In this document: piece by piece, positions 1 to 40,879 of the stretch
How positions within the stretch are numbered: position 1 is the stretch's first letter
Layout of the letters: each line of letters begins with the position of its first letter
From: Candidatus Stercoripulliclostridium merdipullorum
GTDB lineage: Bacteria; Bacillota; Clostridia; Christensenellales; DTU072
Assembly (NCBI GenBank): GCA_018713745.1
Contig: DVOH01000028.1
Coordinates: forward strand, 1-40,879
Direction of reading: 5' to 3'
Length of the DNA: 40,879 nucleotides
Notes under the pieces: model-generated
Told to the model about the DNA's origin: nothing
The model's input: the letters and a program-made list of their open reading frames with translations, nothing else
Database searches by the model: none
Program-made: the position numbers and the translations under genes

Positions 1-67
1 CTATATGGTATTTGCAATTCCATTTTGTATGTGCTAAACTGTTTACGATGTTATCTTGCTCTTGCAT
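1..67 (-). CDS. tnpA: IS200/IS605-type transposase TnpA, N-terminal 22 codons only (runs off the window)
   Basis: A reading frame too short for the ORF track starts at an ATG (complement of 65-67). A GGAGG ribosome site lies 8 bases upstream of it. The peptide contains NSLAHTKWNCKYHI, the conserved amino end of small Y1 HUH transposases of the IS200/IS605 group, which cut and paste single-stranded DNA using a catalytic tyrosine. The catalytic HUH and tyrosine residues lie outside the window, so activity cannot be judged. The adjoining hairpins at 77-131 and 166-188 fit the left end of such an element. The family call rests on recognising the motif, not on a search. Confidence 0.85.
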   Translation of the reverse strand, partial: MQEQDNIVNSLAHTKWNCKYHI

Positions 68-76
68 TATGATATC

Positions 77-131
77 CTCCGATTGTGTATTTGGCGACTG
101 GCAGGTCTTCTTCTATTGTACACAATCGGAG
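77..131 (-). promoter_or_regulatory. Hairpin that pairs with the TnpA ribosome binding site
   Basis: Perfect 13-base inverted repeat, arms 77-89 (CTCCGATTGTGTA) and 119-131, with a 29-base loop. On the minus-strand transcript the downstream arm ends in the GGAG of the tnpA Shine-Dalgarno sequence, so the stem would hide it. IS200 elements are known to limit transposase synthesis with a leader hairpin of this kind. That role here is inferred from position and pairing. Confidence 0.7.
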
Positions 132-165
132 TTTTTTGTCTGCCTCATCGGCTTAGCCTTTTTTG

Positions 166-188
166 AACCCCGCGACTATCGCGGGGTT
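166..188. mobile_element. Probable subterminal hairpin at the left end of the IS200/IS605 element
   Basis: Nine-base perfect stem (AACCCCGCG / CGCGGGGTT) around a 5-base loop, followed by T-rich sequence on the plus strand. IS200/IS605 ends carry short hairpins instead of terminal inverted repeats. The same structure may stop transcription entering the element. The exact cleavage site cannot be placed without the other end or an empty site. Confidence 0.5.
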
Positions 189-206
189 TTCTTTTCACAA
201 AATAAA

Positions 207-230
207 AAGCCCGACGCATCGGTCGGGCTT
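207..230 (-). terminator. Rho-independent terminator of the tetR-MMPL operon
   Basis: Perfect 9-base stem AAGCCCGAC / GTCGGGCTT with a 6-base loop, followed on the minus strand by TTTATTTTG. It starts 16 bases after the MMPL stop codon. Confidence 0.85.
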
Positions 231-246
231 TCGGGCAAGCGAATGC

Positions 247-2628
247 CTATTTGGCGGTATCCCGGCGCGTTTCTTCGGCGGGCTCAGCCTTTTTGTTGTC
301 GATCATACGTTTTTTGCCCTTCCACATCGTGTATCGGATGGGCGTATCCAGCAGAATCAGCAGTTGCGGCAACAAGACAAGTACGAGAACGAACGCGCAC
401 AAGCCGCCCCTGCCGATCGTCATCCCGAACAATGACGTTGCGGGCATTCCGGACACAATCCCCAAGGCAAACCCCGCAAAGGTCAGGATTCCCGCCGACG
501 TGATCAACGAACGGCTGGAGTTGCTGACGGCGTGACGCATGGCGTCGAATTTGTTCATGGTGGCACGGTGTTCGACATAGCGGTCGCTGAGCAGGATGGC
601 GTAGTCGATCGTTGCGCCGAGCAAAATCGAACTGACCAGGAGGTATCCGACAAAGATCATCGGCTGATCGAAAATATACGGGAATACCATATTGACATAG
701 ATCGATCCTTGTATCACGCCGATCAAAATGATCGGGATGAGAATCGAGCGTGTACTGATCAGAATAATCAGCGCGACCAACGCGATGGAAATGTAAGTGA
801 TGATGTCGTAGTCGGAACGAACGAGGTCGCGGATTTCGAGCGTGCTTTCGGACTCGCCGAGCATAAAGTACGCTTTGCCGCCGCTTGCGATATCGTCGCC
901 CACATACCGGTCGACGATGGCGCGGATTTCGGCAAGAATGGCTTCGGGGCGTTCTCCCTCCTGTTCGCAGTTGAGCATCACAACCATACGGGTATAATTG
1001 CCTTTGTCTTTGAACTGCTTTAAGAAGGAATCGGGCAGCATTTCGTCGAATCCCGCCTCTTCGATGACCGAAAGAGATTGCACGCTGATCACCTTGTCGG
1101 TGCCGAGCGCGATGATATCGTATGTAATGGCGGCTTCTCGATCGTAATACTCGACGGGCAACAGAATGGCAAGCTGATTCTGAATGCCGAATTTTTCTTC
1201 GATGACGGCTTTATCCTCACTTAACAGACTTCCGGGGCCGCCCGTTGAAGCTTCGGGTCCGTAGGTGTAAGTGTTAAGCCCCTGGAAATAAATACAGGGA
1301 ATAATGGCAAGGATAATCAGAACGGGCAGGAACTTGCGTGTTTTGATCAAAAAATTGCTGAACTTGCCCAATCGGAGATTGAAGGTTTTGTGTTCGCCTT
1401 TGAAGATCAGTTTTTCGGTCAAAAGAATCATGCCGGGCATAAAGAAGAACACGGCAAGGATGCTGAAAATAACGCCCTTGGTCAAAACCAAACCGATGTC
1501 GAAGCCGAGTTTGTATTGCATAAACATCAGCGCGACGAATCCCGCAACCGTCGTCATCGAACTTGCCATGATGGGACTGAAGGAAGTACGCAAGGCTTCG
1601 ACCATAGCGGGAGAAGCGTCTTTCCCGCTGCGGCGTTCCTGTTTGTAACGGTTGAGGAGGAAAATCGAATAGTCCATCGTCAGCGCAAGCTGCAAAACGG
1701 CGGAAACGCCGTGCGTCATATACGAAATGGAAGAAAGGGCGAGATTGGTGCCCATGTTGATCAGAATCGACGCACCGATGACGAGGAGAATCAGCACCGG
1801 CTCCCACCAGGAGGTCGTCATCAAAAACAGAATGACGATTACCACAATACCCGCCACGATCGTGGAAGTCACGGTTTCGGAGGTAACGGTCAGACGGGCG
1901 TTGTACGGAATGGCAGAGCTTCCGGACATATAAATTTCGATATTTTCCATACTGCGAATGGTGCGTATGGCGTTGTATGTGGAATCGCTGTAATCGCCTT
2001 CTTCAAAAAAAATCTGGTAAAACGCGGCGTTGTCGTTGTAAAACGTCTTGATCTGATCCTTGAACGCCGTTGCCGATCCGATATTGAGGGAGGGATCGTT
2101 CATCATCGGCGCCATGGCGAGGACGAAGGACGTAAACAAACCTTTGTCCGGCTGTTCGTCGGGAGCGGCTTCCATAATAATATTAACCTGATCGACCAGA
2201 TCGAGGTCGGCAAAATCGGGCGTGAGCCCCTCGATAATCGCTACGATAAATTCTACGGCTTTGCCGCGGGTAATCTCCTTGCCGTCCTCTTCCATGGACT
2301 GCAGCGGAACTTCGATAAACGGCTCCACCAGCTCGTCGATCCAAACGACGCTTTTGACGCCGTCGACGGCAAGCAAGGTCTGTTTGAAATCGGTTGCGGC
2401 TTCGACGTCAACGTTGTTGAGCATCAGCGAAGCGTTGCCGGACGAGCCGAAATCGTGATACATCGCGTTGAGTCCGAGTTTGGTTTCGGAGTCTTCGGGG
2501 AGATACAGCGTGTCGTCGTAATTGACTTGAACAAAGGGTAAGCAAATTGCGCCGCCCGCCGCAAGCACGGCGAATAAAATGACGAAAACAAGCTTATATT
2601 TGGCGATAAACTCGGCAAATTTTTTCAT
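247..2628 (-). CDS. MMPL/RND-superfamily exporter
   Basis: A 793-residue inner-membrane protein of the MMPL (RND superfamily) type, which exports lipids or hydrophobic drugs using the proton gradient. The sequence shows two similar halves. Each has one N-terminal membrane helix (the first near residues 15-35), a large extracytoplasmic loop, and a block of about five helices. The last helices are followed by a charged cytoplasmic tail. The start is taken at MKKFAEFIAKYK rather than the ORF-track start, because a lysine-rich N-terminus directly before the first helix is normal; the ribosome site (AGGGG, 10 bases upstream) is weak. It lies 39 bases downstream of a TetR regulator in the same direction, so the regulator probably controls this pump. 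The substrate cannot be told from the sequence. Confidence 0.93.
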   Translation of the reverse strand: MKKFAEFIAKYKLVFVILFAVLAAGGAICLPFVQVNYDDTLYLPEDSETKLGLNAMYHDFGSSGNASLMLNNVDVEAATDFKQTLLAVDGVKSVVWIDELVEPFIEVPLQSMEEDGKEITRGKAVEFIVAIIEGLTPDFADLDLVDQVNIIMEAAPDEQPDKGLFTSFVLAMAPMMNDPSLNIGSATAFKDQIKTFYNDNAAFYQIFFEEGDYSDSTYNAIRTIRSMENIEIYMSGSSAIPYNARLTVTSETVTSTIVAGIVVIVILFLMTTSWWEPVLILLVIGASILINMGTNLALSSISYMTHGVSAVLQLALTMDYSIFLLNRYKQERRSGKDASPAMVEALRTSFSPIMASSMTTVAGFVALMFMQYKLGFDIGLVLTKGVIFSILAVFFFMPGMILLTEKLIFKGEHKTFNLRLGKFSNFLIKTRKFLPVLIILAIIPCIYFQGLNTYTYGPEASTGGPGSLLSEDKAVIEEKFGIQNQLAILLPVEYYDREAAITYDIIALGTDKVISVQSLSVIEEAGFDEMLPDSFLKQFKDKGNYTRMVVMLNCEQEGERPEAILAEIRAIVDRYVGDDIASGGKAYFMLGESESTLEIRDLVRSDYDIITYISIALVALIILISTRSILIPIILIGVIQGSIYVNMVFPYIFDQPMIFVGYLLVSSILLGATIDYAILLSDRYVEHRATMNKFDAMRHAVSNSSRSLITSAGILTFAGFALGIVSGMPATSLFGMTIGRGGLCAFVLVLVLLPQLLILLDTPIRYTMWKGKKRMIDNKKAEPAEETRRDTAK

Positions 2629-2667
2629 AGAAGCACTACCCCTGACGCGTCTTAGACGCAAGTGAAG

Positions 2668-3246
2668 CTATATCCTCGACTCTACTCCGTTGAAGTAGAA
2701 TTTAGCCAGACGATGAATCAACTGGCGCCGCTCTTCGCCCCGGGTTTCCCGCCAGAAGGTCAGAAGTCCCGTCAGAAATCCGTCCGCAATCGTCTTTGCC
2801 AACATACGATTGCCCTTTGTGGGGCGGGGGAAAATGCCGAACAAAAACATTTCTTCCAGCCGCATTCGGATTCCGTTGTAAAATTGCGCGTATGCGGAGC
2901 CTTCGCTCTTGTCGATCAAAATCAGAAATTCCCGCCCGTAACGATCGGCGATATCGCTGATCGCCACACTGATTTCTTCGGCGAGACGGCGCAGGTCCGA
3001 CACGTCGAAGGTCAAAAAGTGCTCATAACTTTTGGCTATAAATCGCGGGATCGCTTCGCTTGCCTCTTTGACGACGGCGTCAAACAAGGCTTCTTTCGAC
3101 GCAAAATACCGATAAAGGTTGCCGATGGGAACTTTGGAGCCGACGGCGATCTTACGCATGCTGGCGCGGTAATAACCCGACCGTTCAAACTCTGCCAAGG
3201 CGGCTTCTAAAATCCGTTCTCTGACTTCCTCTTTTTGATATTGCAT
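2668..3246 (-). CDS. TetR-family transcriptional regulator of the MMPL exporter operon
   Basis: A 192-residue protein with the usual TetR layout: an N-terminal helix-turn-helix (RILEAALAEFERSGYYRASM, then IGNLYRYFASKEALFDAV) at about residues 10-55 and a helical ligand-binding domain after it. The ATG has a GAGG site 4 bases upstream. It is the first gene of a two-gene operon with the exporter. A consensus promoter at 3288-3316 and a 22-bp perfect palindrome at 3256-3277 lie between promoter and start, the classic place for self-repression. The inducing ligand is unknown; a pump substrate is the natural guess. Confidence 0.93.
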   Translation of the reverse strand: MQYQKEEVRERILEAALAEFERSGYYRASMRKIAVGSKVPIGNLYRYFASKEALFDAVVKEASEAIPRFIAKSYEHFLTFDVSDLRRLAEEISVAISDIADRYGREFLILIDKSEGSAYAQFYNGIRMRLEEMFLFGIFPRPTKGNRMLAKTIADGFLTGLLTFWRETRGEERRQLIHRLAKFYFNGVESRI

Positions 3247-3255
3247 CGTTCCTCG

Positions 3256-3277
3256 AAAGAGAAATTGCGTTCTCTTT
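3256..3277. promoter_or_regulatory. Probable TetR operator
   Basis: Perfect inverted repeat AAAGAGAA-N6-TTCTCTTT, 22 bp, placed just downstream of the tetR -10 box and upstream of its ribosome site. Size, symmetry and position fit an autoregulatory TetR operator; binding is inferred. Confidence 0.65.
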
Positions 3278-3287
3278 TTCTCCTTTT

Positions 3288-3316
3288 ATTATATGAAAAA
3301 CCCCTTCGGTTGTCAA
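3288..3316 (-). promoter_or_regulatory. Sigma-A promoter of tetR-MMPL
   Basis: On the minus strand TTGACA (3316-3311), a 17-base spacer and TATAAT (3293-3288): an exact consensus promoter about 45 bases before the tetR start codon. Confidence 0.85.
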
Positions 3317-3381
3317 TGAATCCGATCAAGTTTTTCAGCTTTTTTTAATCTTTCGACGACGGTCTTTCCGCCGCCGAACGT

Positions 3382-4545
3382 TCAGAACCGTAAGACGGCG
3401 ACTTTCAGATAAAGGGTTTCTTCCCCTGCCGCAAGACAGGGGTGATCCGCCCCCTGGAAGCGGTATTCCAACAAAACGGGCGCCCTGCCGACCGAAGCGG
3501 CGGCGTCCGACAACATCTTGAGAAACATGGTGGGCGAAACGTGTTGGGAGCAGCTGCAGCTGACCAGAATCCCCCCTTCCGCCAGCAACCGCATTGCCGC
3601 GGCGTTGACGTCGCGGTAGCCGCGCAGGGCGGCTTTGACGGTGTCTTTGGACTTCGTAAACGCGGGGGGATCGAGTACAATGACGTCAAACCGTCTGTTT
3701 TCGGCGCGGAACCGCCTGAGCGCGTCAAAAACGTCGCATTGTTCGGCTTGCACCTCCAGTCCGTTGGCGCGGGCGTTTGCGGCGATCGCCTCGACGGCGG
3801 CAGGGCTGATGTCCAATGCAAGCACTTCGCTTGCGCCGTGCTTTGCGGCGTTCAGCGCAAATCCTCCGACGTTGGAGAAGCAATCGAGGACACGCTTGCC
3901 TTTTACATATCGTTTGAGCGCGGCGCGGTTGTCCTTTTGATCGAGAAAATATCCCGTCTTTTGCCCTTCGGCAAGGCTGACGCCGATTTTCAGTCCGTTT
4001 TCGACAATCGTCACGGTGTCCGGCACGCTCCCGTACAGGACGCCTTTGACAAGCGGAAGTCCCTCTTTCTCCCGAACGGCGACGTCGCTGCGCTCATAAA
4101 TTCCTTTGGGGCGGAAACGTTCGACCAGAACCTCGACGATTTCCTGCTTGCGGCAGTCCGTCCCGAGACACAAAAACTGCACCGACAAATAGTCCCCGTA
4201 TTTATCCACCACGAGTCCCGAAAGCCCGTCCCCTTCTCCGAATACGACGCGATAGTTGTCGTCGTACCCCATCGCGCGGCGCATTTCGTCGGCGGAAGCG
4301 ATTTTCCGACGGAAAAACTCTTTGTCGATCGTCTCCGATTGATCGCGGCTGATCAGCCGCACCAAAATTTTGGAGAGGTGATTGATATAGCCTTTGCCGA
4401 CAAACTTTCCGTCGGCGGCGTAAACCGACGCGATCGAACCTTGCTTGTCTTTTCCTTCGATCGCGGCGACTTCGTTGGCATAAACCCAGGGATGTCCCGC
4501 CAAAAGACGGCGCTCTTCCCCCTTCTTCAGGCGAACGGTATACAT
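3382..4545 (-). CDS. rlmI: Class I SAM-dependent 23S rRNA cytosine methyltransferase, RlmI-like
   Basis: A 387-residue protein like RlmI, which methylates carbon 5 of C1962 in 23S rRNA. The N-terminal part has a PUA-like RNA-binding domain (starting YTVRLKKGEERRLLAGHPWV). It is followed by a connecting domain and a Rossmann methyltransferase. The latter shows EGQKTGYFLDQ, a SAM-binding VLDCFSNVGGF, the substrate-site DPPAF, and SCSCSQH carrying candidate catalytic cysteines. Length matches the family (about 390). The gene begins 3 bases after the stop of the HAD hydrolase, so the two are co-transcribed and probably translationally coupled. The exact target base is taken from the family, not shown here. 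Confidence 0.9.
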   Translation of the reverse strand: MYTVRLKKGEERRLLAGHPWVYANEVAAIEGKDKQGSIASVYAADGKFVGKGYINHLSKILVRLISRDQSETIDKEFFRRKIASADEMRRAMGYDDNYRVVFGEGDGLSGLVVDKYGDYLSVQFLCLGTDCRKQEIVEVLVERFRPKGIYERSDVAVREKEGLPLVKGVLYGSVPDTVTIVENGLKIGVSLAEGQKTGYFLDQKDNRAALKRYVKGKRVLDCFSNVGGFALNAAKHGASEVLALDISPAAVEAIAANARANGLEVQAEQCDVFDALRRFRAENRRFDVIVLDPPAFTKSKDTVKAALRGYRDVNAAAMRLLAEGGILVSCSCSQHVSPTMFLKMLSDAAASVGRAPVLLEYRFQGADHPCLAAGEETLYLKVAVLRF

Positions 4546-4548
4546 AAA

Positions 4549-5403
4549 TTACAGCTCCGATTTCTGCAACGCCGACAAACGGTCGAGATCGCTTGCGGCT
4601 TTGAGTTTTTTGAGAATCACCTCGATCACGCGATAGAGGTCGCCCCCCTCGCGGTAATCCGCGGGAAGACAAAAGTTGACGCGGTTATCTTCGAGCAGTT
4701 CGCGCGAAGCTCCCTTCTTGGGGTCGTCCGGGTGATAAACCCCGATCGAATGCCCGCCGTTTTCCTTGACCAGTTTCATACAGGGGATGTCGGTCAGGCT
4801 GTCGCCGATATAAATCAGATTGCGCGACGGGATGCGCCGCTCGTGCTCGCTCATACCGTCGTTGATCCGCTCGTCGGTATCGGCAAGGACGCCCTTGTTG
4901 ATGCGGAACAGAAATTGCGTTTTATTGGCAAAATTGACGACTTGCGCCGGCCACAGCGGGCTTTTGTCGACGCGGTCATAATAATAACTCGAAGCGTAAA
5001 TCTTGGTGAAGTGCTTGGCAATCGCACTCCCTTCGATCATTTCCTTGACGCCTGCCGAGATGATATAATGCTCGACCTGAATCCCGATTTCGTCGGCAAG
5101 GCGCGCGACGGCGTCAAACCACTCGGTAACGCCCGGAAACAGCTCGATTCTGCTGCCGATCCCGCGCAAATATTCCTTGGTCATCGGGATCCCCGCTTCC
5201 TTTGCCGACTTCAGCATCATATACATCGACGCGAGAATCTGATCGACGCCCTCTTCGGTGGTCAGCACGGCGGCTTTTTTCCAGAAGGTATCGGGATCGG
5301 TTCCGCAATCGGGGATAAACGTATACTCTTGCATATCCTTCGGCGAAAGGGTATGGTCGAAGTCGTAAATCAGTGCCGCTTTCGGCCGGTTGGTTTTGAT
5401 CAT
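4549..5403 (-). CDS. HAD-superfamily hydrolase (phosphoserine phosphatase-like fold)
   Basis: A 284-residue cytoplasmic HAD phosphohydrolase. Motif I is IYDFDHTLS near residue 15, where the second aspartate of the usual DxDGT is kept but G is replaced by H. Motif IV is YIGDSLTDIPCM near residue 205. The substrate is unknown. The start is taken at ATG 5403 (MIKTNRPKAALIYDFD), which suits the fold. The best ribosome site, AGGAGG, is 18 bases upstream of it, farther than usual, so an in-frame CTG at residue -4 cannot be excluded. A TATAAT -10 box at 5438-5443 sits just upstream, so the 5' leader would be short. It is co-directional with the rlmI-like gene. Confidence 0.85.
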   Translation of the reverse strand: MIKTNRPKAALIYDFDHTLSPKDMQEYTFIPDCGTDPDTFWKKAAVLTTEEGVDQILASMYMMLKSAKEAGIPMTKEYLRGIGSRIELFPGVTEWFDAVARLADEIGIQVEHYIISAGVKEMIEGSAIAKHFTKIYASSYYYDRVDKSPLWPAQVVNFANKTQFLFRINKGVLADTDERINDGMSEHERRIPSRNLIYIGDSLTDIPCMKLVKENGGHSIGVYHPDDPKKGASRELLEDNRVNFCLPADYREGGDLYRVIEVILKKLKAASDLDRLSALQKSEL

Positions 5404-5437
5404 TTCGGTCAGTTCCGTGACGCCTCCTTGCCTCTTT

Positions 5438-5443
5438 ATTATA
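5438..5443 (-). promoter_or_regulatory. -10 box of the HAD-rlmI operon
   Basis: Perfect TATAAT on the minus strand. The -35 is poor: TGACAT at 18 bases or GTGACA at 19. It lies between the upstream operon's terminator and the HAD gene, so it likely drives HAD-rlmI. Confidence 0.55.
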
Positions 5444-5527
5444 TCCCGACCGAAGCAAAAAATGTCACGGCTCCTTATGAGAATGTGCAATCTTCGGGCA
5501 GATTGTAACGGTTGTATTTTAGCAAAA

Positions 5528-5559
5528 ATTCCCCCGTTCCGTCAAGACGCCGGGGGAAT
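5528..5559 (-). terminator. Terminator of the hypB-to-ECF operon
   Basis: Inverted repeat ATTCCCCCG / CGGGGGAAT with a 14-base loop, followed on the minus strand by a T run. It lies 24 bases past the stop of the ECF-methyltransferase fusion gene. Confidence 0.8.
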
Positions 5560-5583
5560 ACGCGCGGGTAAAAATTCCGAACG

Positions 5584-6732
5584 CTATCTGCGGTCGGGAT
5601 TGGACTTGCGGACGCCGCGGATGAGATAATAATTCTCGTTGTCGGCAAGCTCTTCGATTTCGAAGAAGGGACGGAAGGCGACCGCCTCTTCGGTCGCGGG
5701 TCTAAGACGACGCGAAATCCGTTTGACGCCGGTGTGGCGGGCGTTGATTTCGGCGGCGGATGCGCTGTGAATGACGGCAAACGTTCCGCCTTCTTTCAGA
5801 CAAGCGGCGACCTTGGCGGCAAAGGCGTTGCGGTCCATAAAATGCGGAAAGGCGTTGTATACGACGACGCGATCGAATTCTCTGCCGTGGAAGCCGTAAA
5901 AATCCAGCGCCATATAAGTGACGCGCGGATTTTTGCGTTTGGAACGCGCGACGGCAATCATCTCGTCCGCGACGTCGACGGCGACGACTTCGGCTGCGCC
6001 CAGTTCGAGGAGAACGGAATCGATCACGCCCGTCCCGCACCCGACGTCAAGAACGCGCTCCCCTGCGCGAACGCCCGAAAGGGCGACGAGTTGCTTCAGG
6101 CGTTCGGGCGAAACGCCGCCCTTGCTGTCCCAGTCCGCGGCGGCGGCATTGAAATAGGACTTACAGACGCTGACGTTCTTCAGCGAACCGACGCCCCAGA
6201 GATCGCGGCGATCGGGGACAAAAATTCCCGCCTTTTCGAGGGCGAACAGCAGTTGCGGAATGAGCAGAAGCTGTATCAGAATACCCGGCCAGGACAAGAC
6301 GAAGGAAGCCGTCAGCCACATTTGGACGGAATATTTGCCGACGGACAAGATCAGACCGTTGACGACGCCCGAAACCGCGCGGCCGCAAAGCATCGCGACG
6401 ATCAGGGCGAGGTAAAGATTGAGGGGCTGATATTTCGTGCGGATCAGACGGATCAGAATGCCCGTTGCAAACCCGTAGACGGCAAGCTCCGCCGCCATTG
6501 CGGGGAGGATGGTCATCGGCGGCATCCCCGTAGCAAAGGAGGACAGCACGGGCGTAATCACCCCGGCGAACGCCCCCAGTACGGGACCGCACAAAAACCC
6601 GCACAGCAATACGGGGATATGCATGGGCAGGAAGATATTGCCGCCCTTGGGGATGGCGTGAAACGCCATGGGCAGTACGATACCGACGGCGATCAGCACC
6701 GCGGTCAGAACAAGACTTTTGACTCTTTGCAT
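5584..6732 (-). CDS. Fusion of an ECF transporter S-component with a class I SAM methyltransferase
   Basis: A 382-residue two-part protein. Residues 1-170 are about six hydrophobic helices resembling the substrate-binding S subunit of energy-coupling-factor vitamin or metal importers (for example NIFLPMHIPVLLCGFLCGP and ITPVLSSFATGMPPM). Residues 185-382 are a soluble class I methyltransferase with the SAM motif VLDVGCGTGVI (227-237), an acidic second motif (VVAVDVADEM) and an FDRVVVYNAFPHF motif. The frame is continuous, with no sign of a sequencing join. It lies 17 bases after hypA in the same operon. S-components need shared EcfA/A'/T subunits, none of which are here. The substrate of either half is unknown. 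The fusion could couple uptake of a cofactor precursor to its methylation, but that is speculation. Confidence 0.85.
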   Translation of the reverse strand: MQRVKSLVLTAVLIAVGIVLPMAFHAIPKGGNIFLPMHIPVLLCGFLCGPVLGAFAGVITPVLSSFATGMPPMTILPAMAAELAVYGFATGILIRLIRTKYQPLNLYLALIVAMLCGRAVSGVVNGLILSVGKYSVQMWLTASFVLSWPGILIQLLLIPQLLFALEKAGIFVPDRRDLWGVGSLKNVSVCKSYFNAAAADWDSKGGVSPERLKQLVALSGVRAGERVLDVGCGTGVIDSVLLELGAAEVVAVDVADEMIAVARSKRKNPRVTYMALDFYGFHGREFDRVVVYNAFPHFMDRNAFAAKVAACLKEGGTFAVIHSASAAEINARHTGVKRISRRLRPATEEAVAFRPFFEIEELADNENYYLIRGVRKSNPDRR

Positions 6733-6749
6733 AACGATAAAATAAAAGG

Positions 6750-7094
6750 TTACCCTGCTATGATTTCTTTGATGACAAACTCTCTGCCGGACAGAATCGT
6801 TTTGTCAAAACTTTTGCACGAAGGGCAATACCCTTCGTGCAAAACGACGTTGAATTCCGTTCCGCAACGATCGCACCGCGCCATCCCGGGGACGGTCTCG
6901 ATCTCGAGTTTGGTGTGCGCAAACATCGGTTTGCGGTCGATCGCGGCGGGAAAACAGTCTTCGAGATAGCTCGGAATGACCAGCGAAAGCTCTCCGACCT
7001 GCAACGTAATCTGTTGCACTTCGGTAACGCCTTCGGCTTCGGCGATTCTGCCGACCGTTTTGATCACCTCGAACATCAGTCCCAGTTCGTGCAT
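6750..7094 (-). CDS. hypA: Hydrogenase/urease nickel incorporation protein HypA
   Basis: A 114-residue protein of the usual HypA length. It begins MHEL, whose His2 is the nickel ligand. It has a zinc-binding domain near residues 73-93 with paired motifs CDRC and CPSC. HypA delivers nickel, with HypB, to [NiFe]-hydrogenase or related nickel enzymes. Its start lies one base from the stop of the flavoprotein gene, so it belongs to the hypB operon. No hydrogenase, urease or CODH structural gene is in this window, so the client enzyme is unknown. Confidence 0.95.
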   Translation of the reverse strand: MHELGLMFEVIKTVGRIAEAEGVTEVQQITLQVGELSLVIPSYLEDCFPAAIDRKPMFAHTKLEIETVPGMARCDRCGTEFNVVLHEGYCPSCKSFDKTILSGREFVIKEIIAG

Positions 7095-7095
7095 G

Positions 7096-9780
7096 TTATT
7101 CCTCCGCGCCGAAGGCTTTTTTGACGGCGGTGCCGACGATCTTACCGGCGCGTTTCAAGGCATAAGGCGCGACCTTAAGCGGAAGGGTTTCGAACTTGCC
7201 GGCAAAGTTGTCTTTTTCTTTGCGGAGCAGATGAATGGCGTCAAATTTGCAGCGCGTCGTACACAGACCGCACCCGACGCACATATACTGATCGACGACG
7301 ACGGCGCCGCAGCCGAGACAGCGTTCGGTCTCTTTTTTGAGCTGCTCTTCGGTAAAGGTCAAGCGGTCGTCCTCGAAGGTACGGCGTTTGCGATCGGTAT
7401 GCCCTGCCTGCTGACGGGGGGTGTTGTCGAAGCCCTGCACGACGATATTGTCTTTGTCGAAGGCGACATAATCGCGGCGGTCACGCCCGAGCACCAGACT
7501 CTGACCGGGCTGAACGTAGCGGTGAATGGAGATCGCCCCCTGCTTGCCTGCGGCAATGGCGTTGATGGCAAACTGCGGACCCGTAAAGACGTCGCCGCCG
7601 ACAAAGATATCGGGCTCTGCGGTCTGATAGGTGAATCCGTCTGCCGCCGCCGTGCCGTTGCGGTTGACGACGACCTTGGCGCCGTCGAGCAAGCCGCCCC
7701 ACTCGATGGACTGCCCGATCGAAAGCAAAACGGTATCGGCTTCGACGAAGGTGACGTCGCTGTCGTCGTAACGCGGCGCAAAGCGTCCGTTTTCGTCAAA
7801 GACGGAGAGACATTTTTTGAGTTCGACGCCCTTGACGACGCCGTTTTCGGTGCAAATCCGTTTGACGCCGTAGCCGTTGTGAACGACGACGTTTTCGGAC
7901 TCGGCTTCGACGATTTCTTCTTCGTGCGCGGGCATCTGTTCCCGACTTTCAAGGCAGTACAGATCGACCGAAGCGGTATTCAGGCGAACAGCCGTCCGTG
8001 CGACGTCGATGGCGACGTTGCCGCCCCCGATGACGACGACCTTGCCTTTGATTTCCGCCGTCTTGCGCCCGAGATTGACGTCTTTGAGGAACTGTACCCC
8101 TGCGATAACGCCCTCCGCGTCCTCGCCTTCGACGCCGAGGCTTCTGCCGCCCTGCGCGCCGATGGCAAGATAAAACGCCTGATAGCCTTCTTCCCGCAGT
8201 TGTTTGAGGGTGACGTCTTTGCCGACTTCGACGCCCGTTTTGATTTTGACGCCGAGCTCTTTGAGAATTTCGATCTCGGCATTGACGACGTCGCGCTCCA
8301 GACGGAAGGACGGAATCCCGAGGGTCAGCATACCGCCGGGTACCGCTTCTTTTTCGAACACCGTGACGTCGTAGCCGTCAATTGCAAGATAGTACGCGCA
8401 GGAAAGTCCCGCGGGACCCGCGCCGACCACGGCGATTTTGTTGCCGTAATCGTGCATCTTTTTGGGGATATAGCGCGCGGCTTTGTCCAGATCGCGGTCG
8501 GCAATAAACTTTTTGATTTCGTCGATGGCGATGGGTTCGTCAATGTCCCCTCTCGTGCATTCCGACTCGCATCCGCGCGGACAGATACGGCCGCATACGG
8601 CGGGGAAGGGATTTTCTTTTTTGATCAGCTCGAGGGCTTCGGTATACTTCCCTTGCGCCGCCAGCTTGATGTAGCCCTGAATGGCAATGTGCGCGGGACA
8701 CTTGGTCTTACAGGGCGCGGTTCCGCTTTCGGCTACGTCGGTACGGTTGACGCGATAGTCGGGATTCCAATCCTCTTTGCGCCAGATGTGATCGACGATC
8801 TTCTTCTCCTTCTTTTCGGGAACGGGAACCTTGGCGCAGAGTTTTTGTCCGAGTTTCAGCGCATTGGTCGGACAGGTTTCGACGCACTGACCGCAGGCGA
8901 CGCACTTCTCTTTGTCGGCTTCGGCATAATAGTTGGACGCAATCGCTTCGGGCGCTTTGAACATCGTCGCAACCCGCATGGCAAAACACGAACACGAACA
9001 GCAGTTGCAGATCGCCGCGGTTTCGCCTTCGCCTTCGATGTTGGGCATCTGATGCATCAACCCGTTTTCTTCGGCGCGCAGAATGATTTCACGCGCTTCT
9101 TCCCGCGTGATCTGACGCGCTCTTCCCGTGCGGATATAGTACTCGGCGCCCGAACCCATCTGAATACACATATCGGTTTCGAGATGCCCGCACCCTTCTC
9201 CCATAATCCGGCGCGAACGGCGGCAGGAACAGTCCGCCACCGAAAAGATGTCGTATTTGTTGAGATAATATTCGATTTCTTCGATTTCGACCTTGTGCGG
9301 GTTGCCGTCGATCGCCTTCTGAACGGGAATGACGCGCATCATGCCCGTACCCATCGGCAAAACGGGTGCGACCGCCGCAATGCGGATCCGCGTATATTCT
9401 TCAAACGCCCTTGCGATCTGTGGATATTTTTCGCACTGCTTCTTGTTGTTGACCATCATCTCGAGGATGCCGGGGGCAAAAATCTGCACCAGGAATACGT
9501 CTTCGCCGTTTTCGGTGTAAACTTTGCAGACGCCGATTTCGGCAAGTTCCATCGCGATCTTGCGGACGTAATCTTCGGGTTTTTTGCAGCGCGCGGCAAG
9601 CTCTTTGACGGTGCGGGGCTTGCGAAGCCCCATTTTGAGCGCAACGTCCGCCTGCTCGTCGCTGACAACGCATTCGAGGGCGTAATATTCGGGGGCGTTT
9701 TCGTCGATTTTGTTCATCATACCGGTCAGCCCGCCGACCATTTTGCAGAGTTTAACGATTTTTTTTCTGAGTTCAGCCAC
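7096..9780 (-). CDS. Large iron-sulfur FAD-dependent NAD(P)H-type oxidoreductase (GltD/NfnB-like core with extra Fe-S domains)
   Basis: An 894-residue cytoplasmic protein. The start is GTG 9780 (VAELRKKIVKL) with GGAGGAG 4 bases upstream, overlapping the hypB stop by 8 bases; the longer track start is rejected. Order of parts: a helical N-terminal segment; a cysteine-rich region with ADCSCRRSRR, a GCGHLETDMC stretch and CNCCSCSC; a ferredoxin-type cluster CVACGQCVETCP; the N-terminal Fe-S domain of glutamate-synthase small subunits (CKTKCPAHI, then CGRICPRGCESEC); an FAD site VGAGPAGLSCAYYLA; an NAD(P) site VVVIGGGNVAIDVAR; a second FAD motif IFVGGDVFTGP; and a C-terminal cluster CVGCGLCTTRC. 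It probably moves electrons between NAD(P)H and ferredoxin-like partners. Its place between hypB and hypA suggests a link to a nickel enzyme. Partner and substrate are not shown. Confidence 0.85.
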   Translation of the reverse strand: MAELRKKIVKLCKMVGGLTGMMNKIDENAPEYYALECVVSDEQADVALKMGLRKPRTVKELAARCKKPEDYVRKIAMELAEIGVCKVYTENGEDVFLVQIFAPGILEMMVNNKKQCEKYPQIARAFEEYTRIRIAAVAPVLPMGTGMMRVIPVQKAIDGNPHKVEIEEIEYYLNKYDIFSVADCSCRRSRRIMGEGCGHLETDMCIQMGSGAEYYIRTGRARQITREEAREIILRAEENGLMHQMPNIEGEGETAAICNCCSCSCFAMRVATMFKAPEAIASNYYAEADKEKCVACGQCVETCPTNALKLGQKLCAKVPVPEKKEKKIVDHIWRKEDWNPDYRVNRTDVAESGTAPCKTKCPAHIAIQGYIKLAAQGKYTEALELIKKENPFPAVCGRICPRGCESECTRGDIDEPIAIDEIKKFIADRDLDKAARYIPKKMHDYGNKIAVVGAGPAGLSCAYYLAIDGYDVTVFEKEAVPGGMLTLGIPSFRLERDVVNAEIEILKELGVKIKTGVEVGKDVTLKQLREEGYQAFYLAIGAQGGRSLGVEGEDAEGVIAGVQFLKDVNLGRKTAEIKGKVVVIGGGNVAIDVARTAVRLNTASVDLYCLESREQMPAHEEEIVEAESENVVVHNGYGVKRICTENGVVKGVELKKCLSVFDENGRFAPRYDDSDVTFVEADTVLLSIGQSIEWGGLLDGAKVVVNRNGTAAADGFTYQTAEPDIFVGGDVFTGPQFAINAIAAGKQGAISIHRYVQPGQSLVLGRDRRDYVAFDKDNIVVQGFDNTPRQQAGHTDRKRRTFEDDRLTFTEEQLKKETERCLGCGAVVVDQYMCVGCGLCTTRCKFDAIHLLRKEKDNFAGKFETLPLKVAPYALKRAGKIVGTAVKKAFGAEE

Positions 9781-10459
9781 GGTTCTCCTCCTGTCGGTTC
9801 CATTGTTTGACCTGCCGCTTGATCCATTCGGCAAAGCGATCGATCCCTTCCCCCGTCTTTGCCGAAATCGGAATGATTTCGATGGCGGGATTGAGTTTTT
9901 TGACGCGCGCCGCGCAGGCGTCGAAATCAAAATCAAAATAATCCGCCGCGTCGATTTTGTTGATCAGCAGTACGTCCGAAATCGTAAACATCAGCGGATA
10001 TTTCAGCGGTTTGTCGTCCCCTTCGGGTACGCTGAGAATCATGGCGTTTTTGACCGACCCCGTATCGAACTCGGCAGGACAGACGAGGTTGCCGACGTTT
10101 TCGAGAATGACGAGATCCAGCCCTTCGGTGCCTAAATTGCGGATGCCCTGACGGGTCATATCGGCGTCGAGGTGGCACATGCCGCCGGTGTGCAGCTGAA
10201 TGACTTTAGCCCCCGTCCCCGCGATCGTTCTGGCGTCGACGTCGGAGTCGATATCGGCTTCCATGATGCCGATTTTGAGATCGTCTTTGAGGGCGGCGAT
10301 CGTCTTGGTCAGCGTTGTCGTTTTGCCCGCGCCGGGCGAAGACATCAGATTGAGCAAAAAAACGCCTTTTTGCTTGAGTTCGGCGCGCAAGGCGTCGGCG
10401 TCTTTGTTGTTGTCGGCAAAGACGCTTTGTTTGATTTCGATCACGCGAAAGGAATCCAT
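9773..10459 (-). CDS. hypB: Hydrogenase nickel incorporation GTPase HypB
   Basis: A 228-residue SIMIBI-class GTPase that drives nickel transfer with HypA. It has the P-loop SSPGAGKTT (about residue 41), EADIDSDVDA, the metal-site GMCHLD and the guanine-specificity NKID. The N-terminal His-rich nickel-storage stretch and the CxxC site of some HypBs are absent, so this is the short form. The true start is ATG 10459 with GGAGG 4 bases upstream; the long ORF-track extension is not coding. It is first in the operon with the flavoprotein, hypA and the ECF fusion. The 148-bp gap upstream shows no strong promoter, only A+T-rich -10-like sequence near 10480. Confidence 0.95.
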   Translation of the reverse strand: MDSFRVIEIKQSVFADNNKDADALRAELKQKGVFLLNLMSSPGAGKTTTLTKTIAALKDDLKIGIMEADIDSDVDARTIAGTGAKVIQLHTGGMCHLDADMTRQGIRNLGTEGLDLVILENVGNLVCPAEFDTGSVKNAMILSVPEGDDKPLKYPLMFTISDVLLINKIDAADYFDFDFDACAARVKKLNPAIEIIPISAKTGEGIDRFAEWIKRQVKQWNRQEENRG

Positions 10460-10607
10460 AAAACCTCCGTGGTATAGAATATAAGCTCTTTTGTATCGGA
10501 ATGATCGATTTAATCGTAACACGGAACCCGATCGATAAGCAAGAGGCAATCGACGGATTTGACAATAATCGACAAACTGAAAAAAGTGTCTATTTTCGCA
10601 GAGAAAT

Positions 10608-11054
10608 TTATCGTGCGTCGGCGTCGAACGAAAGCAAAAACGCAAGGGCGTCGCGGTATTTGCGAGCGCGGGCGACATCGCGGGCGGTGGGCGACGGAAT
10701 ACGGGAGAGGTCGGCATTGTGACGGAGATCGGCGCATTTGACGGCGCGGGCAAGGGGATCGGGGGCAAGGCGACGGAGATAATCGCCGTAATCCTCCCCC
10801 TTTTGCCGCGTCAGCAGTCGAAGGGCGTCCAGCGCGCGAGGACCGATGCCGAGGGCAAGGAGATCGGCTTCGGTGCAGGCGGTATCTTCGAGTACGTCGT
10901 GGAGAAGGGCGACGGTGATTGCCGTTTCGTCCTCGAACGCCGCGGCAACGGCAAGAGGATGCTCGACATAGGGCTTGCCGCCCTTGTCGACCTGCCCCCC
11001 ATGGGCGGCGGTGACAAACGCTTTGACGCGACTGATGAGATCGGTATCGGTCAT
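10608..11054 (-). CDS. Small stand-alone HD-domain phosphohydrolase, SpoT/MESH1-like
   Basis: A 148-residue single-domain protein with the metal-binding HD layout of RelA/SpoT hydrolases: HGGQVDKGGKPYVEHPLAVA (about residues 18-37), the paired HD in LLHDVLEDT (about 51-59), and KCADLRHNAD near residue 106. Synthetase and regulatory domains of full-length SpoT are absent. Proteins of this size can degrade (p)ppGpp or related pyrophosphorylated nucleotides, but some act on other nucleotides. It follows the ZIP transporter gene by 25 bases with AAGGGG upstream of the ATG, so it is likely co-transcribed with it. Confidence 0.85.
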   Translation of the reverse strand: MTDTDLISRVKAFVTAAHGGQVDKGGKPYVEHPLAVAAAFEDETAITVALLHDVLEDTACTEADLLALGIGPRALDALRLLTRQKGEDYGDYLRRLAPDPLARAVKCADLRHNADLSRIPSPTARDVARARKYRDALAFLLSFDADAR

Positions 11055-11079
11055 AACTGAACCCCTTGCGCCTTGTCGC

Positions 11080-11868
11080 CTATCCGAGGGCGACGTCCAG
11101 GACCATCATCACCGCAAACCCGATCATAACGCCCCAGGTCCCGAGATGGGGATGCTCGGCGAGATGGGAGTCGGGGATCAGGTCCTCCGCCACGACAAAA
11201 ATCATCGCCCCTGCCGAAAACGCCAAAAACCACGGTTGCGCCGCCGTCAACGCCGCGGCAAGGAAAAACCCGACCGTTGCCGCAATCGGCTCCACCGCAC
11301 CCGACGCCGCGCCGTACAAAAAGGCTTTGAGGCGACTGCCGGTCACCTGCTTCATCGGAAGGGCGACAGCCGCCCCTTCGGGGAAGTTCTGGATCGCCAT
11401 CCCGATCGCCAAGGCAAGCGCCGCCGCATACGCCGCGGTTTCGCCGATTGACTGCGCCGCGCCGAAGGCGAAGCCGACCGCAAGCCCCTCGGGGATATTG
11501 TGAATGGTGACTGCCAAAAACATTTTGGTCGGTTTGCCGAGGGCGACGCGCGGACCTTCCGCCTCGTCCGTTCCCTTGTGGATGTGCGGCACGATATGGT
11601 CAAGCACGACCAAAAACGCCCCGCCCGCCAAAAGACCGATCAGCGCGGGGACAAAGCTCCATTGCCCCCAGTCCGAAGCGCCCTCGATCGAAGGAATAAT
11701 CAGGGACCAGACGGACGCGGCGATCATTACGCCGGCGGCAAAACCCAGCAACACGGTATTGACCTTTGGCGAAATTTCTTTTTTGAAAAACCAAACGACG
11801 GCACTCCCGAGGGTCGTGGATGCAAAAATGATCAAAAACCCCAAGATCGTCATAGCCGTATGACTCAT
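11080..11868 (-). CDS. ZIP-family divalent metal transporter
   Basis: A 262-residue integral membrane protein of the ZIP family (GufA/ZupT-like), which brings zinc, iron or manganese into the cytoplasm. Eight hydrophobic helices can be seen. The two metal-site helices carry HNIPEGLAVG (about residue 121) and QNFPEGAAVA (about residue 159), the paired signature of the binuclear transport site. The cytoplasmic loop after helix 3 has HIVPHIHKG, a histidine-rich metal-sensing stretch. The start is ATG 11868, with AGGTG 3 bases upstream; the track start is a GTG inside that ribosome site. Metal specificity is not evident. Confidence 0.93.
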   Translation of the reverse strand: MSHTAMTILGFLIIFASTTLGSAVVWFFKKEISPKVNTVLLGFAAGVMIAASVWSLIIPSIEGASDWGQWSFVPALIGLLAGGAFLVVLDHIVPHIHKGTDEAEGPRVALGKPTKMFLAVTIHNIPEGLAVGFAFGAAQSIGETAAYAAALALAIGMAIQNFPEGAAVALPMKQVTGSRLKAFLYGAASGAVEPIAATVGFFLAAALTAAQPWFLAFSAGAMIFVVAEDLIPDSHLAEHPHLGTWGVMIGFAVMMVLDVALG

Positions 11869-11930
11869 AAACACCTCTTTGGCGCGCGGCAGAACCTACC
11901 CGAACGCAGCTTTTTATCGGATTGTAATTT

Positions 11931-11959
11931 ATTATAGCACAACTACGCAAAGATTGTGC
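11931..11959 (-). promoter_or_regulatory. Extended -10 promoter of the ZIP gene with an adjoining inverted repeat
   Basis: TGcTATAAT on the minus strand (11939-11931) is an extended -10 with no good -35. Immediately upstream, GCACAA-N11-TTGTGC (11937-11959) forms a perfect interrupted palindrome that overlaps the extended -10 TG. Its place suits a repressor site, possibly metal-responsive; no known box is recognised. Confidence 0.5.
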
Positions 11960-12180
11960 GATTTGACAAAACAAAATGATACACCCCGAGCTTGTCGGAA
12001 CGCGTCGATCCCCCTCTGTTGCAAAGGGCGAAACACCTCTCCCGTCGATGTCGTCATCGAAAGACCCACCCGCCCCAAACAACGGGCATCTGCAAAATCA
12101 TATTGGTAGCCACTGCTACAAATATAAACGAGATCGGAAGCAAACACCCTTGCTTGCCCCGGCAAGTCGCACGCGAGGGT
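11960..12180. other. Intergenic stretch without a recognised gene, between the ZIP promoter and the CRISPR array
   Basis: About 220 bases lie past the distal end of the array. The overlapping track ORFs on both strands have no recognisable protein features, no convincing start sites and run into the array, so they are not called. No terminator for the crRNA transcript and no further repeat copies were seen. Confidence 0.5.
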
Positions 12181-12546
12181 TCAGAGAAGATCGGCAGAAC
12201 AACAAGCTTCTCAAACACTATGGGGATCAGAGTGAGAAACAGAAAGGTTCAAGAAGTATATGGAATAACAAGCTTCTCAAACAGGAGGTGTTGCTCCTTA
12301 TCGCCCGAAAGAGTTCAAGAAGTATATGGAATAACAAGCTTCTCAAACTAGTCTTACGACATGCAAAGCTTTTGTTGAGTTCAAGAAGTATATGGAATAA
12401 CAAGCTTCTCAAACAGAAAGCGATTATTAAAACGCGCGCGGTTTGTTCAAGAAGTATATGGAATAACAAGCTTCTCAAACGCAGTCGTCTTGAGGCTGCT
12501 ATTCAAAATTGTTCAAGAAGTATATGGAATAACAAGCTTCTCAAAC
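12181..12546 (-). CRISPR. Type II-A CRISPR array: six repeats (one degenerate) and five 30-nt spacers
   Basis: Five identical 36-bp repeats start at 12247, 12313, 12379, 12445 and 12511, each separated by exactly 30 bases. A sixth copy at 12181-12216 keeps the last 16 plus-strand bases (AACAAGCTTCTCAAAC) but is worn at its other half, and a 30-base spacer follows it. In the crRNA direction (minus strand) the repeat begins GTTTGAGAAGCTTGTTATTC. The degenerate copy is at the far end, so the leader is at 12547 and newest spacers are nearest csn2. This agrees with the direction of the cas genes. Spacer 12481-12510 would be the most recent. Spacer targets cannot be judged here. Confidence 0.98.
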
Positions 12547-13308
12547 CTCAAAAGTCGGCAATCGCGTCGGAAATCCGTCGATTGCGCCCTTTGGGGCGTT
12601 GCTTGCTATCCTTTCATATAATACACCGCTTTGTCCGTCGCCGTCAACAATCGTGCACAAATCATCGGTGACAATGACGTGCCGCTCCCCGTCCAGACGG
12701 GCGGGAAGGCTCCCCTCGATGTCCAGGAGCTCCAGCTGTAAGGCGCGGCAATGGCGATAAAACGCAATGACGTCTTCTGCCCCGAGCATGCGCCTGAGAT
12801 GCACCGTAATCAACAGCTGTTGCGCCTGAACGGAGGCAACCACATCGGCGATGGTACAAAGTTGCTCCAACAGCCCTCCCTCTTGTCGGAAGCGGATGCC
12901 GACCGCCTTGAGAAGATCGGCGATTCCTGGTTCTTCCCAATCGACGGCGACCGAAAAATCTTCGCTAAGCTCCCGTACAAAGGCGCCGATCTGCCCCTGC
13001 AGGGCGTTGAGCGAGCCTTCGTCACCGCCCGCGACATAGTGCTGCTCCAGTTTTTTGCAGAACCGAGCCAGTCGTTTTTTGTCGTTGGGCTGCAAATTGC
13101 TGAGATCGGTCTCGACCGCGACTGCGGCGGACAGCGGAACCGCCTTGCCTTCTTTTAAGAGAACAAAGTCCCCGTCCTCTCCCTCCGCCTGTCGGCGCAG
13201 GTCGGTGACGACGCGGTACAGAAAGGCAGGGTTCTCGATCGTCCAGATCAAAGGATATCCCACCGCGGTGCAAAGGGGCTCCTCCAGTCCGACGTGTACC
13301 AGCTTCAC
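12541..13308 (-). CDS. csn2: CRISPR-associated protein Csn2 with a C-terminal extension over the array leader
   Basis: Subtype II-A Csn2 forms a calcium-dependent tetrameric ring on DNA ends and helps Cas1-Cas2 acquire spacers. The 255-residue protein shows the family pattern TIENPAFLYRVVTDL, EGEDGDFVLL and QPNDKKRLARFCKKLEQH. Family members are about 220 residues and end near the point matched here by VIVTDDLCTIV (residues 211-221). About 31 more residues follow, and the stop TGA is inside the first CRISPR repeat (GTTTGA). That extra stretch is also the array promoter and leader, so it may be read-through rather than functional protein. The start is GTG 13308, overlapping the cas2 stop by 4 bases (GTGA). 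Confidence 0.92.
   Translation of the reverse strand: MKLVHVGLEEPLCTAVGYPLIWTIENPAFLYRVVTDLRRQAEGEDGDFVLLKEGKAVPLSAAVAVETDLSNLQPNDKKRLARFCKKLEQHYVAGGDEGSLNALQGQIGAFVRELSEDFSVAVDWEEPGIADLLKAVGIRFRQEGGLLEQLCTIADVVASVQAQQLLITVHLRRMLGAEDVIAFYRHCRALQLELLDIEGSLPARLDGERHVIVTDDLCTIVDGDGQSGVLYERIASNAPKGAIDGFPTRLPTFEV
12547..12647 (-). promoter_or_regulatory. CRISPR leader and array promoter, embedded in the 3' end of csn2
   Basis: Minus strand: TTGACG (12647-12642), an 18-base spacer and TATTAT (12623-12618) make a good promoter aimed at the array, with an expected transcription start near 12611 and about 65 leader bases before the first repeat. The bases joining the repeat are TTTTGAG, resembling the ATTTGAG-type leader-end motif reported to anchor spacer integration in type II-A systems. 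All of it is inside the open csn2 frame. Confidence 0.75.
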
Positions 13309-13610
13309 AGTTCCACCAGCCGATCCATGGTGTCCAGCACCGTTTTTTGCCCTTCGCCGACCAGATACTCGATTCTGCCAAACTGATTTTCGGTGATCTC
13401 CAGCAATTCGACCAGCCCTTCGGGCGGCAGGTGACTGCGGACGCGGTCTTTGAGGGCGCGGCTCGACACATTGTTGACCACCAGCTTGGTATAGACCGAT
13501 TTCTGCATCATAATGAAGCCGTTCTCCAACAAAAAGTGACGGAATCGGCTGTACTCCCGCCGATCTTTGTCGGTCTGCATGGGGAGATCAAACAGTACCA
13601 TCAATCTCAT
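13305..13610 (-). CDS. cas2: CRISPR-associated endonuclease Cas2
   Basis: Cas2 is the small ferredoxin-fold partner that bridges two Cas1 dimers in the spacer-integration complex. The 101-residue protein starts MRLMVLFDLPM, where the aspartate of FDLP is the conserved metal-site residue. QTDKDRREYSRFRHFLLENGF follows, typical of subtype II-A Cas2. The start is ATG 13610, inside the cas1 end (23-base overlap). The ribosome site is weak, so translation is probably coupled to cas1. The track start 12 codons earlier lies deeper in cas1 and is not supported. Confidence 0.95.
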   Translation of the reverse strand: MRLMVLFDLPMQTDKDRREYSRFRHFLLENGFIMMQKSVYTKLVVNNVSSRALKDRVRSHLPPEGLVELLEITENQFGRIEYLVGEGQKTVLDTMDRLVEL

Positions 13611-14496
13611 AAAGCGATAATTCACCGATCTTATCGTGTGCCACAATCGGAATCCCGATTGCGCCCCCTCCTTCTCGCAAAACTTCGGTCACGTTGCGTA
13701 CATACCCGCGGATTGCAACGTCCAGCGTCGTCTGCCGCCCCTCCCACTCCGCTTTGAGGTTGATGACGTCGGCAAGGCGGGAGCGGAAGTCCCCCTGCTC
13801 CGCTTTCAGCGTCATCACCCGCCGATCGACGACGACCCGGAAAGGCTCGACAAGATCGCAGGAAAGGTTGAAGGCGTTGCAGTCGTTGTCGTGGCGCATC
13901 CCCAGTTGGGTCAGATAGCCCGACGCCACGACCTCGCGGTTGAATGTCGACAACAGGACGGCATAGCCGTAATTCAGGCAGGCGTTGACAAAGCCCCCTT
14001 GCCGCCGCGACCGCTCCCCCAGCCAGCGGTTGAAGTAGACCTTGGCGGCATGCCCCTCCCGATTGGCGGGATCGCCCGCCTGCACTTCGGCGCGGTAGCG
14101 ACGCAGCAACGCTCCCTCGGCGGCAAAGCCCAGTTCCTCCAGCACGGCGGCTTGCCCCGCGATTTTGGCGCGGATCAGCTCTCCCCACACATAGTCCTTG
14201 GCTTGCCGCGTCCAGGCAATCTGCTCTTTGTACCGCTTGGGCGTGTTGTGCGCACCGTAAAACGGCGTCAGCTCGGCACAGGGATTGTGCTTGTCGTCGC
14301 AGAAGACGACGTTGATCTTACGCCGCGCCAACTCGGCAAGGAGCGCCGCCGTCAGGGCGACGGCGGTACTCTCGACAATCAACGTGGCGATCTCGTCCAG
14401 ATAGATCTTCTGCTCGATCTCTCCGCGGACGACGAGATAGTTGAGCCTGAGTTCCAGCTTGACGCGGGAGCGGACGATGACGGTGCGGAAGCCCAT
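13588..14496 (-). CDS. cas1: CRISPR-associated integrase Cas1 (subtype II-A)
   Basis: Cas1 is the metal-dependent integrase that inserts new spacers at the leader-repeat junction. The 302-residue protein has the three expected active-site residues: Glu147 in NREGHAAKVYF, His202 in GMRHDN and Glu217 in DLVEPFR. An N-terminal beta domain (FRTVIVRSRVKLELRLNYL) precedes them. Length and motifs match subtype II-A. The ATG overlaps the cas9 stop in TGATG (one shared base), showing tight coupling in the cas9-cas1-cas2-csn2 operon. Confidence 0.98.
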   Translation of the reverse strand: MGFRTVIVRSRVKLELRLNYLVVRGEIEQKIYLDEIATLIVESTAVALTAALLAELARRKINVVFCDDKHNPCAELTPFYGAHNTPKRYKEQIAWTRQAKDYVWGELIRAKIAGQAAVLEELGFAAEGALLRRYRAEVQAGDPANREGHAAKVYFNRWLGERSRRQGGFVNACLNYGYAVLLSTFNREVVASGYLTQLGMRHDNDCNAFNLSCDLVEPFRVVVDRRVMTLKAEQGDFRSRLADVINLKAEWEGRQTTLDVAIRGYVRNVTEVLREGGGAIGIPIVAHDKIGELSLYEIDGTV

Positions 14497-17400
14497 CAGA
14501 CGCGGCGACGGACTTCGCGCAAGCCGCAGGGCGAGCGGTGGATCAGCGTGATCTCACGCCCGCTGATATCTTTGCCAAATAATATCATTCCGCAATGCGC
14601 GCCGTATCCTAACAGTGACAAATCGCACAGTTCGGCGTTGCACTTCAAAAACCGTACCGCCTGCAGTACCACCGCCATGCGGTCGGCAACCGGCAAGCCC
14701 ACAAAGCGCTCCCGCCCTTCGGCAAGGTACTTTGCGATGGTCTTTGCCGCCGACAGACGCCGACAGACTTCCCGATTGAGGTGGGCAAGGATTGCGTCGT
14801 AGACGGCAAGGCACTCCGCCCCCGTCACTTGACTGACGTCGCCCAGGCGGTTGCGGACAATCCGAAGGGCGCCGTCCTTCTCCTCAAAGGCTCTGCCCTG
14901 CTTGCGCCATTCGGCAAGGCGCACCATCTCGCCGACAATCCGCGCCGTCTCTCCGTCGGGACACCACTGATAGGCATTGTGGAAAATAAATTGCTTTCCT
15001 GTAACTCCCGCGATCCGCAAGGGGTAGCCGTCGATCGTCATCAAGGACTTGATCTTGACTTTGGGTACCACGACCGTTGGATTCAGAAGTCCGTTTTCGG
15101 CAAGATAGGCGGTCAGCTTGACGGGGTCGTCCCCGATCCGTCTTGCCGCCAGGACGGGGATTGCTTCGATCGTCACAAGCTCTTTGCCCTTTTTCCCTTC
15201 CGACCTGACAATGGCAAAGTAGGCGGTCGGCGTCCCCTTATATCCCCCGTAGCGGCTTGCGTCGGCAAGGGGTCCTTTCTCCTTACGGCTCGCGGTGATC
15301 CCGCCGTCGGTCTTGGGATAAACGGTCTGGTCGTAAAACGCGCCTTTTTGGCAATATGTATAGCGCGTGACGATCATGCTGTTCTTGTCGTAATTCCGCT
15401 TGACTTCGGGGTAGGTCTTCTCCTTGCTCCACGCGCCGGGGATGTCGGCGTCATAAAGTTTGAGCAGATTGTATCGCCGCTGCGATCCGTCCTTGCGGTC
15501 GTAGAAGTACGCCCGGGGATTGCCGAAGCGGACGTCAAAGACGTTGCCTACGACGATGTTAAGGTAAGCGTCCCGTGCATGATGCAGGTCGTTGACCTCG
15601 CGGCACTTGCCGAGTTTGGCACGGTCGCGAAAGTCGCTGACGTTGCCCGCTTTGCTATAGACGACCTTAGTCCCCTCCTGCTCATACCGCCGCCGCATCA
15701 GTTCGGCAACGGCTTTTGCCGTCTGTCCCGTCTCGACGATCTGGCGGCTGATGAAGGAGCGGAAGTCCTCTTCCCCGAGTTCGGCAACGCGCGTCAGCAA
15801 CGCGTACTTCTTGTCCCCGATCAGCTTCTTCTCGTGCAGGTACTTCCACAGCGCTTGCACCTTGGCACCGCGACAGCCTTCGGGCAAGGGGTATCGGTCG
15901 CCCTTGACGTGGTTGTTGATCTCTTTGCGGACAAGGACTTTGTTTTCGATACTGTCGTCCTTGACCAACGTGCGCGGGATGATGTGATCGACGTCATAAA
16001 GGCTGCTGCCCAGTTCTTCCAGGCGGATTTCCTCCCCCGAATACATACATCTGCCGCACTGGCGATAGTACAGGTACAGCCGCTCCTGCTTCAGACGGAC
16101 TTCGCTTTCGTCCTTCAGACTGTGTTTCAGGTCGTCGTACTCCTTGACGTCCTGATATAGGGCTTGCAGCTGCTTGAGGCGGGACTGCGTCCGCTCTTTT
16201 TTGTTGTCGTCGCCCCGCGTCACTTCGACAAAGACTTTGTCGGGCGCCCTGCCGACGGCGGCAATGTATTCGTCCGCCATCTGCAACGCCTGCCACACCC
16301 CGCGCCGCACTTTGGGCGACACATACAGATCTTCGACGTCCTCATAGGACAGCCGATCGATGCCGCCCCCGTTTTCGGCTTCGATCGCCCGGCGGAAACC
16401 GTAACGCTCGTCAAACAGGATTTCGTTGAGGTTCATATTGGTCGCGTACAGCTCGCCGATGATCGTGTAGGGCTCGCCCGTCTCGGGATCTTCCCCGCCC
16501 GACAGCTCGCTCAAAAATTCACGCGAAAGCCGTCCGAAATCTTTGAATCCGCCCAGTGCACCGAGCTTCTTCAGATTGGCGCGCACGACCTCCAGCTCGC
16601 CGTACTTGCGTTCGATCAGTCGGCGGACAATCTTCTTGTCGGTGTTGAGAGTGTGCCACAGGATAAGGTCTTCGGCAAGATCGGGGACGCGGTCGACGGC
16701 ATCGCCCAAAATATCCTTGAGAATCAGATAGCTGCTCATCGACGCGCTGAAGCTCTCTTCGGTGCCGCCGATCTTGGCGGCGTCGGCTTCGGCAGGCGTC
16801 ATCAAGCCCTTTTCTTTCAGGTAGTTGCGGATGGTCTTTGCACTGACCTTCCGCACCTTGAGATAGACGTCGGTGTACAGTTGCTGCTTGAAGTTGACGT
16901 CGATGGGTTTCCCGTCGATCGTCAGCTTGTTGATCTGATTGAGAACGTTGAACTTCTGATACAAAATCGAATGTTTGGGCAACACGTCTTTGCCGTGCAG
17001 GTAACTGCACTTCGACGTCATGCGCCGCATAAACTTCTCGTTGCTGGCGGCGCGATCGACCATTTGGTCAAAGTTCCAGGGCGTAATCGCGCCGGGCTTG
17101 CGTACCGCCCAGGCGTTGCCGCCCTTGCCTTCGTGCGCGGTGTTGAGCGGTCCGACATAGTACGGGATGCGATAGGTCAAAATCGACGCGATCTTTTGCG
17201 CGGGCGTGACCCCGTCGTCCCCTTCCGCTCCGAATGCGGGGTACTGCCTTAGGAGATTGGTCACAATCTCCTTGAGCTCTTCCTCGTTGACCTGATAAGG
17301 GAACAACCCGTTGTCGGCGTGGAGGATCTTGGGCAAAAATTTGCCTTCTTCCAATTCCCCGAGCATCAGGGCGACTTCGGGCTCTTCGCATCCTTTCAGC

Positions 17401-18542
17401 GGCGCAAGCTCCTTTTTGAGAAACTTAAAAAAGTCTTCGGGCTTGCACTTCTTGACCGTCTGCTTCTCCTTGCCCATCGCGGTATGCCCGACGTAGTTGG
17501 CATAGTTTGCCGTCTGATCGCTTGCTTCGAGGATTTTGCGGTAGGCATCTTCGCCGAGGTGGGTTTTGATCGCTTTTTTCAAGACGGCAAGATCGCGTTT
17601 ATGCTTGTCGTAGATTGCGATCATCGCGTCCGAAATCCGTCGGTGTGACCCGAGAATGGACTCAAACACAAAGTAATCGTGGACGGCTTTCAGCTTTTCG
17701 AGCAATTCGAAGTCGTCGCCGTAGGTTGCGGCAAGGGCGTCAAACTCCTCCTGCTTGATCTCGTCAAACGAAAAACTTTTTTCTTCCCGATACCGCTCGT
17801 CGCCGAACAGTTTGAAGGGACTGCCCTTACTGCCCAGCATCAACGCGACCGCTTCTTTCTGCGCCTCGCCGACAGCGCCAAGCAACGCGATCGCTTCTTT
17901 TTTCTTCTGCGTTTTGCCCCTTCGCTTATCCAGTCCGATCTCCTTGAAGGCTTCGCCTGCAAGCGGATCGAGCGTTCTGCCCTCTTCTTCGCGCTCGGCA
18001 AGCGCTTCGACTACCGCCGCGTAAGGCGCGTCAAAACTGCGCACTTCGCCGAGCGACTGCCCTTCCCGCAAAAAGTGTCCGCGATACTTGACAATATGAT
18101 GCAGTGCCAGATAGTACAGTCGGAGATCGTACGCCTTGCCGCCCTCGGCAAGGGCTTTGCGCAGATGAAAGATCGTCGGATACGCACGATAAAAATCGAC
18201 GTCGGTATAATCTTTGTCTTCAAACAGGGCATATTTCCCGAGCCCTTCCGACTTGTCGTCCGCCCACAGCGCGCTTTGGTTCAACCGCATAAAAAACAGC
18301 GGATCCCCCTCCATCAGCGGCGCAAAAATCGCCTGCAGCCACTCGATCCGCTGCCGACGGCGTTGATACCGACGCCTCAGCGTCCGCGCGGCACGACGCT
18401 CTTCTGCCGTTTTTGCCTCGTCAAACAGCCGTACCGCCCAGAGGTCCCGTCCCTTTGCGCGCAACAGGCGATACGTTTCGTCCGTGCATGCCATCCCGAC
18501 CGAATTGGTCCCGATGTCCATCCCTAAATAAAATTTTTCCAT
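14496..18542 (-). CDS. cas9: CRISPR-associated endonuclease Cas9 (subtype II-A)
   Basis: A 1348-residue Cas9, the RNA-guided nuclease that cuts DNA with crRNA and tracrRNA. Visible parts: RuvC-I YLGMDIGTNSVG with Asp9; an arginine-rich bridge helix (RRAARTLRRRYQRRRQR) near residue 60; RuvC-II VFVEVTR with Glu773; HNH DVDHIIPRTL with catalytic His853; RuvC-III DLHHARDAYLN with His988 and Asp991; and a C-terminal PAM-interacting domain containing YGGYKGTPTAYF. All catalytic residues are kept, so it looks intact. The start is ATG 18542 with AAGGAG 6 bases upstream. The 34 extra residues in the ORF track overlap the tracrRNA promoter and anti-repeat and are rejected. First gene of a four-gene cas operon. 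Confidence 0.98.
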   Translation of the reverse strand: MEKFYLGMDIGTNSVGMACTDETYRLLRAKGRDLWAVRLFDEAKTAEERRAARTLRRRYQRRRQRIEWLQAIFAPLMEGDPLFFMRLNQSALWADDKSEGLGKYALFEDKDYTDVDFYRAYPTIFHLRKALAEGGKAYDLRLYYLALHHIVKYRGHFLREGQSLGEVRSFDAPYAAVVEALAEREEEGRTLDPLAGEAFKEIGLDKRRGKTQKKKEAIALLGAVGEAQKEAVALMLGSKGSPFKLFGDERYREEKSFSFDEIKQEEFDALAATYGDDFELLEKLKAVHDYFVFESILGSHRRISDAMIAIYDKHKRDLAVLKKAIKTHLGEDAYRKILEASDQTANYANYVGHTAMGKEKQTVKKCKPEDFFKFLKKELAPLKGCEEPEVALMLGELEEGKFLPKILHADNGLFPYQVNEEELKEIVTNLLRQYPAFGAEGDDGVTPAQKIASILTYRIPYYVGPLNTAHEGKGGNAWAVRKPGAITPWNFDQMVDRAASNEKFMRRMTSKCSYLHGKDVLPKHSILYQKFNVLNQINKLTIDGKPIDVNFKQQLYTDVYLKVRKVSAKTIRNYLKEKGLMTPAEADAAKIGGTEESFSASMSSYLILKDILGDAVDRVPDLAEDLILWHTLNTDKKIVRRLIERKYGELEVVRANLKKLGALGGFKDFGRLSREFLSELSGGEDPETGEPYTIIGELYATNMNLNEILFDERYGFRRAIEAENGGGIDRLSYEDVEDLYVSPKVRRGVWQALQMADEYIAAVGRAPDKVFVEVTRGDDNKKERTQSRLKQLQALYQDVKEYDDLKHSLKDESEVRLKQERLYLYYRQCGRCMYSGEEIRLEELGSSLYDVDHIIPRTLVKDDSIENKVLVRKEINNHVKGDRYPLPEGCRGAKVQALWKYLHEKKLIGDKKYALLTRVAELGEEDFRSFISRQIVETGQTAKAVAELMRRRYEQEGTKVVYSKAGNVSDFRDRAKLGKCREVNDLHHARDAYLNIVVGNVFDVRFGNPRAYFYDRKDGSQRRYNLLKLYDADIPGAWSKEKTYPEVKRNYDKNSMIVTRYTYCQKGAFYDQTVYPKTDGGITASRKEKGPLADASRYGGYKGTPTAYFAIVRSEGKKGKELVTIEAIPVLAARRIGDDPVKLTAYLAENGLLNPTVVVPKVKIKSLMTIDGYPLRIAGVTGKQFIFHNAYQWCPDGETARIVGEMVRLAEWRKQGRAFEEKDGALRIVRNRLGDVSQVTGAECLAVYDAILAHLNREVCRRLSAAKTIAKYLAEGRERFVGLPVADRMAVVLQAVRFLKCNAELCDLSLLGYGAHCGMILFGKDISGREITLIHRSPCGLREVRRRV

Positions 18543-18560
18543 CAATTTCTCCTTTTTGCC

Positions 18561-18589
18561 TTGACAGGCGGATTTTTCCGGTGTATCAT
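18561..18589 (+). promoter_or_regulatory. Promoter of tracrRNA
   Basis: TTGACA (18561-18566), 17-base spacer, TATCAT (18584-18589) on the plus strand. Transcription should begin at about 18596-18598, exactly at the anti-repeat. It lies only 19 bases upstream of the cas9 start codon and points away from cas9. Confidence 0.8.
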
Positions 18590-18614
18590 AATAAATAGAA
18601 TAACAAGCGTTCAA
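18586..18614 (-). promoter_or_regulatory. cas9: Candidate proximal cas9 promoter overlapping the tracrRNA promoter
   Basis: Minus strand TTGAAC (18614-18609), 18-base spacer, TATGAT (18591-18586). Its -35 box lies in the tracrRNA anti-repeat and its -10 covers the tracrRNA -10 box, so polymerase could not use both at once. The match is moderate; a second candidate lies at 18710-18718. Confidence 0.45.
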
Positions 18615-18675
18615 ATACAAATTTATTCTAATCACTTGTCGCATTGGCGGCGCTCCCGTAAGGGAGATTTTTTTT
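18597..18675 (+). ncRNA. tracrRNA
   Basis: About 78 nt, divergent from cas9. The anti-repeat at 18598-18616 (GAATAACAAGC, then GT, then TCAAAT) pairs with the start of the CRISPR repeat. There are 11 perfect pairs with GCTTGTTATTC, a 3-by-2 bulge, and a 6-pair lower stem with GTTTGA including one G-U. This is the usual type II repeat/anti-repeat shape. A small stem GTCGC-ATTG-GCGGC follows at 18638-18651, and then a terminator CTCCC-GTAA-GGGAG with eight Ts (18653-18675). A near-consensus promoter sits directly upstream. The RNA has not been observed; the call rests on pairing, promoter and terminator together. Confidence 0.88.
18653..18675 (+). terminator. Terminator of tracrRNA
   Basis: Five-pair stem CTCCC / GGGAG capped by GTAA and followed by A and eight Ts. 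On the minus strand no T run follows it, so it should not stop transcripts approaching cas9. Confidence 0.85.
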
Positions 18676-18709
18676 GCCCTTTTGCTTCCCTTCTCGTTAT
18701 TATGGAATG

Positions 18710-18718
18710 ATTATATCA
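18710..18718 (-). promoter_or_regulatory. cas9: Candidate distal cas9 promoter (extended -10)
   Basis: TGaTATAAT on the minus strand (18718-18710), a perfect extended -10 with no clear -35. A transcript from here would reach cas9 after about 165 bases that contain the full antisense of tracrRNA. Confidence 0.45.
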
Positions 18719-18743
18719 TATTTACATGGGGCTTGTATACAAA

Positions 18744-18769
18744 AAGGTGTCGCACAAAAGCGACACCTT
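18744..18769 (-). terminator. Terminator of the sigma-factor operon
   Basis: Perfect 10-base stem AAGGTGTCGC / GCGACACCTT with a 6-base loop and a following T run on the minus strand, 11 bases past the stop of the membrane-anchored protein gene. Confidence 0.85.
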
Positions 18770-18780
18770 AAACGTTTTTT

Positions 18781-19503
18781 TCAGGCGTTTTGCCCGAACA
18801 GGCGATCCAAAAGTTCGTTCGCCTCGAAGGATTGATACGTTCGTACCGTGATGTGACGCATTTCGTCCTCCGCAGGATAACGGATGCGATAGGTATAAAT
18901 TGCGGCGTTCTGCTCGACCGAATATCGCACCTCGATTCCGCGATACACGGTTTTGCTCGGGAGCGTTGCGTCCCGAAACGCGCTGTCCAGATGTCCCCGA
19001 TACTTCCACGGGTAGCGATCGATGCGGAAGTCCTCGATCGCCTCGTCAAGGACAATGCCATCGAGGCGCAAGCCAACCGCTTCGGTTTTCTCGCCCGCCC
19101 CGTACGTCAATACCGAGCACGCAGTCATCAGGGTCTGCATTTCGATCGGAAGAACCGTGCCGCCGTATTGCGCGTGAAACTCCTCCTGCGACGCAATGCT
19201 GACGAAGGACAAGAGCGTACTGTCGCTGTAATACTCGCCTGCCGGGTCTTCCACCGAGGGTTGATCGGGTGGCGTCGCCGGCTCCTCTTTGGGGAGTAGT
19301 TGCAGGGGCAGTACCACCGCCGCGGCAACGACAAGAATCGTCATGCACGCCGCAAGCGCATAGCGCATACGGCGTGCGGAAGTTTTGGTCGGGCGCGAAG
19401 GCTCTTCCCCTGCGGCATGCAGGCGGTTGAGATCGCGCGAACGGTCGCGGCAAGGTTGCCGACGAAATTCCTGTATATAGTCATCGATTTTTTTCGGTTG
19501 CAT
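18781..19503 (-). CDS. Membrane-anchored protein of unknown function, candidate anti-sigma factor
   Basis: A 240-residue protein with no family I recognise. Residues 1-45 are charged and probably cytoplasmic. Residues 46-69 are a single membrane helix (MRYALAACMTILVVAAAVVLPL). Residues 75-240 form an extracytoplasmic domain that begins with a proline/acid-rich linker. One-helix proteins placed after a sigma-factor gene are often anti-sigma factors, and that is the basis for the guess. The N-terminal part does not show a clear zinc HxxxCxxC motif, so a ZAS-type anti-sigma is unlikely. It is the last gene of the three-gene operon, 29 bases after the secreted protein. Confidence 0.75.
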   Translation of the reverse strand: MQPKKIDDYIQEFRRQPCRDRSRDLNRLHAAGEEPSRPTKTSARRMRYALAACMTILVVAAAVVLPLQLLPKEEPATPPDQPSVEDPAGEYYSDSTLLSFVSIASQEEFHAQYGGTVLPIEMQTLMTACSVLTYGAGEKTEAVGLRLDGIVLDEAIEDFRIDRYPWKYRGHLDSAFRDATLPSKTVYRGIEVRYSVEQNAAIYTYRIRYPAEDEMRHITVRTYQSFEANELLDRLFGQNA

Positions 19504-19532
19504 CCCCTTGTTCTCCTCTTAGTTATTATGGC

Positions 19533-20411
19533 TTAGCTGAAATAAATGCTGTCGGCAGCGTCCAGCTCTCCGTATGCACCGACGCAGTACCAGTCCGAAG
19601 TCGACGAACCGAGTCCCGCTTCGACCCGCAGCATAATTACGGTGCGGAAGGGCGTCGAACCACCGTTGTAGAAGTCGATCTTGCGATATCCGAACACCTG
19701 CATAATGTGCTTGGCGGTATAGTGCGAATAGTAAAGGGTAAAGGCGTTGTTTTGATCGGAGTAGGTAGCAAACCCGTAATCGTCAACGTACAGCGACACC
19801 GTTCTGCCCGCGTCGATCTGGGCTTTGAGGGCGCTGAAATTGATCGTCGTGCCGCTCATAACGCTTGTATTGTGCATTGTATACCCTTTGCTTGACGCAT
19901 AGCTGCGCAGACCGTTCAAAAAATCGGGTCGGGACGTCCCGTTCTGGACGCTGTTGGTCCCCATCCGGTTGTAAAGGTCCGCAATGACGTTTTGGATCGT
20001 AGACGAAACATACGTCATCGGCAAATAATAGTAATATCCCGTGCGTTGCATCCCGGGCGTAAAATTAGGAATCAGGCCGGTTTGTCCCTTATCGTAGAAT
20101 CCGATCAGCGTGGCGCCCGCAACCGGTGCGCAAGCATTGGGGTAGCTCGTCATATTACCGTTGTAATACTTGGGGTAATTGTTGTTGTTGGGAATGGATT
20201 CGGTGATCGTGCGTGAGGTGTAGCGGATCGTCTCGCTCGAAGATCCTACCAAAGACAGCGTCGTCGCTCCTGCGCCGTAATATTGGACTTCGGCGGCATC
20301 GTCGGTTGCGGCAAACGCGGTGCCTAAGGTACCGATGCCGAGGGTTGCGACCATCGCGACGGCGACGATCAGAACAAACAGTTTGAGAAGATTGGGGGTT
20401 TTGTGTTTCAT
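19533..20411 (-). CDS. Secreted papain-like cysteine peptidase-type protein (C39-like fold)
   Basis: A 292-residue exported protein. A signal peptide covers residues 1-34: a lysine-rich start, a long hydrophobic core and the cleavage motif AFA-A. The mature part has PNACAPVAGATLIGFYD with Cys94, then TAKHIMQVFGYRKIDFY with His235. This Cys...His order and spacing match C39-like/papain-fold peptidases common in Clostridia, so Cys94 and His235 are the likely catalytic pair. Activity and substrate are not known. A GGAGGAG site precedes the ATG. It sits between the sigma factor and the membrane-anchored protein, which suggests a role in an envelope or signalling response. Confidence 0.8.
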   Translation of the reverse strand: MKHKTPNLLKLFVLIVAVAMVATLGIGTLGTAFAATDDAAEVQYYGAGATTLSLVGSSSETIRYTSRTITESIPNNNNYPKYYNGNMTSYPNACAPVAGATLIGFYDKGQTGLIPNFTPGMQRTGYYYYLPMTYVSSTIQNVIADLYNRMGTNSVQNGTSRPDFLNGLRSYASSKGYTMHNTSVMSGTTINFSALKAQIDAGRTVSLYVDDYGFATYSDQNNAFTLYYSHYTAKHIMQVFGYRKIDFYNGGSTPFRTVIMLRVEAGLGSSTSDWYCVGAYGELDAADSIYFS

Positions 20412-20456
20412 TGAGGACTCCTCCGTTGTAAATTTGAAGCGTAATCTCTTACCCTT

Positions 20457-21134
20457 CTACTTATATAACGCAGGAACGACGGGCGCTGTCTTGTCCTGAT
20501 CGGTATTATTTACGATTGTTTTGCTCAAAATCTGATTCGACACGGGTTCCGGAGGTTGTTCGGGTTCTTCTTCCACCGCCCAGCCGTCCGCTTTCAGCCT
20601 TAAGGTAAGAATTTCTTTGACCTTGCGGCACAGGCGCTCCGCCTGCGCTTTGGTGCGACCGGTGTCGCGCGCGATTTCTCGCACCGAACGCTCGCGGTAC
20701 ACCATCAGCCAAAACACTTCGCGCTCGGCGTCGTTCATTTCCCGCGCCGCGCGGACGAAACTTTGCTTCAGCTCCATCTGCCTGATCGTCGTTTCGGTCG
20801 GATCGTACGAGCCGCATTCTTCAAACGCTTCGGGCTCGAACGGAATTTCCCTGCGGTCGGCGCGCCTGCAACGCGACTTTGCCATATTCTCGATGACCTT
20901 GATCAGGTAGGCTTCGCCGTTGCCCGTAAACCGGAGCCGGGCACAGATCGTATGAATCCGCATCCAAAAGTCCTGCACCAGATCGTCGGCATCCGCCGCA
21001 ACTTTCAGATAGCGGTATGCAGCCAAAAACAGACGGTCTCCCATCAGGCAATGCAAGGCTTCGACTGCTCCTTTTTTCCCGCGACGGATTTCTTCCATCC
21101 GCAGGTTGATTTCCACGATTCTGTCCGACTTCAA
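20457..21134 (-). CDS. Sigma-70 family (ECF-like) RNA polymerase sigma factor
   Basis: A 225-residue sigma factor with region 2 at about residues 20-95 (LFLAAYRYLKVAADADDLVQDFWMRI) and region 4 at about 125-190, containing the helix-turn-helix SVREIARDTGRTKAQAERLCRK. Region 3 is absent, as in extracytoplasmic-function sigma factors. A proline- and glutamate-rich tail of about 35 residues follows region 4, which is unusual. The start is probably TTG 21134 with TAGGAG 11 bases upstream; GTG at codon 7 is an alternative. It heads an operon with the secreted papain-like protein and the one-helix membrane protein, so it may answer to an envelope signal. Confidence 0.88.
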   Translation of the reverse strand: MKSDRIVEINLRMEEIRRGKKGAVEALHCLMGDRLFLAAYRYLKVAADADDLVQDFWMRIHTICARLRFTGNGEAYLIKVIENMAKSRCRRADRREIPFEPEAFEECGSYDPTETTIRQMELKQSFVRAAREMNDAEREVFWLMVYRERSVREIARDTGRTKAQAERLCRKVKEILTLRLKADGWAVEEEPEQPPEPVSNQILSKTIVNNTDQDKTAPVVPALYK

Positions 21135-21157
21135 AGGCTGCTTTCTCCTACGGAATT

Positions 21158-21187
21158 ATCATAACGCAAAATTGTCGGAACCGTCAA
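21158..21187 (-). promoter_or_regulatory. Promoter of the sigma-factor operon
   Basis: TTGACG (21187-21182), 18-base spacer, TATGAT (21163-21158) on the minus strand. This is a housekeeping-type promoter, with no ECF-type box seen beside it. Confidence 0.7.
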
Positions 21188-21221
21188 ATATTTGCTTCTT
21201 CTCTTTTATCTTATATATATA

Positions 21222-21248
21222 AAAAGAGCGCCGAGGCGCTCTTTTTTT
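21222..21248. terminator. Terminator of the lipoprotein gene (bidirectional shape)
   Basis: Stem GAGCGCC / GGCGCTC flanked by A and T runs on both sides, lying between the lipoprotein stop and the sigma-operon promoter. It probably ends the lipoprotein transcript on the minus strand. Confidence 0.85.
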
Positions 21249-21324
21249 GGCAATCCGAAGATTATACGCTCCGCTTATCGTCCGCTTATCGTCCGATTTG
21301 CGTGGTCCGCGGCGACTTTGCGTT

Positions 21325-22866
21325 TTATCCGCGAGAAACGATATAGTGCATCTCGGCTCCGTCCGCACCCGTGACCGTCAGAACGGTTACGTCGCCGCTT
21401 GTTTCCGCGACCATCGCCGTCGACGAAAGATTGACGTCGCTGAAAATCACGGTATCGGACGTGCCGTCCGTCAGCTTATATCCGCCGCTTGCCGTGACGC
21501 TCAGATAATATCCGCCGTTGACCGCGGCAAACTTCTCCTTGCTTTCGGCACCCGTGCGGAGATTGCGGGCATAGAGATAGGTTTCCCGCACCACCGAGGT
21601 GTCGGGTTGCGTCACCTCTTCGGTTTTTCGATAATACAGTATGCCGTTGTCGCTGACCCGCGCATTGGTCATTTCGCTCGTCAGACGGAAAACGACCTCC
21701 TTCTTCTCGTTGAAGTAAACACCGTTGTCGCTTGCAAACAATCCGTTTCCGACATAAGAAATATAGCTGTTTTCGATGAAGTTACTGAGCTCTTTCTTGT
21801 CGCCGTACACTTTGGTTTCCGCCCCGTTACCGACCAACACATAGGATCCGTCCACCGCAAGGAACTGCGCCCCGGGCAAAAGTTCCTGCAGATCGACATA
21901 GACTTTGAGTTTTTCATTGAACGTCTGCAAAAAGACTTGGGCGCCGAGATATTTTTTACTGCCGATTTTTTGTACTTCGAGCGTCGCGTACTCGGTCGAA
22001 ATCGCCTGCACGCGGTCAACCAGATAATCGAAGTTCATCCCTTTGACCTTGTCTTTTTTGACGTCGTAGCGTTTGGTCACCAGACGGTAGCGACTTTCCA
22101 CGCCCGAAGAAGCGTCGATAAAGTCGTATTTGTTGCTTTCCTGATGGACGCGGTAAGCATATTGAATATATAAATAATTCTTGACCGACCACATCGTAAA
22201 GTCATCCATCCCGACTTCGGCTTCCGCCATCGCCGCCACGTCGACGATGCGGATCAATCCGCCTTCTTTGTCGTAAACATAAAGATATGCTCCGCCCGCA
22301 CTGCCGAAGGCGATATCGTAGTCTTCGAGTTCCAAAAACGCTCCCCGATGCGTCAGCGGCTGATAGTCGGCATTGACCGAATAGGTCACTCCGTTGCCGT
22401 CGGCATCCAGCGCGTACACTTTGCCGTCGTCAAACAGCAATTCGCCCGTTTCGCCGTTATAGCGCGCGGGCGTTTTGACCGAGGCGATCAGCTCGGCTTT
22501 GCTGCCGTAATAATTGTAAGTCGTTTTTCCGTCCGTCCCCGCAACGGAACCATAATAAATTCCGTCCGCAACTTTGATGTACGGGGTGTTTCCCGATACA
22601 AACGTTTGCGATTTGGTCGCGTAAAGTCCGTATGTGACCAAGCCACTGTTGACTTTGCTGACCGACAAAACGCCCGTGCCGTCAATCGAATTGACATTGT
22701 AACCGTTGATCGCCTGCGCATAATCGACAACGGTAACAGGATTCCGATCGTCCGTGCCTTCCAGCAGCTTTGCCGTCTGTTTGCTCGCTTTACAGCCGGT
22801 CAGCCCGATCGCAAGCGCAAGAACGGTCAGAACGCAAAGCGCAATCATGACAACTCTTTTTTTCAT
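21325..22866 (-). CDS. Exported lipoprotein of unknown function
   Basis: A 513-residue protein with a lipoprotein signal: a basic start, a hydrophobic core and the lipobox LTGC (residues 22-25), so it should be lipid-anchored outside the cell membrane. The remainder has many short beta-strand-like segments ending in Tyr-Gly/Asn turns (for example YLYVYDKEGGLIRIVD and YLYARNLRTG), which could form a beta-propeller. No family or catalytic motif is recognised. AAGGAGG lies 7 bases before the ATG. It is a single-gene unit with its own promoter and terminator. Confidence 0.85.
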   Translation of the reverse strand: MKKRVVMIALCVLTVLALAIGLTGCKASKQTAKLLEGTDDRNPVTVVDYAQAINGYNVNSIDGTGVLSVSKVNSGLVTYGLYATKSQTFVSGNTPYIKVADGIYYGSVAGTDGKTTYNYYGSKAELIASVKTPARYNGETGELLFDDGKVYALDADGNGVTYSVNADYQPLTHRGAFLELEDYDIAFGSAGGAYLYVYDKEGGLIRIVDVAAMAEAEVGMDDFTMWSVKNYLYIQYAYRVHQESNKYDFIDASSGVESRYRLVTKRYDVKKDKVKGMNFDYLVDRVQAISTEYATLEVQKIGSKKYLGAQVFLQTFNEKLKVYVDLQELLPGAQFLAVDGSYVLVGNGAETKVYGDKKELSNFIENSYISYVGNGLFASDNGVYFNEKKEVVFRLTSEMTNARVSDNGILYYRKTEEVTQPDTSVVRETYLYARNLRTGAESKEKFAAVNGGYYLSVTASGGYKLTDGTSDTVIFSDVNLSSTAMVAETSGDVTVLTVTGADGAEMHYIVSRG

Positions 22867-22904
22867 GGGACACCTCCTTTCGTCGTGCTAAAGCACTTTT
22901 CTAT

Positions 22905-22933
22905 ATTATACGACAACTTTCGACGGAATGCAA
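22905..22933 (-). promoter_or_regulatory. Promoter of the lipoprotein gene
   Basis: TTGCAT (22933-22928), 17-base spacer, TATAAT (22910-22905) on the minus strand. The short palindrome GTGCT-TT-AGCAC lies between it and the ribosome site. Confidence 0.8.
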
Positions 22934-22944
22934 GACGGGATGTG

Positions 22945-22969
22945 AAAAAACAAGGAGGCTACCGCCTCC
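22945..22969 (-). terminator. Second terminator after the GH2-transporter operon
   Basis: GGAGGC-GGTA-GCCTCC followed by a T run on the minus strand, about 34 bases downstream of a first hairpin at 23003-23034. Confidence 0.75.
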
Positions 22970-23002
22970 CCATACAATCAATCCGATCATTATTTGCGAA
23001 AA

Positions 23003-23034
23003 CGGGAATCCTAATATAGAATTTAGGATTCCCG
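23003..23034 (-). terminator. First terminator after the GH2-transporter operon
   Basis: Perfect 12-base inverted repeat CGGGAATCCTAA / TTAGGATTCCCG with an 8-base loop; TTTT follows on the minus strand. Confidence 0.75.
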
Positions 23035-23061
23035 TTCGTGTCGCTTAAAAAATTTATTTTT

Positions 23062-24519
23062 TTATCGGTTGTCGGCTTCTTCTTGCAGCATTTGTCTGAC
23101 GTCAACGTCTTCGGCGCTTCTGCCGAGCGTCTTTGCCATCTCGGCGACTTCCTTTTTGCCGAGGTTGTAAATCAGCAAAAACGACACAAGCATCACCACC
23201 GCACCGATCAGCATCAGCCCGACCGACATCCGCACCATGCGTTCCGATACGCCGGGGAGTTGGTTGCCGATGGGATTTGCCTGCGGATTGTAATCCACCG
23301 CCTGCATACACAAAAGCGGCAGCGACAAAGCTACCCCTTGCGAAATCTTGCGGAACAGACTGTACATGGCATAGATACTTCCCTCTTCCCGGGTGCCCGT
23401 CTTGATCTCCTGATAATCGATGCAATCGTTGACCATCGCCCACGCGATCAGATTGAACATGCCGCCGCCCAACTGAATCACCATCAGACCCGCGATATAG
23501 ATATACGAACCCGTTTTGTCGGCGGGAACGGGAACGATCAGCATAACGATTCCCGCAACGATGCTGAGCGCAAACGGAACGCCGACGGCGTATTTTTTGC
23601 CGAAGCGGCGGACGAGCTTAGCGGTAAACGGGATAAAGAACACCATCGGGAGATAGGTCAGAATGCTTGCCACCGTCACCATGGTTCCCGCGTCGCCGAA
23701 ATGCACTTGGAACAACCACTTGGTCGTCTGCGTGCTGGACATCAAAAAGACGATGGACGCAAACGTGGCAAGGCAGAGCGCAAGAAGAGGACGGTTGTGC
23801 AAAAAGCCTTTGATGGTTTTGAAATAGTTGAATCTTTGTCTGTGTTCGACGGGAACGACGACGCGTTCGGTCGTCATACGGATACAGAGCATATAGGCGA
23901 CAAACGCAATCGCTCCCATTCCGAGTCCGATCCAGATCAGCCGGTCGCCGATAATGTTGTCGTTTTGATCGTATACCAAAAGAGGCAGAAGCATACAGAT
24001 CGCACCGCCGATCGCCGCCCCGATGCTGCGCCAGGTCGACAGTTGCGTCCGTTCGATGGGATCGCCCGTAATCGCACTGCTCAGCGCGCCGTACGGCACG
24101 TTGAGGAAGGTATAGCAGACATCCCACAAAAGATACGTCACGATGCAGACTGCGATTTTGACCCACGCCGCGGCGTCGGGAATGGGTAAAAACACCAACG
24201 CGCCCGACACGATCAGCCCGATCGATCCGATTTTGATCCAGGGCTTGAACTTGCTTTTGCCTTTCCCGATACGGACGGCATCCATAACGCCGCCCATGAT
24301 CGGATCGTTGATGCCGTCCCAGACCTTGGTCAGAATAATGATGACAGCCCACGCCGCCGTCGAAATACCGATGTATTGCGTATAAAAATCGACCATGAAC
24401 GCCGAAATCAACGCAAAACTCATATTGCATCCGAAATCGCCGAAGGCGTATCCTATTTTATCTTTCCAACCGAATTTGGGAAGAGCGGTTGCGGAATTGG
24501 CGATAACGTTCGGTTCCAT
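23062..24519 (-). CDS. GPH-family (MelB/UidB-like) glycoside:cation symporter
   Basis: A 485-residue, 12-helix transporter of the glycoside-pentoside-hexuronide family within the major facilitator superfamily. It opens with KIGYAFGDFGCNMSFALI and carries WDGINDPIMGGVMD (about residue 70), the conserved cation-site helix of MelB-type carriers. DVCYTFLNVPYGAL and DPIERTQLSTWR follow, both family hallmarks. It should import an oligosaccharide or glycoside with sodium or protons. The start is ATG 24519 with GAGGTG 6 bases upstream. It follows the GH2 gene by 21 bases, so the imported glycoside is probably that enzyme's substrate, most likely a beta-galactoside or beta-glucuronide. Confidence 0.93.
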   Translation of the reverse strand: MEPNVIANSATALPKFGWKDKIGYAFGDFGCNMSFALISAFMVDFYTQYIGISTAAWAVIIILTKVWDGINDPIMGGVMDAVRIGKGKSKFKPWIKIGSIGLIVSGALVFLPIPDAAAWVKIAVCIVTYLLWDVCYTFLNVPYGALSSAITGDPIERTQLSTWRSIGAAIGGAICMLLPLLVYDQNDNIIGDRLIWIGLGMGAIAFVAYMLCIRMTTERVVVPVEHRQRFNYFKTIKGFLHNRPLLALCLATFASIVFLMSSTQTTKWLFQVHFGDAGTMVTVASILTYLPMVFFIPFTAKLVRRFGKKYAVGVPFALSIVAGIVMLIVPVPADKTGSYIYIAGLMVIQLGGGMFNLIAWAMVNDCIDYQEIKTGTREEGSIYAMYSLFRKISQGVALSLPLLCMQAVDYNPQANPIGNQLPGVSERMVRMSVGLMLIGAVVMLVSFLLIYNLGKKEVAEMAKTLGRSAEDVDVRQMLQEEADNR

Positions 24520-24540
24520 TGAAAGCACCTCTTTCAGCGT

Positions 24541-26697
24541 TTATTTTTTGATCGTTTGCAGATAGCGTTCGGCATAATTGACCATTTCGTCGTTGAGTTT
24601 GACAAACGGCAGTTTGAGCAACGTGCGGACACGGAAAGGACGAAGCAGACCGATCAGCGGACTGTTTGCCTTTTTGCCCGCAAACTTGGCGATCAACGCT
24701 TTGATTTCGGCATTGTCCAGAAGATCGCCGACCTTGTCGTTCAGACTGAAACAGGTCGGATCGTATTCCCCTTCCTTCTCGTTGAACCAGTTGCGTACCA
24801 TGCTCGGTTCGCCCGACGGCAAACGGTAGTCGGCGGGCGTCTCGCTTACGCCTTCGATCGTCACCTCGTCACGGCAATCCCCTGCGGCAACCGTCACGAC
24901 GTTCTCGCCCGCGGCAATCGCAATCCCCGGGAACACAAACACCTTGTCGCCTTTTTGCGTCATCTCTTTGCCGCCCGCCCGAAGCGTCACTTCGGGCAGA
25001 TTGCTGTATACCTTGATCGTCGTTTCGCCGATCGGACGCTTCGCGTATCGCCGCCCGGCAAGATAGACAAACGGTTGATCCGACCAATAGGCTTTGTATA
25101 AATAGAATGCGTCTTTTTTCAGTTTTCGGTCAAAGGTCACCAGCCCCTTGTTGTTGCGTCCTCGTACCCCGCCTTCGTTGCGCATCGCAGAGCCGAAATC
25201 ATACATATTCCACACAAAACTGCCCCACATCCATTCGGCGGCATTGATACGGGTAATATAGTTTTCGTGGTACTTCGCCTGATACCCTTCGCTGTAATCG
25301 CCCGGGACGGGATCGTCCCCTTGATATCGCACGATGCCTTCGGCGCCGTATTCGGACAGACACAATTTTTTATCGGGGTTCGCGGCGCGCCACTTTTGGA
25401 GCCAGCGATCGAGATCTTTGTACGTCCCCGCATACCAGCCGAAATAATGATTGTATCCGACGAGATCGGTAATCGCGTTAAGTCGCGAATCGACGGGACA
25501 CATCGACACCTGGGCTATCGTCGTAAGGCGGGAAGAATCGAGGCGTTTTGCCAGCGCGTTGAGTTCGACCAGCGCTTCGTAAAGACCTTTGGGTTCTCCC
25601 CCGATCGTCAGCTCGTTGGCAATCCCCCAACAGAAAATCGACGGGTGATTGCGGGCTTGCGTAATCAGCTCGGTCAGTTGCGACTTGGCGTTTGCCTGCC
25701 GCTTTTTGGAAAAGCGCGAAATCACCGGAACTTCCGCCCAGACCAACAATCCTTTGCGGTCGCACAGGGTATAAAAATCATCGTTCTGTTGATAGTGCGC
25801 AAGCCTGACGGCATTGGCGCCGACCTCGAGGATCAGATCGACGTCTTCGGCATGCTCTTTGAAGGTAATGGCATTGCCCATGTTTTCGCGATCCTGATGG
25901 CGCGATACCCCTTTGAGTTTCAGCGGTTTGCCGTTGAGGTACAGCCCCTTCTCCGCGTCGACCTCGATCGTCCTGAACCCCGTTTCGACCTTAACTTCGT
26001 CCTCTTCGAGCCGACAGACGACGGTATAGAGACAGGGATTTCCCACCCCCTGCCACAACACGGGATCTTTGACTTCCAACACCGTCTTTCCGCTGACGGC
26101 AGGAACGGTAACTTCCTGCAAGACCACGCCCGCGGCATCGGTCAATGCAACCGTCATTTTGTCCGAAGCCTCGGTTCCGACTACCTTAACATCGATTTCG
26201 AGCATCCATTTGTCGCCGTTTTTGATGGGCGCCACAAATACGCCTTTGCCGTTTTCGGTCACGTCGAAGTGCTTTGCCGGCAGGCGGATCAGATTGACGC
26301 CGCGATACAGCCCTCCGTAAAACGTGAAGTCCGCCATCGTCGGATATACCGTTTCGTCCGCGGCGTTGCTGACTTCGATGACAAGTTCGTTCTGCGCTCG
26401 GACAAGCCGCCCCGTCAGATCGACGTAGAACGCCGAGTATCCCCCGCGATGCCTTGCCGCCTCGACGCCGTTGACAAACACCTTCGCAACCGAATTGGCG
26501 GCGAGCACTTCGAGAAAAACCGTCCCGTCCGTCCCTTCCAGTTGTTTGCGATACGTTGCGCAATCGCGCACATAACCGTTTGTCCCGTCCTGCCCGTCGA
26601 GATTGTTCCAGGTATGAGGAAGATCGACGGTTACCGTACCGTCACTGCCGCTCGGCGTAAACGCCCAGCCTTGATTGATGCTTTGGATGCTTCGCAT
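24541..26697 (-). CDS. Glycoside hydrolase family 2 enzyme (beta-galactosidase or beta-glucuronidase type)
   Basis: A 718-residue intracellular glycosidase with no signal peptide. The sugar-binding domain is at about residues 15-150, an immunoglobulin-like domain to about 255, and a TIM barrel after that. The acid/base is Glu362 in WGIANEL and the nucleophile Glu449 in CLSEYGAEG, at the usual GH2 spacing. The C-terminal 150 residues include a further beta domain. Sequence alone does not settle galactosidase against glucuronidase; the NxK motif that marks glucuronidases was not found. The start is ATG 26697 with AAGGAG 6 bases upstream. The gene leads an operon with a GPH transporter. Confidence 0.93.
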   Translation of the reverse strand: MRSIQSINQGWAFTPSGSDGTVTVDLPHTWNNLDGQDGTNGYVRDCATYRKQLEGTDGTVFLEVLAANSVAKVFVNGVEAARHRGGYSAFYVDLTGRLVRAQNELVIEVSNAADETVYPTMADFTFYGGLYRGVNLIRLPAKHFDVTENGKGVFVAPIKNGDKWMLEIDVKVVGTEASDKMTVALTDAAGVVLQEVTVPAVSGKTVLEVKDPVLWQGVGNPCLYTVVCRLEEDEVKVETGFRTIEVDAEKGLYLNGKPLKLKGVSRHQDRENMGNAITFKEHAEDVDLILEVGANAVRLAHYQQNDDFYTLCDRKGLLVWAEVPVISRFSKKRQANAKSQLTELITQARNHPSIFCWGIANELTIGGEPKGLYEALVELNALAKRLDSSRLTTIAQVSMCPVDSRLNAITDLVGYNHYFGWYAGTYKDLDRWLQKWRAANPDKKLCLSEYGAEGIVRYQGDDPVPGDYSEGYQAKYHENYITRINAAEWMWGSFVWNMYDFGSAMRNEGGVRGRNNKGLVTFDRKLKKDAFYLYKAYWSDQPFVYLAGRRYAKRPIGETTIKVYSNLPEVTLRAGGKEMTQKGDKVFVFPGIAIAAGENVVTVAAGDCRDEVTIEGVSETPADYRLPSGEPSMVRNWFNEKEGEYDPTCFSLNDKVGDLLDNAEIKALIAKFAGKKANSPLIGLLRPFRVRTLLKLPFVKLNDEMVNYAERYLQTIKK

Positions 26698-26719
26698 AAC
26701 AAACTCCTTACAAAAGAGT

Positions 26720-26736
26720 ACAAAACTGAATTTTGT
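26720..26736. promoter_or_regulatory. Possible operator of the GH2-transporter operon
   Basis: Inverted repeat ACAAAA-N5-TTTTGT just downstream of the -10 box, where a sugar-responsive repressor could bind. No regulator gene is nearby. Confidence 0.4.
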
Positions 26737-26745
26737 TTCGCTTTT

Positions 26746-26774
26746 ATTGTACCCGTTTTCCCCACTGCCGTCAA
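26746..26774 (-). promoter_or_regulatory. Promoter of the GH2-transporter operon
   Basis: TTGACG (26774-26769), 17-base spacer, TACAAT (26751-26746) on the minus strand, 49 bases before the GH2 start codon. Confidence 0.8.
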
Positions 26775-26818
26775 GAGGGGTTTTGCCCGCGCGATGCCCG
26801 AAGCCCGTAGAACGGCGC

Positions 26819-26854
26819 AAAAAAATCTCCGTCGCGCATACCGCTGACGGAGAT
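26819..26854 (-). terminator. Terminator of the Pr6Pr gene
   Basis: Perfect 9-base arms ATCTCCGTC / GACGGAGAT around a 12-base loop, then seven Ts on the minus strand. Confidence 0.85.
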
Positions 26855-26879
26855 ACCGATTTCCGTACCGAAAAGTACT

Positions 26880-27617
26880 TTATTCCCCTTTATCCGCCTC
26901 TTCTGTCGGGGGTTCAATCGGTTTGCGACCGACCGCTCCATGCCTTTTGGTCAACGCCGCCGCGATTTTACGATCGGCAAACACCGTCAGTCTGCCCAGA
27001 CCGTAAAACGCCGCCGCAAGCGCGGCAACCGTCAGCACGACATAACCGCCCAAGAGATCGACGTCGACGAAGGGATACGGATATCGCGTCGATCCGTAAA
27101 GGGGTGCGCCGAGATCGGCACGCACAAAAATAAAGACGGCATACAAGACGGGATAAATCAGCCAAAGAAGGGCGGCGTTGGGGCGAAGTTTACCGTGCGG
27201 CACAAACAAAATCCAGTCCGCAAGCGCCATCAGCGGGATAACCCCGTGCACGACGTAATTGCCGATCGTCGTCAGGACGGCAATCGTCCCCGTGTTGCCC
27301 ATACTGAATTTCTGCCACGAAAGAAGCGCCCAGTACCCGACAAACGTAATCATAATATAAAACGTGATTCCGGCATGCACGACGGGATTGACGCCGGCGA
27401 CCTCCCCGATTTTGCCCTCTTTCGCCATCTGTACGGCGGAGCGGACGGCAAGCACGAGAAACAGCAACACGGTAAAGACGTTGGTCTGCATCGTATAATA
27501 TACCGCCATCAGGGCGGGAGAACCGCCGATCGTCATGACGACGATCCCGAAGATCCCGATGAGCGACGCGGCGATCCGGAACATCAGCGCAAACAGGCGA
27601 TTGCGGGACAAAATCAT
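26880..27617 (-). CDS. Pr6Pr-family integral membrane protein
   Basis: A 245-residue protein with about six membrane helices, matching the Pr6Pr family (related to FAR-17a/AIG1-like proteins). Recognisable segments are YYTMQTNVFTVLLF (about residue 41), GNYVVHGVIPLMALADWILF (about 120) and IYPVLYAVFIFVRADLG followed by YPYPFVDVDLLGG. Eukaryotic relatives include lipid-ester hydrolases with a Thr/His pair; whether bacterial members are enzymes is unknown. The cytoplasmic C-terminal tail is charged and proline-rich. Single gene with its own promoter (27653-27681) and terminator. Confidence 0.82.
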   Translation of the reverse strand: MILSRNRLFALMFRIAASLIGIFGIVVMTIGGSPALMAVYYTMQTNVFTVLLFLVLAVRSAVQMAKEGKIGEVAGVNPVVHAGITFYIMITFVGYWALLSWQKFSMGNTGTIAVLTTIGNYVVHGVIPLMALADWILFVPHGKLRPNAALLWLIYPVLYAVFIFVRADLGAPLYGSTRYPYPFVDVDLLGGYVVLTVAALAAAFYGLGRLTVFADRKIAAALTKRHGAVGRKPIEPPTEEADKGE

Positions 27618-27652
27618 ATTCTTTTCCTTATGTAGCGGGATAAAGTAACTAT

Positions 27653-27681
27653 ATTGTACAGGAAACGGGTCGTTTCGTCAA
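27653..27681 (-). promoter_or_regulatory. Promoter of the Pr6Pr gene with a palindrome in its spacer
   Basis: TTGACG (27681-27676), 17-base spacer, TACAAT (27658-27653) on the minus strand. The spacer holds the palindrome GAAACG-N3-CGTTTC (27662-27676), a plausible repressor site. Confidence 0.7.
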
Positions 27682-27702
27682 GGGGGAGTTGTTCCCGCGC
27701 GG

Positions 27703-27732
27703 TTGACAAAGGGGCACGACAAGGACTATGAT
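27703..27732 (+). promoter_or_regulatory. Promoter of the isochorismatase-like gene
   Basis: TTGACA (27703-27708), 18-base spacer, TATGAT (27727-27732), 26 bases before the ATG. It is divergent from the Pr6Pr promoter. Confidence 0.8.
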
Positions 27733-27757
27733 GAAAAAAACGCTTCGGGAGGTTCCT

Positions 27758-28306
27758 ATGAATCCGAACAAAACCGCCATCCTTGTCGTCGACATGCTCA
27801 ACGACTTTGTCACGGGCGCGCTGAAGTGCGACCGCGGACTTGCCATTGTTCCCGCTACGGCACGCCTGCTTGACGGAGCGCGCAAAAAAGGCGTCCCCGT
27901 CATATTCTGCAACGACGCGCACATCAAAGGCGTCGATCACGAACTCAAACTTTGGGGCGATCACGCCATTGCCGGAACCGAAGGCGCAAAAGTTATTCCC
28001 GAACTCAATCTGTCGGAAAAGGATTATGTCGTGCCGAAACGCCGTTACAGCGGCTTTTTCCGTACCGATCTCGAGCTTCTGCTCCGCGAACTCGGCGTCG
28101 AAACCGTCATCATGACGGGGCTCCACACGCATATGTGCGTGCGCCATACCTCCGCCGACGCCTATTGCTTAGGATACGAAGTCGTCGTCGCCGCCGACGC
28201 AACCGACAGCTTTACCGAAGCCGATTATCTTGCCGGACTCGACTATCTCAAAGCCGTCTACGGCGCAAAGATCGAAACCGTCGACAGTCTGCTTGCACAG
28301 TTCTGA
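27758..28306 (+). CDS. Isochorismatase-like cysteine hydrolase
   Basis: A 182-residue cytoplasmic hydrolase of the isochorismatase/nicotinamidase superfamily. The catalytic triad can be placed in VVDMLNDF (Asp10), VVPKRRYSGF (Lys, about residue 104) and THMCVRHT (Cys, about residue 137). Family members release ammonia or carbamate from small amides such as nicotinamide, or cleave isochorismate. The substrate is not fixed by these motifs. The start is ATG 27758 with GGAGG 5 bases upstream; the track start is 10 codons early, inside the promoter. Promoter and spacing suggest a single-gene unit. Confidence 0.9.
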   Translation: MNPNKTAILVVDMLNDFVTGALKCDRGLAIVPATARLLDGARKKGVPVIFCNDAHIKGVDHELKLWGDHAIAGTEGAKVIPELNLSEKDYVVPKRRYSGFFRTDLELLLRELGVETVIMTGLHTHMCVRHTSADAYCLGYEVVVAADATDSFTEADYLAGLDYLKAVYGAKIETVDSLLAQF

Positions 28307-28348
28307 CGCCGCCATAGCGCCCTCTCCGCGCGCCCTTCCGATTGGGGA

Positions 28349-28377
28349 TGGACAACCTCCCCGCCTTGTGCTATACT
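28349..28377 (+). promoter_or_regulatory. Promoter of the polyferredoxin gene
   Basis: TGGACA (28349-28354), 17-base spacer, TATACT (28372-28377) with an extended -10 TG (TGcTATACT), 21 bases before the start codon. Confidence 0.75.
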
Positions 28378-28398
28378 GAAGTCAAACGGGAGGTAATT

Positions 28399-28785
28399 AT
28401 GGCATTTTATATCGATTCCGACCGCTGCGTCGACTGCGGCTACTGCAAAACCGTTTGCCTGTTCGGCGCCGTCGAAGAGCGCAAGCTCGACGACGGACGG
28501 TATGTCTTTGCCATCAACGACCGCTGTCACGGCTGTGCCCAGTGCGCCGAAGGCTGTCTGGTCGGATGCATTCTGCCCGCCGAAGGTCACCGCCCCATCG
28601 CCGAAGTCACCATCGACCCCGCGCGTTGCAACGGTTGCTCCCTTTGTCACCACATTTGCCCCGCGTTTGCCGTCGAGGGCGAACTAAAAGTATCGTTTCA
28701 CATTCTGCAAGAGCGTTGCATCCACTGCGGTCTGTGCGCTTCGCGCTGTAAGCAAAAAGCGATCGACGTCCGCTACGCACAATAA
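28399..28785 (+). CDS. Small polyferredoxin with four [4Fe-4S] motifs
   Basis: A 128-residue soluble electron carrier containing four CxxCxxCxxxC motifs: CVDCGYCKTVC, CHGCAQCAEGC, CNGCSLCHHIC and CIHCGLCASRC. Enough cysteines exist for four [4Fe-4S] clusters, twice that of the common clostridial ferredoxin. The start is ATG 28399 with GGGAGG 5 bases upstream; the track's 19 extra residues run through the promoter. It has its own promoter and shares a terminator with the convergent rubrerythrin gene. The redox partner is unknown; the flavoproteins in this window are candidates. Confidence 0.92.
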   Translation: MAFYIDSDRCVDCGYCKTVCLFGAVEERKLDDGRYVFAINDRCHGCAQCAEGCLVGCILPAEGHRPIAEVTIDPARCNGCSLCHHICPAFAVEGELKVSFHILQERCIHCGLCASRCKQKAIDVRYAQ

Positions 28786-28807
28786 CGATATCGTTTTTTC
28801 GGGCAAT

Positions 28808-28834
28808 AAAAAACGGGAGTTCGGACTCCCGTTT
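28808..28834. terminator. Bidirectional terminator between the polyferredoxin and rubrerythrin genes
   Basis: AAACGGGAGT-TCGG-ACTCCCGTTT with A and T runs on both sides, between two convergent genes. Confidence 0.85.
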
Positions 28835-28840
28835 TCCGCT

Positions 28841-29434
28841 TTACGCGTTGTCGTTGAGTTTGAGCATAACTTCGCCCTGCTTCGCCTGGCAAAGCGGACA
28901 AATCTGAAACGCTTCCTTCCCCTCTTCTTCGTAGCCGCACCCCGAACACTTCCATTTGACAACGTGATCCTTCTTGTACAGCGTGCCGCTTTTCATCTGC
29001 TGATACAGATCTTGGAACAACAGACGGTGACAGTTTTCGACCTGTCGGACGTTTTTGTAAAGCCCCGCGATGTCTTTGAACCCTTCTTCGCAGGCAATCT
29101 TCTCGTAGGTCGCGTAAATTTCGTCGCTCTCTTTGCCTTCGTCCTCTGCCGCAAAACGCAGGTTGTCGAGGAGATTCCACTTTTCCTTGAAAGGATAGCC
29201 CGCCGAAATATCGATGTTGTCAATCGTACCGCTGCAGGCGGTCTGGATGAACGAGTAGAACATTCTTGCATGATTGAACTCGTTGTATACCACTTTGTCG
29301 ATCAAATCGGCAAGCGCTTTGTACCCCGCTTCCCTCGCTCCGTACTCGATAAAGCGGTACCGCACCATTGCTTGACACTCTCCGGCATACGATTTTGCCA
29401 GATTCTGATAAGTTTTGCTGTCGATCAGTTTCAT
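28841..29434 (-). CDS. Rubrerythrin
   Basis: A 197-residue non-haem iron protein that reduces hydrogen peroxide in anaerobes. The ferritin-like four-helix domain holds the di-iron ligands in SYAGECQAMVRYRF, FNHARMF, AAEDEGKES and QVENCHRLLF. The C-terminal rubredoxin-like domain has CSGCGY and CPLC for one iron. Length is typical. The start is ATG 29434 with GGAGG 5 bases upstream. The track start 32 codons earlier overlaps the divergent promoter and is rejected. A clear promoter of its own was not found in the 139-bp divergent gap. Confidence 0.95.
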   Translation of the reverse strand: MKLIDSKTYQNLAKSYAGECQAMVRYRFIEYGAREAGYKALADLIDKVVYNEFNHARMFYSFIQTACSGTIDNIDISAGYPFKEKWNLLDNLRFAAEDEGKESDEIYATYEKIACEEGFKDIAGLYKNVRQVENCHRLLFQDLYQQMKSGTLYKKDHVVKWKCSGCGYEEEGKEAFQICPLCQAKQGEVMLKLNDNA

Positions 29435-29507
29435 ATTAACCTCCGGTCTTGGAATACGCATTAGTATTGCCGATCCCGCGTCGTTTATACGCCCGGAGCG
29501 GACAATC

Positions 29508-29536
29508 TTGACAGAATTCCGGCGATCCATTATAAT
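29508..29536 (+). promoter_or_regulatory. Promoter of the FadH-like gene
   Basis: Exact consensus: TTGACA (29508-29513), 17-base spacer, TATAAT (29531-29536). Confidence 0.85.
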
Positions 29537-29573
29537 ATAACCAAATAAATCTAACCCGAAAAGGAGGATTTGT

Positions 29574-31625
29574 ATGGATCAAAAATATCAAGCGCTTTTT
29601 ACCCCCTGGAAAATCGGCAACCTCGAAATCAAAAACCGTATCGTCATGTGTTCGATGGGCGGAACCTGCCTTTTCGGATTTGCCGAACCCAACCACTGGG
29701 ACAAAGAAGCAGCCCGTCTTATCCTCGAAGTCGCAAAAAACAACTGCGGTCTGATTCTGCCGGGCATCGCTCCCATTCACGATCTGGTCGGCAGCAAATG
29801 GCTGTATCAGGGCGAACGAAAATTCAAAAAACTTAAGGAATTCATGGACGAAATCCACAAGACCGGCGCAAAGCTGTTTGTACAGATCACCGCCGGCTTC
29901 GGACGGTCGTTTGCCGTCAGCGGTCTGACCGAAATGGTTCACACCAATCCGCTTTTGCGCGGGATGCTCAAACCCTTCATCAACGTTGACCGTCTGACGA
30001 TGGCGCCTTCCGAAGCGCCCAACCGCTGGTCGGACAAAGTGACCAGCCGCGCCATGACCCAAAAAGAAATCCGAGATATCGTCGACGGATTTGCCCTGGT
30101 TGCCAAAAAATGTAAAGAAGCCGGCGTCGACGGCGTCGAAGTGCATGCCGTACACGAAGGTTATCTCCTCGATCAGTTCACGCTCCCCTATGTCAACAAG
30201 CGGACGGACGAATACGGCGGAAACTTTGAAAACCGCTACCGCTTCGCCGTCGAAATTCTCAACGCGATCAAAGCCGCCTGCGGCAAGGATTATCCCGTAT
30301 CCCTGCGTTACTCCGTCGTTTCCAAGACCAAAGACTTCCGTCTGGGCGCGCTCCCTTGCGAAGGCGACGACTATACCGAAGTGGGCAGAGATCTCGAAGA
30401 AGGCATCCGCGCGGCAAAATATCTCCAAGACGCGGGCTATGATATGCTCAACTGCGACAACGGCACTTACGACGCCTGGTATTGGTCGCATCCCCCGATG
30501 TACATGCCCCAAAACTGCAACTTCCGCGAAGCCGAACTGGTCAAAGAAGCGGTCGATATTCCCGTCGTCGTTGCGGGACGCAACGAGCCGGATTACACCG
30601 CGGAGAAGATTGCCTCGGGCAAAATCGACGCCATGGGCGTGGCGCGGCAATTCCTTGCCGATCCCGAGTGGATCACCAAGCTGATGGAAGATCGCGTCGA
30701 CGATATCCGTCCCTGTATCTGCTGCCACAACGGATGCTTCAATCTGTCCAAATACGAAGGGACGCCCAACCTGCAATCGCTTGCCGAAACCAAAGCGATG
30801 TGCCGCTGTGCCGTCAACCCGATCTCGATGAACTCCCGCAAGTATCACATCACACCGACCGAAAATCCCCGCAAATTTGCCGTCGTCGGCGGCGGAATCG
30901 GCGGAATGGAAACGGCACGGGTTCTCGCAATGCGCGGACACAAAGTCGAACTCTACGAAAAGACGGGCGAACTGGGCGGAGTATTTATCCCGGCGGCGTC
31001 CTTTGACTTCAAAGAGAAAGACCGCGATCTTATCGCCTGGTACCGCAAGCAGCTTGCCGATCTCGGCGTCAAAGTTCATCTGAATACCGAAGTCAACGAC
31101 GTCAAAGCTCTCGATGCCGACGAAGTGATCGTCGCAACGGGCGCGACGGCGCGCAAGCTTCGCGTCCCCGGCGCCGAAAAGGCGATCGAAGCGGTATCGT
31201 ATCTCAACGACCGCAGTCAGGTCGGCGAAACCGTCATCGTTGTCGGCGGAAGCCTGACGGGGTGCGAAATCGCCTACGAACTCTATCTGAGCGGCAAAAA
31301 ACCCGTTATCATCGAGATGAAAAACGATCTGATGGCGGCGCCCGGCATCTGTCTTGCCAACACCTCCTACCTCAGAGACTTCTTCAAACTGAAACAAGTC
31401 CCCGTATATCTCAATTCAACCGTCAAAGAAATTACCGACAAAGGCGTCGTTGCCGTCGATCGGAGCGGCAAAGAAACAACGATCGCCGGCGACTCGGTGA
31501 TCCTTTGCGTCGGATACGTTCCGCAACCGTTGGTCAAATCCAAAAATCTTGTCGGCGACTGTTACGAAGTCGGCAACATTATGACGGCGATTCAACGCGC
31601 GTGGGACGTCGCAATGGCAAAATAA
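29574..31625 (+). CDS. NADH:flavin oxidoreductase, 2,4-dienoyl-CoA reductase (FadH)-like
   Basis: A 683-residue flavoprotein. Residues 1-350 are an old-yellow-enzyme FMN barrel (starting FTPWKIGNLEIKNRIV; HAVHEGYLLDQF near residue 192 holds the active-site region). A [4Fe-4S] segment near 380-420 has CICCHNGC and MCRCAVNP. The C-terminal half has an FAD site FAVVGGGIGGMETARVLA and an NAD(P) site VIVVGGSLTGCEIAYEL. This order matches FadH-type enzymes, which pass electrons NAD(P)H-FAD-FeS-FMN to reduce conjugated double bonds. Related anaerobe enzymes act on bile acids, cinnamates or steroids, so the substrate is open. AAGGAGG lies 6 bases before the ATG. Monocistronic. Confidence 0.93.
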   Translation: MDQKYQALFTPWKIGNLEIKNRIVMCSMGGTCLFGFAEPNHWDKEAARLILEVAKNNCGLILPGIAPIHDLVGSKWLYQGERKFKKLKEFMDEIHKTGAKLFVQITAGFGRSFAVSGLTEMVHTNPLLRGMLKPFINVDRLTMAPSEAPNRWSDKVTSRAMTQKEIRDIVDGFALVAKKCKEAGVDGVEVHAVHEGYLLDQFTLPYVNKRTDEYGGNFENRYRFAVEILNAIKAACGKDYPVSLRYSVVSKTKDFRLGALPCEGDDYTEVGRDLEEGIRAAKYLQDAGYDMLNCDNGTYDAWYWSHPPMYMPQNCNFREAELVKEAVDIPVVVAGRNEPDYTAEKIASGKIDAMGVARQFLADPEWITKLMEDRVDDIRPCICCHNGCFNLSKYEGTPNLQSLAETKAMCRCAVNPISMNSRKYHITPTENPRKFAVVGGGIGGMETARVLAMRGHKVELYEKTGELGGVFIPAASFDFKEKDRDLIAWYRKQLADLGVKVHLNTEVNDVKALDADEVIVATGATARKLRVPGAEKAIEAVSYLNDRSQVGETVIVVGGSLTGCEIAYELYLSGKKPVIIEMKNDLMAAPGICLANTSYLRDFFKLKQVPVYLNSTVKEITDKGVVAVDRSGKETTIAGDSVILCVGYVPQPLVKSKNLVGDCYEVGNIMTAIQRAWDVAMAK

Positions 31626-31643
31626 CACTTGTTTTTCAAAACG

Positions 31644-31669
31644 AAACGCCCTGCTCCGGCAGGGCGTTT
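31644..31669. terminator. Terminator after the FadH-like gene (bidirectional shape)
   Basis: AAACGCCCTGC-TCCG-GCAGGGCGTTT with T-rich flanks. It lies between convergent genes and can serve both. Confidence 0.85.
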
Positions 31670-31708
31670 TGCTTTTCGATCGGTTTACGCTTTTCGTCAG
31701 ACCCTTTC

Positions 31709-32143
31709 CTATCCCAAGCGATCGACGCCCGCTCGGTCAAAGACGCCGCAGCAAGCGATGTTTTGCCTCCCGATCGCCCGTCGGAACAGCCGCACGGGAT
31801 TGAGATACCACCGCAGGATATGCTTGCGATCGGACAACACGACAATTTTCTTTGCCCCCATCGCCGCCGCGATCGGGACCGAAAACAGCGCGTTCTGTCG
31901 GGTGGTCAGACTCTCGCTTTCCTCTTTCAGCAATCCTTCCTCCGTCCCGCACGCAAGGAGATAGTCTTTCATCGCTTTGCTCTCGGGAATTCCGCTTGCT
32001 TTGTTGGCAACCCCGCCCGACAAAATTACCTTCCGCGGCTTTAAGCGTTCGATGGCGTAACGCGTCAGCTCCAGCCTCTCTCTGAGGCAGTCCGTCATGC
32101 TTCCGTCATCGTTCAGGCGATTGCCCAGTACCACTATAATCAT
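31709..32143 (-). CDS. YdcF/DUF218-family protein
   Basis: A 144-residue protein of the DUF218 (YdcF/SanA/ElyC) family, a Rossmann-like fold whose members are linked to envelope metabolism or bind nucleotides. It has VVLGNRLNDDGSMTDCLRERL at the start, LSGGVAN near residue 42, ES...TRQNA near 80, and LSDRKHILR near 102. It is shorter than many relatives and lacks membrane helices, so it is probably cytoplasmic. The start is ATG 32143 with GGGAGGG 6 bases upstream. It follows the GH29 gene by 34 bases in the same operon. Confidence 0.85.
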   Translation of the reverse strand: MIIVVLGNRLNDDGSMTDCLRERLELTRYAIERLKPRKVILSGGVANKASGIPESKAMKDYLLACGTEEGLLKEESESLTTRQNALFSVPIAAAMGAKKIVVLSDRKHILRWYLNPVRLFRRAIGRQNIACCGVFDRAGVDRLG

Positions 32144-32177
32144 ATTTACCCTCCCGTTCGGTTGTCGCAATACATTT

Positions 32178-33164
32178 TTACGCTTTACGCGCAATGCCGA
32201 GTTCTTCCGCCACTTCCTGCAGGCGTCGGATATCCTCTTCGATTTGCTTGCCGTTCGTGTCCGGCGCAACGTTGACTACCAACAGATTCTGCCGCTCGGT
32301 CAACAAGCGGTATTTTTCCACGATAAAATCCTTCTCCACCGGCTTGTCCGCCGCGTATTTGCTGTCCCAGAACCAGTTGTTCATATTCCGGATGCAAATC
32401 GTCGCTTCAAACGGTAAATAATAAAGTTCTCCGTCGTGCGCATACAGTTTCGGGTCGTCTTCCCGTGTAAAATGCGGATCGAACAATCGGAAGTCGCTCG
32501 GAAAATATTTGATCGGCATCCCCTCCCGATACCGCTCGGGCAAATACCGATTCGACGGCTTTTTGCGCCGTGGATTGCCGATCGTTGTGTTGACCGCAAC
32601 CGCGCAGTCGGGCTGTAACGTATGCACGAGGTCATAGATTTTGTCAAGATGCCATCGCTTCGGACGCTTGTCCCAACCGCCGTCCAGCCACAATTCCACC
32701 ACCTTGCCGTATTTGCCGCCCAACAGTTCGGTGAGCTGTCGGCACATATACTCCGTGTATGCCGCATCGTCCCGATAACACCGTTCGTGGCGGTCCCACA
32801 GCGAATAGTACAGCCCGAGCCCGACGCCGTAGCGCGTGCACGCCTTGGCGACTTCCGCAACAACGTCTGTCGTGTTTCCGCTGTTGTTGACCCCGTAATC
32901 GGTATATTGGGTATCCCAAAGGCAGAATCCGTCATGATGCTTCGTGATCAGGACCACATAGTTCATCCCCGCTTCGTAGGCGTTCCGTACCCACCCGTCC
33001 GCGTCGATCGCGGTCGGCTTGTACCCCGACGCCGGCAACGTCCCGTCCGACCACTTTTTGTCAAAAAACGTATTGATCCCGAAGTGAATAAACATGCCGT
33101 ATCGCCGCGCAATCTGCGCTTGTTGCACAGGATTTGGCTTTGTGGAAGGAAGCAATCGTTTCAT
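32178..33164 (-). CDS. Glycoside hydrolase family 29 alpha-L-fucosidase, short form
   Basis: A 328-residue GH29 protein that should release alpha-linked L-fucose. It has FIHFGINTFFDKKWSDG, the conserved LITKHHDGFCLWDT (about residues 72-85) and the nucleophile Asp161 in ELWLDGGWD. There is no signal peptide, so the enzyme is cytoplasmic. It also lacks the C-terminal beta-sandwich of longer fucosidases, being only the catalytic barrel. An AAAGGAG site precedes the ATG. No dedicated fucose transporter or catabolic gene is adjacent. Confidence 0.92.
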   Translation of the reverse strand: MKRLLPSTKPNPVQQAQIARRYGMFIHFGINTFFDKKWSDGTLPASGYKPTAIDADGWVRNAYEAGMNYVVLITKHHDGFCLWDTQYTDYGVNNSGNTTDVVAEVAKACTRYGVGLGLYYSLWDRHERCYRDDAAYTEYMCRQLTELLGGKYGKVVELWLDGGWDKRPKRWHLDKIYDLVHTLQPDCAVAVNTTIGNPRRKKPSNRYLPERYREGMPIKYFPSDFRLFDPHFTREDDPKLYAHDGELYYLPFEATICIRNMNNWFWDSKYAADKPVEKDFIVEKYRLLTERQNLLVVNVAPDTNGKQIEEDIRRLQEVAEELGIARKA

Positions 33165-33190
33165 ATCCGCATCTCCTTTGCTTTATATTC

Positions 33191-33199
33191 ATTATAACA
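33191..33199 (-). promoter_or_regulatory. Extended -10 promoter of the GH29-YdcF operon
   Basis: TGtTATAAT on the minus strand, 26 bases upstream of the GH29 start. There is no good -35 at normal spacing. Confidence 0.6.
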
Positions 33200-33284
33200 T
33201 ACCTTCCGCTTCGGCGCACGGCAAATTTTTGCCCGTCAAGCACAATCGCTCGCCTTCGGTGACGCCATCCCAAGCCTTGACGGA

Positions 33285-33313
33285 TTGACAGATCGACGAC
33301 CGCCCGATATAAT
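33285..33313 (+). promoter_or_regulatory. Promoter of the metallophosphoesterase gene
   Basis: Exact consensus TTGACA (33285-33290), 17-base spacer, TATAAT (33308-33313). Confidence 0.85.
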
Positions 33314-33343
33314 AAATACGAATCGGTATAAGGAGATTTTTTG

Positions 33344-34906
33344 ATGGCTGCTTTGCGCTCTTTCTTTTCCCGTAAATCCGTCTTGCTGACGGTTTGGATG
33401 TTTGCTTCCGTTGCCCCATGGCTGTTTTATATCTGCCGAACGGGTCAGGTTTTTATCGACATCGTGCTGTTTAAGGGGTTTTCTTCCTCGCTGTTCGCCC
33501 TTATGATCGCATCGGCAATTTCAGCCACCGTTCTCGCTTTTTTGCGGATTCGCTCTTCCCGCCTGAAAGACGCAAGACTCCTCCCTTCCCCCTTCCTCGG
33601 TTGGAGTGTGGCGTCCTTTGTTTTGACGTTTGTCTTCACCGTCGTCTGGATTGCCTCGCTTGCCACGATGGGCAAAGAGTCCTCTCCCGTCGCACTCCGC
33701 ATGCTCCTTCCCACCCTGCCGATCGGCGCAGCCGTCATTGCGGCGGTGTTTTTCGCGCTGTTCTTTCCCGCACTCTCTTCCCCCAAACTCCGCACGGCAA
33801 TCGCCGTCGTCACGATTGCCGCTTTGCTCTTCGGAACGATCGGCACCCTTTATCCTCTCAGCAAATTCCGCTTTCTTGCCGATCCCATGGTTCTCGATAC
33901 CGGAAAAGGCTACTCGATCGTCTTTGCAACCAATACTTCGGGCACGGGCTTTGTCCGATACGACTACGGCGGAAAAACCTATACCCTTTACGACACCGAC
34001 AACGGCAGAAAAGAAAACGCTCTCATCCACAGCGTTTTTGTTCCCTACGAGCATCTCGACGGCAATGCCTACACCGTGGGCGCAACCCGCGTGATTGACG
34101 AACTCAGCTACGGCGGCACCAACGGCAAAACCATTGTCAGCGACATCTACCGTTTTTCCGAACGCAATCGGAACGACCAAACGACTTACCTCTCGGTATC
34201 CGATTGGCACACGTTTAACGACCTTGCCCTCCGCACGGCATCGCTCCGCACGGAATATGACGGAATCCTCCTGCTCGGCGACGCTTTGCCGGGACTGCAG
34301 TTTGAAGAAGAAGCGGCGGAATATATCGTCAAATTCGGAGGAGATTTGTCGGGCGGAACGATCCCGGTCGTATACGTCCGCGGCAATCACGAAACGCGCG
34401 GGGCATACGCCACCGAACTTTCGGGCGCACTGGGGTTGGAAAAATTCTATTATACCGTCGAAACCGACGCCTGTCGTTTTGTGGTACTGGACAGTGCCGA
34501 AGACAAAAACGACGACCACCCCGAATACGGCGGAATGACCGACTACACCGCCCACCGCACACAAATGGTCGAGTGGCTGGAAGGACTGACTCCCTCCGAA
34601 AAACCGACGGTCATCCTAAGCCACGCCCCCGAAATCTGCATTGAAAACGATCTCCGCGCGCGTGCGTTTGCCGCGATCGAATCCCTCAACGCCACGCTGA
34701 TGGTCAGTGGGCATTATCATGTTGCGGAGATGCGCAAAGAAAACGATCTCGATATCCTGCTCGACGGCGGACATAGCGGAAAATCCTTTGTCGCATCCGC
34801 CCTGACTCTGACCCGGACGGGAATCGGGATCGAAGCATGGAACGACAAAGGGACCACCGTTCTGACCCACACAATCGACTACCGTACCCCCGCTGCCGAT
34901 TGCTGA
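33344..34906 (+). CDS. Membrane-anchored calcineurin-like metallophosphoesterase
   Basis: A 520-residue protein. Four membrane helices fill residues 1-165 (near 15-35, 45-65, 85-108 and 118-165). A two-metal phosphoesterase domain fills the rest: SVSDWH (about 285), LLLGDALPG (about 308), VRGNHETRG (about 347), ILSHAPE (about 425) and SGHYHV (about 455). These are the metal-ligand blocks of the calcineurin-like family in the right order. The enzyme domain should lie outside the membrane, because it follows an even set of helices, but topology is inferred. The substrate is unknown. The start is ATG 33344 with AAGGAG 8 bases upstream. The stop is 9 bases from the convergent L15-like gene. Confidence 0.9.
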   Translation: MAALRSFFSRKSVLLTVWMFASVAPWLFYICRTGQVFIDIVLFKGFSSSLFALMIASAISATVLAFLRIRSSRLKDARLLPSPFLGWSVASFVLTFVFTVVWIASLATMGKESSPVALRMLLPTLPIGAAVIAAVFFALFFPALSSPKLRTAIAVVTIAALLFGTIGTLYPLSKFRFLADPMVLDTGKGYSIVFATNTSGTGFVRYDYGGKTYTLYDTDNGRKENALIHSVFVPYEHLDGNAYTVGATRVIDELSYGGTNGKTIVSDIYRFSERNRNDQTTYLSVSDWHTFNDLALRTASLRTEYDGILLLGDALPGLQFEEEAAEYIVKFGGDLSGGTIPVVYVRGNHETRGAYATELSGALGLEKFYYTVETDACRFVVLDSAEDKNDDHPEYGGMTDYTAHRTQMVEWLEGLTPSEKPTVILSHAPEICIENDLRARAFAAIESLNATLMVSGHYHVAEMRKENDLDILLDGGHSGKSFVASALTLTRTGIGIEAWNDKGTTVLTHTIDYRTPAADC

Positions 34907-34915
34907 AACACCGAC

Positions 34916-36058
34916 TTAACGATAAAAAATCGCGCCTCCCGTCAAGACGATCATCTTGACCGCCTGCGCCGAAAAATCGTCCGCCGTAACAAACAGCGGC
35001 TTGTCAAGCCGTCCTCTTGCCAATATTTTGACGGCATCCGCCCGCATCGGCACCAATCCCGCTTGCTTTAATCGATCGACGTCGACCCGATCTCCCGCCG
35101 AAAACCGTGCGGCGATCGTATCGATATTCACCGCGAATTTTTTGCCCGTTTTGCGTTTTCCGTCCGCGGCTGCCGCAATCAGCCGTTCCGCCGTCCGATC
35201 GGACATCAGTCGATCGGCTTCGTCGGGGCTGACACTTTGTTGCAGACGGTTGCCCCGATGAATCAGCTCGAAATCTTCGGGCTTCGGTTGTTCCCCTTCG
35301 ATCACGCGAATCCACCCGCAGGCAATCAGACTTTCGGTCGTCCGATACGCATAAGTTTGCACGCCGGGCACTTCGGGCGGATTTTCGCGCCGCTTCAGCC
35401 CCGCTTTTTGCGCCGCAAGTCCGATCAGCTCGGCGGCATAGCGCACCCCGCGCTTCGACTTGACTTTGACAAACGTCGGAACTTTGGCATATCGCTTGAC
35501 TTCGGACGCGTCATGCGCAAAGTATTTTGCGCCCACGCTGTCGCCTTCGTCGAGCGCAAGATAGAGATACAACGTTTTGCCGCGGATGGCAAACTTGGCA
35601 AACGTCGCCCTGCCCGCATAAAAACACGCATTGTGCCAGGTTTCCCGACTACGGATTTTTTCGTATTCCGTCAGGCATTTCGACAATGCAACGTAATACT
35701 CCTTGGTCGATTGCTCCGACTGAATCAGCTTGGCGCGGAAGGAGCGATACAGCCTGCGCCGTCTTTTCGACAAAAGGGAACCTTCTCCGGTTTCGTCCGA
35801 CTCCGCCGTTGCCGTAAGGACGGGGGCGGCGATCCAATCGTCCGCCATGTCCTCGTCCGCCGCGGCGGGGGACGTCTCGGCGGGTATCGATTCGTCATCC
35901 GCCTTTTCGAGCGGCGCTTGCGTCGTTTTGCGCCGATTAAAAGCTGCCCCTGCCAGTCCGATCAACAGCAACGAACACAGTCCCGTCAGAATCGACGTGC
36001 CGACCAATTGCCCCTCGGCAATCAGCGCACCGATCAATCCGGAAATTGCCGCATTCAT
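34916..36058 (-). CDS. Membrane protein with a C-terminal ribosomal-protein-uL15-like domain
   Basis: A 380-residue protein. One membrane helix lies at residues 8-38, followed by an acidic, proline-containing linker (41-95). A basic conserved middle domain at about 100-215 (SFRAKLIQSEQSTKEYY, IRGKTLYLYLALD, VPTFVKVKSKRGVRYA) recurs in uncharacterised clostridial proteins, as far as I recall. Residues 308-376 closely resemble the C-terminal part of ribosomal protein L15: IDTIAARFSAGDRVDVDRLK, AGLVPMRADAVKILARG, then DKPLFVTADDFSAQAVKMI and a terminal GG. A ribosomal role is unlikely for a membrane protein, so the domain has probably been reused. The ATG overlaps the stop of the giant surface-protein gene in ATGA, implying translational coupling. 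Function unknown. Confidence 0.85.
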   Translation of the reverse strand: MNAAISGLIGALIAEGQLVGTSILTGLCSLLLIGLAGAAFNRRKTTQAPLEKADDESIPAETSPAAADEDMADDWIAAPVLTATAESDETGEGSLLSKRRRRLYRSFRAKLIQSEQSTKEYYVALSKCLTEYEKIRSRETWHNACFYAGRATFAKFAIRGKTLYLYLALDEGDSVGAKYFAHDASEVKRYAKVPTFVKVKSKRGVRYAAELIGLAAQKAGLKRRENPPEVPGVQTYAYRTTESLIACGWIRVIEGEQPKPEDFELIHRGNRLQQSVSPDEADRLMSDRTAERLIAAAADGKRKTGKKFAVNIDTIAARFSAGDRVDVDRLKQAGLVPMRADAVKILARGRLDKPLFVTADDFSAQAVKMIVLTGGAIFYR

Positions 36059-39000
36059 TGATCGTCTCCCGATCTGCGGGCTTTGGCGCGAAGGATTGCC
36101 CGCGCGATCAGTAAGATCGCCAACGCGCCGCAAAGCGCGCCCAGCGAAATGTTAATGATCCGATAAATCCGCTCCGTTTTTGCCGTTTCGGCTTCCAGAT
36201 CGGCAAGTTTGTCTGCCAATTCTTTGTTTTTTCCGTCCAGATTTTCGTATTGCGCGCGCAAGTTTTCCAACCCTTCCGTCAACACGCGATCGGCAGCTTT
36301 ATATGCCGATTCCAACGCAACCATTTTCGATGACAACGCTTCGCTTTGCCCGAGGATCGCGGCAAGATCACTGTTGATCAGGGCGTCCGCCGCTTTGTAT
36401 GCGCTGTCCAAGGCTTTCACCTTTGCTTCGATATCCGACTCGTTGGAAGCGATTGCTTCTTCAAGTTCGGTCGCTTTTGCTTCGAGCGCGGCATTCACTC
36501 TGTCGATTGCCGCCTGCAATACGGCGTCGGCGGCGAGGAAGGATGCTTCCAGCGCGGCGTCGGCGTCTTTCAGTGCCGCAAGATCGGCGTTGATCAGGGC
36601 ACCGGCGTTTTTGTACGCCGTGTCGAGCGCGGCGACTTTCGCCTCGATATCCGACTCGTTGGAAGCAATCGCTTCCTCGAGTTCCGCCGCTTTTGTTTCG
36701 AGCGCCGCACTCACGTTGTCGATTGCCGTCTGCAAGGCGGCGTCGGCGGCAACAAAGGATGCTTCCAGCGCGGCGTCGGCGTCTTCCAGCACCGCAAGAT
36801 CGGCGTTGATCAGGGCATCGGCGTTTTTGTACGCCGTGTCGAGCGCGGCGACTTTCGCCTCGATATCCGACTCGTTTGCGGCAATCGCTTCCTCGAGTTC
36901 GGCGGCTTTTGCTTCGAGCGCCGCGCTTACGTTGTCGATTGCCGTCTGCAAGGCGGCGTCGGCTGCCGCACACGACGCTTTCAGCGCGGCGTGGGCGTCT
37001 TCCAGCGACGCAAGATCGGCGTTGATCAAGGCATCGGCGTTTTTGTACGCGGCGTCGAGCGCGGCGATCGTATCGTTCACCCCGTCCAATCCGCTTGCAA
37101 TACTTGCCTGCAACAGTTCCGTTGCGGCATCCAGATTGTTTTGCACTTCTTGCACCGCGCTTTGCAACGCCGCATCCGCCTGTTCATACGCGCTTTTCAG
37201 CGCGGCGATTGCCGCGGCAAGCTCTTCGTCCGTTGCAAACGTTTCGTCGGGGGACTGCATTGCGCCGATCGCTTCTTCCAATGCCGCCTGCATTCCGTCA
37301 ATCCGCTCTCCGAGCGCGACGTCTTCGGCTTGCAAGCCCGCAACCGCGGTGTTCAACGCGTCAACGGCGCCTTCCACCCGGTCGATCTGCGACTGCAACG
37401 TTTCGCCGGCTTCCCAGACTGCATACAGACGCACGTCTTCGCTTGCCGTAAAACGATCGGGCGCAAACGCACCGTCCGTATACGAAAACGCAACCGTCTT
37501 ATTGTCATAACCCCAACCTTTGAAAACATATCCTTCCTTTTGCGGCACATCGGGACTTAAGACGATTTCGCTCCCGACATAGTACAAGGTCGGATCGACC
37601 GGGGCGTCCATGCCGCCGTTGCCGTCGTATCGGATCGAAACTTTTTGATCTTCTTCCGACACGGCGTAAAGACAGAATTCCGCGCCTTCGGTTTCGGCAA
37701 GTCCGTTGACGATCTGCTGTTGATCGTTATAGGCGACCGTTCCTTCGGGCACGACCGACCAGCCCGCGAAGGTATAATGATCGGGGACCTGCACGCCGAG
37801 CGAAGCGGCGGAAAGCAGTCGGAACGCTTCGCCGTAAACCGCCGCCTGACTGCCGAGCCGATCGCTTCCGCTGAAATAAACGACGGTATAGCTCACCCCT
37901 GCGTACACGGCATAAAGCGTGATCTCCTCTTTGTTCAGGAGCCACAAGCTGTCGGACAATCTGCCCGAGGCAAACGTATAAACCGGCTTCATGTCGGCGT
38001 CAAACACCTGCACGCCGCCTTCGGGCGCGGTGAAATATCCGAGGAAAACATATCCCGTCCTGACCGGCGGCAGAACGGTATCGGTCTCCGGTACGGTTCC
38101 GAACGCGATTGCCATACTTTCGCTTCCGTCCGTTCCTCCTGCCTGATCGAACGTAACGGTCGTTACGGTTTTTTTCCAGACGGCATAGAGGGTGATCCGG
38201 GCGCCGTCCGCTTCGGCAAGGTTGCAAACTTCGGCGCCGTCGGCATAAACGGGATCGCCTTGCTCCGAAGTCGCCCACCCCGCAAACGTATGCCCCGTTT
38301 TTTCAAAAGGATTGGGGGCAAGGAGACTTGCCTCGTCATAGCGGAAGGTGCTGACGATCTCAGCGGCCGACCCTTCCGATTCATACGCTACGGTGTAAGT
38401 ATTGGCTTTCCATACCGCATAAAGCGTAACGCTCCGATCGACAAACTCCACGGTATTCCCTTCAAACAGGGAAGGCTCCGTCGCCGTCTCTTCCGTTGCC
38501 CAGCCGAGAAAGGCATAGCCCGTTCTGACGAGATCCGTTGCCCGGACAATCGTAGCCGATTGCCCCGCGACATAGCCGTTGCGATCGACGGGCGCGCCGC
38601 TGCCGCCGTTCGCGGAATAAAGCAAAAACAGCTCTGTCCTATCCGACACCCTGATTTCGGTTTCGGCAGTCACCACATGTGTATAGAAATCGTCGTCAAC
38701 CGCCGAAACCGAAACACCGTCGATGAAAACCAAGGGAGTTTCGCCGACCACGCCGAAGCGGATCTCCGTCCCGTATTCGACATCGGCGCCGTCTTCGATC
38801 CCTTCGACGGAATATCCGTCGGGGAGCAGAACGCTTACGGTATAACGAAGTTTTTGCCAGACGGCATAGAGGACGGAATCTTCCGCGGGCATCACGACCG
38901 AGTCGATGCAGTCGCCCGCACTCCCCTCTTTATCCCAAGACCAGCCGACAAACTCAAATCCCGTCCTGTGCGGAACTACAGAAGTAAGGGAAACCGTTTG

Positions 39001-40879
39001 CCCGCTTTCGGGATATACGATATTGACTTCGGTGTAAAACGCTCCGCCGTTGGCGTCATAGGAAAGCGAGGGGTTTTTTGCCCAGACCGCATGCAACGTA
39101 CTTGCGCCGTCGCCCATCGTAAACGCGCCGCCCGCAACATACGTCGCTTCGCCGTGCGGATCCGTCGCCCAGCCGAGGAAGGTATAATGTTCGCGTTCGG
39201 GCTCTTGCCCGGGCAACGCCACCGTTTCGTCCCGATGAATCGCAAGCATCGCGGGCGCACCTGTTCCGCCGTTGGCGTCGAAGCTCAAAAGGTATACGGG
39301 CTTCTCCTGCCATGCGGCATAAACCGTAACCTCCGCCCCCTGCTCGGCAGTCAGTCCGACTTTATACTCTTTCTCCGCGGCATACATACTCCAGTTTTGT
39401 TCGTCGTAGATATTCCATCCCACAAAGTCGTAATTTTTGCGGGTCAGTCCGAGCGTTTCGGCAGAGGGCAAAATCAGAGAACCGAAGGTACATTCGATTG
39501 CATGCAGATAGTTGCCTTCGCTGTAAAGCGTTACGGTATACGTCACGGGCTTCCAATGCGCATAAAGCGTCAGATCTCCGACCGTAACATAATTCCCGTC
39601 GAATTCGACCTGTCCTTCCCCGTCGTAATAGCAAATCCCCGCGCCGTCGACTTCGGTAAAATATCCGAGGAAGTTATATCCGTGGCGGGAAGGAAGAAGG
39701 GGAAGCGCGGGCAACGCGCCGTCGTAAATTACGGTCTTACTGCCGCTGCCGCTACCCCCCGCCGAATTGTAATGAATGGTATAAACGTTTGCCGTCCATA
39801 CCGCGTAAAGCGTGACCGCCCCGCCCTGTTCCGCCGCCAGGTTGACGACCGATTGACTGTCGCCGTAAATCTTTTCGCCGGAGGGCGCCGTCGCCCAACC
39901 GCCGAACGTCCAGCCCGTCAAGCTGAATCCGTTTGCCGTCAGCGCCTTTGCGGTGTCGTAGGTGTGGACGGAATTTTCCGTCACGCCTTCGACACTTCCG
40001 CTTGCGCCGTCGGGTTTGTTGGAATCGTACGTTACGGTATAGGTGTTTGCCGTCCATACCGCGTAAAGCATAACCGTTCCGCCCTGTTCCGTCGTCAGGT
40101 TGACGACCGTTTGCCTGTCGTCATACGATGTTCCGCCCGTCGGACTCGTCGCCCAACCTTGGAACGTCCAACCCGTCAGACTGTATCCGTTTGCGGTCAA
40201 GGCGGCTTGTGTATCGTAGGTGTGCAAAGAGTTGCTCGTCGCGCCGCCGACGGTTCCGCTTGCGCCGATCGGCTTGTTGGCGTTGTAGGTCACGGTATAG
40301 GCGTTTGCTTCCCAAACGGCATGCAGCGTTACGCTTCCGTTTGTTGTCGCCGTCAGATCGGAAACCGCCTGCCCGTCCGTATAAGTCTTGCCGCCGCCCG
40401 GCTCGGTCGCCCAACCGACAAACCGCCAACCCGTCAGACGATATCCGTTTGCCGTCAATGCCGAAGAAGTATCGTAAGTATGAGAAGAGTTTGCGGTATC
40501 GCCTTCGATTGCACCGCTTGCGCCGACCGGCTTATCGGAATCGTACGTTACGGTATAAGTATTTGCCTTCCACACCGCATAAAGCGTAACCGTACCGCCT
40601 TGCTCTGCCGCCAGATTGACAACCGACCGACCATCGTCGTAAACCTTTTGTCCGCCCGATTCGGTCGCCCAACCTTGGAACGTCCAACCCGTCAGACGAT
40701 ATCCGTTTGCCGTCAGCGCCTTTTCGGCATCGTAAGTGTGTGCGGAGTCGCTTGTCGTACCCGCAACACTCGCGCTTGCATTGCCCGGCTTGTCGGCATT
40801 GTACGTTACGGTATAGGTGTTTGCCGTCCACACCGCGTAAAGCGTAACCGTACCGCCTTGCTCTGCCGCCAGATTGACA
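36055..40879 (-). CDS. Giant InlB B-repeat/Listeria-Bacteroides-repeat surface protein, 5' end outside the window
   Basis: The open frame runs to the window edge, so the gene is partial; the ORF-track start at 40833 is only an internal GTG. About 1607 residues are visible. First come four full 86-residue near-identical repeats (YTVTYDSDKP... LTGWTFQGWAT... VTLYAVW). About ten more varied InlB B-type (Flg_new) repeats follow, each with a GY.F.GWAT and LYAVW core. Then comes a long alanine-rich coiled-coil region with three near-identical 72-residue copies. A single membrane helix near the end (IINISLGALCGALAILLIARAIL) and a basic tail RAKARRSGDDQ close the protein. There is no LPXTG. It probably projects from the cell surface as an adhesin or scaffold, held by its tail helix. 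It is translationally coupled to the L15-like membrane protein. Confidence 0.9.
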   Translation of the reverse strand, partial: VNLAAEQGGTVTLYAVWTANTYTVTYNADKPGNASASVAGTTSDSAHTYDAEKALTANGYRLTGWTFQGWATESGGQKVYDDGRSVVNLAAEQGGTVTLYAVWKANTYTVTYDSDKPVGASGAIEGDTANSSHTYDTSSALTANGYRLTGWRFVGWATEPGGGKTYTDGQAVSDLTATTNGSVTLHAVWEANAYTVTYNANKPIGASGTVGGATSNSLHTYDTQAALTANGYSLTGWTFQGWATSPTGGTSYDDRQTVVNLTTEQGGTVMLYAVWTANTYTVTYDSNKPDGASGSVEGVTENSVHTYDTAKALTANGFSLTGWTFGGWATAPSGEKIYGDSQSVVNLAAEQGGAVTLYAVWTANVYTIHYNSAGGSGSGSKTVIYDGALPALPLLPSRHGYNFLGYFTEVDGAGICYYDGEGQVEFDGNYVTVGDLTLYAHWKPVTYTVTLYSEGNYLHAIECTFGSLILPSAETLGLTRKNYDFVGWNIYDEQNWSMYAAEKEYKVGLTAEQGAEVTVYAAWQEKPVYLLSFDANGGTGAPAMLAIHRDETVALPGQEPEREHYTFLGWATDPHGEATYVAGGAFTMGDGASTLHAVWAKNPSLSYDANGGAFYTEVNIVYPESGQTVSLTSVVPHRTGFEFVGWSWDKEGSAGDCIDSVVMPAEDSVLYAVWQKLRYTVSVLLPDGYSVEGIEDGADVEYGTEIRFGVVGETPLVFIDGVSVSAVDDDFYTHVVTAETEIRVSDRTELFLLYSANGGSGAPVDRNGYVAGQSATIVRATDLVRTGYAFLGWATEETATEPSLFEGNTVEFVDRSVTLYAVWKANTYTVAYESEGSAAEIVSTFRYDEASLLAPNPFEKTGHTFAGWATSEQGDPVYADGAEVCNLAEADGARITLYAVWKKTVTTVTFDQAGGTDGSESMAIAFGTVPETDTVLPPVRTGYVFLGYFTAPEGGVQVFDADMKPVYTFASGRLSDSLWLLNKEEITLYAVYAGVSYTVVYFSGSDRLGSQAAVYGEAFRLLSAASLGVQVPDHYTFAGWSVVPEGTVAYNDQQQIVNGLAETEGAEFCLYAVSEEDQKVSIRYDGNGGMDAPVDPTLYYVGSEIVLSPDVPQKEGYVFKGWGYDNKTVAFSYTDGAFAPDRFTASEDVRLYAVWEAGETLQSQIDRVEGAVDALNTAVAGLQAEDVALGERIDGMQAALEEAIGAMQSPDETFATDEELAAAIAALKSAYEQADAALQSAVQEVQNNLDAATELLQASIASGLDGVNDTIAALDAAYKNADALINADLASLEDAHAALKASCAAADAALQTAIDNVSAALEAKAAELEEAIAANESDIEAKVAALDTAYKNADALINADLAVLEDADAALEASFVAADAALQTAIDNVSAALETKAAELEEAIASNESDIEAKVAALDTAYKNAGALINADLAALKDADAALEASFLAADAVLQAAIDRVNAALEAKATELEEAIASNESDIEAKVKALDSAYKAADALINSDLAAILGQSEALSSKMVALESAYKAADRVLTEGLENLRAQYENLDGKNKELADKLADLEAETAKTERIYRIINISLGALCGALAILLIARAILRAKARRSGDDQ
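36415..37070 (-). repeat. Three tandem 216-bp (72-residue) repeats in the surface protein coiled coil
   Basis: Units differ by only a few residues; for example VSAALETKAAELEEAIASNE recurs with one or two changes. Matching DNA stretches are exactly 216 bases apart (36621 and 36837). The copies sit in frame and would allow length change by recombination. The outer edges are approximate because the copies fade into weaker heptad repeats. Confidence 0.85.
39780..40879 (-). repeat. Tandem 258-bp (86-residue) InlB-type repeats in the surface protein
   Basis: Four full copies and part of a fifth at the window edge. Corresponding bases at 40553 and 40811 are 258 apart. The repeats are much more alike than the rest of the InlB-type units, suggesting recent duplication. 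Confidence 0.85.

Follow-up and report, generated by a model that had tools for sequence, protein, structure and literature searches.

Where does the leader of a CRISPR array lie when the gene in front of the array fails to end before the first repeat begins? The question is raised by a type II-A locus of Candidatus Stercoripulliclostridium merdipullorum, located in a contig whose whole analysed stretch, of 40,879 nucleotides, is called the window below. The initial annotation of this DNA had reported that csn2 runs through what should be the leader and stops in the first repeat, and had offered two explanations, namely loss of the original stop, by which the leader became coding, or joint evolution of leader and protein tail. 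To choose between them it has to be established which part of the arrangement is unusual, whether the translated stretch looks like protein or like leader, and how the stop could have moved.

The type II-A operon and the end of csn2

The minus strand of the window carries a complete type II-A operon, cas9, cas1, cas2 and csn2, followed by a CRISPR array, and the four genes match the families that mark this subtype (TIGR01865, TIGR03639, TIGR01573 and TIGR01866, respectively). The cas9 gene (14496-18542, minus strand) keeps the RuvC (MDIGTNSVG) and HNH (DVDHIIP) motifs, cas1 (13588-14496, minus strand) matches its type II family at 5e-79, and the stop of the cas2 open frame (13305-13646, minus strand) shares 4 nt with the GTG start of csn2, neighbouring cas genes overlapping one another. 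The array that adjoins csn2 has the 36-nt repeats and 30-nt spacers of type II-A arrays. Repeat 1 (GTTTGAGAAGCTTGTTATTCCATATACTTCTTGAAC) lies at 12511-12546 on the minus strand, and the remainder of the array (12178-12510, minus strand) holds spacers 1-5, repeats 2-5 at 66-nt spacing and a degenerate final repeat. The five repeats on the leader side are identical; the trailer-end repeat at 12178-12215 (GTTTGAGAAGCTTGTTGTTCTGCCGATCTTCTCTGAAC) is degenerate and 2 bases longer than the others. No exact match to spacer 1 was found in viral contigs.

A candidate tracrRNA anti-repeat (GAATAACAAGC-GT-TCAAAT) is found at 18598-18616 on the plus strand, directly upstream of cas9 and divergent from it, and is the best two-stem match to the repeat in the window outside the array; an Rfam search returned a chance match only, leaving the candidate tracrRNA without an Rfam match. 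Its position is within 18542-18644, the 5' portion of the longest cas9 frame, and homology suggests that cas9 starts near 18542 rather than at 18644, which would leave a putative tracrRNA gene upstream and divergent. A second strong complementarity to the repeat (1889-1936, plus strand; -27 kcal/mol, G-U pairs counted) lies within a long open frame and is probably due to chance.

The csn2 gene (12541-13308, minus strand) starts with GTG at 13308 and codes for 255 amino acids. As had been noted, its frame stays open past the usual end of the protein, near residue 222, and closes at a TGA (12543-12541) formed by bases 4-6 of repeat 1, giving a csn2-to-repeat 1 gap of -6 nt in place of the non-coding gap usual in the II-A layout. 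The Csn2 profile TIGR01866 (6e-24) covers residues 2-220, so that about 33 residues remain beyond the usual domain, and the best PDB matches to the protein body are solved II-A Csn2 structures, including those of S. pyogenes and S. thermophilus, whose fold it shares. The expectation that ribosomes would cross the integration site is borne out trivially, for 6 nt of repeat 1. In the open-access text searched, mostly abstracts and passages, we found no account of a csn2 gene ending inside the first repeat.

Leader length and promoter position in related loci

About 1600 genomes, belonging to the family, order, class or phylum of this organism, supplied the Csn2 relatives, and the closest found has 36% identity. 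No close relatives of the locus were found with Csn2 or Cas9 in genome contigs, with Csn2 in viral contigs, or in plasmids, and the genus is represented by one genome only, a draft assembly. The distance from the csn2 stop to repeat 1 could be measured in 56 relatives, where it is 40-150 nt (median 80), and csn2 overlaps repeat 1 in none of them; a survey of 63 II-A systems gives a mean csn2-array intergenic region of 68 nt (PMC12080349). Measured against these distances, lack of a gap is rare. The leader itself is not absent, since the conserved DLC motif is 108 nt from repeat 1, within the range of the closest relatives (71-118).

The promoter described in the initial annotation was found as given. 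The -35 element TTGACG (12642-12647, minus strand) lies in csn2 codons, and the -10 element TATTAT (12618-12623, minus strand) follows at 18-base spacing. In an alignment of 21 loci, the focal one and its 20 nearest relatives, TTG stands at the homologous position in 20 of 21, and the relatives mostly have TATAAT or TAAAAT at a spacing of 17, the 18-base spacing recurring in relatives L002 and L003. The focal -10 lacks the TGn of most relatives and is weaker than the -10 of most of them. MAFFT misplaced both this element (two columns off; the -10 occupies columns 44-49) and the helix described below, and their positions were settled by inspection and folding.

In each of the 20 nearest relatives the csn2 stop lies between the -35 and -10 elements or overlaps them, and in nine of the 20 it directly abuts the -10. 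An array promoter buried in the 3' end of csn2 is therefore, as judged from these alignments, normal for this group. The supposition that promoter and leader normally stand apart from csn2 thus holds for the body of the leader, usually 40-150 nt of non-coding DNA, and fails for the promoter. In alignment columns 28-48 of the 20 relatives, the stop is often a TGA or TAG immediately before TATAAT.

Nor is it rare for a leader to be free of stops in a new frame. Leader frames are open in 24 of 168 cases in the AT-rich relatives (14%), and 18% of shuffles of the focal tail are open, a chance of roughly one in five to one in seven. By frame arithmetic, the TGA of the leader end, that of repeat bases 4-6 and that of repeat bases 32-34 between them shut all three reading frames of the focal locus, and in 33 of 57 loci all three are closed within leader end and repeat. 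Since integration copies repeat 1 (PMC6895254), the csn2 stop should persist after every acquisition. On sequence comparison, then, the csn2 frame is open, the leader has its normal length and elements, and the usual stop is missing; what is unusual is the lost csn2 stop, not the open leader frame as such.

The translated stretch as protein and as leader

Read as a protein tail, the leader supplies codons 223-255 (12544-12642, minus strand). Its codon usage is that of non-coding DNA, with a codon score of -12.1 bits, against 9.9 ± 3.6 (minimum -1.9) for 189 windows of equal length in the csn2 body, and it contains ATA, TTA, AGG and CGA, codons that occur at 1.5-3 per 1000. AlphaFold gives a pLDDT below 50 for residues 225-255, predicting disorder, and a confident model of residues 1-222, above 90 over most of the body. 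A Csn2 tail of such length is absent from all relatives compared. These properties argue against joint evolution of leader and protein tail; the tail, about 31 residues long, is probably disordered and tolerated as a by-product, which would make it dispensable and neutral. Loss of the original stop, by which the leader turned coding, is supported by the absence of overlap in all 56 relatives and by the position of the stop within the promoter in 20 of 20 near ones.

The same stretch looks, from its sequence, like a working leader, with its TTTTGAG end, conserved promoter position and leader-repeat pairing. The leader-end (integration) motif TTTTGAG, at 12547-12553 on the minus strand as previously reported, has one mismatch to ATTTGAG, the leader-end motif of Group 1 II-A systems (PMC5382924), and the leader end is ATTTGAG in 38 and TTTTGAG in six of 57 loci, in line with that group. 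A requirement for 10 bp of leader has been described in II-A systems (PMC6895254).

Transcription from the promoter is predicted to start near 12611, so the 5' end of the leader RNA would be GGATAGCAAGC (12601-12611, minus strand), whose sequence is complementary to that of repeat 1 and also resembles the anti-repeat GAATAACAAGC at 18598-18608 (plus strand) of the candidate tracrRNA. In the minimum-energy fold it forms an 11-bp helix with repeat 1 bases 10-20 (12537-12527), and the prediction favours pairing of the leader RNA with repeat 1 over the hairpin that the repeat could form by itself. At the homologous position the helix reaches -15.0 kcal/mol, compared with -4.6 ± 2.1 for shuffles, none of 3000 being as low. 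An unrestricted scan of the whole focal leader against the whole repeat gives p = 0.12, so it is its homologous position that carries the case for the focal helix. In relatives, 93% of cells are paired in the homologous helix, whose covariation score exceeds all 500 shuffles, and leader-repeat pairing is significant (p < 0.05) in 72% of 54 loci. Both promoter activity and pairing in the cell are predictions. In II-A systems, a hairpin of this type, formed by leader RNA and repeat, is reported to raise crRNA 1 and to suppress extraneous crRNA in cells (Liao et al. 2022 Nat Microbiol, related in PMC12080349 and PMC13187072).

Two further observations concern leaders of this kind. In the DNA from the csn2 stop to repeat 1, leader-repeat complementarity is strong across the order, up to -34 kcal/mol (L077, L026, L028, L032, L073, L085, L084 and about 30 others). 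The small inverted repeat CGCCCCAAAGGGCG of the focal leader, examined as a possible terminator, was rejected, as it is not followed by a T run.

A probable route to loss of the stop, and comparison with known systems

We consider it likely that this is an ordinary compact II-A leader, made readable as csn2 by loss of the stop and specifying an incidental Csn2 tail. The ancestral layout would have been that of the relatives, the promoter covering the end of csn2 and the stop lying between the -35 and -10 elements or overlapping them. A net gain of one base in the spacer between these elements, from 17 to 18, would have shifted csn2 out of the frame of the old stop; we infer this change as the causal event, and the order of the mutations, from a comparison in which the best relative has 36% identity. 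With no stop in the remaining leader in the new frame, translation would continue to the TGA of the repeat start GTTTGAG, and the stop would be rebuilt and the length of Csn2 kept at each acquisition, because integration duplicates repeat 1. The stretch would be retained for its DNA and RNA roles, as array promoter, leader RNA pairing element and integration motif, the leader RNA on repeat 1 keeping off tracrRNA and extraneous crRNA, and the disordered Csn2 tail would be a side effect. RNA that starts at the internal promoter has no csn2 start and would remain untranslated in the csn2 frame; translation in this frame would be confined to read-through from the cas operon.

A missing or extra base in the tail of csn2, through a sequencing or assembly error, could also make the frame falsely open in this draft genome. 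One inserted base at each of 15 tested tail-start positions brings a stop at codon 221, and at about half of the positions a single deletion brings one at codon 233; the locus is, moreover, known from one genome only. We nevertheless hold an error to be unlikely: the 18-base promoter spacing recurs in L002 and L003, most of the tested single-base changes leave Csn2 longer than in relatives, and short-read assemblies rarely contain single-base indels.

Slightly less credible again is a functional overlap: leader and Csn2 tail would have evolved jointly, and translation across the leader would tie csn2 expression to the processing of crRNA or to acquisition, as when ribosomes unfold the leader-repeat hairpin on operon read-through transcripts. 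It is true that translated codons take in the predicted leader RNA element (12611-12601) as well as 6 nt at the start of repeat 1, that the stop is regenerated with each acquisition, and that the overlapping cas genes make it plausible that operon transcripts reach the array. Neither the non-coding codon usage of the tail nor its predicted disorder fits such a role, and the tail occurs in none of the 56 relatives, where the same leader layout exists without it. A regulatory form of this idea, that ribosomes translating csn2 into repeat 1 open the leader-repeat hairpin, making the output of the array dependent on translation of csn2, with the repeat TGA ending the gene after every acquisition, seems to us slightly more doubtful still. 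Decay of the locus, with stop loss as one sign of relaxed selection on adaptation, is very improbable, since the short array of five spacers and the lack of an exact match for spacer 1 in viral contigs stand against intact frames with family matches for cas9, cas1, cas2 and csn2, preserved RuvC and HNH motifs in Cas9, five identical leader-side repeats and a candidate tracrRNA anti-repeat.

In these loci csn2, array promoter and leader are so tightly packed, the csn2 stop often lying between the promoter elements, that a change of one base in promoter spacing can make a leader into protein, and the leader end and repeat start hold stops that would end such read-through, the repeat's stop being copied at every acquisition. 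The comparison furthermore yields some 50 unstudied II-A leaders, most of them with significant leader-repeat pairing.

The locus resembles other II-A loci of the same order (e.g. L024, L029, L004 and L031) in its Csn2 family, in the promoter over the csn2 3' end, and in leader length, leader end and repeat start GTTTGAG, and differs from them in that their csn2 stop lies within the promoter, at least 40 nt ahead of the repeat, whereas the focal one lies in the repeat. As in the Group 1 II-A leaders described (PMC5382924, PMC6895254), the focal TTTTGAG directly precedes the repeat; compared with the Group 1 ATTTGAG (PMC5382924), it is one base off and is translated. Similarly, the focal leader RNA is predicted to lie over the tracrRNA-binding part of repeat 1, as in the II-A leader RNA-repeat hairpin (PMC12080349, PMC13187072), the focal element being known from prediction and, unlike that hairpin, doubling as csn2 coding sequence.
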